This document shows, piece after piece, positions 1 to 64,000 of a stretch of 64,000 nt of DNA; positions within the stretch are counted from its first letter, which is position 1, and each line of letters opens with the position of its first letter. This DNA is from Physcia stellaris (lineage: Eukaryota > Ascomycota > Lecanoromycetes > Caliciales > Physciaceae): assembly GCA_018902385.1 (NCBI GenBank), contig JABSSW010000012.1, positions 310,001-374,000 on the forward strand. The letters are read 5' to 3'. Under the pieces are notes generated by a model, which saw only the letters and a list, made by a program, of their open reading frames with translations, had not been told where the DNA came from and searched no databases. The translations under genes were made by a program, and so were the position numbers.

Positions 1-1
1 C

Positions 2-1510
2 GCTACCTTATCGGCTGTTTCGGAATCACTAGGGCGTAATTCCACAACCAGTACAGGTAGCGATTGCTTGGACACGGAAGAGAACCAAGTACTTGAAAAT
101 ACCATCAATCAGTATTTCACACAAATCACATCCTTTTACCATGGCGAAAATGCATTCAGCCTCCGAACTCAAGCTTACGACGACATGCTTTGGGTTGTGC
201 TTGGCTGGTTAGAAAGCATCCAGTTCATCCATCGTCACTCCAACCTCCACCAAGCTTCTTGTAGTGTCAAATCCGAACGCTCCGCAAACGACCTTTTCAA
301 CACCTCGCTATGGTACGCCCAGCAATTCATCCCTCAATTTGCGCACCGCGCCCGCCTCTTCTACGACCTCGCCGCAGAAGGCTGGGATACATCCCTCTGC
401 GGCGGCGGCATGATCTGGAACCCCTATCTAGCGCCCTACAAAAACGCGATCACGAACCAGCTCTTCATCGCCGCAAGCGTGAGCATGTTCCTCCATTTCC
501 CAGGCGACGACAACTCCTCGCCCTTTGTGCAAAGGGATCTCGCTCAAGCGCACGATGTGCACTACCTCATCGCAGCGATCGAGGCATATGACTGGCTTCG
601 AGGCAGTAACATGACCAATCGCCTCGGACTCTATACCGACGGCTTCCACGTCTCCTCTTTGCACCACCCCAATTCCACCGGCAAATGCGATCTCCGCGAC
701 GAGCAAGTCTACACCTACAATCAAGGCGTGATTCTCTCCGGCTCGCGAGGTCTCTACACCGCAACCGGCAATCGCAGCTATCTCGAAGACGGACATCAAC
801 TCATCCGCGACGTAATAGCCGCTTCAGGCTGGGAAAACCGTGAAAGCGAAGATCCCTGGGTAAGATACAGGTGGGCGGGCCTTGGCCGTGGTGGCGTTAT
901 GGAAGAAGCCTGCGATGCCTCCGGGAGCTGTAGCCAGAACGGTCAAACCTTCAAGGGGATTTGGTGGCACCACTTTACGGTTTTCTGTACCCCGATCGAG
1001 ATGCACGAAGGCGCGAGCGTGAATCATGAAGAGGAAACAGCAGGGCGGAGAAATCGAGAAGAAGTAGCGCTACTGCACCGGCGCAGCTGTCAGAGCTACG
1101 GGGAGTGGGTGAAGTGGAACGCGAAAGCAGCATGGGAAACGAGGAACCATGAAGGGAAATTCGGCGAGTGGTGGGGCGACCATAGCTGGCGCCGTTCCGC
1201 TGAATTGGAGCCGATTAATGATGAAGGTACGGACTACCGCAATGAAGGTGTCCCTGACGATGATGTCTGGAGGCTGCGTGGGAAAGGCAGTGGTAGGATA
1301 GAGTATCATGACTTCGCGAGGTATGCGGAATCATCAGCTGGATCTAGCATGCACAGTTCGGAACGCGAGAATGGGGATGGCGACGAGGACTCAACGTGGG
1401 ATCCCAATGACCGCGGGCGGGGACGCACGGTTGAGACGCAGAGTGGGGGGCTCGCTGTGGTGAGGGCGCTGTATAGATGGGAAATGTGGTATGAGAATAC
1501 TAACATCTAG
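2..1510 (+). CDS. GH76 alpha-1,6-mannanase (DFG5/DCW1-like), 5' partial
   Basis: The frame is open from base 2 to the TAG at 1510, so the start codon and any signal peptide lie outside the window. Family GH76 enzymes act on alpha-1,6-mannan and in fungi are usually cell-surface proteins involved in cell-wall mannoprotein cross-linking. Visible family marks are the YDDMLWVVLGWLE block near the start (its Asp pair is the likely catalytic dyad), a CGGGMIW segment followed by YKNAITNQLF, a YTYNQGV block, and a late Cys-rich stretch with QTFKGIWWHHF. The C-terminal 120 residues are charged and Gly-rich, and I see no clear GPI signal. An internal TTG at 68 is only an alternative codon, not a credible start. 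I am sure of the family; the exact substrate is inferred. Confidence 0.88.
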   Translation, partial: ATLSAVSESLGRNSTTSTGSDCLDTEENQVLENTINQYFTQITSFYHGENAFSLRTQAYDDMLWVVLGWLESIQFIHRHSNLHQASCSVKSERSANDLFNTSLWYAQQFIPQFAHRARLFYDLAAEGWDTSLCGGGMIWNPYLAPYKNAITNQLFIAASVSMFLHFPGDDNSSPFVQRDLAQAHDVHYLIAAIEAYDWLRGSNMTNRLGLYTDGFHVSSLHHPNSTGKCDLRDEQVYTYNQGVILSGSRGLYTATGNRSYLEDGHQLIRDVIAASGWENRESEDPWVRYRWAGLGRGGVMEEACDASGSCSQNGQTFKGIWWHHFTVFCTPIEMHEGASVNHEEETAGRRNREEVALLHRRSCQSYGEWVKWNAKAAWETRNHEGKFGEWWGDHSWRRSAELEPINDEGTDYRNEGVPDDDVWRLRGKGSGRIEYHDFARYAESSAGSSMHSSERENGDGDEDSTWDPNDRGRGRTVETQSGGLAVVRALYRWEMWYENTNI

Positions 1511-1840
1511 GGATGAAAGCGTTCTTTGCAGCGCAATCTTTTTGGTTTTGTTGTATATTCATAGAAATTTGTAAGGCTTCGTATACTGGGAGGATTTTTG
1601 GGGACCTTGGAACAAGATGACAGTCACTAGGCGTAATGAGTATGGAAAGATGACAACGGCGCAAGAGGGGACATATAGATACATCTGAAATGAATGAAGC
1701 TTTTCCAAGCTTCACTCAACGTGCTGGACAGAGAAACTCCACATGATATCGTAGTCTACTCTACAGCCACCCAGCACCGATTTCCACAGCCACAACTCCC
1801 ACCATCCTCTTCCCATCCCCAATAATCAACTTCCAAACCA

Positions 1841-2989
1841 TCACCAACAACACCACTTTCCCCACCCCTCAAACACCCAAAATCCCCACCCCCACCCCCC
1901 CAACCTCCAGCACCCTAACACTCCTCCTCGCCCCCTCCTCCACAACCCTCGATCCCTCTCCTCATCCCCCACCCAGCGCTCAACCCTCAAAAGCATCGCC
2001 TCAGGGCACAATTTCCCGAACCTCAGATACCGCGGGGACAAGTTGCGCACCTACATTTCCCGCACCCGGTCTCCCAATCCCCCTCCCCAAGTCCATGACT
2101 ATCATTACCCGATGTGGTTTGGAAGGCGGTGGATTAGCCTTTTATTGTGCAAAAGCATGATTTGTGTATATGATTTAGTCACGTAATTTGCGCCTGGGCA
2201 CTACCTCGCCAGCGCTTGACCCCTACACAATCATTACCCGAAACAGTACGAGCAACTCAGCAACCGAACCATAAGCCACACTCTACGATCCGCGCTCAGA
2301 GGGTTGGGGGACAGGTCGTGGAGTCGCGCAGATAGTGGGTTTTCGGCGCTGCGACGCTCTGTGATGGGGAGGTGGGGGAGAAGGAGGGTTATCGGTTGGG
2401 ATTTGGGGAGGGGTGGGGAGGAGGAGGTGTGGTGTGGGTGGGTGGTTTTGCAGAGAGTTGTGGGGGTGGGGTGTGATGGAGGGATGCGGCGGCGAGGGTC
2501 TGGGTGGGGGAGTGAGTTAGATTTTGGGTCTGGGAAGTGAGGGAGTGGTGTTGCGAGGCGAGGGTCGGGATAGGGCGAAGAAGGGTTTGAGGATGGACTA
2601 CTCACGTCCTTCTCGAGGTAGCACAGCACTAGCCAATGGGTACATCTGTCCAGCGCCTTTGGATCGATGCCGATGAATCCGTGGAGGAATTTGCAGGTTG
2701 ATTGGAGACAGACGAGCGATGCGGTGTCGAGGTGGTCAAATATCGTTAGGAGAATCTCTGGTAAGGCGTCATGAAGTTGGGTGGATTGTACTAAGCGCTC
2801 CTGAAATGATACAACATCAGGAGGTTCGGCGTGCTTAGATCTTGCTGTTTTCCTGCCAAAGCCTTGGAACTGTTTTCTGACGCCCTGAAAGGGACGTGCG
2901 AGCTCGAAGCCATGTTGAGATACAGCGAGTCGGTATCTTCTGCTAATTCGATGAGAAAAGTAACTGTGACAGGATAGATCCACAGACAT
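1841..2989 (-). pseudogene. F-box protein gene, probably decayed or with unresolved introns
   Basis: A 251-codon frame (2989 down to 2234) carries an F-box-like block around residues 75-110 (LPEILLTIFDHLDTASLVCL), then the conserved follow-on seen in fungal F-box families (CTHWLVLCYLEKD). Directly after it comes a GTGAGT that could be a donor, and then a Pro/Ser-rich, low-complexity frame with a lone CKTTHP. A second frame at 2050-1841 contains RNLSPRYLRFGKLCPEA, which looks like the C-terminal part of the same family, but the 180 bases between are AT-rich with stops and I cannot join them cleanly. F-box proteins are substrate adaptors of SCF ubiquitin ligases. Decay is inferred; correct introns might still rescue the gene. 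Confidence 0.5.
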
Positions 2990-2999
2990 AAAGTATATA

Positions 3000-4437
3000 G
3001 AAAAGGGAAATTAGGATAGACGGGCTTCACGAAAAGGATACTATGGGAGATAACCACACAGAAGGGGCAACACATCAAGCCTACGGTTAACTTCCTCACT
3101 ATAACTTCTCTTCAGGTTTTTTCTGACACGTATCAACTTGTCCGATGAAGATTAGCAAGAAGGTGTTTGTGGCATACTGGCAAAGCGTCATAGCAACACC
3201 AAAAAGCCAGATTTCTCAGGCTTTCGATGAATTTTATTTGCACACAACTTGACACCGAAAGTTCAGTGATCGTGAACGTAGAGTTCGTCGAACTTGGTAT
3301 CTAAAGCCATTTAGCGAGAGGTTGCTTTTAGCTTTGACCCTCTCCTTTGCCTCATTGCGAGATGAAGCAAAAGGTCAGTTCTGGAGCAGCGTGGAAACAT
3401 GGGTATAGTGATGCAAGTCTGATGTTTCGTGGAAGTCAGCCTGGTTGGAAGCTAGGGCTCAGCGTCGTGATAGACGAACACCACCTGCATCCTCCCATCG
3501 TCAGGCATGCGTGGAACGTCTGACATCTCTGGGATTCGCGACGCCACTCCGCATAATGTTATGAAGATTGGAGATGCCGGTTGAGCCACTCATCACAGGC
3601 ACAACATTGAAACTTGAACTGCTGAGTACAACATCTTTATCCATCCAGCTCTTTGTTCAGTGTAGGATCGTTTGGAGTCATGCCAAGTATGAAAGCCTCG
3701 CTAGAGAACTTGGATGAACTATGATAATTCGTGTCTTTTTAGCAACAAGCTCCTCGGCGTATACCCGAGTGCCACCATCGACGGCCTCACCTCAGCGAAC
3801 AAACATGACGCTTGACGATTGAGGGACTTCAAGGAAGCCTTGTAAAATTCTTCGATCGAAGTAGAAGGGGCCGCTTCTTGGTCGTTGCTATTAATTCGAT
3901 AGGTTGGTCTCTCGGTCTACCGCATTTGTACGAGCTGATTATGGCTAGCATTAACCTCTAAGATTTGGTAGAGTGGACAATTCGAATAACGTTCGAAACC
4001 TCAGTCCAGAGAGATCCTGGTACCAGAATCTGTATCTTCAGGGATGTGAAGTTTTGATAATATTGAGATGCAAGAGCTCACAAAACACTGTGATCAGATC
4101 TTCCTCAACATCATAGTTCCAGCAACTTATCCTAATACGATCGTCCAGCGTCAAGAAAGAAGTGAAAGTTCACCTCGATCTCGGGCAAATTTTGATGTTT
4201 CGACAGGATGAGCTTAGCGCAAACACTAGTGACGCCAAGCCTTGGCATGAACTGCTCTCCAGATTTCGGTCAATTGATGTCCACATTGCACACTACTACC
4301 TCTGATTTCCTTAGCTGCACCCTCCTGTCGTCTGGCTATTGCGGAATTCAGGTCAAGGTACTTCTTGCACCCCAGCTGGCTCTGATTGCCTTGAAAGCCT
4401 TGTGTAGCTCTCCTCCACTACAGTCCAGCCTCTCGCA
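3000..4437. other. Gene-free stretch upstream of the zinc-finger gene
   Basis: No frame here has recognisable protein content, and no repeat structure stands out. The last 200 bases should contain the promoter and 5' UTR of the zinc-finger gene starting at 4438, but I see no clear TATA box. A 106-codon frame at 4208-4528 overlaps that gene out of frame and looks spurious. Confidence 0.5.
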
Positions 4438-5897
4438 ATGGGAAAACCCAAGCGAAAGCATCCAGATATTGAAGAGATTATCGCAAGACCATGGTGCTAT
4501 TACTGTGAGCGCGACTTCGACGATTTGAAGATCCTGATCAACCATCAGAAAGCGAAACACTTCAAATGCGAGCGATGCGGACGAAGGCTCAACACAGCCG
4601 GCGGTGAGAACTCCCCCTGCGCGGACTTTGTGACAATCTAACGCGTAACCAGGTCTCTCTGTACATATGACCCAAGTACACAAGGAAAGCTTGGCGAGTA
4701 TCGAGAACGCTCTACCGAACCGCGCCGGTCTTGACGTTGAGATCTTTGGCATGGAGGGCATACCGGAAGACATTGTCACCGCCCATCAACAGCGCGTTAT
4801 TGGTCAGTTCGCTCAAGCCGAGGCCGAGAGGCGAGCTGCAACTGGCAATGCTGGCCCAGGCGCATCTGGGCCCGGCGCTGTGAAGAAGCCAAAGTTTGAG
4901 TCTCCTTCCGACCTCAAGAAGCGTCTGGCGGAGCACAAGGCAAAGAAGGCGGCCGAGCAAGCTGCGGGAATCAGCAGCGGAGATGCGACGCCTAGTGGTG
5001 CAGGATACGGAGGGCAAAGCCCTGGTCAAGGGCAGAGTCCCAATGCATTTGTAAGTTCTACCGTAAGTTCTATGCATTGCTAAACCTGAATATACTCAAA
5101 GATAACAAAACCAGGGCTCCCCCGGCTTTCAGCAAGGGCAAATGCAGTACGGCCCTCCACCGAACAGCACGAACTATCAAGGGTTTCCGCAGCCGTATGG
5201 TCAGCAACCTGGATCGTTCCAACAGCAGCCGCCTAGTTTCCCGCCACCGCAGCAACCCTCCTTTTCTCAAGCTCCTCCTGGATTTGGCTCGCCTGGCATG
5301 CTTCCGCAGTTCGCAAACAATCAACCATTCGGTGCGCCCCAACAGTTCAATCAGCAAGGTCCGGGCTTCTCGCCTCCATTTCAGAACGGGCCGCCTCAGT
5401 CGTTCAATTCCGCGTCACCACCTCCGTTTCAGAAACCACAGTTTCAACCGCCGCGTATACATACACCACCTCAACTCGGTACGGCTTCCCGTCCTGCAAA
5501 TCTCCCACCTGCGCCAGGTCTCCCTCAGCGCCCATCTGTTGGTGCGCCACCTGTGAACGCGTTCCAGATGCAGCAACTGCACCAAGGGCAAATTCCTACA
5601 TCAAACAATCCTCCCAACGGCCAGCACTTTGCACAGAGCTCAGCAGAGCAACCTTCACAAACTACACAGCCTGCCAATGTCCCTGCCAACGCATCTTCGT
5701 TAGATGATCTTGTGTCCGGCGCCGCCAAAGAGGCCGACAAGGTAGAAGCGGCGATTGCAGAGCGCAAAGAGGAGAAGAAATCGTCCAAGAAGGATAAGGA
5801 TAAAAACACAAAGCTTATCTACTCAGATAACGATGTCAGTCCGGAGGAGAAGATGGCTCAGCTGCCAAGGTACGCATTTGTTCCCAGTACAACTTAG
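4438..5897 (+). CDS. BuGZ/ZNF207-type C2H2 zinc-finger protein
   Basis: The three-exon model is 4438-4603, 4653-5050 and 5115-5897, giving 448 residues with all phases continuous. The N-terminus has two closely spaced zinc fingers, with [10 protein letters not shown] leading to HQKAKH and then CERCGRRL leading to HMTQVH across intron 1. The next block, ending [10 protein letters not shown], is characteristic of the ZNF207/BuGZ family. A long Pro/Gln/Gly-rich disordered middle follows. The end, [11 protein letters not shown], resembles the GLEBS motif with its Glu pair that binds the checkpoint protein Bub3 in animal BuGZ. In animals BuGZ stabilises Bub3, supports kinetochore attachment and has splicing links; the role in fungi is inferred. 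The ATG at 4438 is chosen because MGKPKRKHP matches the basic start of the family. Confidence 0.9.
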
Positions 5898-6948
5898 GGC
5901 CGCACGTTGCGGGATGGAACTACTACAGGCAGGGGAATAGGAGAAACTGGACTAGAATGGATCAACAACTGGTTCTTTTGTGGGGTACTGGCTGGCACCG
6001 CCATGGAACAGCTGAGTTGCAAAGCCTTTGGCAAGTTCGAATTGATCTCTCACAGAATAACATCCGTCATGTTATGCATGGACAGAGGAAATATAGCGCA
6101 GGATGGGGTAATTCCGAAGCACTGAAGTGAGTGGGTTCACTAACCTTTCGTGAGTGGGTTGCTGAAGGCAAATGGCTGATGGCTGTCCGCTTTGCGGATC
6201 GCTAGTCATCTGATTGCATCAAGCGGCATTGAATAGGCGGAGGACGGCAGCTTCAGTGACAGCGACACCTGGCAAGCTGCCTCATCTGTAAGTGACATTA
6301 TGGTTAGTCATTTCATTTTCGCCCACTACGATTCGCATGCAATAGCTGTGATTGAAGTCCGAGCGCTCGTAGTGTCGAATGGACTTGAAAGTACCCTTCT
6401 GTTCTGAGCCCAATGGAACACGAAGTGGTCGGTGGATATCACGGTCTCAAACGCCTCTGTATATTTGTTGTCCTTGTGGTAGTAAGATGCTGGAATAGGA
6501 GACCTGCACAGTGGTATTAATTTCGGCGCAGGAGTGGGTGGCAGGGTCTGTTTTGCGAGGGGAACTGGTCGCTGCGGTAGCTCTTTGCCCTTCAAGTCAG
6601 TGTCTCGTCTCGAGACCAGGTAATACAAGGATGTCCAGGAAATTGAAAGCCATAAGGCACTCCAGTAATGGTAAATTGCGAATGCCGCAAGAATAAACAG
6701 AACTAGATCGTGTGCTCCAAAACCCTAATCTTGCCTACAATATGATACCCTAAAAATTGTAACCCTCCATCTGTATAGAGCCAAGAACCTCCTAGGAGGT
6801 GATTGGCTCGGTTGTTTTTAGCCGCATAACGGACCCTTAAGGTCGGTTTCGAGTGCTTAATGAATCAATCAATCAATCAATCAAACCATCTGCAACTTCC
6901 CTCCCCAAAATTCACAACACAGTCCCTTTACACCATCACTCTCTCATC
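5898..6948. other. Intergenic region between the zinc-finger and Y14 genes
   Basis: This region holds the 3' flank of the zinc-finger gene and the promoter of the Y14 gene. A 100-codon minus-strand frame at 6628-6326 has no recognisable features and I do not call it a gene. A short (AATC)n microsatellite at about 6862-6885 lies within 70 bases of the Y14 start, so probably in its 5' UTR. Confidence 0.45.
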
Positions 6949-7524
6949 ATGTCGACCGAGATGGACATCGACGACGCGCCGCCCGCTGCCAATACCACGA
7001 CCGAAGCGCGCACCTCCACGGGCGCCGTCGCTGTTCGCTCCATCGAAGGCTGGATCATCCTGGTCACCAACGTGCACGAAGAAGCTAGCGAGGAGGACCT
7101 GCAGGAGCTGTTCGGCGAGTTCGGAGAGATCAAGAACCTGCACATGAATTTGGATCGGAGGACGGGATACGTCAAGGTACGGTGCTAGCCTCAATCTCCC
7201 GTACCTTCCATTACTCTCAAGAGTTCAATCCAGGCTATGTGGTCTTGATCTATGGAATCCAGGGACTGGAGTGGATAGTAGGGACAGAGTACAGCTGATA
7301 TTTTCCACTACCAGGGTTACGTTCTCGTTGAATATCCTACGCAAAAAGAAGCCAAAGCCGCGATCGAGGGTGCAAATAATACCAAGCTGTTGGATCAGAC
7401 TATCGGAGTCGACTTTGCTTTTGTGCGGCCGCCGGCCACGAAAGGGGAGGGTAAGCAGGGGAAAGGCGGGAAGGGACGAGGCGGTAGACAGCGGAGTCGA
7501 AGCCCTAAAGCTGAGGATGAGTAG
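6949..7524 (+). CDS. RNA-binding protein Y14 (RBM8A/Tsunagi), exon junction complex
   Basis: Two exons, 6949-7176 and 7315-7524, give 145 residues; both splice sites are GT-AG in phase 0. An acidic N-terminus ([12 protein letters not shown]) leads into one RRM. RNP2 reads [12 protein letters not shown], followed by the family block [36 protein letters not shown], in which the second half is RNP1-like and spans the intron. The tail, [12 protein letters not shown], is a short RS-type end as in other Y14 proteins. Y14 pairs with Mago in the exon junction complex deposited on spliced mRNAs in the nucleus. The length is close to that of other Y14 proteins. A frame starting further upstream at 6853 is only the 5' UTR read in frame. 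Confidence 0.93.
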
Positions 7525-7837
7525 ATGGTCATAGAGTGAGGCCTTCGAGGCTCGCACAAAGAGGGGGAGCATAAAGGGCGAGAATGCTGCCACGGTCACA
7601 GGCTCCGAGCGACATGCATGGATATCTACTCTTTGAGGGTATGCCGAGGAGCATAGGCAATGCTTCGTCGGCACGTGTAATACAGACTGCGAAAGGTATG
7701 GTATCAATCACCTTCATCAGGAGTGCATAGGCTGACGATATGGATCAGATGTTAAATTGAACGTCCCAACGACTCGATACTTGTCAACCATTTGGCCCAT
7801 GTGCGGAAAATTCTCGGTCTCACATCTCAAACAAAGG

Positions 7838-7915
7838 TAGGAGTAACCTCTTGTCAATTTCCAACTCGTCACTCTCATCTCCGACTTCATCGACTCATGT
7901 GTATTCCATTCCTTC
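7838..7915 (+). repeat. Diverged dispersed repeat, copy 1
   Basis: This segment aligns by eye with 12236-12330 over roughly 80 bases: shared ACAAAGGTAG, then TATCAATTT/TGTCAATTT, then CTCATCTYC and GACTCATGTGTAT/AACTCACATGTAT. Both copies are in the same orientation about 4.4 kb apart. I recognise no family. The substitutions break every reading frame, so it is probably non-coding. Confidence 0.4.
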
Positions 7916-8374
7916 ATCAATTGGTCGGATGCGTCGCGTTGGCTAAACAGCAGGATTGATGCTGGAAAACGATCGGCCCTACTAACATAGGCTGAATACC
8001 AGGTGGCTCGACGTTTGTTCTCGTAGAGCATTATCGGACACCATGCACCGCGCCGCTCTCTGAAGTCATGCTAAAAGCGCCCCGCTTGCATGTTAGGTAT
8101 CGGGACTATTCATGTGACCATTTGACAGTTGTGAAAGATGATTCTTGATTTTGACCAAGTCTCGGCGTAGCAGACTTGGCTAGTCCTTCAGATCTGGCGC
8201 ATAGATTGGTAGGTAAGATGGCTAAGTTGGACGACGTGAGCGAAACGATTCGTAGAGAAGATGATGAGGTTTTGGTGCTAGGCACACTCAAAAAGCGATC
8301 TCTCTTTTCATCTTCTTGGTACTCCTTCGCCCCCGAGGATTTAATTTCAACTCAGGAGGTCTACACGTAGTAGG

Positions 8375-8466
8375 GAGGGTTTGCAGCCCGCGGATTAAGT
8401 TTTGTGGGCATCCGACAACAACAACAAGCACAACCTCAAAGATTAATCCGCGGGCTGCCAAACCTC
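8375..8466. repeat. Imperfect inverted repeat with 24-base arms (MITE-like or hairpin)
   Basis: The left arm (8375-8398) contains GCAGCCCGCGGATTAA and the right arm (8443-8466) is its reverse complement. The match extends outward through a GAGG(G)TTTG stretch with one indel. The loop is about 44 bases. The shape fits a very short non-autonomous DNA element or paired terminal repeats with a deleted centre. A convincing target duplication is not visible. Confidence 0.55.
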
Positions 8467-10715
8467 ACTAGTAAAGGAGGGTGTGCAAACAGGCGCTCCT
8501 GGAGAGTGCGTCAAATTAAACCATACTTAGCCAGCCCCATAAAGCTGTTGGGATACACCGGTCCGCATTTGGAGAGATCAAGACTCTCTGGAAGAGAAGG
8601 TTCTCGAAAGGGATCGACTGTGAAAGTGCAATCATTCTAACTGGTCACACATACACCTTGGCATTGACTCTCGTTAGTTGCTCATGCACGCGGAGTAACC
8701 CTCTGGGTGTCTGCACGGGTCTGCACTTTGACTCTGCTCGGCACGAAGTGATGTCGCGCTTGCATCAGCTTCGACACCTGGGAATTACCGTAGCTTTGAA
8801 CTGTCACGTGAAGGCGAATGTGGCCTGGATCATTATTTCGCGCTCACCGCTTCTACTTCACAGACGAGAAGCGGAGAATCTTCACTCTTCTGTGGCTCTC
8901 GATTTAACACAGTTGAGCACAGTACTGGGTTTGAACATGCCTGAGCAATTCGGAGCGAAGACTGCTGAAAGCTGAAAGCTGAAACAGCACAAGCTTTATT
9001 ACAGGGCTGCCAACAAATTTTCCATAGCCGTGGTCCGAGCTCGATTGGCGGGTACCGGCAGAATGGAAACCCCCACCACTGGAAGCGCATAGTCATAGCT
9101 GCATAACCGACCCCACATGAATGACATGACCAACCTCGCCAAACAACCTCGCCAACCAACCGACCAACCAGCCAACAAGCTTTCTGGTTGTTTGTATGTA
9201 GTGCCTACCTGGTTCAGAAGCGGATGGAATTTTTCCAGAGCTTATTTCTGTAGGCCCCCTGTGCTCCTACGGGTTGTCGTCCCTAGTCGTCCCGCTTTCT
9301 GTAATGCTGTCGATCGAACATCATCGCTCTGCATCTGGCCAATTTCCAAGAATCTTCTGCAAAAGTGCATCGGCTAAGCAGACACTGGATTTGGGTTCCC
9401 ATGAGATAGTTGAACCAACCAGCTGTCGGCTGGAGAGCGCCATGACCCCGACAACATGGCAGATTACCAACACCACACACCAGTCTCCACTTGGGGGACG
9501 CACCAACCAGGATTACTTGTGTATTACCTCTACTACCTCCAAGCGCCATCTGTCGCGGGGAACCGGAATACCACAGCAGCCGCCTTTGAAGCTTGACAAT
9601 GACCACTCTTAGCGCTGGGCAATCGAGGGACCATATGCATTGCCGGGGAGTTTTGGCAGTGATCAGCATGCAGGACAAAAGGATCTGCTGCTTGACCACT
9701 CTAGCAATCCTCCTCCACACTCTGCCATTCCAATTGCCATGACGCAAGGCTGACAGAGCAGTCAGGACAAAGCGGCACGCCCTCACTAAACACTCTTTCT
9801 GCTAGGGTAACAATTCATCTCTACTACTGTTTGATGCGCTTTCCGAACAGTCTGGGAAGTGGCCGTGTTTATTTCCCGTTCAAGAGTCTTGCTTCCTCCA
9901 TCACGATCATTATGCATACGGACGGACACGGCTCATCGAGATCAGTGATCCGAGGACTGGCCATGCACACAGGTCCTGCCCACTCTTAGTGACGCGCTCC
10001 TTTCCCGATGCCTTCTCAACCAATCTTGTCTGCAGCCTACACGTGATTGAGAAAACCTTTTAGAAAACAATGACTTGTTTACCTGAAAGCCGATAATTTT
10101 AATCTGTGCACTCAATCCTTTTTCATACCACCACGAAGACCTCCTACTACCGACAATTCCTAGTCATCAGCCCAACGTTGCATGTCCTTGATCACGTCGA
10201 CCCGACATTTCGGGCCAAAAGCTGAGATCTTCCAGCCATTCGATTTTCTTTTTCAGAGCGAGGCAAAGCTCATCTAGGAACTTCTTCTGCTTGAACGACC
10301 CGCCAACCGAGATCTCCACCCTCTCGAATCAAAGTCTTTTTAATAGCACTTTCATGACGGGTATACTGGCAGATTCTTAAAGGACGGATTTTCTGAGCTG
10401 TTCGTCGCTCTGTTAGAGGTCAAAGACGAAATCCTTGAGGTAACGTAAGCACAGTATCTTCATGTTTGGATTCCAAGGCTGACATCTCTGATATTCGGAG
10501 AGAAGGACTGGCAAATTCGGCTGCTGGCGTGGGACAAGTGTTGAAGGCCACTGTACAAAAACGCTGCTAGGCACCTATATCCTACCAGCCTGGACACAAA
10601 CAAGCTCAACTACAGATATCACCTTTCTCTTGTACGGTGGTGTCTGCCTGGGAAAATAATGGACATACGGTTGGCCAAATGTACTGCGAGGTCTAACACA
10701 TGCTGATTTGAATAG

Positions 10716-11769
10716 GCCCGAGGATGCCGATGTTTCTCGAGCACAGATTTTGGACCAGTCAGCAAGGGGACTGCCTTGTAAAGATGGAGTGATGTATGAG
10801 TACCTTAATGCTCGATCAAGGTATGATCTGCTGGCTTCGGCTTGACTTCGTAGGCTAATGCGATCGTTGTCACTAGCGATGCTCTGACAGAACCGCCTTC
10901 TGCATCTGCCTCCTCTGTATACACGCCGGACTTTGAGATGCTCGACGTTGAGGGCACGGGCTCCTCAGAAAGAGTCGCAATCGTATCCGGGCTTTCTGAT
11001 ACTTTCGATCCCACTATTTTGGAAGAAAGTACTACAGATCGGACCCAAAGGGATTGGCGGAGCGCCCAGAGTGCAGGCCAGTCACATTTGTCTGAAGAAC
11101 GGGCCCTTGGGGTGCATAATAGCCAGTAAGCGTACCTCAACCTGCCGAGCGCTCATACTTATCGTATTCTTCCCAGAGACACGAGTACTTCAAGTTTTGG
11201 CCGTTCAGAGGAGGCCTCGAGTGCTTCCAACAGGGACCTGACGGACCAGCTTCCGGCATGTCCGCTTTCATCCCGACATCCACCTCGAGCATCGCTTGTC
11301 ATGCCGCCTACAACCCAGGTAACAAGCCCCGAATCCGATGCGTCATTGAATACCGATAATTTGCTTGGCCGCACATTCAATGCCGCACAGACTGAGTCCT
11401 CTACGGGTAAGTCGCTGTTCTAAACCCCTTTCATCTGCTTCACTGCTAAGATGTCCTAAAGCGTCTCAACAACTTAGCTCCGGCTGCACTAGCCAGCCAG
11501 ACTCCACGATTTCAATGGCTGCTCGCTCTACCAATCCCGCGGCTGCCCTGTCAACGAGCATACGGACTGCTGCCGATGAGTCATCTGAGGAAGGTCCTAG
11601 AGGGTCCACCAGCCCAAACAACACGTCTGATATCAACGACGTTATCCTATGCGAGGATATCACCACGCCCTTCGACTTGCGTCATCCTCTTTACGATATC
11701 TCGATTGCTCCTCGGAGTACTCCGTGTTCGCGTTTGCCAAGTAAATATTACAGCTGGCTAGCACTCTAG
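10716..11769 (+). CDS. Hypothetical Ser/Thr/Asp-rich protein, 5' end unresolved
   Basis: I do not recognise this gene. Four exons join in frame with GT-AG borders: about 10716-10820, 10877-11125, 11177-11406 and 11462-11769. The first listed exon opens after an AATAG acceptor, so more 5' exons may exist upstream; a Met at 10792 is the first possible start inside it. The product is low-complexity and rich in Ser, Thr, Pro and acidic residues, with short readable pieces such as PSASASSVYTPDFEMLDVEG and SEEGPRGSTSPNN. It has no membrane segment and no Cys pattern, so it is probably disordered. The continuous phase across three introns is the main support for a real gene. Confidence 0.5.
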
Positions 11770-12235
11770 AAGTTCATACGCGATGATCAGGCGACCATTA
11801 TACCACCGATCAGTATTCGAACAACGCAGAGGTGCGGCCAGCGAACACAATCCTTTGTCCAGGAAAAGCTTGGCTCTCAAAAAGTTGGACGCTAGTCTGT
11901 GCGGACAGAATTGATCTTCGAAAAATGTTTAGTTCTGACTTTGTTGTTACTAGACTGCAAACAGCATGTATTTTGGTTTTTATCCAATACCTTTCTGTGT
12001 TCCATGAATGGCACTTATAGACTTATAGATTACCTTAGATCTCATTGAAGATTGTCACTTGCAGGACAAGATCCCCGCTGATAGATCCTGGTAGATCATT
12101 CGCTACTCCGCTACCAGGGTGTCGTCCTATTACACAACGAATTTTCATCTAATGATAGGGATCACATGCCAACCAAAACCCTGACGAAACCAACCTCGTC
12201 ACGTTTTGCGCCATTGATGGAGAAAATATCAGGCC

Positions 12236-12330
12236 AACACATAGACAAAGGTAGAGGTAATCGCTTATCAATTTCTCATTTGTCTTTCTCATCTTCAACT
12301 TTGTCAACTCACATGTATGCCTTCATCTAA
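12236..12330 (+). repeat. Diverged dispersed repeat, copy 2
   Basis: Direct-orientation partner of the segment at about 7838-7915, with roughly 70 percent identity by eye. Ends cannot be placed precisely, and no target duplication is visible. Confidence 0.4.
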
Positions 12331-12765
12331 GTATTCGGTGGCTGGGCAGCTCAATTGGCACTGCAAAGCTCGGTCCGTCTCCGAAGCGATCCTTATCATG
12401 CAAATACAACGCCTATTACGAATTTCGGAGGTTCGGATTTTGGCATCAACTTCTGCGCTCAGAATAAGGGTTTCTTTCGCGTGACTCTGGCGCCCAACGT
12501 GTACCAATCGAGTGTCCCGAAGCATGCTTTCAAGTCTCTTCCATATTTCGCCGCAGTTTCGATGATCAAGGCTCCTTTAGATTCCCTCAGGTCGATCTCA
12601 ACTCATACACTGGCTTTGGTCGCCCTGCTCCATCCATCTCCGCTGGTGCGCTGCTATAACAGTGCGACGCATTGTATCGTGGGTTCACCGGATCATAAGA
12701 GTTTTGTCTTGCTGAAGAAGGACCGACAAGGTCGATCCCATGCTTTTGCGGACATTTTAGGCGGT

Positions 12766-12954
12766 TTATGCGAGGGGAACAATAAACGCAACACCCACCA
12801 CTGAGCCTATCGCAACACGCGCGATGGCCCCACTCGATAGTCCGCCACTACTTGTGAAGGCTGGTATCGATGATGCGGTGGTCCTCGCTGTCGGTGCAGA
12901 TGTAGACGGGATGGGGTTCACGAAGCGGTGGATAAACGACGCGTTGTCTAGCAA
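12766..12954 (-). pseudogene. Fragment resembling a Ser/Thr-rich stalk plus transmembrane segment
   Basis: A 62-codon minus-strand frame reads STSAPTARTTASS, then a Gly/Ser turn, then AIARVAIGSVVGVAFIVPLA before its stop. This is the usual layout of the stalk and membrane anchor of fungal surface receptors. No extracellular domain can be found upstream, so it may be a relic or a chance frame. Confidence 0.25.
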
Positions 12955-13250
12955 CTACTCAGCACAATGTCAAACGGATTCAGCCATATTATGGTCCCTC
13001 GGTCTGTACAGTTGCGTCAATCATGATAACTGGCAGCTGATACACGCTGCTAACGAAGGCAGCACGCCGGTACTTATATTCGATTAACCTCTGTTGACAC
13101 CATATGGCGATGCAAATCCAAATTCGTCCTCGCAGTCATGGAAAATGCTGCTCGTCGATGCGCATTCGAAATACCTATGCCTCCGAGTTACTGATGCCCG
13201 AATGATGCGCATAGATTTCTTTCGCAGGCATACGCAGGACAACACTAGTA

Positions 13251-13813
13251 GGGGTATTCAGACATCTCTTTTGCAAAACTCGGCCCATAAGCCCATAATG
13301 GCCCATAAGATGTCTGAAACCCCCACATAAGCAAGGTTTTCGAATCAAGCCATATAGCGATTAGTAATGACCTCTTGACGATTTAGTATTCTGCATCTTA
13401 ATTTTCTGCCTGGTTCGTGCCCTTCTTCCGTATGAGCTTCAACAACGTCAAGCCCACGATCTATGGGGTCTTTGGCCGTCAAGCTGAGCTTCTTTGCACG
13501 AGCCATGATAGTAAGACTACGAGCGTAGAGGCACAAGCAGAAGCAATAGTGTTGGCGAATCAAGTTTATTTGATAGAAATTACGTAGGCCACATCAACAA
13601 GGCAGTTAAAACATCAAAATCACGCTAAAAACGTCACCTTATGGGCTCATTATGGGTTCACATATGTGGCACATATGTGAAAAAGTAACTCCGGAGGCAC
13701 TTTTTCACATAATCGCATATGGACCCATAAGCACATTTCTTGGCACATAACAGGGGTCCACTTATGTGCTTATGGGTCCGTATGGGTCGAAAAACGAGAT
13801 GTCTGAATACCCC
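13251..13813. mobile_element. 563-base MITE with 18-base terminal inverted repeats and TA flanks
   Basis: The ends are perfect 18-base inverted repeats: GGGGTATTCAGACATCTC at 13251-13268 and its reverse complement at 13796-13813. Both sides are flanked by TA (13249-13250 and 13814-13815), which fits a TA target duplication; AGT flanks are an alternative reading. Sub-terminal regions at both ends carry many copies of CCCATAAG / CTTATGGG and CACATATGTG motifs. The centre holds a short minus-strand frame (13563-13345, with MARAKKLSLTAKDP) that could be the start of a lost transposase. The TA flanks suggest Tc1/mariner or pogo, but the GGGG start is also seen in PIF/Harbinger-like ends, so I leave the superfamily open. 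Confidence 0.8.
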
Positions 13814-13815
13814 TA

Positions 13816-15358
13816 GTAGTACTATACGATGATTTGTGTTGATCCCCCACTCGTGATAGACCGATCGCATGCGCTCATCCATCCTCCGGGACCGATACCA
13901 GGCGAGTAAACGATCTGCGATTTGGAGAAAGGGAAGGCTAGCTCGGTACCAAATTACCTCTCTGTTTCCATCAGGTAAATGGAAACATACATCAAGATCC
14001 AGGGTCCATTCGCACAGTGGTCGTGGGTAGTAAACTTGTGGTTCGTACGGAGTTCACACTTCTTAATTTATTGGAGAGTAGTTGCGGGGACGAAAGCTGG
14101 ACAAGCCAGCGTGGATGCTAAGCCATCCATTAACCGTTACACAAATAAAGCTTGACAGGATACATGGGCCCCCAAAGTGCACCCTTTGGTACGAGGATGT
14201 GTCGGAGCCTTACCAGAAGATGATCAGGTTCCTCGTCCGTTGGAACCCTAAGTGGCAGACTGTTGGTGGGGAGCAGCGCATACACCATGAGCCTGTATGG
14301 TGGATTGACCGAGATTGACGTATGCGTACCCGCATAATGGTCTTGGTCTCATGAGCCTCCTGAGTACTGTAACTCATTGGTTGTCCTTGGATATGATGAT
14401 CAAGAAACCCCTTTACGACGCTGGCTCGGCAGGATGCACGCCTTGGCCAGAAGCAGCGAAATTATTCACAGTGCTGATTCAGAGGATACAGAAAGGTGGT
14501 GCAGTATACAAAATGATGCGGTGTATAAGACATTGCAGTATGCATTAGAGTGCTGAGAAGCCATTGGGTAAGAAAAGTCCCGAGATCCGGTGCAGGAGAT
14601 CATAACTACGGCAGGCCGATGTTCGCTCGCCAATTCGCAATCATCTAGCATGGAGCTAGTGTTCGAGCACGCAGACCAGACACAGCACCTCCGACCTTAA
14701 AAGAAAGCTTAATTTGACTTCGTTGTTTCTTGCACCAGCGTTATGATTACTCTATTTTAAACGATATGGCGAATTTCATACGGGATTACGTCCGCGTGCT
14801 TTCTCTTATCAACTAGATGCCTTTCAATCACACACAGAATCTTCGTCCTATTTCCGCCAATGCCGCAGTCCGCATCTCTTCAATTACTATTGATATCTTC
14901 TTCGCAGCACCTGCGCATGAGCAACAGAAATCCGAGCCTGCATCCGCATCTTCATTATCCCTCTTCGCCTTCTTCATCGCGATCATCTCCTTCGCCGTGG
15001 CCACCATCTCCAGCAGGAAGACCTCCATGTGGATGAGCATCCCGGACATTAAAGGGCTTCCATGCTATTTCGACGTCAGTAACCCAGCTTCCGCTCTTCT
15101 TGCCAGTTTGAGGCTTTCAGAATTTGAAGGTTCGGGACTTACCTCCTTTCTCCACGATCTTCAGTTTTCCGCTAGAGGTCCTGATGAAGCCTTTGATTTC
15201 CGGGTAGTTGCCTCCCTGGTCGGAATTGCAAAATCAGTAACCTACTTTCGAAGCACGTACTTCGACCTAAAATCTGGAAGAAGAAGGTCGTCTCGCACGC
15301 GAAATCTACCTCCAGCACAAAACGCTGGAAAGAATCTGGAATGAATAGCCATCCCACA
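13816..15358. other. Region without a convincing gene; competing frames near 14.8-15.3 kb
   Basis: The longest frame is 175 codons on the plus strand (14817-15344) with one hydrophobic stretch (SLSLFAFFIAIISFAVATI), unrecognised. The opposite strand has short exon-like pieces, such as DQGGNYPEIKGFI behind a possible acceptor, that do not join in phase. I cannot choose between the strands. Confidence 0.3.
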
Positions 15359-16474
15359 TTACCAACTAAGGTTTGCAATCTTCCATCTCTGCAAACCCCG
15401 AATAGAATCAATAGAAAGAGAAGAGGGAGAAGCCGAAGACGAATATAAAAAGTGAAAATGAAATAAAAAACTCACCCATCCCCCAACAAGCGGTCCATAC
15501 CGCTCAAAAGTCTCCATCGGTCTCCGCGGACAGATCTCACACAAACACTTCAAACACCCCGTCTCCCTCCCATCATCCCTTACTCCTGCTCCTGCCCCTG
15601 CCCCTTCCTCATCCGAAACCCCTCCACCCTCGACAACCGTCCCGCAATGCAAACACGTCAAGTCCATCCAGAGCAACCAATACCGCTTCCGCCCCTGCGC
15701 CATACAAGCACAGCCCGGTTCAGGCACCCACGTAACTTCCGGCTCGTGGAAGCCGCAAGCGCGCTGCTCAGGCGGCATGTATAGGCGGTCGGGAGCCGTG
15801 AAAGGGGGAAGAGGGGAGGAGGAGGGCTTGAAGCGGGAGAGAAAGAGACGAGGGAGGGAAGAGTGAGGGTTACCGATGAAGTCGTGGAGAGGATGGCGGT
15901 GTTTGCAGTAGCAGCACATGAGCTGGGATGGGAGTCCTGAGTCTGGGGTCGAGGGAGGGAGGGAGGAAAGTAAGTCTGTTTCGAGGCGGGTCGCGAGGAG
16001 CCAGGTGTAGCAGCGGCGCGAGGGAGGTGGGAGGTTGGGTATGGGGAGGGTGTGTTTGAAGTGGTGGTTTGTGAGGGATAGGCAGGCTGCGTCGACGGCG
16101 GGGAGGTGGGATGTTATGTTTAGGAGGAGCTCGATGGGGAGGGTTTGGAGGGCGCTGGGAGAGGTTGTGGTTGTTGAGATGGTGATGCTGTTGGGGGTTG
16201 CATTGTTGGACTCGTTGTTGGTTGGTAAGGTATCCTTGGTTGAGGAGTGTCTTAACAGCTTGCTAAGGAGGATGGTGTGGGAGGCTGCATCCTCGGGTTG
16301 GTTGTTGGTTGGTATGGTGCCCTTGGTCGGAGAGTGCTTTACCAATTTGCTAAGGAGGGTACGGAAACGTTCAGATTTCGCGGTTGCTAAGGATGCTGAG
16401 TTGTCCATGGTTGATTTAGGCATCGATTGGCTTTCCTCGATTTCGGTCTGGTCCCTAGACAAGACTTTTCCCAT
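15359..16474 (-). CDS. F-box protein with Cys-rich C-terminus
   Basis: Start MGKVLSRDQTEIEE at 16474; the longer upstream frame begins in AT-rich non-coding-like sequence. The N-terminus contains two imperfect copies of a SKL(V/L)(K/R)HS-TK-T-PTNN unit (about 30 residues apart), then an F-box-like block near residue 115 (LQTLPIELLLNITSHLPAVDAACLSL), the fungal RRCYTWLLATRLETD follow-on, and Cys pairs (CCYCKHRHPLHDFIG, CLHCGTVV, CLKCLCEIC). A GTGAGT after GPLVGGW and a TTTGCAG before the last nine codons mark an 87-base-range, frame-neutral intron, so the stop is the same spliced or not. It is probably an SCF adaptor of an expanded fungal family; the substrate is unknown. The middle contains a Gly/Ala run (GAGAGAG). 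Confidence 0.75.
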   Translation of the reverse strand: MGKVLSRDQTEIEESQSMPKSTMDNSASLATAKSERFRTLLSKLVKHSPTKGTIPTNNQPEDAASHTILLSKLLRHSSTKDTLPTNNESNNATPNSITISTTTTSPSALQTLPIELLLNITSHLPAVDAACLSLTNHHFKHTLPIPNLPPPSRRCYTWLLATRLETDLLSSLPPSTPDSGLPSQLMCCYCKHRHPLHDFIGNPHSSLPRLFLSRFKPSSSPLPPFTAPDRLYMPPEQRACGFHEPEVTWVPEPGCACMAQGRKRYWLLWMDLTCLHCGTVVEGGGVSDEEGAGAGAGVRDDGRETGCLKCLCEICPRRPMETFERYGPLVGGWVSFLFHFHFLYSSSASPSSLSIDSIRGLQRWKIANLSW

Positions 16475-18190
16475 TCGTGCTGGGTAAAGAAGTCCGAAGA
16501 TAGCCAGACTTTTAATCTGCCGAGAGGGAAAAATAGCAGGAAAAGTGACAGTTTCTAGTGATGCTTTAAAAAAAAAAGTTCCAAGGCTCGCTGACACAAT
16601 GCCCTACCACAGCAATAGAGCCGAGATCAACACTCCTGACTGTGTTTAAACTAGATCTTGGTGTTGCCTGAAACAAGACATGGTAGTCTCAACCCGCTTC
16701 TCAAACCATCGATGTATATCGTCCCAGACCTGATAAGGACCACGAACAATGTGGAAAGCGAAGAACCGAAAAACGACCCTCTTGCTTCTGAACACACCAC
16801 ATATCAAACGTCGAAATAGCCTTCATGTGAACAGCAACTATTAAACCACAGCCTATGGAGATAACACTGCAGAAATTAAGCAAGCAGAGAGATTGCCCTC
16901 GGTCATATGGTGTCTTACGACAGTTGATTTTAGAGTCAGGGCTTCTCTAGGGATTCGTCTAGCCCGCATGAACAATACTTTACTCTTCGGGCATCAACGA
17001 TCAAACTACTTTAAAGTCGATGGGAGACGTTTCAGTATCTCTGCACGAGACCATAAAATCAAAGTTCCGTTCTGCGCGCGACACTTCGTCCAAGAAATGC
17101 ATCCCGGTTGGCTATGGTGTTAAATCGAAGGAGTGTCTGGATTTTAAATCATAGGTAGGGAGTTATTGGCTCTAATACTGCAAAGCTTGTCGAATTAACA
17201 CAAGTTCCTACATACTATATGGTGTCCGTGTAGAAACTGTTGATGACATGTTCATACAGTGCGCGCACGGAGTGTTGACTTGGAATAGTGAGGTTGATTT
17301 AAGGTTTTTACAATTCACTTTAGAATTCTGACATCGAGACGCAAATTCGAAGCACAAATGAATTGTGAAGAACGTGAAGAATGTGAAAAATGATCAGATA
17401 TTGACATAGTTGATCATATGACTTTTTATCTTAAAAGTAAATACGTTTGCCATTCATGAAAATTGTTAGATTTCAGAATTGAGTATAGCTTTATTCGCTG
17501 ACTTTGAAGTCGACTCTATACTATAATCTAATTCTGACTCGAAAAATATGATGAGTCACAGAATCAGCGATCAGAAAAATATGTCAAGTCATTCAAGAAT
17601 TTAGTCAATCAGTCATGATGAGAAATTTATTTTGGATTTCGTAAAATTTCAAGGGATAAGATATCCGATTAATCCGTGTGTGACAAGTGATCATATAAAT
17701 TGTTCGAGCCAGAGTTATCTACTCCACATATCATGTCACTTACCGAATATGATAGTCTGTGTTGCTTTGGCCTAGGCTATTAGGATATCCACAATTATGT
17801 TATTTTCAGCATTTTCGAAGTGGACAACGACGAAGATCTGGAGCAAGCTGACCCCGAAAGTCATTTGGGCAAGAGGGTAATTGGGGTTCATCTATCATAG
17901 TCAGGTATTATTGGTCAGAGATGGGGAACAGCTACCATTAACTCCTTAGCTTCTCGTCTGTTGAGCAGCCTATTTGTTCAGCTATTGAGATCAATATATA
18001 TTGAAGGTCGTTCAAATTAAAGGACTCTAAATATAGTACTTCTATTGAAATCGCCATGGATGTCTAAGGATATTTGGACTTGCTTACATGAGATTTTTAG
18101 GTCTCAAGCATTTGCCACATATGGCTATGAGAGTATGAATAGATATGTCTCGTAGACTACTCTGAAATAGTGATAGCTTTTCTCGACTCC
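16475..18190. other. AT-rich intergenic region
   Basis: From about 17.2 to 18.15 kb the sequence is AT-rich with many TGATCATAT-type words, but ApG and CpT are common, so it lacks the composition of the retroelement at 50.7-55.8 kb. No gene or repeat ends could be defined. Confidence 0.45.
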
Positions 18191-19234
18191 TCACCAATGA
18201 TAATGTCTCTTCTTAGTTCTGTAAGTCCAACCGCCACCACCAACCACCTCCTCATCATAAGGAACCTCCAAGAACTTCAGCTGCTTACAGAACAAATCAT
18301 CCTCCTGCTCGTTCAAAAGGCCCTTCACATACACTTTCGGCACCATTCCCTCCTCCCCAAAATCCCTCCCCAACTGCCCGCCGCTCAGCATTTCCAGAAT
18401 CGTAGCATGGAACCCGAACCGCGCCCTCGGCTTCCACAGATTAGATCTACAGCACCCAGCCGCACACGCGAAATTCTCTAAATCTAGGGTTATCGTCTTG
18501 ACATACTGGAGGTGGAGACAGAGTGTAACTCGGGCGTTCCACCAGATTGCTTCCATCTCCCTTCGCATCTTGCTGTGCACGGCTCTTCCGCTGTAACGAG
18601 GACGGGAGTGGGCTGATTTAGTGGCTTCGAGGCGCTTGGCGGGGGAGAGGTCCCGTTGGTCGAAGGCGAGGGTGATGTTTTTGAAGAGGTGGGGGTGTTT
18701 GTGGAAGATTGTGGCGGAGTCGATGGTGTCGATGATGGGGATGCGCCAGCGGTTTTTGCCTGCGATAGGAATTTCGCAGTCAGCATTCTTGGTCTTTGGT
18801 GAAAAGTCTGCCAAAAGCTAACGATGTTGTGCGAAAATGAAAAAAGGAAAATTAATATTCCGAAGGTTGAAGAAATGGATCCGAAAAGACCTACCATAGA
18901 ACATTTGGCGTGCCTCAGCGCTGATAAGCTTGTTGGTGCGGAGTAGGGAGGTGATTTGGGGCGCTAATGGCTTGCGCTCGTCTTCTGGGAATGGAGGGTA
19001 TGGCTCGATTGTGTGCTCGTTGATGAGTACGTAGCCGTAGATCATGTCTCGTATTTCTCGGGATAGGGTGAGAAAATAGCATGGTTCTTGAGCGAGGTGG
19101 TGAGATCTCTCTGGAGTGGATGGTTCTTGGGCGACTTGTTGAGAGTTCTCTGAAGCACGGACGTCGATCATATCTCGCATCCCTGGAGCCATAGTGTCGA
19201 AGTAAGATGAGTTTTGGATGACTTGTTGAGACAT
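18191..19234 (-). CDS. EXR-like (2EXR-type) fungal protein
   Basis: Two exons, 19234-18895 and 18807-18191, join across an 87-base GT-AG intron in phase 1 and give 318 residues. Around residues 55-110 the protein has the pattern of a large fungal family of unknown function: LSREIRDMIYGYVL, a short Pro-rich stretch, then LLRTNKLISAEARQMFY. The C-terminal part is mixed alpha/beta, with Cys-Cys pairs near residue 215 and LKFLEVPYDEE near the end. The family resembles F-box proteins in layout but has no assigned biochemical role. The start at MSQQVIQNSS is the first Met in frame; two near-repeats of QQVAQEP/HHLAQEP lie in the first 50 residues. Confidence 0.7.
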
Positions 19235-21536
19235 TTCTCGAAGATAAGATGAGATAGCCAGTGTGGAGGACTGTTTCCGTCGCTGTATAATTGTGGCTGA
19301 GGGTTTTTAGTGGACTCGTACAAAGCACTGTATGGCGGACTATTATTGAATAAATCTGTGTAATAAACGAACAATTGTGGATGGTTATTAGTTGAAAGGA
19401 AGGAATTAAATAGATCCGAATGTATGTGAGATTGTGATCATGTCACGTTATATGTGAAATAACCAGGTCATAACACAGATTACCATATATAGTTATATGT
19501 GAAGTAGCCGGATCATATCACAGATCATATATAATTCAGCACGCGACACGACATGTAGATTATATAATCCTCGTCCGAAATACTAGCAAGAAGTTCTTGA
19601 CTTGGCAATGTCTCACTATTATCTAATTTAGTCAATATTTGCTAATTTGAAGATCAAAATCCTTTCAAACATTTGTGATCACAAGTCGCACGTGAAACAG
19701 CTGATCATATCACAAACGACATTATCACTTGCCACGCCGGAATAGATTGCTACCTTATCCCTTGTAGTCTTAAGATGTCCAACATGATCGCCCATCAAGA
19801 CTAATGGCCAAACAGTTTCATGTGGGATACTCCCTTAGTCACTAGCTCTGTAGCCCACCGTAACTTGTGAGTAGGGTTAGGTTATAGTAAGCTAGCGAAC
19901 GAGCCAAGTTTAATGAATTGCAAACACGTCTTCACCAATTAGCTTGAATTATCTAAAGACGAAGTCATGTGCTCAGATATCTATTTAGAGGCCAAGCTCA
20001 TCAAGCCCTCGCAATCCGGCTGTGCTTTGTTACATGATAAATACTTGAGACGTAGATAATCTACGTAGGCAAATTCATGTATCCTTACACAAAGTCAAGC
20101 GATGGCTAATTCAATGTAACAGTTATATCTCAGGTCCTTCAGTCTCAACGACTTTCGATATGTTTTCATAGCAATAGCCCAGGAATTCAATGGCAACTAA
20201 TCCTCTTCCTCTTTCTTTCCTATCAACTCCATCCGGTTATGATAGATAAACCCGGATCATGCTCTTGCCCCAAATGGCTTCCGGAGTCAGCTTAGTTCAG
20301 GTACATCATTTCAGCCTCACTATTTCGTCCAAATCGTCCTCGTCAATTCCAACTCGAAGCTATATGTGCTGAAAGTAACGATACTGTAAATATCTCGGTG
20401 ATCTAGGCCAGAGCGCATACATCTCATCCACCGCGACACTTGCACATATGAAACTTAGAGCGAGACAACGAGACTGACTTGATCCGTACACACAACTAGC
20501 GCACATTCTACATTCGACTGCAGATTCGGAGCATCGAGTAATCTAAACTGCGATGATAGTAAATGTTGACTTTCTACAACGCCCACCGCCCCAAGCTTAT
20601 CGCTGGCAAAGGCACAATGCTCACCATGCAACCATGATTTGGGTATACATACCTTAGTCTATCCACTTTTCTCTGTGAAATACAATCTTTCTCGCCCGAA
20701 AGCAGCACTGCACCTCACAGCACATGTAAAAGCCAGAGGAAATGAGCCTTTCGGCCAAAGTCTAGCCTAGCCTATGAATGACAAAACCTGTCCTACTAAG
20801 TTTGTCAGGGATGAATACTACAGCCAGGGGACGTTTTGCTTGCTAGATGATGTTTGCTTCACCGTCGCTGTATTGATTGAAGATTGTGCCGGGAAGAGTA
20901 GTGTAAAGGAGAGAGTGATTCAATTCGTCAATACCCGCACCAGAATTTGTACAAAAACCTAACCAAATGAAACAGAGGCAAATATCTTACTAAATGACAA
21001 CCACCTACGAAATGTGATTATGATTTTGGTGGAATCATTCCATCTTCGTCAAGGACAGACTCGGGGTAGCCAGCGTGGAGAACAAATAGATTCAGGTATA
21101 AGCGAGATAATAACGGTTTTGGAAGTTAGTTCTCAGCGGGCTCTTGATAAGATGTTGCAAGTATAAAAATGTTCATGGACTAATACTGCTTATGACTGTT
21201 TTCCACGTGGTGCCCTGCCGATCTCGGCAGGAGGAATGTTGCGGTAGAAAAAAGCACAGCCAAAACGAAAGAAAAGTGAGAGCAAGCGGAAGTAAGCAGG
21301 CGTCTGAACAGTGAGCGGGAGTGACAATCAGGTGAAGGCAAAGGTCAGAGGAGGCAGAGGCCGCTATGTGGGGCTCCAAGACTATTGGGGTTAAATTCGA
21401 TTGCCATTAGGAACCTAGTACAAACTGTTGAAAATTTAGAGGCTCATTCTACGTTGAAATGGAGAGGGACTCACATACCCTGGAATATGCAAACTTCGGA
21501 GCTTCAATATGTTCCCATATTAAGACCGTTTCCATG
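19235..21536. other. Gene-free AT-rich region with short degenerate tandem units
   Basis: At about 19430-19560 an imperfect 60-base unit occurs twice (TATATGTGAAATAACCAGG then TATATGTGAAGTAGCCGGA, each followed by TCATA-CACAGAT); a more distant third copy is near 19690. The remainder shows nothing coding. A 62-codon frame at 20774-20962 is unsupported. Confidence 0.4.
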
Positions 21537-24044
21537 TCATACAGACCAACCCACCCACATCTTCGAGTCTTCTGTGCCAACATCAGACTTCTTGGATCTC
21601 CCAAAAAGTCTCTTCAAACGATGGGGACGTTCCTGGAGAGTATCACTCGTCACGACATCTTTACCAACCTCTTCACTTTTAGTCTTTAATCCGCCATTGT
21701 CCGCCGCACTGCTTTCTTTCTCTATCTCTGCTGTCCGTTCCCTCTGTTGCTGCAGCTGCAAAACCCTTTTGCGCTTCATCTCATTTGTTTCGGGTTTGTA
21801 TCTCCTGGCTGAAGCGGTCGAAATTAGTTCTTGTGTACCCTCGGTCCAGGGATTTAACTTACCAGCGTAGTCTCGAATCGGTCTTGGAGGGGACTCGAGC
21901 CGTTGCAGGATAGCACCAATGGCGACACCCAGGGAACCGGATATTGAGCCGTTCTGCTTCGAAGGGCCAGCTGAGGAGGCAGATTCAACCTTGCCTCCTT
22001 CCCCGGACAATTTCTCTGAATCATCCTTAGCAGTTTCTATTCTCCCCTCGGCCTGAAGCAATTTTTCTCCTGGTACTTTTGAGTTTGATGCTGGTGTTTT
22101 CGGTGATTTGAGGGTCCTCTTAATCACCTTTCGTGCCATGACCGATAACAAATAGATGATATCAGCGGCCGTAATGATGATCTCGTGGATGAAGAATATT
22201 AGCCCTGAGATAGGTATGAACAACAAAGCTAGTAAGACTTTTATAGCAAAAAGAACTCCATTCATGGATTGCTCATTGTAGGCTTGCCGCGCCCGGACAC
22301 CGGCTCGTACGTAGGAGTGTGGGGACTTAAGAGCACGCGCGAGCCAAAAGATAGTGTAGTACCACTGACTTTCCGCTGGAAGCCGCTTATTTAAATCATG
22401 ACCGACAAAGTTCCGCTGATTTGTCTTTTCAAGCTCTGTTGAGATCTTGTCCCAATGTTTTGACTGCTCAGCTTTCATCTTCTCCCTAGTACTTGCGTTC
22501 ATTCTATCCACCCGCGAGTTCCAATGGCGATCCATCAATTTCAGATTTGCAAGAAGCAAGAACGTGGTCAGCAATGCTATTGCAGTCGTCGGAACCATCA
22601 CGTATACTGTACTATACGTAGGTGCCCCTGCCATGCTGAACAAGCTGGAAGAGAAGGATAAGGGTAAGAAAATAATGGTCACATAGGTGAATAGGCGAAC
22701 GTCCGCTGCTGATTGGGTACTTGTGCGGGCCTCTAAGAGCTGCTTGTAGCTTAGTAGATTGCTATGCTGCCGCTCTGCAATTCTCCGCAGCTCTTTGAGA
22801 CGGCTCTGTTGCATGCGCAAAAATTGGACATTCGTCTTACACTTCATATTCAGTGTTTGAAGTTTTTCACCGTGACGTTTTTGGTCCTTGTGTGACCATC
22901 TGCTTCGGAGACCACTGGTGTCTTCTCTTTTCTCCCACTGTTCTAGTACGCTAAGCGCGGAATCCAACTGCTGCAAAATATCGCCCAAAGTTGATGCAGC
23001 CTTCAGATGGGGGCTAGAGAGATCATGGATGAGCTCAAAGTTTTCTTCTTGTTGCACCGTTGTCCCCAGTTCCTCAAGCTCAGTCTTGTATGCAGCGAGA
23101 ATGTCGTCTGTGCTTTTCTTCATTTCACTGAGCGCTCGCTCGACGTAAACCATTTCAAGAATCTTTCGTTGGCCTTGCTTGTCCGAGTAGAATTTCTCTT
23201 CATCTCCAGAGGAATGTCCATACTCGTCAACGAGACTCCGAAAACCGTGAAGGACAGAAGACAGGAAATTGCAGGTCCAAAAGCGGTCGCGAAGGTCGCC
23301 TGTAAGCCTGAAACTCATTGCAACATGCACGATTTTGCAATCGCGCGGAGCGCCTGGTAAGCTCAACATTTGCTCGCTGTTGTAGGCATGATAACGACTG
23401 GTTAGCTTAGGGTGTCTGTCATCTAGTAGTTGGTAAAAGCTAAGGTGAAGTTCAGTGTCCCAAATGTTCCCTAGCGGATGGCCACGTTCCCCAAAAAAAC
23501 TTTCTGAAAGATCATGGCGACGGAAAAACTCCATCAAGAGGGGTTTCTCGCTGTTTGGGGCACTTAACCAACAAGCCAAGACACTCCCCTTGTCATAGCT
23601 TGAAACTTCAATCAACCTTTTTTTTGCTTGTTCAGGCGATCGCGCTTCGTGTAGCCGCCGCCAGAAATCATGCTTGCGATAGTAATAGTCGTCTATATTG
23701 ATTCGACGCTCGAAGGATGAATATTTGTCGTTTGGCCTTAATTTCGTTCCAGAGTCAACAACTTTAGGGTAGAAGGGGAGTGCAATGGTTCCCCCCATAG
23801 GGAAGCTTCCGGTCTCTTTCCATGTAGCGATCGCAGACTCTAGACCCCTGACAGAGTTAAGTGTTTCAAGTTCTGCTCGAACATCAACGTTCAGTGGATT
23901 CTTGTGCATGAAGTCAGGGTAATAATACATCCAATCCGGCAAAAACCCTTGATCATTTACGTTTTTGTGATTCATTCGCGAAGACGTTTCTAAGGGGCTA
24001 GGCTTCATGGGTGTTATCCGCGTTTGTGGTGTAGTTTTTTCCAT
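21537..24044 (-). CDS. CorA-like membrane protein, GMN motif not conserved
   Basis: A single 835-residue frame without introns. The first ~430 residues are soluble and predicted helical, with Trp-rich motifs (WKETGSFPMGG, FWRRLHEARSPEQ) and long charged helices, as in the cytosolic funnel of CorA-type proteins. Two membrane segments follow near 452-470 (LFTYVTIIFLPLSFSSSLF) and 478-500. In CorA ion channels the loop after the first segment carries Gly-Met-Asn; here it reads SMAGAP. An extra hydrophobic region near 596-635 (LALLFIPISGLIFFIHEI) is unusual for the basic two-helix CorA. The tail is disordered and charged. Fungi have many such CorA-like paralogues; divalent-cation transport is possible but not shown. 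The gene lies 122 bases downstream of the TPR gene on the same strand. Confidence 0.75.
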   Translation of the reverse strand: MEKTTPQTRITPMKPSPLETSSRMNHKNVNDQGFLPDWMYYYPDFMHKNPLNVDVRAELETLNSVRGLESAIATWKETGSFPMGGTIALPFYPKVVDSGTKLRPNDKYSSFERRINIDDYYYRKHDFWRRLHEARSPEQAKKRLIEVSSYDKGSVLACWLSAPNSEKPLLMEFFRRHDLSESFFGERGHPLGNIWDTELHLSFYQLLDDRHPKLTSRYHAYNSEQMLSLPGAPRDCKIVHVAMSFRLTGDLRDRFWTCNFLSSVLHGFRSLVDEYGHSSGDEEKFYSDKQGQRKILEMVYVERALSEMKKSTDDILAAYKTELEELGTTVQQEENFELIHDLSSPHLKAASTLGDILQQLDSALSVLEQWEKREDTSGLRSRWSHKDQKRHGEKLQTLNMKCKTNVQFLRMQQSRLKELRRIAERQHSNLLSYKQLLEARTSTQSAADVRLFTYVTIIFLPLSFSSSLFSMAGAPTYSTVYVMVPTTAIALLTTFLLLANLKLMDRHWNSRVDRMNASTREKMKAEQSKHWDKISTELEKTNQRNFVGHDLNKRLPAESQWYYTIFWLARALKSPHSYVRAGVRARQAYNEQSMNGVLFAIKVLLALLFIPISGLIFFIHEIIITAADIIYLLSVMARKVIKRTLKSPKTPASNSKVPGEKLLQAEGRIETAKDDSEKLSGEGGKVESASSAGPSKQNGSISGSLGVAIGAILQRLESPPRPIRDYAGKLNPWTEGTQELISTASARRYKPETNEMKRKRVLQLQQQRERTAEIEKESSAADNGGLKTKSEEVGKDVVTSDTLQERPHRLKRLFGRSKKSDVGTEDSKMWVGWSV

Positions 24045-24166
24045 TAGTGAGTTAAAAAATGCGTTGGGGGTGGACGGCGTCTCTGAAAGTTGGTGGTGAT
24101 GCGGACTAGAGCAGACGTTCAGCGATCAAAACAACCTCTCATAGTTAGAAGAGAGACACTCAATAC

Positions 24167-27100
24167 TTACAGGACTTCACGGCAGATCTCAAGTAAACTA
24201 CCCATGAGTAGCGACATTGTTTCAAAGGTGGAACTTGACCAATAGGAAAGATCCAGTGGCGCATCATCCACCATGGTCTGTGCATAGAATCCCGAATCGT
24301 ATAACGCAGTGATAAGCTTTTCGGATGATACGTCTTCAAGTCTACTATATCTACCAGGAACAGACAGCGTAGGCACTCCAGCCAGGCTGTACTTCAGTCT
24401 TAGTTTTGAGGCTAGCAATGTCAAAGCAATCTGTCGAGGATCTTCATATGTCAATATATCTCGGTCTCTCTGTAATTTCAAAGTTTCCTTCCAGGCATCA
24501 AGGGCATGATCGTGCGAGCCTTCAAATATACCCATGTTTACTGCCTCGATGATATGGAAGTCACTAGACTGGATATCTGGGACATACTCGTTGATCTTTC
24601 TCTCAAAAACCATGATTTGCTTTGGATTTCTTCCAGTTGATCGAGACTGGAGAGGGCCTTCGAATCTGATCCTCTCTTCATTTGGCGTCAAGGAGCTTTC
24701 GAAGATCCCAGCCGTTGTGTTTTGAGGCCCATCCGTGAGAGAGCTGACATACGCCTTGCTATGAGATACTGACTCGCGGATCACATCGTCTTTCGGAATT
24801 GTAAAGGTTTTGAATATACTTGACCGAATGTGTTCTGGACTCAGAGTAGCCTGATGCGATTCGAACCATTGTCGAACTTCCCGAACTCTGTCTGCTTGGG
24901 CTTGTGCAGTAGTAGATTGATTTTCGATTGACGTGATAAGTTTATCCAGCTGCGAAAGAGCAAGCCATACTACTGCAGCATCCGACAGATGGTAGTGAGG
25001 AAAATCTTTACTAATGTAACCCCCATCGGCAGACGACGTATCGTAAGGTTTGAGGTTTTCCGTGTCTTGGCCCTCTACCCAAAGGTTATTCATATGCTTG
25101 GTGCTGTCCAAGTATTCAAGCCATTGCTTCAAGTTTGAATGTAGAAAATCCAGTATGAATTCCCAATCTTCCATCCATACGTTGTGATATAGGCAAAGTT
25201 TTAGGAACTGAAAACCTCCTTGGGTAGCTCGTGACAACAAAGAATTTTGTTCATGATTTACTTTGGTCCCATCGACTGAGTAGTGAGTGCTCCATGTAGG
25301 GTTTGAATCGGCAATCTTGAATATCCAAACCAAGTGACCTTTACATATTTCGCGAATTCGACTTAATTTGTCGATCTTCAAGTCTGCATCGTCGTGCCAC
25401 TCTGTATAAATATACCTGTAACATTGTAACAGGAATCGGAACTGGAAGCTATATCGCACATGGAAGTTAGTCTGCAAATAGATCATTACCACTTGGGTGA
25501 CCTACAATGCATGTCTCCCTACGCAAATGCAATGTGGGGTATCAGCGTTTATGAAGGCGGTGCCAGAGCAGCCGTTGACGCCCCGTATGGGGATACTGAA
25601 AACGGATAAGAGAGATTCGAGATGTCGTGCCATTGGAAAAGAGAAAATACCTTCTCTAAAGGGCGATCTTCGAGATAACGTACAGGATAGCAGATTGTTC
25701 AAATCAATGTACTTTATTAAGTACGCCGATCTTTGAAAAAACTCCTCAGGATCAGCGCGAAGATCTGTCTGAACGCAAGAGAAAAGGCCACTGAGAGCAA
25801 GAAGCTCATTCACGGTCCTTATAGACGGGGGTCGGTAATAGTGTATAGATAAGATTCGAGCGCCCAATCCTGAGCGTCTGTCGGGGCGCTTACGAGGGCA
25901 CGCTCATAGTAAGCCCGGGCGCGGCGAGAGTCGCCCTGCCGCCTACTAAGTAGGCCCAGGTTGGTTAAAAGGTAACCTCTCCTATGGGTCCTTTGTCTAA
26001 TAGCGAGGTATATCCATGTTTCGCTTCTCCGTTCTTTCCTTGACAAGCTTGTGAATATGCGATCCTTTCCAACAACGTAGCTGAGTCCGAATCATACGTT
26101 GCCATATCTCTGTTGAGTCGCGTGAACGCTTGTGTATACAGGTTTTCGGCTTTTGAGAACGAGTTTGCGTTGAGATACATCGACGCAAATCGGCCAAAGA
26201 TGTCAATCCATTGGCTTGGTTCGCCTGCGACACGAAAACCTTTGGAGGACAATGCCTGAAAATCTTCGTCTAGTATTTTCAAAGCTGTAGAATGCCAACC
26301 GTTCCTGTCGAGGAACCTGGCGTATGCATACCGAGTCTTGCTTATTAGCAGGTCCTCCATTGAAAATGACTCAGCAACCAAACATGCGAAGTGGTAATAA
26401 TATCTTGCTCGCCCGATCCACCGGAGCTTGGTATGGTTTAAGGCAAGCTGAATGATTCTAACTACAAACTTTTCAATTTGAACATGGTGTTCAGGATTGT
26501 CGACATTTCGACAAAGATTTGTGTACTCTTCGACTATGTCTGACTCCCCTCTCTGATCTCGCTCAAGAGCTGGTGGCTCTGTCGCATCTCCTCCAAGAAG
26601 CGTATCCGCGATGAGATGTCAGTTGTACGCAAGCCAGGGTCATCATAGGCCACGTCATCTGGAAGGATATCTTCAAGATGAATGACCAAGCAGAGTTCTT
26701 GCGTACTTAGTCCTGGTAGGGTTAATTTGTCGTGGTGTTTCGCAAAGTTCTTCCTCTGCGATGGTTGGGTTTGCTTCCGCCTGACATCTCGACCATAATG
26801 TAATTCGTACATGGACGTGAGATGGAAATTCTGGGAATACAGAAAGTCTCTTTTATTGATGATTATGTCTTGTAATTCTCTCTCAAAGCGCTCGATTCCT
26901 CTGTCGGTATCATGGGTGTCGTTGCCACCTTCAATGGTCTCCTCATCAATACCAAGAGGCTTGTCAGCCCAGAGTGATATCCTTTGTGTGTTTTGAAACA
27001 GTGTCATTCTCAAGTGGGCCTTGTAGGTTGTATCTCTCACCAAGACTTCCGAATTCTGGAAAAGGAGCAGTCTATCTGGTGATTTACCAGTAGGAACTGG

Positions 27101-27801
27101 ACGAGCCTCCTCGCGAACATCTTTGTGTTCCCAGAAACAGATGTCGGAACTAACGATAAAAGGCAAAAAATGTTCTTCCTGCCCATTGTTCCGAATCTGA
27201 TATTGCTGAACGACTCTATGAGAGTCAATATAATATTGAAGTCGAATATCCAAGGCGTTGTGCTGATAAGTGAACCTCGGCCAACGATTATGAATATAGG
27301 ATACGTTGACTGGTCGTAGATCCAAATCGAGGGACAAGCCCATGCTATAGCCGGTTCCGTGTGGAAAATCGACAACCTCTCTAAGTTTTGCGGCTCTATC
27401 GAAGGAGTCTGTACCTCGCTTGATGCTCTCTCTGTATTCAACGCCCACGAGTTTGTTCCCAATACAACTTGCCACTGAAAGAAGCTCTCCAGCAGGTGTG
27501 GCCCATGCCAAGGTGCCATTGTCCCCGAACACAAGTATTGATTTTTCTTGGAAGGTGTATCGAGACTGTAAACGGTTTGTGAGGGTGGTAGGAAGAAGGT
27601 GTCTGAGTTCCCACGATCACTATGAGGGCCTACAGGGCCATCAGCGAATGTTCGAAACCAGCCTACAAAGCAACCTACCAATGGATGGAAGTCCCGGCTC
27701 CAAGCAGCCCAGCTCGGCTTCCAAGTTTGCGACGAGGCTTCGTTCCATGACAAAGGCGTTTGAGGGGTTATTGGCAACACGAGGCTCATGGTAGCCATCA
27801 T
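24167..27801 (-). pseudogene. Large TPR-containing fungal gene, apparently frameshifted
   Basis: Exon 1 (27801-27679) joins in phase 0 to 27565 onward, giving a large N-terminal domain of unknown function (SILVFGDNGTLAWATPAGE). A possible intron at 26628-26534 joins to a helical-repeat region (YARFLDRNGWHSTALKILDED; AENLYTQAFTRLNRD). The next TPR-like unit (NLGLLSRRQGDSRRARAYYERAL, 25985-25890) is in another frame with no usable GT-AG pair between, and a further frame change follows near 25850. A 441-codon frame completes the C-terminus (25492-24167). At least two frame breaks cannot be explained by canonical introns, so I call it a probable pseudogene; sequencing errors or unusual introns are the alternative. 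All pieces are collinear and on one strand, which supports a single ancestral gene. Confidence 0.55.
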
Positions 27802-29235
27802 GCTGTCGCAGCTAGATCACTCCACATCTCGTGTGCTATGCGCATCGTGGTCTCAGATACCTATAGCTTCATCAGACCTGGTGAGAGGACTCTGTTCTGT
27901 ACCTAGATGGTTGTAGGAGGGAACTACCTCCTGAGACTCAGCTCTTGACCTTGATCATCCCCTTTCAGTCTTGCATATGCAGTGTAATGGTGGACGAGGG
28001 GCGCTGTGAGAGTTGACAGGTACATTCCCGGGCTCCGAATGACTGCAGATAACATCAGGATAGAAGATTCGGTATCCATGTTGTACTAAAAGCTATCGAA
28101 TCCTATCATAGAGGAACGAACGAGTGCTGAGGGCGGTAATAAAGGCACAAGTATGATAGTAATGATTGAGAGTAGATTGGCTCGATGCTCGGCGGACTGT
28201 CTGGGCCTCACCCTAACCCTAGAAGCCGCTTTCCGATGCTCAAAACGCTCACGTGAGCTGTTTTTCCCCGCCCGTCGCCCGTAGATTAACTTGCCTTTTC
28301 CTGCAAGCATCCGGTTCAGGTATATTTGGCCACAACTCCATGACTAGGACGTTCGAGACCATGTATTGGGTAGCCATGATTGAGCGTCGGTTCTGCAGCC
28401 AGCAATCGATGTCATCAACCCCTCCACTTGACTTCGCCGGTAGTTTCGCATCTTTGGACTCTGCTGCCTCTAGCGACCTTTTCCTTCACTGTCGTAACGA
28501 GGGATACCTGAAAAAATGTATAGTGCATCGAATGAGACGTACAACAAGGCATACGAGTTGGTTAGAGGATCATATGGCGTAGTCTAAGCGTGGCCCGGCA
28601 GCGGCTCGCGTGACTGCCGAGTATATTGATCTCCTGGGCCTGGGGTATAATACCAAGTCTTGGACTCTTAGAGCATTAGAGATGGAGATTGAACCGTCTG
28701 AAGTGGGTTCTCGGTTGAGACCAACGGCAGACGCGATCAATCTTACGTATTGGCATCTAAAAGACTTAGACAAAATCAGCATAGCTAAGTGATACTATCA
28801 GCCGATTAATCTCGTCGGACAGTTTGGTAGCTACTGGATGCTTCGAGATTTGTTTCAGAGCATCTATTTCCCAAAGAAGAAATTCAAGATTCGAGATTCA
28901 AGGCGATATGGGGTACAGCGGGGGCCGGGGCAGTGGCCGTGATATTCCTAAGGGGCAAAAGCCATCTCCACCGCCCCAATAATAAGACGCTCCCAAAGGA
29001 TGGATCGAACCATACCTACACTAATACCAGCGCCGCTTATTAGACAGTCGCTTCTGATTATGGAGGCTTCGAATAGCAGGTGTCGAGGCAACAGCTCTCC
29101 CGGCAACCCATTCTATTAATGTTCCCGGAAGGACGAGCCGAATGCCTGAGGCCAAGTCGCTTACGGCGTCTTTTAGGGTTGATATGAAGCCCCTTCTTAG
29201 GGTTCGGCTTGGTAACGGCCATGCCGCTTTGGGTT
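27802..29235. other. Gene-free region
   Basis: Likely promoter of the TPR gene in the first few hundred bases, then unassigned sequence. A short plus-strand frame at 28610-28792 (containing GLGYNTKSWTLRALEM) reads protein-like but has no partner exons. A CCCTAACCCTAG stretch near 28210 is too short to be a telomere remnant. Confidence 0.35.
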
Positions 29236-29452
29236 GTTAACCCAGTACAAGAATGATTTTCTAGCGTGAGGAGCACGGCCTGCGGATAAATCTTATTCCG
29301 GGACAGTCTATTCCGTATTCAGTCTAAGAATTCTGAGATACGACGAAAATCTTGAAAGAATTTTCAAATCAACTGTCTGATTATCATACAATTTATCATA
29401 CAAATTGAGCAACTGAATCAGAAATTGCTCAAAATTTGATAACGCTGTCACG

Positions 29453-29782
29453 TTGATTTCGTAACACGCTGTCTCGTTGAATCAAATCTCGTAATTGATC
29501 TCGTAACACGCTGTTTCGTTGAATTGCAAGTCTCGTAGTATATACGCTGTCTCGTTGAATTGCAAGCTTCGTAGTTGATCTCGTAACACGCTGTCTCATT
29601 GAATTGCAAGTCTCGTAGTATATACGCTGTTCCGTTGAATTGCAAACTTCGTAGTTGATCTCGTAACACGCTGTTTCGTTGAATCAAGTCTCGTAATTGA
29701 TCTCGTAACACGCTGTCTCGTTGAATTGCAAGCTTCGTAGTTGATCTCGTAACACGCTGTCTCATTGAGTTGCAAGTCTCGA
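29453..29782 (+). repeat. Minisatellite of about 44-base units inside repeat copy A
   Basis: About nine units alternate between a long form (TTGATCTCGTAACACGCTG then TYTCGTTGAATTGCAAG then YYTCGTAG) and short forms in which the first part is replaced by TATATACGCTG or the middle by GAATCAAGTC. On the minus strand it reads as an open 115-codon frame with a repetitive peptide (ACNSTRQRVTRS), a by-product of the array. Confidence 0.85.
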
Positions 29783-29909
29783 AGCAGTAATGCAATCAAC
29801 GATATGCGACATGCGACATCCGACGAGCTAAAAACGACGCTAAAAGAGAAAGCGCTAAAAAGAATTCTTGTAAAAAATATACAGTATATTGTATATCATA
29901 TTGTATGAT

Positions 29910-29955
29910 ATGTCATGTCATGCCATGTCATGTCATGATATGATATGATATGATT
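29910..29955. repeat. ATGTC / ATGAT pentamer microsatellite
   Basis: A run of TGTCATGTCATGCCATG followed by GATATGATATGATATGAT, lying within repeat copy A just downstream of the minisatellite. Confidence 0.8.
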
Positions 29956-30642
29956 TAGAGAGTGAGAATGCTGATTTCATCAAGAGTCAATTGAGAATTG
30001 CTTGAACGAAACGCTCGATTTTTGCGATTTGAACGTAATTGTGTGTATATTCGAACGCAAAATCATCAATGCTTCAACGTATAATCGTGTATTGTCAATA
30101 ATGTGGTGTTTCGTACAACAGAGCGGTGGTGGTGGTGACAGGGCGGCCAGGTGGTGGTGGCGAAAGTGGTGATATTTGACAGCCCTAACCCTACGATAAA
30201 GCGCTGTTGCAGTTTGCAGGCGTTTACCTTGTTTGTGTTACTTCATCTCACTTGAGTATTCGCCCATGTGTCTATGCCTAGGCTTTGGCCTGGTTCAAAT
30301 AGAAGGTTCTACAGCATCAACAATCCAGACCGCACGCGATTCGGGCCCACTGCCGTTTGTGCCATTCCAGAAGCTTGATCACTAGTGTTTGTGGCTCTAA
30401 GAAAAATTGAAAGTTGTATGCAGTGGCTCAAAGAGTCACAAATATATTGCAATGAGATTACCATGCGCTCCGAGGATCAGATACAAAAGGTGGCTAGGGC
30501 CACTGAGACCAGGACCTGACCATCACTTGACCCCGATCGTAGCGGACAAGCTGTCATGGGAAAAACTAGGGACAGGTCCAAGCCAACGTTGAGAGCTGTC
30601 AGCAGCTTGTGAAAGCGTCAAGTCCATAGTGTCCATCAGGTC

Positions 30643-31205
30643 TTAGATATAACTCTTTGGCCTTGTACCCTGGGAAGCCTTTGCTGCGCCGCTGAACCCA
30701 GCAATCAGGCTTATAATCGAAATCCCCAAATCTCCGAGCACTCTTCTCTTATCGGCTGACCTGTTCCCAGCACCGTCCCTTGGCTGCGGTGGGCCTTTTG
30801 GACCATCACCTTTCGGCTTTGGTGGTGGATTGTCTGCCTTGTTGATTATGGGTTCCTCAAGAATATTCCCAACCCGGGCATTAACCATTCGGCCTCCTCT
30901 TCTATACCCTATTGAATGGTCGTCGGCAGACCCAGGCAGGCACGCTTGGCCTACCAAGAAGACGTTGGTAGGCGAGGTGAGCTTCGCAAGAAGGGCGTCA
31001 TGCATGGAGCGGGTTTGGTGCCAAGTCATTTGTCCCACGTCTAGACCGACATGGAAGGGGCCGCTGTTTCCGAAACCGATCTTCCTGTTTACCTAGGTAA
31101 GCTATTGTGACAAGTTTGACTCGAATGACCTTACTTTGAGAGCAAAAGCATCTGGTGGGTCACATATGGATCGTGGTTGTGAATGTTGTCGAGGAACCCC
31201 TCCAT
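30643..31205 (-). CDS. Hypothetical 170-residue protein, two exons
   Basis: Exon 1 (31205-31135) and exon 2 (31084-30643) join through a 50-base intron with GTAAGG and ACAG borders in phase 2. The N-terminal 90 residues look globular (MEGFLDNIHNHDPYVTHQ, GNSGPFHVGLDVGQMTWHQ, NVFLVGQACLPGS). The next 35 are Pro/Lys/Gly-rich (NPPPKPKGDGPKGPPQP), and the C-terminus contains one weakly hydrophobic helix (DLGISIISLIAGFSGAA). I do not recognise the family. It is the only credible gene between the two inverted repeat copies at 29.2 and 35.7 kb. Confidence 0.5.
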
Positions 31206-34200
31206 TTTGATAATTCAGTGGTTGTTCCCTAATGTTTGGTTCCCAATAGTGGTTGGATCAGATGAGATATGAGAGCTTTGTTAGTCAAAAATTTGAGTTA
31301 CTATGCCCTGCGAACGATAGGAGTGGTAATGAGAATGGTGATATATAAGGAGGGCTCTGTCTTGTATATTCATCATGAATATGAATCGGGAGATGAAAGG
31401 ATCTAGCTCAAAAGCCTGCTGCAGGATCTGAACCCGAAGGGCGAATACACCCCCACTTAAGCTCCATCGATGCATGCGGGTGTTATAGAACACGTCAGTG
31501 CCAATTTGAAGGATTTGGAAGAGTGTCGAGGTACCAAAAGCCGGTTCCTTGCATTAGAGACCAAAGCTAGTATCTACCCCGGCCTGTCCAAATCTCGCCA
31601 ACTCTCTTACGGCTACTTAGGGTCGTGTGGTCCTATTCGTGCGGGTGATGGTCATCCCGTATCTCATTCGTGCTACTCAAGTTTGGAGCCTCGTCGGTAG
31701 GGGAAGACATGTCTTACCATCGATTCCGTTGCCAGTGAGCCGGTGATTTGACTGCTTCGTCGCATGCAACACGATAATCAGTGACCAGGTCATCCCTCAA
31801 GCTTCACGTCAGACTCGGTAAGAGACTACATTTTCTGGCAAAATCTCGAGTGGCGGAGTGAGAAGCGGACTGAGAGCTGAGGGAATAGCTCAGGCCTCCC
31901 CTAAATCCGACTAGCTGCGACTGGGTTGGTTCAAGAGCACATATCGATGAGGAAGTTAATGCTCATTGCCGTGTTGAGAAATGTATCGATCATTGAGTAC
32001 AGCCAGCTGTGGTCTTCCCTGGCGTATGTCGGCTCCCATGACCACTTTTTCGACGCGCCCTCACTGTGAGACCTTCACCGGTCTACGCTCGGACGTTAGA
32101 TGGCATCGACGATGGCCTAGCATCCTGAAAAGAGCGTAGAGCGGACGCGTGTTGGGAAGATAACGTCTCGTGTCCGGCTCCTTGCATCAGACAATCTGCG
32201 AAAAGAGGTGGACAAGATGACAGGTTGGTTGTGCACGCAAAGACGGCCGAAATGAGTTCAGCCCGTTGATAACCTCGCAATCAGTGGATCAAAAAGCCAA
32301 CATCAACAGAAATCAGTCAAGGAATGCTATCCGTTTCGAGCAAACATAGGAGTGTTGCGAGTGAGAATACCCCTGAGAGGATCATCTAGGTCTAACGGCG
32401 ATTAGGGTGGGCCCGACTCACTCTGTACCATCCACACCTTCCATCTGCACCTAAGACACCGTGACAAATCAGCTTCTAGACCCACACACCCTCATCGTAG
32501 CCGAGCTGCCGTCAGCAAGCCTTAATCGCCAGACCAGTCGACGCGATCTGGGTATTCTGAGACCTAGCCAGCAAAAGCAGGATGATACAAAGGCTGGCTG
32601 GTAAAATGTCCAGCACTAAACGAAACCTCAATCAGGGCAAAAAGGACACAAAATTGAGCTGCTGCTGATCATGACGAGGCTGTCGTAGCAGTCACTATGG
32701 GATCACCACCCCCTCATGACGTACGCCTTGCCTGATCATATTCCCCGATCGGTAATCACTTATGCGTCAGCCAATAACGATGAATGCTAAGCACAACCAG
32801 AGTGTGCGTGGGATTAACTACAAGCTAACGAAATTTCATCTAGCGACATATTGCTTGGTACCCATGAAACATTATGAGGTGACATTCTGTGGGGTGAGAG
32901 CTTGGAGGACCATTGAGGCAATCAGCTCAATGGGGTGCCATGAAAAACGGGGCGTATTACATCTCTTGGCGAATGCTCTTCACCAATTGTCTCAACGGTG
33001 GGAAGGAGGGCCGAGATTGATACTAGTCCGCAAACGTTGTTGTTGTTCGGTACCACTTTCCCGTTCTTATTGCACAGAAAATTCAGAGGGCTTTTGCGGC
33101 GGAGTAAGAGTCACACTTCGCTTTCCCCAAGCTAGCTAACCTTTTTGAATCGGTTCTGCCGTTTCTGCATCCTAGAGGTGATCCGTATACCCTTGACGTT
33201 GTCTGTTTTCTATGAACATATTTCGGCATTCCGAAATCTTCTAGCGAAAATATCGCCATCTTAGACGCCTACTTTCTATCAAATCTATGGGCGACTACGC
33301 CCCTCGACTGCAACAGCGACGGTAAATATACGTTCCTTGAGTAATTGCCAAACGATCCAAACACTGGCTCCACACAGCATGAAGCAATGAGAAGTAAACC
33401 TAATTCAGATATTTTCCGCTAATGATACGGTTCTAAGTGTACAATGGCCTCAATAATGGTAGATTCGCTGTCGTTTCCTCCATCGAACCTTCATCAGCTA
33501 ACAACACGAGAGAATTATTTATAGTCTCGGGTCTTGGGTCTAGGAAGGACAACAGGCACTCTTACACGCTGCAAGATGTCTAAACATCTGTTGGGTAAAC
33601 ACCCTCTTTCGCCCCGAAAACACGCAAAGCCGATCCTACGATGCCGAAGAGTACAACGTCGCCCATCAGCCTGCTTCGAGACCCTTTCCGACAAAGGCCT
33701 TCTTTAAAACTGGATGATGCCTCCTATGCTCGCTCAGTTAGGATATATCTCCTGATACACTCTCTCAGCAGCTCCTTGAACTTTCAAGGCTCACCCTGTC
33801 GAACGCGGCGAAGTCAGACCACTCATTCGGAGGAATATAGGGAGAATCATTGTGAGATAGGGTTGAGGGTGGCTTTCGACCTCGGACGAGATAGCAGGGG
33901 TACTGGTTTCGTCTCCCACTGCCGGAGTGCGTCTATTAGCTGAAGGGCCGAAGAAACGGAAATTTGGAATAATGGGTTAGACTTCCAGGTAAGTATAGAT
34001 GATCTCTATTCCTTACGACACACCTATGCTGACCCCTTCACTTAGGTAGGATCCACATAGAGTTGAAACACAATAATAGGAACAACAAGAATATAGACAG
34101 GATGGTCAGGAGCCGAGCTTCTACCACCCACACTTCCACACTCTAGCTCTGATGAGCTGCAGGCTTTCGCGAAAGGAGGTGGAAACTCCAGAATCGTCGC

Positions 34201-34929
34201 TCTGAGCTCCCTGTTGCGACAACGGCAACGAGACCCGAATCAGCCTCCCCGCACTACCCTCTTCGGCCGGCAGAACCAAAGCACTGAAGCAAATTATACG
34301 AAAGTGTAAGAGATGGGCTGTGGGTGTGGAATCGCCTGTACATGCTGTCCAACTCCCCGATCTGTTTTCTGCATCTTTTCATCCTTTTCCCACCCGCCCA
34401 CGCCTTCGATACCCAACAGAAGAATCCCTCACAACGATACAGGAATTTGGTTTCAGCATAATGGCAGCCCCCACGGGCCGTTGTTTCCTCACGAGCTACC
34501 GCTTGTTGGAGATTACCGCCCATCCACACCGCTTGGCGATGAGATGGATAAGGCTTCACCCCTCATTCATTGATTCCACCACAGGATATACTAGCAACAT
34601 CTACATGCCACATCCACTCGGCTCCCTACAGCTCCAAGAGACTTCGAAGAGGCTTCCGCCCACCGAATCAAAATCACAAGCTCAACACCAAGACCCTGAA
34701 GTGGCGACTATACACACTCTAGCCTGATACGGAATAGTATCTTTGCAAGCTCGCTGCTTTAAATCGCTACTTAGATTCTTCGGGTGACCAATCTTTGGAC
34801 TCCACGGCGTTAAGCAATCAAAGAATAAGTCTCAGGATTTCAGTCTCGTTGTGAATGCACTTTTATAATAAGGTGCACACCAATTAAGTCAATGATCATG
34901 AGATCGGTCAGCAAGACAATTCTCTTGAG
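31206..34929. other. Gene-poor region between inverted repeat copies
   Basis: About 3.7 kb in which no frame shows recognisable protein content. The longest (125 codons at 32762-33139 and 135 codons at 34320-34727, plus strand) are unsupported. No terminal repeats were found. Confidence 0.4.
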
Positions 34930-35754
34930 AACAAGGCAAACGCCTGCAAATTGCGACAGCGCTTTTTCTTAGGGTTGGGGTTACCAAATATCGTGGCTTT
35001 CGCCACCTGGCATTATCGCTCTGTCACCACCATCACCCGTACAACAGAAACACCACATTATTGACAATTCACGATTATACGTTGAGGCGTTGATGATGTT
35101 GCGTTCGAACATACACATGATTACGTTCAAATCGCAAAAATCGAGCATTTATTCAAGCAGTTGACAGTTGACTCTTGACTGAATCTCCCTATTGCAATTG
35201 CAATTGCAACATTGTTGCAATCTCTATTGCAATTTCTATTGCAATTGCAATTGCAATATATATACAAAAACTCTTCTAGCGTGCACCTCACATTAGCGTT
35301 GTTGAGCACGTTAGCGTTGTTGAGCACGGTTATCGCATATCGCTAATACATCAATGCGTCAAAAATCGCATGATCTCGAATCGTTGTACCCGTTTCTAGC
35401 AAGCTTTCATGTCACTTCTCATACTAATTTGTATTGCAAAGTACCTTCACAGCTGCTCAACAACGACATCAACAGTAGAGATGAATGATGTGTCTGCAAT
35501 AATCTCATGCTCTGACATGAGCTCATGTCAGGACATGGAATAGCTGTAATTGTCAATGAGAGACATACGCAATATTGAGCAATATCTCCGATTCAGTTGC
35601 TCAATTTGTATGGTAAATTGTATGATAGTCAGACAGTTGACTTGGGGACTCTTTCAGGATTCTTAGCCTGAATACGGAATAGACTGTCCCGGAATAAGGT
35701 TTATCCGAAAGCCGTGCACCTCACGCTAGGAAATAATTCTTGTACTGGGTTAAC
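34930..35754 (-). repeat. Non-coding repeat family, copy B (inverted relative to copy A)
   Basis: Reverse complement of the unit at 29236-30233, with the same two ends. The internal variable segment here carries an ATTGCA hexamer array (35191-35262) and two tandem TTAGCGTTGTTGAGCACG units (35293-35325) in place of copy A's minisatellite. The two copies form a large inverted pair about 4.7 kb apart. Confidence 0.75.
35191..35262. repeat. ATTGCA hexamer array
   Basis: Repeated ATTGCA/TTGCAA units, self-complementary in part, broken by TCTCT and TTTCT spacers. It lies inside repeat copy B. Confidence 0.85.
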
Positions 35755-37645
35755 GACAAAGATCAAGGCCTTCATTGCTGCTACATAAGTCACGCTTAGC
35801 TCCTCCTCTCATTTCATCTTATCTCAGTCAGATAATATAAGCCATTCAAAGCGTGTCTCTCTTATCCAGCTATTTCCCCAAGTTTTTTACCTGACTCACT
35901 CCTCTTCATCGCTCTTCATTTCGAACGGTAATGATGGCAAGATAGAGAGAAAGAAACTAGATCATCCAGCTAGGGGATATACCTCCCCGTAAACGGAAAA
36001 ATCCGTCTTCTTTGCCTACTCCTGTACCTGAATTACTGACACACTTCTTCGATGATGGATCGCCTTAGCTGGACTGCTTCCTCTTTCGTTTCTTGATCCT
36101 TTTGTGGGCTTCTGTTGTATAGTGCCGCGTACATTGGGCATAGTTTACCCCAAGACAAACCAGCCCCGCATCAGAGCTCCAGTATCTGCCTGTGCCCCAT
36201 AGACAGTCAAACAAAAGACCAATTTAATGCATATTGACGTTTGATCTCCCGGAAATAAATCATACATGCAGCGTGAAAGCATCGGATCAATTTTCCATCA
36301 TCTTCTGAACATTTTACTATGGGAGAAGTTGAGGAAACTGTAAAAGGCTGAGACGCAGCGCACCCTCCTTCACGGTACGCGCATCCCCTCACCCCGGAGA
36401 GACCCCCTGGAAGGAGTCTCGGAAGCCATCTCCAGCCAAAATTGGACTTCGCTATACAAGCCCGAGTTTTTGTTGGAGATACCCAGTCATGTCAGTGATT
36501 CATATCATCGATCGAAGATGAATGCAGAGATAAAATCCTGATTGATGCATTTTCTCGAGGGGAGATATCATATTCATCTATCTGCTGCCCTCTTCTTCTG
36601 TCTCTTACTTTCTTTCTTTCTGTCTGCCTTCAGCATGGGATCTCGCCTTCAGATCAAATCGGTCAAAATTGACGAGACGCTTGGTCACAATATATGGTGC
36701 GTAGATGGCGAATGGGATTCGAAAGTATCGCTGCGAATGCGGTGGGCGTGTGAGAAGTCTAAACATCTCACGGGAATCTCAATACTCATGTACGAAAAGG
36801 CTGCCAGTCAGCGCACGCTTCATATCGGTATGCGCACCCAACTTACCGGTACCCGCGCCTCCCTTTCCGGTATGTGCATCTTTCTTGTTCCAATCATACG
36901 ACTATACCACCTTTCTTTGTATGTGGTGTTGAGATTTTCGACATATGCAGCGGTGTTTCGGAAAAAGGTAATGGTCTGCATCGTCATCGACGAGCAATCC
37001 ATTTCGACCAAGCGCCTCGCCGCCATGGAGAACACGTCCAATGAGTATTGCAGTCATCCAATGCTTTCTCGACTTTTGGCCGGTATGATTGGAAGGCTAG
37101 ATCCTATGTAAAATATAGATAGGAAGTAGGTAAGAAGCAGATTGGTACTGTGAGAGACGAGAGATAGGCCCTTCGAAAATGCTTATTTCACATTCAATAA
37201 GGATTGTATTTCTGCGTTCATCTTGAATAATAACAGAAATTACTGAATTGATTGGGTATCTTCATCGAAAAAGTCCCTTTTGTATAGTGATATCGAAGTC
37301 TGGCCAGGGATAGGAGATGAAGGTCGGACAGCCTCCTGGGGCAGTTCCGGGAAAAGGGGGTGCGCATACCGGAAAGGAAGATGCGCTGACTGGTAGCCTA
37401 CAAAAATAACCGCTTTAGTGCACAATGAAGCTGGTCTCTCAGAAATCAATCATAAATGCGGAAGTGAGAGAATCGAAACAAGGTTTCATCATCTTTTGAA
37501 GATGCTACGATGAAGCAAATCAGAAAACTCAAAAGACGGAAAATTAGAGAGATCTTTTGGTGTGAGACATCGTCAAAAAATTAGACATTTTACGCATCCG
37601 AAGATGTTAGACACCTTGAAGATGTGCGCCTTGGATCTCTTCTGA
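35755..37645. other. Gene-poor region with short internal duplications
   Basis: Segments at about 36245-36325 and 37432-37515 align in direct orientation (GATCTCCCGGAAATAAATCAT versus GGTCTCTCAGAAATCAATCAT, then CATCATCTTYTGAA). Segments at about 36805-36850 and 37345-37390 align as an inverted pair (CCAGTCAGCGCA and GGTATGCGCACCC). A 189-codon plus-strand frame at 36542-37111 with a hydrophobic start is unrecognised and may be chance. Confidence 0.4.
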
Positions 37646-39339
37646 TCACTCCGCGATCGTTGTACTTCGCACCAAGGCTCTAATCCCTTTGGACCCCAGC
37701 TTCGGATACGCGACGTGGTAATCATGCCGAAATTCAACATCAGAGATATCGGTCTGGAACAATTCCATATCGTATCTAGCCACCGCAGCAAGCGCCAAGA
37801 ACATTTCCGCGTGGGCAAGATTGACACCGACGCAGTTCCTCCCGCCTTTATTGAATGCCATCTGGTATCTCCGTCTGTCGGTCCCCTCTCGTCCCAGCCA
37901 GCGCTCAGGCTTGAACGCCCATGGATCAGGGAAGATGGCTTCGTCTGTGTGCACGGAAAGGGTAGTCATGCTTACCGGGGTTCCGGCGGGGATTCGGTAC
38001 TCCTTGTATTGAAGGTCTTCGTCTGGGGCGATACGGCAGACTCGCGCCGTTACGCCGAAAGAAAGGCGATTTGCTTCAGCGATCACGGCGCTTAAATACG
38101 GAAGCTGCTCGAGCTCGGTCCAGGACGCGGAAGGAGGAACGGTGTTTAGTTCTGAGCGAACCCGATGCATGATTTCCGGGTTGGAAAGGAGATGGAAATG
38201 GGCGATGCCGATTGATTTGGCGGTCGATTCGGTCCCGGCCATGACGAGTAAAGTGCCTTCCTGCTCCAAGCGCGTCAGACTTTTCTCCGAGGGAGGCAGA
38301 ATTGCGCTATCTCGAAGTTCATAGAAGATCGAGCGTTTATCTTCTTTCTTGGATGAATCGTCGTCAAGCACTTCTTTGATTTCGGTACGAATGGCCTGAT
38401 TGTTGTCAGCATAGTCGCCGAGATGGTCATCTTCATGGTAACTTACCGTTGTAAATTCAACCATGTCGAGTACGCCGGGTGGCATTATGTGCTTTGCAAG
38501 AAAGAAGGGTAGTAGATCCAGCAGATCAACGATCCAAGGAAAATGCTGATTGAATTTTACACCGAGCAACAATTCTGATAAGTGAAGGCGCAGAGCTGAA
38601 GCTCGAAGTTCATCTTTGAGCAGGGAATTATCCTGTCCGAAGCTGTATTGAGAAACGACACTACTCTTTGCTTAGCCTTGAACTCACCCAGATATGGCTT
38701 CAAACCTACTCGTGCGCGAATGCATAGTATATATCCGACAAATTGATGGGCGTGCCATCGTTAGCGTGTCGGTCAAGCGAAGCACGTAGCAAATCAACCT
38801 TGCTAGAAATCATGGGCCCGAGAGCGACAACGCTTCGCTTGCTGAAGAACGGGTTGAGCGCTTCCCTTCTTTTACGATGCAATTCATGATTCATAGAGCC
38901 ACCAACGGACATCGGAACTTTCAACGTCCTCGTCTGAAAAGCGTATTTCTCACGCCGACGGTACGAAGGAGCGTAGATGTCGTCGAGGAAGTCCACATCT
39001 TGGACGTGAACTTCCCACGGAGATACTCGAATGATGGGGCCTTCGTCGCAATATCCTGTTAGAGTCGTTACAAGATTATGCCAATGCGTGTGGCTTACCA
39101 TATTCAGCATGTAGCTCCTTGATTTTCCAAATATATTGACCAGGTTTGACAACATCATAGTAGAATTCATACCAAGATGTAAGGGCAGCCAATCTTGGAC
39201 CAGGAATATGCGCGAGATCGGTGAAGAACAGTCTACGCAGTCCCTCGACGATTAGCCATAGTGGAAAGAGCAAGATGACAACAAGGATCAGTGTCGATGA
39301 TGCTTGCATATTAGGCATAGGATGGGTAGTGCTCGACAT
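37646..39339 (-). CDS. Cytochrome P450 (CYP65-like)
   Basis: The exon model is 39339-39099, 39055-38710 and 38642-37646, giving 527 residues with phases continuous. The protein has an N-terminal membrane anchor (TLILVVILLFPLWLIV), the hinge HIPGPRLAALTSWYEFYYD, a helix-I motif AGTEST, the ExxR motif as EANR, and the haem loop FNKGGRNCVGVNLAHAE with the Cys ligand. The pattern fits CYP65-type fungal P450s that hydroxylate secondary metabolites at the ER membrane. Intron 2 is awkward: using the GTAGGT donor at 38709 gives an in-frame protein, but the removed sequence still reads FEAISG just before a second, better GTGAGT donor, so a frameshift with a premature TAG is an alternative reading. No biosynthetic cluster surrounds it. 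Confidence 0.8.
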
Positions 39340-39879
39340 CTCTTTTCGAGGTATGGTGCAGTGATGGAGGTCTCGTGCCTGCTCGGAAATTTTACTCGGA
39401 GCGCGGGTCTTCGTAAAAAACCGTGTTTTAAACAGCGGCTGTAATAAACAAAATGAAGGGCTGTTCGCGAAGGAGGCGGGGGTTGTGTAGCAGGCAGGCT
39501 TTCAGCTCTGTAAGCTCCAGTAATGTCCCCTGCTCACATTAGTAAGGTCTGAGTCACACTTGAGACGCAACAGCCGGCGCTAAAGTACCATGGCTGGAAG
39601 GTTTTCACTGTTCGAGACTTACGCAACTGCTGCAAGGCGTACTCGTGATAATGTGTGATTTAATTACGAGATTCCGACATATTAGAACGCCTGCAGAGGA
39701 AAAGAACCGCTACTCCAGACAGAGCACCAACTGTATTATCAGCTCATCGCTGACACCGATTGCATCGGCCAGCCTTCGCCTGAAAATCTGAGCCAAGAAT
39801 GGTGTTTGAAATGCAGTTGTTCAGATCTTCAGGCCATAAAGTTTCGAAGCTTTGACGCTTAGAATCGCTGTCAAGAACC

Positions 39880-40468
39880 TCAAAAGTTTGTGACATCACC
39901 AAAAAGGATATATAGAAAAAGCGTAGAACAGAAATGAGATACTTCCAATAAACCATGGCGACGAGTGAGCCACATCGACATATAAGAATGCAGTAATTCA
40001 GGATGATCGGTACCGAGGGAAGATAGGAAGGAAAAAGCTCGTAGATAGTCATGATGGTGTTGGAGCCTGTCATCAGTATTCTGAAAAAGACAAGAAAAAG
40101 AGAACGATGTATCTGCTTACCGAATAGCATATGAAGATCAAAGCTATCCATACATCGACCGCAGATAGCAAGTCCTCTACAGCCCAAGAACCATAGAGAG
40201 CACTCAAGAACGCTTTTTGATCCGGATCAGGAAAATTATTGCTAGGGTCCACGGAACAATTGGCAAGCTAATAGAACGCTTGCTATCGTCACGTAGTAGA
40301 AACTGATATCCTACTTACTGGTACAGATGGGGGTTTCACGGGCTTCCTCGCCTCAATCCACGATGTTGGAAGTTCGAAGAGGTTAAGGTTGGCTGGGCTG
40401 GCACTGAAAGTCGGAGTGGGTTCGGACTTCTCTGCGCCGATGATCGGATAGTAACGGACGATGTTCGG
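39880..40468 (-). CDS. Hypothetical multi-exon gene, start unresolved
   Basis: Three open pieces join in phase 0 across GT-AG introns: about 40468-40319 (SASPANLNLFELPTSW), 40267-40121 (DPDQKAFLSALYGSWAVEDLL, ending in a hydrophobic VWIALIFICYS) and 40080-39880. The first piece has no Met, so a 5' exon is missing. An alternative frame of the last piece (SNTIMTIYELFPSYLPSVPI and a hydrophobic run) would make a membrane protein but does not join in phase. Unrecognised. Confidence 0.35.
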
Positions 40469-40469
40469 T

Positions 40470-41541
40470 CATTAAGGAAAGTGTTACGGGTCCTCAAATT
40501 CTTTGGACATTGAGGACGTCCTTTTTTTGGAATTCGAACACATCTTGAAGATATGTGTTCTTTGTGCATTGACATGAAGCCAGTACTGGGACGACAGCGG
40601 ACTAGAGCTATATCCGGGCGACTTTGAAAGGTCTCACCCAGCCTCGGGACAAAACATGTTTTACCTAACGGAAGGCTTCCATATTTTGTGTATCATACTA
40701 ATGCTGTAGTACTTCCTTCATATCTACTCGCGCCGCCGAGTCATTAATGATCCACCAATGAGGCAGGTAGGATTTTGATGAGTCTTATCAATCGGATTTG
40801 TTTCACTATTGATGAGTGCTGATTCAGAGGTTCAGTATCGAAGCACTACTAAATATTTTTGAAAGTCTTGTTCGTAGAATCGGGTGCGCTTTGCCGAATA
40901 TTGCTGAAATTCAAGGCCCACGCGAGCATGCTGGCTGTCCCATTGGTGGACCATTAAAGACTCGGCGGCGCAGGTATGTAAAAAGTATTTGCCGTTTTGG
41001 GTCTGGCCGACCCGTAATCCTCTCACTGAGCCCATGTAAGTCAGCAGAGCAACTTGCAGAGTCAACTGCTCTCTCTCTCTATCACTGGGCTATGGAGCGA
41101 AATCCTGCTAGCGAGATGAAAAGGAAGCCTACTCAGGTGAACAACGCCGAAGAAGATGCAAAATAGAAAGGGTGAGTGGGCCAGGGAAGGGACGAAGAGT
41201 AAATAAAAAAGACCTGATGCTATGGCCAGCTTCCTATTTAACAAAGCCCACCATTCCCATATCCTCTCATGTTGACTTTCCTGCAATAGTATCCAGTCTT
41301 ACATGGACGAACATATGCTGGCTGCTTGTCTCTCGTACATCCATTGCTACCAAACAGGGACTTCGGAACCATTCGTTGAGGCCATTGGCACATGGCATGA
41401 TGTGATACTCGAAGCTGAGCCCACAATTGCGCATCGAGGGTATCAGTAATCAGTCATCCGCCTTCCGTCTGAGAACTTGTTGGCCGCATTCGCAAAAGGA
41501 GGAGCGAGAGTAGTACAACTTCTCGAATCTTAAACCGACTG
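40470..41541. other. Intergenic region
   Basis: No gene recognised. Plus-strand frames at 40816-41166 and 41172-41405 have no coding signature. The region contains the 3' flank of the STAND-like gene. Confidence 0.4.
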
Positions 41542-43275
41542 TCACCACTTTTGGATTTCGGGCTGATGCCAGTCAATTTTGTAGAACAGGGAATATCGTT
41601 GTAAATTAATTCTTCTTTTCCAAATATTCCAGCGTTCTTCCAAATCCGCATCTTTTCTCACCATAAGCCATCCACTAGTGTCAACGGTGACGACAAGTCT
41701 GATCTTACACGAAGCTGTCGACACAACCTCAAGTATTGTCTCAAGGAGATCGGTCACGTCATCTTCGCCTGTGTTGCTGTCGTCATCATCGTCAAGTGGT
41801 GCTATACGATCAAGGCGATCGATGACGATGCAGACCTCATCAGAGCCAGTCCATCCTCTGAGAAGATCTTGCAGGGTCTCTGTCCTTGGACGAATGCTGT
41901 GCCTAATATCATCTTGAATTTTCTGACGGGTTTGCGAGAAATATTCGTCATCCCAAAGAAGGATTTGAAGGATGAACCGTGAAAGACATAGATTAAACGG
42001 CTCTTTCCTGTTGCTATGCCTCGATGCTTCATCCCTGCACGCGGAGTGAAACAGAATCCTGCTTGTACCTCCTGACCTCTGCCCTGACTGATACAGCTCT
42101 GCAATCTCAGTAGTTATGGGGGAGAGCCAGCATAAGTTGCGCCCGGTATCATATCCATCGAAGTTCAAACCACTCAAAACAACTAACGACGATTGAGTGG
42201 TTTCTTCTGATAATTTATAGAAGTGGTGGTCTTTCAGGAGGTTAAGGCTGATCTGTTGGAGTTGTTTTGTAGCTTTCCTGCGAACAGATTCCACGAAGGA
42301 GTTGGCATGAAGGGTTCTACAGTTTGCCATCATGCTATCAGAATCGACGATATCCCAGCTAATACCGAGTTCTCTGGCCATCTGCGCGGATTCGTCATTT
42401 TTTTGTTGGGCCAATCTTTCTAAGCCTTGTCAGCATTGCAAATGCTAGCATTGCTCGACTGGCGTACTTTCCAAGTCTTTGGTTTGGTTAGCATAGGCGT
42501 GCACAAGAAGTGCATTTCCCTCGGAGACTACTTCATGGATGGCTTTCTTGATCTCATCAGCCTTGATATCAATGTAGAGCGTTGGTGGACGTCGGATTGC
42601 CTGCCACAGGCGTACTAATACAGCCGTCAAGCTTTCCTTGTGGTTTATTCCGCGTTTGAAGACTCACGATAAGGGGGTCGCGCGTAATACTCTGCAGAGT
42701 CTACCGCCAACTCTCCGATTCCTAGATATACATCTGCAAGGAAGGTTTCCATCCTCGACGAGGTCGGATGGGCATCGGAATAGAGGCTCAAGCGTCCAGT
42801 AACGCCCATCCACGACTTCGTGAGCTCTTCGAAAATGGAAGTTATCGCCTTCTCACGGCCTTGCTTGTTCTCGCCAACCTATGATATATCAGCAAAAGAG
42901 GGGCGCAATGCACGAGTCAGCCGAAGATGGAATTCCCACCTGAAGAAGAACCGACAGTGCGCCGGTGACCAGCGTGCCGTACTGCTTGTCAACACCTTTA
43001 GCAATCTCGTTCAGTCCAGAGTAGGCTTTCATGAACTGGGAGAGAGTTGACATGAATTTTTGTAAAGTAGGGCCAGTTTTTACCAAGGGCAGTCTGTTAC
43101 CACGCCGTCTATCGAGCTTCAATTTTTGCTCTTGAACCTCGACGACAGCATAATTTGCAAGAAGTTGTAAAGCCTTGCTGTCTTGTGTAATCTTTTGCTG
43201 CTTGGAAATTCTGCTCAATTTTGCTGCTATGGCTGCCTCACGGGCTTTTCGAGAATCCCCGCCAGTAATAGACAT
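41542..43275 (-). CDS. STAND/NACHT-related fungal protein (DUF7708-like N-terminus), no P-loop
   Basis: Four exons, 43275-42940, 42878-42668, 42614-42468 and 42425-41542, give 525 residues, all borders GT-AG and in phase. The first 230 residues are helical and match the N-terminal domain common in fungal NACHT/ankyrin proteins (LSQFMKAYSGLNEIAKGVDKQ, then FEELTKSWMGVTGRL, METFLADVYLGIGELA, LRLWQAIRRPP). The C-terminal half keeps a Walker-B-like strand (EVCIVIDRLDRI) and a later strand KIRLVVTVDTSGW. Where a GxxGxGK P-loop would be expected it reads VVLSGLNFDGYDTGRN. Such proteins belong to the NOD-like signalling repertoire of fungi. Without a P-loop it may bind no nucleotide and act as a partner or regulator; this is inference. 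Confidence 0.75.
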
Positions 43276-44627
43276 TAGCTGATAAAGCGATCTTGGCGTC
43301 GGCTACTCACCTGCTCGTTGAAAATTAAACCGCTCGTGGATCATCTATAAAATCTGTCAGTTAAGATGAATCCGAGATAACCCAGTGGACTCTGTCGAGA
43401 AACATTATGGCACGGCCTGCGGCTCAAGTAACACAGTAATTGGCACTTCATCCATTTCAATTGCGGCTGAAGCTTTGTCTAGTGTCTAATAGTAGATGCA
43501 TCCACTTCTCCCAACCGAAGTCTTTGGAAAGCCTAGCGACATCGAATGACACGTTCTCCATGCTCATTGGTGCAAGCTCAAGCAACCTAAGCGCCTTCAT
43601 GCAGTCAAATGCACACACAAGCTGACATTGCGCCATCATTGATGCACAGATAAGCGCTAAAGTGATCTACAAGGCTGAAAGATGAGCCTCGTTGAAGAGG
43701 AGGATGAAGAATTGTTTGGGGACAGACGCGCTAATTTCCTATTGGGCACTTTTAATTGTTCGACGGGCCGACCCTAAGCGAATCCCGTTCATTGGCATAA
43801 AGTACTGGCACGCTAGCAATGGTTCTTCGGAGGCAGTGCGCCCGAAATCCCTCTGTGCGGTGGTGAGAAGAACTCAAGCATACCAATAGAGAAACTTCCT
43901 TGTACACCTTCATCACCTACCTGTCGTTCCTATCTACATCACGTGTAGTGATGAAGCTCTTTGATCTGTTCGAATTAGGTAGTCGGCGTCCACAGCCCCC
44001 TCGCCACCCCCCAATTACTGGAGAAATTCGTCTTTGAAGAAATCGCAGTATTCAACCGTCCAGTCATTGGCATCAAGGCTGTCGATAAGGCGCTTTTCCG
44101 AAACACTGGAACTCCGCAGGAACTAAGCAGCGAGCTGGATAGAGCCTTTCCCACCTACTCAACTGCAAAGCGCCCGTTTCAGACATTATTGCATTGCCAT
44201 TGCCTACTGGAAATCCAGACTCCTGGTATAACGCAGACGCCTGACATGATACACATCAGAGGACGGTTCGGCGCTACCAGGTGACACATTCAATCCCGCT
44301 AGTTGACCAAGCCCACGGCGTAGGCTACCTCCTTCCGTGCATAATGGCTACGTCGCATGCCAAAACCACGCAACATGCAGAAGCTCAAAGCTGGGGCCAG
44401 TATTGGTTCGCGGACATTCTATTTAAGCTAGGTAAAATCTCAAAGGAAGACATATTCCGTGAGGGTTTCCGCATAACTTTCCAAGATCTCTGTAGAATTC
44501 TCATATTCACTGACTTAACAAGCCTGCCTACTATTTCTGCCTGGCACCATTGACCCTTGACAGTTTAATTCGTGAATTGCAAGATTAATAATCAAGAGGG
44601 GCAACCTCAACACTGACTTACAACAGA
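43276..44627. other. Intergenic region with a probable gene relic at 43.95-44.55 kb
   Basis: Around 43998-44250 one plus-strand frame reads like conserved protein (LEKFVFEEIAVFNRPVIG, DKALFRNTGTPQELS). After a frame change another reads WGQYWFADILFKLGKI and FREGFRITFQDL (44390-44510). The two could be halves of one gene with frameshifts. I cannot name the family. Confidence 0.35.
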
Positions 44628-47183
44628 ATGGATACGTCAATCACCAGCTCCAATAAGACGGCTTGTTTAGAAGGCATGAATCACAAGGTAGGTGCAGCCC
44701 ACCGACAGTAATCGTGCAATCACCAAAGAATTTATCCCTAGTCATTGCCCGAGATACAAGGTCAGACCAAAAATGACTCGGCGAACAATGAGGGCACGGA
44801 AGGAGATACAACATCCAAGCTGAGAGAGCAAGAGCCTGGAGCAACAAGTAGCAACAATGACCATGCGCAGAATCCGAATCCCAGAGTTCGCTACATCAAA
44901 AGCGAGGTTAATGACAGTGGCGGTCATCACGAAGTGCCGGGCACGCGGACAACAACAACAAATAGTAGCCCTCAAGAAGACTCCAACATTGCATTTGTTG
45001 TTAAGGAATTCTGGAACAAGGGAAAGACCAAGGAAAAAACCACCGTAACAATCAAAGGAGAAGATCTACGCAAAGTCATGTACGATGTTATGGGCAACCT
45101 ACTCGAACATTATCAGTACAGGAACTGGGTAGCGCAAGAGCAAACGATCGATGAGGCTGTGAACGAGCTGTGGTACTGGAACGAACTCTCCGGCGCAGCC
45201 AGATCCTCCAGTGGTAGTAAACAGGGACGAGAAGACTTACAGCTCTTACTTGATCACCTCTCCGATCTACAGCTCGAAGACGTGAAACTTGTGAAATCGA
45301 TTGGATCGGTGACCAAAATCTTTGCAAAGGATCTTTGGTGCTTATTTAGACCCGGAACGCTAGTGATTGCGAAGCCATATCAGGACGAGCCGCAGTTGTT
45401 CCGAGTCCATAATTGCGAGTTCAAGGATGGAGTTGACGAAAAGGTGTTCGTTGTGATCGCTTGGGCTTTCAGTTGGACTGGGACCGAGCTTATCCAGGAA
45501 TACTACAAGTTTATCGTCCAAGAGTATAGCAAGGACAACAAGGAGATAACGATTACTGATCTGCCTTGTTACCCTCTCCAATACTACAAGAACAGCGAAG
45601 GAGCTTATGGGCCCGAGGCTGTAGAAGGTCTGAAAAGTAAGCTGCTCACGAGAGGTCGGGCGTTTCACGACCTGTGCAGAGAATCAGTTTATGGGAGGCA
45701 ACACACCTACGATGGAGAGCTCCTCACGGACGATGTCGACGAAAAGTCCTACCTCTTCAATGTGAGTATAGCTATACAATCAGGCGACAACGTGAAAACT
45801 GACGGTTGAGGAACAAAGATAACCGAACATCGGATTAAGAAACAGACGGCAAGTACTCTTTTGATGAATCTAATCCTCATTATTGACACATTCCAGATCA
45901 AAAGCGATATTATGATCGATTTCACAGCCTACAAGCGATACGTTCCCAGCGGCAAATGTGCTCTAGGTAGCTTATTACCTGTTCATGTTGTTGCGTGCAG
46001 TTGCCAGCTGTGCTTCGACGAAAGCAATAATTGCACTCAATGGATGCAGAGATTCGCTGAAAAGGCTGCCGGCAATGATTCATCAGCCGAAAACAACAAT
46101 CACCTGCTGCTTCCGGCCAGACTACTTGGTTATTGTTTCAACACAAAGGTCTGGGCCCAGTTTCATGTGGATAGAGTTGGGCCTATTGACACACCAGATG
46201 CGGCTAAAGCAGATAGCATGATGCGTAAGCTTGTATTTCCGGAAGATTCGGATAGCGTCAAGAAAGATCTCAAAGTCCTCATCGAGCATCATGGCAGCAC
46301 GAGTGTTCCTCTGATAGTAGATCCGATTAAAGGCAAAGGGGCTGGTCTGGTCGTGCTGCTTCATGGTAAGAGCGATCTGCATCGGTTGATACAGAGACTA
46401 TCCTGACTTATTCCGAAGGTCCTCCCGGTGTAGGGAAGACGCTTACGGCAGAAACTCTCGCGAAGTGTGCGGGCAAGCCTCTCTACGTTGTGGGTGCAAG
46501 TGACATTGGCTTAAACGCGAAAGCTGCCGAAGTAACCCTCGGCCACCTATTTGAGCTCGCCGAGAGATGGAGCGCTGTCCTTCTTATGTGAGTCATGGGT
46601 TGAATAGGTGATACTGCGTGTGCTGATATGATCAAAAGTGACGAGGCAGATGTGTTTCTTGACTCGCGTGGGACGAAAGGCGAAGGGGATCTGACCAAGA
46701 ACGCCCTCGTCTCCGGTTAGTGAGCCGAGATTCATTCTACCGCTAAGGCTGACGACACTAGTTATGCTCCGAGTACTCGAGTATTTCAAAGGCATCTTGA
46801 TAATGACCACGAACAGGGTGATGACTTTTGATGTTGCCATGTTGTCTCGATGTCACTATGCCGTTAATTTCAAATCTCTTACATTGAAGCAAGAGAAAGA
46901 AATCTGGCAGGGCTACGTTCGTCAGCTGACAGATCAAAACTCCTCTAAGAAGTCCGAGATCCAGAGGTGGGTTGAGCAAGTCACCAAGAAGCCAACAAAG
47001 TTGAGTGGCCGGGAGATCAGAAATTTGTTTACGACTGCTCAGACCCTGGCGCAGGCAGAGCCTAATAAGAAAGTCACGACGAAGCATCTGGAACGCGTTT
47101 ACGATCGACTCATGGAATTTACTGAGGCGATGGAGAAAAATAAGACTACGCAGCAGGCGCTGCTCAATGCTTCGTACTCCTAG
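44628..47183 (+). CDS. AAA+ ATPase with DUF7025-like N-terminal region
   Basis: Six exons, 44628-44687, 44742-45761, 45897-46365, 46419-46587, 46639-46715 and 46762-47183, give 738 residues with every phase consistent. The first exon is only 20 codons (MDTSITSSNK); it is needed because the next frame has no ATG before an acceptor at 44741. The N-terminal half has the fungal pre-AAA region (LWCLFRPGTLVIAK, FTAYKRYVPSG). The ATPase core has Walker A GPPGVGKT, split just before it by intron 3, Walker B as AVLLIDEADVF across intron 4, a sensor-1-like TTNR and a lid region. It falls in the fungal AAA group loosely related to Cdc48/Bcs1-type unfoldases. The role is unknown. It lies beside the STAND-like gene, divergently arranged. 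Confidence 0.85.
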
Positions 47184-48508
47184 GTGGAGGTGTAGCATGA
47201 GTGTGATCTTGAGATAACAGCAAAACCCAGTGTAATGTCCATTTTATTAGTGTTCTGATGGTCTTTATAACCCATCTCCTACCTTCTATCTTTAGGAAAT
47301 TTCCTGACTGCCACGTTGTTGACATGCGGAACGAAGACCTAGTACAACACAAGTCCTGATTTGGGGAAATCGGTACGAAGCGCATCTCTAGGCAAGCCAT
47401 CCTTTAAGCGAATGAAGAACAAATCGAAATACAGAGGAGCAAGGAGCCGGTTCGAGGATTCGAAGTATCAAGTCTGAAGGTTTCTCCTGCCCGTAAGGCC
47501 ATCCAAACTTTCTTCGGCGCGAGACTCACGGGCAATGTCAGTAGTGTCTGATAGTAATTTTCGTCTTCGACTCTCGGACGGTCCACCGCGAGTCAATATC
47601 CGTAGAACAGGTCTCGTGACTGAATGGATGTGGTTATTTCCCTCGCGAGCATGTGGAAGTCGAGTGCAAAGTTCTGGAGTGATTTCCATGTGCTCACAAC
47701 ACAACTCGAGCTGAAGTCTATGAACCTCAAATATTTCTACGGATATCTTTTGCCAAGCGCAGTTTGCAGAAGCGAAGTGTGGCAGTTGATATGCGGACGT
47801 AAGAGCATACGTAACTTGTACTTCTTAGTATCTTCTAGCGCACAGATCCAAGGACTTAGTGCCGGGTCGAGCGAGTCAGGGGGCCTTCAGGGTCCTTCTC
47901 AGGGTCCTTTCAGGGTCTTCTCAGGGTCCAAAGAAGGCGTAAAAATAGAGATGAGGTGGATCAAGATCAATCTCCCGCCATCGAAACTTCCCAAAGCAGT
48001 CCCTTCTTGACCTCTTACCTGCCACTTCCCGCAAACAGAAGCATTTTCGAGCTCCCCATTGCTCCGGTCCTTGCTTGTCCGTAGTAGCTCCTTTCCCAAC
48101 AGGAAGTCCTACGCTGAAGCTGCAATAGTCTCCTCGATCTTGTCTCTGCTCGCTTCACAAGCGCATAAACTCTCATCATGGCTTCCTCTCGCCCGCCAAT
48201 GACTCGCGTCCTAGAGCATACCAAGACCCACGCCTTCTGTTCTCGATTTGCCTTGGCTAAGCCAAAGTCTTGGTCCTATGCGAGGGATGTCGAGCTACTC
48301 TAGTACTCAACAGCACCACCCTGTCCAACAACGTGTGCTCGCCTCCGGAAAATCTTGCGAGTGTGGCTGATGTCGATCTCGAATCTACCCCTTTGGACCC
48401 TGACTGAATGTTGTGAATCAACGCTACCCCTACCGGAAATGTCTCCTGATAGCATTTCACCACCTACCCTCGCAACCTTCCTCATCCTACGTCACGGCAA
48501 CAATCACT
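47184..48508. other. Intergenic region upstream of the desaturase
   Basis: No gene recognised. Near 47878-47930 the sequence has four close copies of a CAGGGTCCTTCT / CAGGGTCTTCT unit. The desaturase promoter should lie in the last few hundred bases. Confidence 0.45.
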
Positions 48509-50386
48509 ATGCATCAAGTCAAAATATACAACAGGACCGAGATCGAGGGATTGATCGCTACTGGTAGCATCATTGTCATCAATGAGGGAAATGTCCTTCG
48601 CCTGAATGGCTGGCTCGACAGGCACCCGGGTGGGCGACTTGCCATACAGCACATGGTGGGCAGAGATGCCACTGACGAGATTTCCATGTAAATACCATCT
48701 TACCTGGCTATGAGCCCTGTCAAAACTCTCTCTTAGTGTGCGGTAAGTCCAAGTCCTGCCACTTCCCTCGGCAGGGCCTTCATGATAGATCTTGTCGCTA
48801 ACAGGTTCTTTCCTATAGATCCCATACCTCCAAAACCTTACGCACAATGAACAGGTACCGCATTGGCCGAATCGTGGGGCAATGGGTGAACTTTACGCCG
48901 CCGATCAGAGGAGGAACATTCAGTCAAAATACGGCCTGCAATCCTCTCAACATCCCTTGGACAGACTCAATAGACCAACACCTTTCTCCCGAACCCTCGC
49001 CGCCGCCCACTCCGATCCAGAACCGAAAGGACTTTCGAGGCTCCTCTCCCTCTGCCCATGATCCCACGTCCAGAACCTCCAAAGCTCTGGAAGTTTCCCA
49101 AAGAGAGCCCGACAATGCCGAGATAGTGGAGCAGGCGCACATTGATGACTTGAGAGAGTATCCCTCCCTCGATCCTCGGACCCAGCAAGCAATTGTGCAG
49201 AAATATCGAGCGTTGCATCACACAATCAAAGCAGAGGGCTTCTATGATTGCAGATATGGAGAGTATGGGAAAGAATTGATACGATATTCGTGCATATTCG
49301 CATGTTTTGTCGTCACCCTGAAAAGTGGATGGTACATAACTTCGGCTGCGCTGCTTGGGCTATTCTGGGTATGTCAGAGGACGAATGTCTGGGTGACAAG
49401 GAACAATGACTGACGATATTTAGCACCAAATAATGTTTACTGCTCATGACGCGGGCCATCGTGGCATTACTCACAACTTTGTTGCTGATACTTTGATTGG
49501 CATGTTTATCGCTGATTTCTGCTGCGGTCTATCCATTGGCTGGTGGAAGAGTAGCCACAATGTGCATCACCTCGTCACGAATCATCACGTAAATACCTCT
49601 CTGTACCTACAGGTTGATGAGAACTGACTAGGACCACAGGAGCACGATCCAGATATCCAGAATGCTCCGCTGTTCGCAATCTCTCCCTCGTTCCTCGCAA
49701 GCTTTCACTCAAGCTACTACAACTTCACCTTCCTGTGGGACCGTGTAGCCGAATTCGCCATCCCCTACCAACGCTACACCTACTACCCAATCATGGGCAT
49801 CGCTCGCTTCAATCTCTACCTCTTATCCTGGTGCCACCTCCTCTCTCGTCGCTCCACAAATCTCGGCTCCGCAGCGTGGACGCGTCCCACCGAGATCGCC
49901 TTCATGTCCATGTACTGGTTTCTGTTCGGGTACTGTCTCGTATGGCGGAGCATACCAACCTGGCCGCTTCGCATCATGTTTGTGTTGGTCTCTCACATCA
50001 TCACCATGCCTCTGCACGTGCAGATCACCCTCTCCCATTGGTCGATGTCGACGAGCGATCTCGGCGAAGGGGAAAGTTTCCCGCAGCATCAACTCCGCAC
50101 GACCATGGACGTCGATTGTCCAGCATGGTTGGATTTCATACATGGAGGATTGCAGTTTCAGGCCGTGCACCACCTTTTCCCCGGCGTGCCTCGCCATAAT
50201 CTGAGGCGCTTGCAGCAAAAAGTGGTGCAGTTCTGCGAGGAGACGGGGATCAGATACAAGAGACTTGGATTTGTGGCTGGGAATCGAGATGTTCTTGGCA
50301 AATTGGGCGAGGTGGCTTCGCAGCTGGATATGATGATCAAGTGCCAGAAACACATGGCGCAGACGGGGGAAAGTGGATTGCATTGA
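48509..50386 (+). CDS. Delta-8 sphingolipid desaturase (cytochrome b5 fusion)
   Basis: Exons 48509-48687, 48819-49368, 49424-49588 and 49640-50386 give 546 residues, phases continuous. The N-terminus is a cytochrome b5 domain with the haem motif HPGG (DRHPGGRLAIQHM). The desaturase domain has the three His boxes HDAGH, HNVHH and the variant QAVHH, whose leading Gln marks front-end/sphingolipid desaturases. Between the domains is a Ser/Pro-rich linker, then REYPSLDPRTQQ. Four hydrophobic stretches fit an ER membrane enzyme. The reaction is insertion of a delta-8 double bond in the sphingoid base of glucosylceramides. An optional 6-base microexon (48737-48742) inside intron 1 would keep frame, but leaving it out gives the family's usual spacing. 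A retrotransposon sits 332 bases downstream. Confidence 0.9.
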
Positions 50387-50713
50387 AAGGGCGGATATTC
50401 CGAAGCGCAGTCATATGGATTTAATGAAAAGTCCCGCCGGTTTGCTCCTTTTCTTTTTTGCTTTGGGGCGTTGTTACGCAGCATCGAGCTTCTTATGGCG
50501 AACGGCGCAACTTCTGCTGTCGAAGTAACTCGCATAATTAATCAATAGAACACGAGAAATATGAGAGTGCTGCTTGCTGTTCGCGAGACTAGGGGTCGTT
50601 CACTGCTCGAGCGCTGTGGCGTTGTTAGCTGCGTATTCTGCGCACTGAACCTAAAGAACCTCAATGGCCAACTACATATTTCCATCGACCGCGCCAGTGA
50701 CCAACGACTGACT
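50387..50713. other. 3' flank of the desaturase up to the retrotransposon
   Basis: Contains the probable terminator region of the desaturase and ordinary-composition sequence. No gene seen. Confidence 0.4.
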
Positions 50714-50718
50714 AGTGG
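50714..50718. repeat. Target site duplication, left
   Basis: AGTGG immediately before the TG of the left LTR; identical to 55833-55837. Five bases is the usual length for copia integrases. Confidence 0.9.
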
Positions 50719-50862
50719 TGTCAGACTTCTGGATAGGTAAGTCATTGATTGCATACTGTTCTATGGAGTGCTAATTTACATGGTTTTTAGCATCTAATGT
50801 CATTGAAGTGCGCACTAGTTACTAAGCTCTTGGCGATCTTTGATTGACCATTTAGTTTTACA
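50719..50862 (-). repeat. LTR (3' LTR of the copia element)
   Basis: 144 bases, starting TGTCAGACTTCTGG and ending TTAGTTTTACA on the plus strand. It differs from the other LTR at 15 positions, all transitions. At nine of these this copy carries the mutated base. Confidence 0.95.
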
Positions 50863-51535
50863 CATCTCTTTAAAAGGAAATATCTGATATTTCGTTTTAT
50901 TCTTGATGTTTTATTCATTTTCGATGTGATTCATGATGCGATTTATTCGATTTTTGATTGATCGAATTCGTTGTTTTTTTTTCGATTTTGATATCGAAAT
51001 AAATTTTAAATCAATCAATTTCACGAATGCTTTTTGCTTTTGAAATGATAAAATCTTGATGAAATCATCGATCAAAATATTCGTTGTAAAAATTCATTGA
51101 ATGTTGATCGTGTTTTTTTGCGTTTTTGACGTAATCAATGACGATGTATATCGACATGACGTAATTTAATGATTAATTTGATCGCTGACATAATAAACGT
51201 TCGTATAATTTGACGATTATCGCATTAAATGTAAATGAATTTTTTCATGTTCATTTGTATTGATTCAAAAAAACGATTTTATCGCATTTTGATGTTGATC
51301 GTCGTTGACATAATCGACAATTCGATTTCGATAAAACTAATTGTGATTGTTTTTGTTTTGTGATTTTTCAATCGATAAAATCGTCGAAAAACATAAAACA
51401 ATATTCATTTGAATTCTGACGAATGTCTAAATCGTTTGCGAATGACGCGTCTGAAAATTTTAAAAAATGATGATTTAAGCTGATTTGTTTGATTTTTGTA
51501 AACAATGACGTAATATTTGATGTGTGTCAAATATT

Positions 51536-52641
51536 TTAGCGTTCGAATCGTTTGTTTCGCATAATGTTTCGATGAATTCGTAAAATATTCAGATAATAAT
51601 GATGCAACAACGATCGCGTTTGATCAGTGATTGTTGCAACGAAATTGATCGATTCGATTTTTTGTTGATACATGTGAATTTTTTGTGAAATAACATTATT
51701 TTCATTCTTTATTATCGAAATATAATTGACTATAAATGATTTTGACTTTTTCTTGTTCATATTGATATTGAATTTGTTGATGAATTTATCGATATAATTG
51801 TTTTGACAAAACGACGTTGTTTGTTGCTTTCTATTGCGTGTAATGCGAATATTGAAAAATCATTCGATTTCGTCGATGTTTTTATTTCGTATGTTTCGAA
51901 AAATTTCTTTTCGAAAACGTCGATTTGTTTGAAATATTGAAAATAATACATGATTGTTATATCGTTCACGAAAAAAAATAAAATCATGTAATTATTGATG
52001 AATAAATACTCGATATCGAACATTTGTTTCAAATTTAAATTGTTGAAAATAATCGACAAATATCGATATCATAATGTTGAAAATTGTTTCAAATCATAAA
52101 ACGCTTTCAATAAAAATAATAATATATTGTTCGTTTTTTTTTAATCGTCAAACGATTTACAATAAATGAATTCGTCGATATCGTTATTTGCGAATGCGTT
52201 AATTGCGTCATATTGACGAATGTTCAAATCGAAAATTGTAATTATGATTATTAATGTTCGAAAAATTTTAATAATTAATGTAATTGCGTAAACATTTTGC
52301 TCGATTTGTTGAAAATCTTTTCGAACATACAATTTAATTTTGTGTTTTATCAAATATTTCTTATTGTCGAATTTGTATTTGAATATTCATGTGATAAATA
52401 TAGAAGTTTTTTGCTTGTTTGACATGATTTCATGATATTTTTTTCAAATTTGTTTTGATTGTAATGTCTTGATTTTCACGTCGATAATTCGTAAAAAGTC
52501 GACGATTTCAACATGTTTGAACATTTGATAATAAAATCTTGATTCGACGAAAAAATTGTCACGATGCGATTTCGTTTTTATCGTTAATGAAATCATGAAT
52601 GTTTCGTAAAATGAACGCGTTTTTTGCGAATGCGTTTTCAA
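51536..52641 (-). pseudogene. copia reverse transcriptase and start of RNase H, decayed
   Basis: Successive minus-strand fragments read as one RT. 52641-52444 holds the region before the RT core (KSHRDNFFVESRFYYQM). 52353-52141 carries the core start (KLYVRKDFQQ, then FDLNIRQYDAINAFANND). 52059-51757 carries FVNDITIMYY, matching the YVDD-type catalytic block and its surroundings (the usual Tyr is Phe). 51760-51536 holds the segment leading to RNase H (SINFVATIT). Typical Gly, Pro and Trp positions are replaced by Lys, Asn, Ser or Phe. Stops and frame changes separate the pieces. Confidence 0.85.
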
Positions 52642-53740
52642 AACAATGTAATGATTAAAATTTCGAAACGAATTTGATTTGCGAATACGAATGAATTTTT
52701 CGAATTGAATATTGATTTCGTCAATCGTTGTTTTCGTTCAATGTTTCGATTTTTCTCTTTCAACGACGATGCAAACGAGAATAATTTCTTTATTGTTTTT
52801 GCAACGACAAATGATGAAAAATTTTTTGTAACGACAAATGACGAAAAATCAAACGTATTTGACGTGTTTTTATCTTTTGACGAAAATGAAACAAATGAAA
52901 ATAAATATTTTGATTTAAAATCGTTTTCAATTGTTTGTTTGTGAAATTTCTTTGCATCGCGATCGATAATAGATTTTGTAAATGTTAATTTTAAATACAT
53001 TTTCGTCGCTGTTTGATTCGATGTTTATTATTTTCGTGAAATCGCTTTTCGATATGTCGAAGCGTATCGTTAATCAAAAAAAACTCGTTAACGAATTAAA
53101 TTAAATCTATTTCGTTAAAACGATAACGTGAATTTTCGTTGAATGTGATATCGCGTGTACGTATAATTTTTCGTTGATTAGAAATTCAAATCAAAAAAAT
53201 GTTGATGCTGTCATAATTTACAAAAAAATCGATATGTGTTTTGATTTTCATCTTTTTCTTTTTCGAAATATTTTTATTCAAAAAATATGTTTTGTTTCAT
53301 ATTGAACGATGTGAACAAAATTCGATTTTTGTCGATAATCATTTCGAACGATGTTTTTCATTCATGTTTTTGAAAAATGTACGATTCATTATGTAATCGA
53401 CGATTTCATTGATTCACGATCATAAATAAACAAATAAATTTGTTTCGAATTTCATTGTTCGTGATTTGATCAACAATATGTCATTTAATCGTTCGTTTTG
53501 ATCGTTTTATGTTAAAATATCAACGATCGAAAATTAAATGTGTAATGTTTTTGAATGCGCAGTGTCATTTCAGACAATGTTTAGCGCACGTTCGTCGTCA
53601 AAACGTACAAATACGATTTTGTCGTTGTATTTGATTTCGATGATGTGAATAATTCGAATAAACATTTTCGTGATTTGTTTTTTGTTTTCGTGCGTGTATA
53701 TCATGTGAAATTTTGTTTCGAAACATGTCACGTGCGATAT

Positions 53741-53941
53741 TCATTTGTGTTTGTTCAATGTCGTTGTCATATCGATGAAATCGTAAATAATTCGATAAAA
53801 CGATTTGTTTGAAATTTTTGACTTTTCAAAAAATTTGAATACGATTTTATGTGTTTTGAAAAATGCACATTTTTCGCATTTGTTAATTAAAAACATTTTA
53901 TTTTTGTTAATAAATTTCATTTTTTCAATTGTTTTTTGCAA
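53741..53941 (-). pseudogene. copia integrase zinc-finger/core remnant
   Basis: The frame contains CEKCAFFKTHKIV followed by FYRIIYDFIDM. This is the end of the HHCC zinc finger and the start of the integrase core with the first catalytic Asp region, as in fungal copia elements. It is truncated by stops. Confidence 0.7.
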
Positions 53942-54094
53942 ATGCTGTATGACGTCATTGTTAACATGAACGAAAAACTGATGTCATTTTAAAATAAATT
54001 TTTGTCGCACAGTGATTGCAAAAATGTTCATTTTTTCAAATTTATTATTTTCGAAAACGTAATGTGCATTTATTCTTGACACGAAAACGATCGA

Positions 54095-55648
54095 TCATCG
54101 TTTTTGTGCAAATGTTAAATGAATTGTATCAAAATGCGATTCTTTGTTTGCGAAAATATTATTCGCAACGATGTTGATCATGAAATCGAATACGTAAACG
54201 ATATTTAAAAATTTCATTGATTTTTTTTTTGTGAATGTATCGACGTTGATACGTATTCGATCATATGTCAAAATAAAAAATGATTTCATGTCGAACATAA
54301 TTTTCGATTCGTTTGTGCAATTTCGTTTTTTTTGAAAACGTTGTTTTATTGTGTTGTTGATCACGTGAATGTCGAAATCGTGATTCATAAATCATGACGA
54401 ACGAAAAAAATAATTTGACGAAAACGAATCGCTTGTAAACGATTTTATGACATTGACGTGAATGACGACGAAAAATTTTATTTCGACTTTTTTATTTTTG
54501 TTATCGTTTTTCTTTTGACGTTTTTCGTCAATTCGTTTGATGTTTTGTTTTATTTGCTTTTTCTTCTTTGAATTCTTCTTCGTTTTTTTTATTTTAGTCA
54601 CGATTTCTGATTTCAATTTAAAATCATCTGAGCGTATTTTATCGTTGATGTAAAAACACTCGTCGTAAAAATGTTTCAATTCGCAATAACAAAAATCTCG
54701 AAATTGATTTTGATCTCGAAATGACGAAATGTCAAAATGATTTCGATTGTTTGTGTGATTGCATTCGTCAATAACGAATGTCGAATTGAATATCGTTTTT
54801 TTTTTTTCGAATTTTTTTCATGCGCATGTGATGACGAAAAATCTCGATAAAAATGAAATTGAATTTCGTGATTCGTTACAATGTTTAATTGAAATAATTG
54901 TATTTCAGCGAAAATAAATGCGATTTTGTCGATTGCGTGTAAAAAATCACGATAAACTCGTTTGTTATCGATGATTTCAACAATTTTCGTTTGTTTAACG
55001 AAAATTAATATTTTCAAATAATCGTTTAGTCAAACATCGATGTTTTGACGATTGAATGAATTCTTGATCATGCGATTGTATTTTTGTTTCAATTTCAAAC
55101 TTTTAGTCGAATCGATGAATGCAAAACGTGTTTTGAAAACGCGAAAAACGATTAAATGAATGAATTTGACGATTTGAATAAAATTGAAATTTGTAATCGT
55201 TGTTGTATCGTAAATGTGATCGATTATTTTTGTCATGAAATTCTTTTGTTTTTTTCAATTTTGAAATTTTTTTTGTATTTCGATGTCGTTATTTTGTATC
55301 GAGCATGTTTCTCGTTGAAATTCGCATTTTGTTGTGTGTCAAAATTAAACTTTAAAAATTCAATTTTTTTATTGATTTAATATCGTTGAATGAATCGATA
55401 AAATTTCAAATCGAATATTTCGTGATTTTGATTCGTACGATCGAAAATCGCGTTTCAATTTTGAAAAAATTGATTTGAATTTTCGTTTCGTATTCGTCAT
55501 CGTGTTGAACGAGCGAATAAATAAAAGAAATTCTTGATTGTTGTTGTAAAAAATGTAAACAAAAAAGCGTTCTCGCGATGTTTTGATTTTTCGTGTTAAT
55601 TTGTCGAAACAATCGAATGCTGAAAATATTGATAATCAAATAAATCAC
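54095..55648 (-). pseudogene. copia gag and protease region, decayed
   Basis: Fragments at 54388-54095, 54679-54392, 55017-54676, 55236-55030 and 55648-55406 continue the element towards its 5' LTR. The first has a protease/pre-integrase layout (VYVFDFMINIVANNIF). The second has CFYINDKIR, probably the remains of the gag zinc knuckle region, then a Lys-rich stretch. No Pro, Gly or Trp occurs in any of these frames. Confidence 0.65.
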
Positions 55649-55688
55649 GTATTGAATGCGACAATTAAGCGTGATTCGAGTTCATAAT

Positions 55689-55832
55689 TGTCAAACTTCT
55701 GAATAAATAAGTCATTGATTGCATACTGTTCTATGAAGTGCTAATTTACATGATTTTTAGCATCTAATGTCATTGGAGTGCGCACTAGTTACTAAGCTCT
55801 TGGCGGCCCCTGATTGGCCACCTAGTTCTACA
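55689..55832 (-). repeat. LTR (5' LTR of the copia element)
   Basis: 144 bases, starting TGTCAAACTTCTGA and ending CTAGTTCTACA on the plus strand; ungapped alignment with the LTR at 50719. At six of the 15 differing positions this copy carries the mutated base. Confidence 0.95.
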
Positions 55833-55837
55833 AGTGG
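55833..55837. repeat. Target site duplication, right
   Basis: AGTGG immediately after the CA of the right LTR; identical to 50714-50718. Confidence 0.9.
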
Positions 55838-58050
55838 AGTGTGGCTAAGTCTTCGAACAGAGCTGTGAGTTATCTTTCGTTTCCAGCGTCATGCGATATT
55901 GTTAAGCTGATATTGTTTTCCGATACAAGAAGGAAGTCGTGATATTCGGCTTGCCATGAGGACGTGAATATGTGTAGTTGCGAGTTGAATTGGCCTTCCT
56001 CGGAAAAGAAGCAGAAAAGAAAAAGAATGGTGAGCAACTGAATGCGACATCATGATGGGAAAAAGGTCAACGAGTGACGTGAAAAGACGATAGTTCTTGT
56101 TCATTTTCAGCATTCGTGTCTATCATACAGCAAGGCAAGGAGACGACTCCTTCCCTACGTACATGTAGGTATCAACGACACTTGAACAACTCGATAAGTT
56201 TTCCAAGAATGACCTTTGCATGACCGCGCTTCCCTTCCACACAGCCCCATCAAGAAAATCCATAACCCAACGCTAGGATTAATTCCTCGCAGGTCTGTTT
56301 TCTGCAATCAACAGATATAGGTTCAGACACTCACCCGATAGTGATACGACAAGAGGACTGAATAGGTACTGTCACTCCTCCGGGCCGAGTGAACGAGGAT
56401 CGCTTTCTGGATCATAGCCAAGTAGGGTTCGTGGCGGGCGAAGAAGGATCTGGTTGGGGACGTTGATACGGATTGCTACGATTCGCTGCTAGCGGTGCTG
56501 CAGTTGTGGGTTTGAGCTGTTGGGTATGCATGGGGAGGGTTAGGGGGATGTGATGAGCATTTCGGCTTCGGGAACGCCTTTTCAAGGAACGGGGGTTTTG
56601 AGGTCGGTTTTGAGTACACTGCTGCTTTGGTTAGGAATTTTGATGGCTATTACAGCGCTTTCTCGGCATCCATGAAGGCCTTTTGGAAGGCTACTGTCTG
56701 AAATGATAAATATTTTATGGTCAGTGCGTAAGTATTTTATCTCTTCTCTTCTCCGACAACCCAAGTCCAAGCTAGAAGAATCTATGATCAAGAGCTGCGA
56801 TATCCCTTCATCAGAAAATTAGGACTTGGACATCTGTGTTTTTCATGGAGAAGTGGCTTTGAGCCAATGGTGGGGATAGGGGTTGGATTGATTGAATATC
56901 TATCCTTCTCTTTCATATTTCGTCGAAGTTATTCGATATTTGTGGAAACATATCTATATATGTATATATACATACAGAAAGATTGAATCGGTCCCATCCG
57001 TAACTTCTGGCTCAATCGCCTTTATTGATAGCTGTAACTCAGCATACGTCCTCACTTTCTCTTAATGATCGACATAGAGAAAAATCCCATTCACTGCTCC
57101 ATAGATCTGCTCCCCTGCACCTACCTACATCAACAGCTTCCATCCCCTCCTCCCCTCCCCCTCACAACCAACACCCTCAACCAAAACCCCTACATCATCG
57201 CATCTCCGTCCATTCGTCAATAAAGCTTCCTCCACTTCAACAAACGAACGGGTTTGAGACCCTTGCGATTTGGGTTTCTTGTAGGTTGTTAGGATGGCTA
57301 TTTACGCGGATGGGATAGATTAGTGACAAGGTGGGGGTGGGGACGTGGAGATGGGAGAGGGTGAGATATTTAAGAGGTGGAGGGGGAGGGGGGACTTTGT
57401 GCGATGGTACCATCGAAGGTATGTAGATTTATTTACTTTGCTTTAGAGTCGTGTGGACGGGCGAATATGTGACCCAGAGCGAAATAGGAGTTATGGTTCT
57501 TTTAAACCCATATACGGGACATACACCAGCCACTACGAAAAGCCAAACAGCCACAGAATAAACCAAGCCAAAACCCGAAAATTACCCTGCAGCGTCGTTC
57601 GATATTCCTGCAAGGGTCGTCTCATCAATAGATGACCATTTCTTTCATGTGTTCAAAAAAGTCCCCCTTCGTCAGTAACACCCTCCTTTCCATCAATTTT
57701 TCCTCAATCTGGATAGCCCAATAATCCCCTCAACCTCCTCGACCTCCTTAATCATCTTCCCCGCGAAGATCTCGAATAGCAGTATCAGCGTACGGAGACG
57801 GAGAAGAAGAAAAGATGGGGAGCACCACCTACAGAATTGCTTTCGAGGAAAGGACCTTCCATCTCGTCACAACGAGGTCTTTGACGAGAGACTAATTAGC
57901 TAACCAGGTTTACGAGGTCGAAGAAAATTTGCTCTGTTGATTTTCCTCTTCCAGCGTGTTCTTCGGATATTGAGCGGGGATTCGATAATGAAGATCTAGC
58001 ATCTCTTTCCATTGTTTTTGGTCAACTCCCTGCTGAGTCGGAAAGTGCGC
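55838..58050. other. Gene-free region
   Basis: Ordinary base composition resumes at the right LTR. A short TA/TG run (TATATATGTATATATACATA) lies near 56950-56970. Frames at 56582-56791 and 57025-57318 are unsupported. Confidence 0.4.
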
Positions 58051-58269
58051 TTACTGTTTTGATACGAGAGTATCTCCACCAAAGCCAGCCCCCAGATCTG
58101 CAAGGAAGCTTTCTTTCCCCCATTTTACTGTCTTCATATCACCTCCTTCGCAGATCGTTCTCTTTACGTCAGATTCAAGAAATTGTTTAACGTTGATTTT
58201 TGAAGAAAAGAGCAAATCAGACCCATTCTGGATAGTTGCCCTAGTCCTGCTACGACGGCTTCGTCCCAT
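58051..58269 (-). CDS. Possible small gene or C-terminal exon, unrecognised
   Basis: A 72-codon frame with protein-like content (NVKQFLESDVKRTICEGGD, KWGKESFLADLGAGFGGD). There is no family recognition and no upstream exon. It could be a relic. Confidence 0.25.
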   Translation of the reverse strand: MGRSRRSRTRATIQNGSDLLFSSKINVKQFLESDVKRTICEGGDMKTVKWGKESFLADLGAGFGGDTLVSKQ

Positions 58270-58371
58270 CTCTATCCACTCGTCCGGACCGTGGGAGTCG
58301 GGTGCCAGAGTTGCTTGCTTTTCCTGTTTTTTCGCTGCTCAAAACTCCCTCCTCCTCTTCCTCCCCCTCCA

Positions 58372-58479
58372 CTTTTTCCTTCTCTTTTTCCTTTCTCTTT
58401 TCTTCTTCTTCTTTTTTTCTCTTCTTTTTTTCTTTTTCTCTTTCTTCTTCTCCTTTTTCTTTTCTTTTCTTTTTCTCCT
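58372..58479. repeat. 108-base uninterrupted homopyrimidine tract
   Basis: The plus strand is only C and T for 108 bases (mostly CTTTT/CTTC units), with a further 30-base pyrimidine-rich lead-in. It begins about 20 bases past the stop of the minus-strand gene ending at 58499, so it would be a GA-rich 3' UTR in that transcript. Such tracts can form triplex DNA. Confidence 0.9.
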
Positions 58480-58498
58480 ACTTCTTTACTGCAAGCGT

Positions 58499-59258
58499 CT
58501 AGCGCGAACTTGCCAAACTCGCCACTCGCGCCCGCTCAAACTCCCTCCTGAAACGCTCCACAGCCTGATCCTCCGCCGCAACGATCACAGCCATCTCCCA
58601 CCTCCACCGCCTCACAGAAGTGATACACCAGCAAGCCAGCCGACTCGCGCGCCGCATATTGAAATCCCAAGCATCGCTCTCGCCCCAGGGCGCAGAGCCA
58701 TCACGCCGTACCTCGAACCAGCGTCTCGAGGCATATCCGTGCATCATCTGGAGATAGTACTCTGCCAGGGTCCCCGTTCCCCCATTGATGGGATATAGCT
58801 CGAGCAGCAGACGCTGGTGGTTGCGATGCATGCGCGTAGTTACGAAAGGGGTGAATGTGTGCGTCGTTGTGCCATGAGGATAGAGAGCTGGGTATAGGTT
58901 CCCGTCGCCTACCCATCTGAGAAAAGGGACGCGCAGTCCTGTCTCGAGTGCTTGGTGGATGCTTTCTTCGATGTCGATCAAGGCGGCGGTGAAGAACTCT
59001 GCTGATACGAAGGGGCGGGGGCCTCGGGTATCGGGATTTAGGCAGGCGCGGACGACGCGGTCGCGGTGGCGGAGACGCTGATTTGATGATCAGATTGCGG
59101 CTTTTTGGCGGTTGAGCAAGCGATAGGGTGGTGAAGGGGGAAGGTTGAAGAAGGAACTGGAGCAAGGAAGGGGAATTTACGTGTACACGGTTTCGCAGAG
59201 CGCCGGCAAAGCTTCGACCCAATCGGGAGAGAAAGTATTGTTCGTCGTAGGGTATCAT
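58499..59258 (-). CDS. Hypothetical 218-residue protein, two exons
   Basis: Exon 1 (59258-59181, 26 codons from MIPYDEQYFLSR) joins exon 2 (59077-58499) across a 103-base GT-AG intron in phase 0. The protein contains FVSAEFFTAALIDIEESIHQ, LRVPFLRWVGDGNLYPALYP, RNHQRLLLELYPINGG and a Trp/Arg-rich C-terminal part (RRWRWEMAVIVAAED). It has no signal peptide or membrane helix. I do not recognise the family, but the composition and clean splicing support a real soluble protein. Confidence 0.65.
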
Positions 59259-59984
59259 CGTAGCAATGATCTGGATAATTTCTAATGGACAGTTTTGGAA
59301 TGTGGTAACCGCTATTTGGATTAGGACGATTGAAGGAGAAGGAGCAAGAGTTGGAGTTATGGAAATTAAATACCATTCGCCATTCTGCCTACAAGTCTCC
59401 TACATTAGTGACTCATGCAAAATGAGATAATGGGTATGCTTGCCTGTCTATCGTTGATACAAGTTTTAAACTTGAGCATATAACCACCTTTAATGTAATA
59501 GACCGAACCAGGAGAGCCTTTTGCAGTTTACTAACAGGTGCAATAAGTTTTCTAGACCCTGGACAAGACCCAACATGAAGAGCCCAAGATAAATCTCATT
59601 GAGCCTTTATGATGCTATGGAGACAAAGAGAAGGTGTTTACAGACATCGGAAATTGCTAGACAAACATTGAGATAGATTATTCTTCCAAACAAACATCTG
59701 ACTTGAGTGGCTCCATATAACATGGCACAACAAATTGTTCTCTAACTAGTCATACGCCATCAGCTGAAAAAAGACCTCCCGTCGGATGTCCACTAGAGAT
59801 GGAGCAAAGCAAAACACAACTCGATCAGCCCTCCCTAACCGTTGTTGCGTTCTTGAACGAGTGGATGAAAAGAATGGTCAGCTTGGAGGTGATTGTTTTG
59901 TTCAAGCTGGTTTGCTGTGATCTGCTGTTATGAGGAGCAGATTTTCGCAAGATATCCGGCTAGTTTAGTCTTCCGATACATGCA
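59259..59984. other. Intergenic region
   Basis: No coding signal. It contains the promoter of the gene starting at 59258 and the 3' flank of the secreted-protein gene. Confidence 0.45.
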
Positions 59985-60687
59985 TTATTCTATCGTATCC
60001 AAAAGGCTAGGACCTCCAGAGTTGGGCTCCAGATAATCTTTTGCCATTTCACTTGTCTTACCCCACATGAAGATACCGATTGGCAAGGCCAATTGACTCG
60101 GTTTACCCCTTGGCCCGTCCGAGGCCCACCCTGGGGTACCATACCTAGCGCAATGCAGGATTTTCTCAGCCTCCTCGATGATACTATGCCATGTACTAAT
60201 AGCTGCTGAAGCATAGAGCGATGGTCTGAGAAAAGTCTCGCCAGCGGGGATTTCGCTAGTGGGGATCTCTCCAAGTGAGAAGTCACAGATCATGCGAACT
60301 TGGAGCTGGCAGGTCTCTGTAGAGTTTTCAGTTGGCGTAAGCAAATAAGCCTGCGTACATACGGTAAGAATAAGTGGTAGGGAGACTCCATTCCAGCTCC
60401 TTATGTCCAGGCAGTGGTCGGAATCTGCCTGTGGGCGAATAGAAGGCGTATAGCTGGTTTGCATACTTGGCCGTACTCTGCTTCAGCTGACTTACGACTT
60501 TCTCGCAGTCGCCGTAGATGATACGGCCATTCCACATGGGAACTTTGCCCGTGTTAACGCACGTTGCCGGCTGCCCAGAGAAGGACGTCAGATTGTTGAA
60601 GAGCTGAGAGGTCAGGATCGCGGCAGGCGGTACGGCACCACAAAGTGCTGAGGTAAGAAAGAGATATAAGGTAACAAGTGAGAGCAT
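59985..60687 (-). CDS. Small secreted protein of unknown function
   Basis: Exon 1 (60687-60363) and exon 2 (60316-59985) join across a 46-base intron (GTATGT...CTACAG) in phase 1, giving 218 residues. The start MLSLVTLYLFLTSALCG is a clear signal peptide with a likely cleavage before AVPPAA. The frame extends 14 codons upstream but only to a GTG, so this ATG is preferred. The mature part has four or more Cys and a CVNTGKVPMWNGRIIYGDC block, a layout I associate with families of small secreted fungal proteins. The role (effector, adhesion or other) is unknown. Confidence 0.7.
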
Positions 60688-60763
60688 CGTTGGAAGTGAG
60701 AAAGCTATGATCCAAAAGCCAAATTCCACTAAGCTGATGCATCTTGATCGTAGGCTATGCTGT

Positions 60764-60775
60764 ACTTATAATAAA
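60764..60775 (-). promoter_or_regulatory. Putative TATA element of the secreted-protein gene
   Basis: The minus strand reads TTTATTATAAGTA about 80 bases upstream of the ATG at 60687, a plausible distance. It is by eye only. Confidence 0.4.
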
Positions 60776-60984
60776 GCGGCTTTGTCCAGCTGCCTTGTTG
60801 GAGTTACTCGGATTTGGATAACAATTGAGTCGGTAGGCTCACGGGTATCAGGTCTTGACATGTTTATGCGCTCCCGTTGCGGCTTGCGGATAAAGTCACT
60901 ATTGGCGAAAGCTGAGGACGCGAGCATTATGCTCACCACACAAAACAAAGAGCTACGTAAGTGCGATGGGATGATTGACAAGGC

Positions 60985-61359
60985 TTGTCGGCGGAGAGTG
61001 GGATGCGTGGGATAGGCGGCCTGGAGTCCCGATCGTCGCGAGGATGCCGCTTGGTTCAAGACGCCTTGTTAATCCTCACCAACGGGCTCAGAGCTTTCTT
61101 GATTCAGCAATTAGCCTCCAATCGCAGTGTCTTTGCTGCGAAATTCATCCAGGCCCTTGAAAGTGGCGATGAGGTACCTCCTCGCTCAACGGATGGCTTG
61201 CATCAAGTCCAAACCATTACAAGATATGCAGCTCCAATGATGTTCCTGATGGACGACCAATGGTCTAAGGTAATCTACTCGCTGGCCGCTTGCGATAGTA
61301 GCGAGCGTGAACTTTACATTGACGGAGTTTTTGCTGAAGAACAAGATGATGACCGCTGA
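60985..61359 (+). CDS. Possible hypothetical gene fragment
   Basis: A 124-codon frame whose second half reads protein-like (LASNRSVFAAKFIQALESGDE, MMFLMDDQWSKVIYSLAACD, acidic end). There is no upstream exon and no family recognition, so it may be a relic. Confidence 0.3.
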   Translation: MSAESGMRGIGGLESRSSRGCRLVQDALLILTNGLRAFLIQQLASNRSVFAAKFIQALESGDEVPPRSTDGLHQVQTITRYAAPMMFLMDDQWSKVIYSLAACDSSERELYIDGVFAEEQDDDR

Positions 61360-62682
61360 CGTTATCACTGTGTTAGGATGGGTGACTTTTTTGAGTAAAG
61401 ATCAGTCGCCCACATTGCACTCCTACGTCCGTGACTGAACGACATCTCACGAAACAGACAACTTCTCTTTGGATCTAGCTGTTGTTCCTGCTTGAATGCC
61501 ACGAAGAAAATCCACAGTGAGAGGGTATTATTGACCAATTTCCATATCGGCCTTCTTCGTCGTACATGTCAACCAGGACTCCCGAGTCCCTAGGACATTA
61601 GATCAATTGAACCACGACTGGAAGAAATTCGGAGCCAGGGCAAAGTAGAAGACTCACTGGAAAGGGTGAAGCTCGTCGCCAGTATCATAGGCCAAGTACC
61701 CTAGGTGCTTTGGACAAAGAGTAAAAAATGTGCGACAAACTGTTAGTCAAGGCTATGAGAGTACGAGTAGGGCAAATGAGTGGTAGCTGGGCCGCCACAG
61801 CCGACGAAATCCGCTTCGGTGATTTTGGCAGAGACCTTCTTCCACACACTCACATAAAGGCCTTAAGATAGACGAATGTACGGAAGGTATGCTTTACTCT
61901 TAATAATCCCAATTCAAGAACGGCTGCCCAAAGTTGTAGAAGTCAGCACACTAGAAAGCCCCAAGATGAGAGGGGACTCCTGAGAGATGTGATTCATCTC
62001 GAAGAGAGGCTCAGCACTACGGCAGCCTGCATGACATACGGAGTCGTGGAGTAAGCGTCGTCGAATTTGAAATTAAGTTTAGTTCACGCTGCATAAGCGA
62101 GGGCTGGAGAAGGCAATTCCGCCGAGCCCCCCAAGCTGCTACTCTCGTGCCATTGGATGCGCCTAATTCCAACTACAATTAATCAGATCAGAATCCAAGC
62201 AACATCCCCTCGAAAGATACAACTTCCGGTGAAAATTGGACGGGAGCGAAGTCAAGATCAAAAACACTTTCAACATGTGCAATCGATCATTCGGCTGCAG
62301 TTGGCTGAAATCTGGAGTTCTGGACACTATATTGAGTCATAAGATGGTACTATCGGAAAGCATGTCGGCTCCTGTAAACAAACTCAGCCAGGATGCCCGT
62401 GCCTCACACATGCAGGCCTCCGGTCCTATCATCTCGAAGTCTCGATGCTTGCATTCTCACCTTGAGGCTCTGCCCCCTTTAGCTTGAAACAGTCTTTGAA
62501 AGCTGAAAGCTTAGCATGTATCCTCCTCCCCATATATGGGGACGCCCCAGGATCGTCTCTTCTCGAGCAGTTCTACCTGCCGGTGTCCTCTTACCACCAC
62601 TCGCTTTGCTCAGAGACATACGGACAAATTCATTCATCTTCGCCCTACCACTGTCCATTGTATTAAAGCGAACACACCGAAA
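61360..62682. other. Intergenic region upstream of the terminal membrane-protein gene
   Basis: No coding signal recognised; several short frames at 62157-62830 overlap one another and look like chance. The last ~150 bases should contain the promoter of the gene at 62683. Confidence 0.4.
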
Positions 62683-64000
62683 ATGGATACCGCGTACCAA
62701 CCGGTCCAGTCCACTTTTGAGAAGCACCATGTACAAACATCAACTCGGCAAATCCAAAACATATCAATGGCCCCCAAAGCCAAGAGCAAGCGGAGATTTG
62801 CCTTCACGTTACATCTCCTGTCTCACGTGATCGGCTTCTTATGGATCGCTCCTATCGTCGCTCTCCTTGTACTCAACTATAAGAAGCATGTGATTGGTGC
62901 CAGCATCTGGTGCCCACGAGGCAAATGCAACGCAGAGGCCTATGGGGACAACGCTATTTCGAAGGCGAGTAAATTAGATGCAGAAGACCACAACATCCTT
63001 GGAGCTCTGCAATTCGTTTCCAAGGGCTTAGAAGTATGGTTCATGGTTGTCGCCACGGCCTTGGTCTACGATGTTGCGCTGTTCCTAGCTAAAAGCAGTA
63101 ATGGTCTACCGATAGGTTATCTGTTCACGCACCTTGAGTTTGGGGATCTCCGGAACCTGGTTAACCCTCTTCTATGGACGTCTCCCATCCCTCATGGTAA
63201 CCTGATGCCATCGAAACCCTCAGGTACTTGGAAGCTATATCTGTTCGCCCTACTGGCGGCCTTTCTTACCATTCTTACCAACCTCATGGGGCCTGCCACC
63301 GCTGTTCTCGTATTGCCCACCCTGCAGTGGGTAGACACAGCTCACAAGGCAGATCAAGTCTTCGGCTCTTTCGCCGCCTCAAGTCCACCAACAGGGGATA
63401 CGGTCTTCCCAGGTTGTAATGATACACAACAGCTTTTAGCGCGCAATTACTCATGTACCTCCTCTGTGTCTGGGCCAAGTATGGACAATTGGCTCTCTCA
63501 AACACTCTCCACCGTTGCGCAATGGTCACAGAATCATGGGGATCTGAGGATAGGGACTACTCAAGAAGGTGATGTTCAGTTCACTGTGAATGCTACTACA
63601 GGTGATCTGGTCTGGATTCCGAGTCGACAAGTCCTGCGATCGCTATCACGCGACTATGATAAATTGTTCGTGTACGTCACAGGTCAACTACCAAAGAATG
63701 ACACGGTGCAACAGAATCAGCCCAGTTTCAACAATTCCCTTCAGACGTATCTTCAGCGGGAAGGGCCCAGCCTTGGTTTGCAAGCAGATTGTTTCAGTGG
63801 CGATGTTGTTGTCAGAAAACTTGCCGAAGACCGAGAGGTTCGCTGCTTAGACGGCTGGACAAGTACGGATGATACCAATTACACAAAATGCTATCGTGCT
63901 GGAACAGGTTGGGGTGAGTCCAACCAGGTTGCCGGCTTTTTCCTTGGCGATGCTCCGAAGAGAGCCAACGAGACTTACATGCGCATATACTCGTCGGACA
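62683..64000 (+). CDS. Polytopic membrane glycoprotein of unknown function, 3' partial
   Basis: The frame opens with ATG at 62683 and stays open for 439 codons to the window's end, so the gene continues beyond it. A basic cytosolic N-terminus (APKAKSKRR) is followed by membrane segments near residues 41-65 (LLSHVIGFLWIAPIVALLVL), 117-135 (EVWFMVVATALVYDVALFL) and 184-212 (YLFALLAAFLTIL). After residue 213 comes a large domain with at least seven N-glycosylation sequons (NDT, NYS, NAT, NDT, NNS, NYT, NET) and spaced Cys residues, so it is most likely outside the cell or in the lumen. The layout matches a common fungal integral-membrane family without assigned function. No intron is needed so far. 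Confidence 0.7.
   Translation, partial: MDTAYQPVQSTFEKHHVQTSTRQIQNISMAPKAKSKRRFAFTLHLLSHVIGFLWIAPIVALLVLNYKKHVIGASIWCPRGKCNAEAYGDNAISKASKLDAEDHNILGALQFVSKGLEVWFMVVATALVYDVALFLAKSSNGLPIGYLFTHLEFGDLRNLVNPLLWTSPIPHGNLMPSKPSGTWKLYLFALLAAFLTILTNLMGPATAVLVLPTLQWVDTAHKADQVFGSFAASSPPTGDTVFPGCNDTQQLLARNYSCTSSVSGPSMDNWLSQTLSTVAQWSQNHGDLRIGTTQEGDVQFTVNATTGDLVWIPSRQVLRSLSRDYDKLFVYVTGQLPKNDTVQQNQPSFNNSLQTYLQREGPSLGLQADCFSGDVVVRKLAEDREVRCLDGWTSTDDTNYTKCYRAGTGWGESNQVAGFFLGDAPKRANETYMRIYSSD

Follow-up and report, generated by a model that had tools for sequence, protein, structure and literature searches.

Repeat-associated C-to-T mutation at CpC and CpT in the genome of Physcia stellaris

The window analyzed here, a stretch of 64,000 nucleotides from Physcia stellaris (contig JABSSW010000012.1, positions 310,001 to 374,000), carries a retroelement whose mutations a preliminary description attributed to a RIP-like process striking CpC and CpT and sparing CpA and CpG. 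The locus raises the question of whether such a process operates in this genome and, if so, which enzyme might carry it out. The LTR pair and the alignment to an unmutated relative, L038, identify the element as an LTR retrotransposon, and an RVT_2 match in a piece of a second unmutated relative, L039, is the basis for assigning it to the Copia type. Its parts are as follows (CpY denotes CpC or CpT and CpR denotes CpA or CpG).

50719..55832, minus (coding strand): LTR retrotransposon, Copia type by relatives, from the LTR pair and the alignment to L038
50719..50862, minus: low-end LTR, partly mutated, CpY mutated at 10/31 sites (reference L038)
55689..55832, minus: high-end LTR, partly mutated, CpY mutated at 6/33 sites (reference L038)
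50863..55688, minus: interior, CpY mutated at about 84-94% per ~490-bp bin
50714..50718, no strand: target-site duplication AGTGG, low-end copy, from the sequence adjoining the LTR
55833..55837, no strand: target-site duplication AGTGG, high-end copy, from the sequence adjoining the LTR

Aligned with L038 in reverse orientation (74% identity, 5,180 columns), the window element proved to be saturated with C-to-T changes at CpC and CpT on both strands (C>T 540, G>A 517). With L038 as the reference, 451 of 486 CpC and 495 of 611 CpT sites are mutated, together with 68 of 659 CpA and 43 of 592 CpG sites; this amounts to 946/1097 for CpY versus 111/1251 for CpR, a bias far beyond chance. The 5,114 bases of the element retain 6 CC, 10 GG, 305 CpG and 650 CpA+TpG dinucleotides, and the interior from 51001 to 55600, including 52001-54000, has zero CC and zero GG. 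As described before, the two 144-nt LTRs differ at 15 positions, all 15 of which are transitions and all 15 of which lie at CpC or CpT on either strand; for this pair alone, p = 2.7e-4 for 15/15 CpY if context is ignored. The earlier hand counts in the interior were also reproduced for cytosines followed by G (36), T (9) and C (0), whereas our recount, which extends one base beyond each sample, found 22 rather than 21 followed by A.

The element LTR has 40 matches in the genome, and the window element is thus one copy of many. Among 20 regions picked by LTR match, 18 carry mutated copies and two are unmutated, and 19 mutated copies, some of them partial, were aligned with the unmutated copy L038. 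C-to-T changes in these copies affect CpC at 5463/5734 sites (95.3%), CpT at 6000/7347 (81.7%), CpA at 839/7950 (10.6%) and CpG at 481/6942 (6.9%). The target order in Physcia stellaris repeats is accordingly CpC>CpT>>CpA>CpG, and the pooled counts (CpY 11,463/13,081 versus CpR 1,320/14,892) yield an odds ratio of 73. Comparison of LTR pairs, with indel columns (one in L038, four in L037) left aside, gave the same picture: CpY accounts for 94 of 99 substitutions in six mutated pairs (CpA 3, CpG 0), compared with 5 of 17 in the unmutated pairs of L038 and L039. The two LTRs of L048, which lack a matching flank duplication, might not belong together as a pair. Because mutated LTR pairs differ almost solely by CpY changes, the mutations came in bursts.

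A low CC/GG content could in principle be ancestral, or reflect chance or an assembly effect, without any mutation, but we found nothing in favor of this. L038 and L039, which are 94% alike and have diverged LTRs, possess long open frames, ordinary CC/GG and about 49% GC in the same assembly; moreover, the two LTRs of a pair start out identical upon insertion and now differ at CpY, and DNA outside the element family is affected too. The unmutated copies, the context spectrum and the LTR pairs together refute this explanation, to which we give practically no credence, and the claimed mutational origin stands. That L038 and L039 are alike and yet escaped implies that the process is not fully efficient or is rarely active.

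The claim that CpA and CpG are spared deserves qualification. CpG is indeed spared, its pooled 6.9% lying near the background of 4.9% between L038 and L039. CpA is spared yet not untouched, since it is mutated at 10-15% in the heaviest copies and 2-9% in lighter ones, as compared with 1.9% between L038 and L039. The CpY specificity is therefore not absolute, with CpA above background in heavy copies. An alternative reading of low CpA mutation, that CpA loss is masked by saturation, was ruled out by near-normal CpA and TpG counts in mutated blocks. These 22 blocks (92,020 bp), which derive from LTR-matched regions and are not a random genome sample, have only 37 CC/GG remaining, with CpG at x1.09, CpA at x1.00, TpG at x0.90, CpT at x0.22 and ApG at x0.21. 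They are negative by classical RIP indices, with TpA/ApT of 0.44 (published threshold >=0.89, i.e., at least 0.89) and (CpA+TpG)/(ApC+GpT) of 1.34 (published threshold <=1.03). A second, classical RIP layer was also considered and rejected: 17 of 940 500-bp windows pass lenient indices, and all of these have a GC of 0.43-0.59, keep CC/GG and resemble ordinary DNA.

The same CC/GG-free composition that keeps CpA and CpG was found outside the element family in 17 pieces (32.7 kb), although the 22 blocks and 17 pieces include two window stretches, 17321-17620 and 29701-30100, that resemble ordinary AT-rich DNA. The other repeats do not show a mainly CpA-to-TpA pattern, which, if present, would have spoken against the preliminary description. 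Several repeat classes are affected, comprising LTR elements and a DNA transposon; a DDE_1 piece of the latter, L055, has one CC/GG in 901 bp and 53 CpG, and 9 of 10 DDE_1 matches contain internal stops, mostly TGA. C:G-to-T:A transitions concentrate in repeated DNA while neighboring DNA is spared, and the existence of a RIP-like process with a different 3'-base preference is supported genome-wide by 19 copies, six LTR pairs and other repeats.

The coding consequences of this spectrum were evident in searches independent of the element LTR, in which the units are matches and several may belong to one element. Stops within RVT_1, RVT_2 and DDE_1 matches numbered 695 TGA, 137 TAA and 6 TAG (among the best 150 of 527 matches for RVT_1 and the best 150 of 165 for RVT_2), in comparison with 14 TGA, 18 TAA and 18 TAG in cytochrome P450 matches. 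Among 182 aligned TGG codons in seven copies, 153 had become TGA and 23 TAA, with no change to TAG; 144 of 170 CAA and 130 of 142 CGA codons were unchanged in these copies. The expected damage hence differs from that of CpA-type RIP: tryptophan codons become TGA, and CAA and CGA largely survive.

We next consider which bases and which DNA the process recognizes. The effect of the 5' base is nearly flat in the copies compared with L038 (A 42%, C 47%, G 49%, T 45% mutated), so that the 5'-neighbor preference of AID/APOBEC hypermutation is absent here. To our knowledge, AID/APOBEC-like enzymes known so far read the 5' base. A cytidine deaminase of this kind, attacking mobile DNA in single-stranded form or during reverse transcription, would fit the dense C-to-T changes on retroelement DNA, and the genome has 8 matches to the cytidine-deaminase family PF00383; nevertheless, it is the 3' base that decides, the mutated fraction varying little with the 5' base (42-49%), the two strands of the window copy are equally affected, and the same pattern occurs in a DNA transposon, an element that moves without reverse transcription. 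We consider this explanation very unlikely. Of the enzymes named in the preliminary description, RID- and DIM-2-like genes are present, whereas "another deaminase" is disfavored because the preference sits on the 3' rather than the 5' base.

Both CpC and CpT are dipyrimidines, which invites an explanation by UV-type damage, or by slow deamination of methylated CpY, with no homology-directed process. But the C in TpCpA and TpCpG is also a dipyrimidine C and is spared, TCA (265/2329) and TCG (162/2495) being mutated like ACA (170/1832). In addition, flanks keep normal CT+AG, and LTR pairs lack age-related background changes; we regard this explanation, too, as very unlikely, slightly more so than the deaminase. 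C-to-T changes stop at the element borders, where flanking CT+AG is normal. For the window element, the outward 100 bp contain 9 CC+GG and 12 CT+AG at the low end (50714 side) and 4 CC+GG and 15 CT+AG at the high end (55837 side). Some first-100-bp flanks have 2-5 CC+GG versus about 11 in the rest, with normal CT+AG, and the effect may reach slightly beyond the element edges. A strand-run signature was looked for in the clustering of CpT changes and none was seen (phi 0.152 for same-strand versus 0.145 for opposite-strand neighbors).

Inspection of RID and DIM-2 homologues, which the preliminary description had proposed, detected three C5-methyltransferase (PF00145) genes, two RID-like and one DIM-2-like. 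The RID-like genes encode a PCQ motif, an EET triad (contig C6) or an EQT triad (contig C5), and TRDs of 76 and 83 residues; in their models, splice sites were placed by eye, and the C5 frame is open to the locus end with its start not fixed. An EQT or EET triad and a TRD of ~80 aa are published RID signatures according to the accessible text of PMC6709928, and by gene presence alone the triads and short TRDs place these proteins in the RID/Masc1 class. The RID-like genes also point to an ascomycete. A PDB sequence search aligned RID-B with M.HaeIII and DNMT1. The accessible part of the same 2019 PaRid paper (PMC6709928) describes RID-type proteins as having no demonstrated in vitro cytosine-methylating activity. 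The DIM-2-like gene carries a complete catalytic domain, and a Pre-SET (DIM-5-type) gene was also found; a chromo-shadow family search of the genome for HP1, run without a positive control, gave no match.

The repeat-associated CpY mutation process itself is well supported. Its best explanation, at a probability of roughly 75% given the sequence evidence, is that a RID-class enzyme whose 3'-base specificity has shifted carries out RIP-like mutagenesis; we infer both this mutator and its premeiotic timing. A C5-cytosine methyltransferase of the RID class would scan homologous duplicated DNA in the sexual cycle and turn C into T, whether directly or through methylation followed by deamination, and one of the two RID-like proteins would owe its choice of CpY over CpA to its target-recognition region. 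Of the two, the EET-triad protein (C6) would be the leading candidate, followed by the EQT-triad protein (C5). The DIM-2-like enzyme could instead be the mutator, with heterochromatin marking of repeats followed by CpY methylation and then deamination. Besides its complete catalytic domain and the Pre-SET gene, this alternative draws on Neurospora, where, as the available text of PMC11969663 states, older genomic repeats are RIPed without RID and only the double knockout abolishes the process. However, the LTR pairs record a near-pure CpY burst with few background changes, unlike a slow decay of methylated heterochromatin, and the mutations end at element borders. We therefore judge the DIM-2-like enzyme an unlikely mutator, although the least improbable of the alternatives to a RID-class enzyme.

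Like classical RIP in Neurospora crassa and other Pezizomycotina, the Physcia stellaris process converts C:G to T:A in several repeat classes, on both strands and to near saturation, in a genome with RID- and DIM-2-like genes. Unlike in classical RIP, CpA is not the main target (10.6%, versus 95.3% for CpC and 81.7% for CpT). The accessible text of PMC5496416 gives the order CpA>CpT>CpG>CpC for Neurospora and CpA~CpG>CpT>CpC for Trichoderma reesei, and the specificity in Physcia stellaris almost inverts that of the fungal repeat-mutation system known so far. As here, CpT also ranks as a major target in the CpT-biased RIP of Magnaporthe oryzae, Botrytis cinerea, Sclerotinia sclerotiorum, Colletotrichum truncatum and Anisogramma anomala, for which the accessible portions of the sources (PMC4352252, PMC6180176, PMC10998396) report CpA beside CpT, with CpT only in some C. 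truncatum families, and do not contain the term "CpC". CpT dominance in alignments despite classical RIP is likewise described in the available text for Tad1 of N. crassa (PMC2621366) and for the RIP-positive controls of PMC7882544. Since CpT dominance has already been reported in classical-RIP fungi, CpT preference alone is not new; what differs here is that CpC exceeds CpT and that CpA is spared as measured against an unmutated copy.

Other systems share single features. As far as the accessible text of PMC2621366 goes, short rDNA repeats of Stagonospora nodorum show high CpT to TpT and no evidence of CpA to TpA, but they are a small sub-class, the remaining repeats of that genome being CpA-type, no CpC excess is stated, and the authors doubt a RIP origin. 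In Monilinia, the available part of PMC8959702 mentions CpC changes, albeit as CpC-to-TpT double mutations that accompany classical CpA-to-TpA changes. The CpG-type process of Basidiomycota (Microbotryum, Puccinia, Melampsora; Masc2-class) is also a repeat-associated C-to-T change with a dinucleotide signature (PMC4352252, accessible text), whereas CpG is least mutated here (6.9%, near background; x1.09 in mutated blocks). MIP in Ascobolus (Masc1) resembles the proposed mechanism in that a RID/Masc1-class enzyme acts on repeats, but it methylates without mutating (PMC6709928, accessible text), while Physcia stellaris DNA is mutated. In the passages of openly accessible papers that were consulted, we found no published match for CpC>CpT with CpA spared.

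The Physcia stellaris process is an exception to the CpA preference that RIP-like defenses share according to a recent conclusion (PMC12543289, section 9, accessible text). It represents a natural specificity variant preferring CpC, the least favored target in both orders given in the available text of PMC5496416. Surveys that rely on RIP indices (TpA/ApT, CpA+TpG ratios) can overlook even a very strong process of this kind. With three candidate methyltransferase genes found in a natural variant, the question of what sets the RIP target base becomes testable. We see even odds that the RID family has members, perhaps in the EET-triad branch (Botrytis, Pseudogymnoascus), flipped from a 3' A to a 3' pyrimidine, and thus CpY-specific mutators leaving CpG and CpA intact. 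If this is true, CpY-type genomes would score RIP-negative in index screens, and a whole class of RIP may therefore be overlooked.

The assembly comprises 43,974,083 bases in 147 contigs, and the window (G000:C12:310001-374000) carries the following features:

50719-55832, minus coding strand: LTR element; each LTR 144 nt long; 5-bp flanking duplication AGTGG
37646-38572: cytochrome P450, an ordinary gene near the element
21537-24044: CorA-like, weak match below the curated cut-off, an ordinary gene near the element
41542-42414: NPHP3_N, weak match below the curated cut-off, an ordinary gene near the element

Alignment with its unmutated relatives runs in reverse orientation and places the element's coding sequence on the minus strand; the reverse transcriptase in one relative is RVT_2 (Copia) in type. 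GC content in the element interior is 22-31% (200-base bins), with no CC or GG across 51001-55600; 2-kb bins of the window lying wholly outside the element have 43-54% GC. Recomputation of the hand counts in the preliminary description returned the same 36 CpG, 9 CpT and 0 CpC, with 22 CpA rather than 21. The LTRs form the boundary of the affected DNA: 10/31 and 6/33 of their CpY sites (C before C or T, counted on both strands) are mutated, compared with about 84-94% in each interior bin. The flanks of four elements, counted over their first 100 bp, contained a normal 11-15 CT+AG, and 2-13 CC+GG versus about 11 elsewhere.

Among 20 regions fetched around LTR matches, only two held copies of ordinary composition, L038 (G000:C8:898400-904700), with two long open frames, and L039 (G000:C7:886000-892200), with an open frame of 1580 codons. 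Using L038 as the reference, we compared 19 mutated copies (that of the window and 18 others, some partial) and found C-to-T changes at 5463/5734 CpC and 6000/7347 CpT sites, but at only 839/7950 CpA and 481/6942 CpG sites; in the control, L039 differed from L038 by 1.9-4.9% over the four contexts. The 5′ base had a small influence (A 42%, C 47%, G 49% and T 45% mutated), and the second 3′ base a minor one, with CTA lowest among CpT sites (72% versus 81-83%) and CAA lowest among CpA sites (6% versus 9-13%). A strand-run signature was sought in the mutated copies and none was found. CpA change reached 10-15% in heavily mutated copies, compared with 1.9% in the control, a small excess that may represent residual activity or a second enzyme.

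The 15 differences between the two LTRs of the window element are, as first described, all transitions at CpC or CpT on either strand. We extended this analysis to six mutated elements (the window element, L035, L036, L037, L040 and L048), in which 94 of 99 LTR-LTR substitutions were CpY, three CpA, none CpG and two transversions. Since LTRs are identical at insertion, these differences within pairs rule out inherited composition as the source of the pattern, and the near absence of background change shows that mutation came as a burst. In the unmutated L038 and L039, CpY accounted for 5/17 LTR-LTR substitutions, the other 12 being of other kinds. That two full copies stay unmutated, though 94% alike and with diverged LTRs, indicates that the system can be evaded or is rarely active.

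The same signature extends to other repeats. Twenty-two AT-rich blocks from the window and fetched regions (92,020 bp) contained 37 CC+GG in total; with the other 152,825 bp as the baseline, CpT was 0.22, ApG 0.21, CpA 1.00, TpG 0.90, CpG 1.09 and TpA 1.23. Seventeen block pieces (32.7 kb) without a match to the window element had like composition, except for two short window stretches resembling ordinary AT-rich DNA. In five alignments among such pieces, counted where the 3′ base agrees in both copies, C/T differences occurred at 118/151 CpT, 4/4 CpC, 35/383 CpA and 28/350 CpG sites. A 901-bp stretch of a DNA transposon (DDE_1) held one CC/GG and 53 CpG.

By the genetic code, CpA-type repeat-directed C-to-T mutation (RIP) creates TAA and TAG from CAA, CAG and TGG, whereas the sole new stop from CpY-type change is TGA, from TGG. 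In six-frame searches, in which one element may give several matches, internal stops were present in 133/137 RVT_2, 140/150 RVT_1 and 9/10 DDE_1 best-scored matches; the stops in the matches listed were 695 TGA, 137 TAA and 6 TAG. For the P450 control, 23/108 matches had stops (14 TGA, 18 TAA and 18 TAG). In seven aligned copies, 153 of 182 TGG codons became TGA, 23 TAA and none TAG, while CAA was unchanged at 144/170 and CGA at 130/142 codons; of 259 CAG codons, 10 became TAA and 27 were unchanged. The presence of TAA codons in the copies indicates that CpA is not wholly exempt. Together, the unmutated copy, LTR pairs, other repeats and stop codons confirm as general the CpY mutation proposed in the preliminary description, with CpA and CpG largely spared.

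Separately, the genome's best match to the cytidine-deaminase family PF00383 (G000:C64:178666-179121, minus) contains four internal TGA stops, which could fit CpY mutation of a duplicated host gene or, alternatively, introns.

Known AID/APOBEC deaminases have a preference set by the 5′ neighbour. The 3′-base preference with little 5′-base effect points away from these enzymes and from UV, and the mutator is probably a sequence-specific enzyme of the cytosine methyltransferase type. A PF00145 search of the genome identified three C5-methyltransferase genes and reported no others, for instance a homologue of DNMT5 or DNMT2. The gene on contig 3 has an ENV triad and matches PDB 9bap_A, a DNA (cytosine-5-)-methyltransferase that we take to be DIM-2 (2e-181). 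The product of the contig 6 gene, spliced by eye, is 513 residues long and carries PCQ, the triad EET, a target-recognition region (TRD) of 76 residues and QIGNAVPP; the contig 5 gene has PCQ, EQT and an 83-residue TRD. In the catalytic region, these two RID-like genes share 39% identity over 170 residues. Published hallmarks of the RID family are a triad that reads EQT or EET and a TRD some 80 residues long, EET occurring in Botrytis cinerea and Pseudogymnoascus destructans (PMC6709928). RID/Masc1-class genes were reported only from Ascomycota (PMC4352252), and from its DIM-2- and RID-like methyltransferases the host is probably a filamentous ascomycete. CpY specificity probably stems from a changed TRD in one RID-like protein, and we hypothesize that EET is linked to it; CpT signatures are given for Botrytis, but for Magnaporthe too (PMC4352252).

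Several features match RIP: both strands are saturated, the border is sharp, mutation is lighter in the LTRs than in the interior, and several repeat classes are affected. The published target order is CpA>CpT>CpG>CpC in N. crassa and CpA~CpG>CpT>CpC in T. reesei (PMC5496416), and one paper concludes that CpA preference is common to RIP-like defences (PMC12543289). CpT as such is not new, since it is reported as dominant in alignments even of classical-RIP fungi (PMC2621366; PMC7882544); in short rDNA repeats of Stagonospora, CpT change occurs without CpA change (PMC2621366), and Monilinia shows double changes of CpC to TpT alongside CpA (PMC8959702). Another paper gives CpA, CpT and CpG signatures, the term "CpC" being absent from its text (PMC4352252). 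Among the open papers that we consulted, none describes CpC>CpT with CpA spared; the pattern may be known elsewhere. With TpA/ApT of 0.44 and (CpA+TpG)/(ApC+GpT) of 1.34 over the 92,020 bp of blocks, the affected DNA would count as unaffected under stringent RIP criteria (>1.15 and <=0.75, respectively; PMC7882544). Because two tested features of classical CpA-type RIP do not hold here, the process is not of that class. RIP-like and nearly reversed in its order of targets, it acts through an enzyme that we infer, and we place it within RIP in the broad sense, as a variant.
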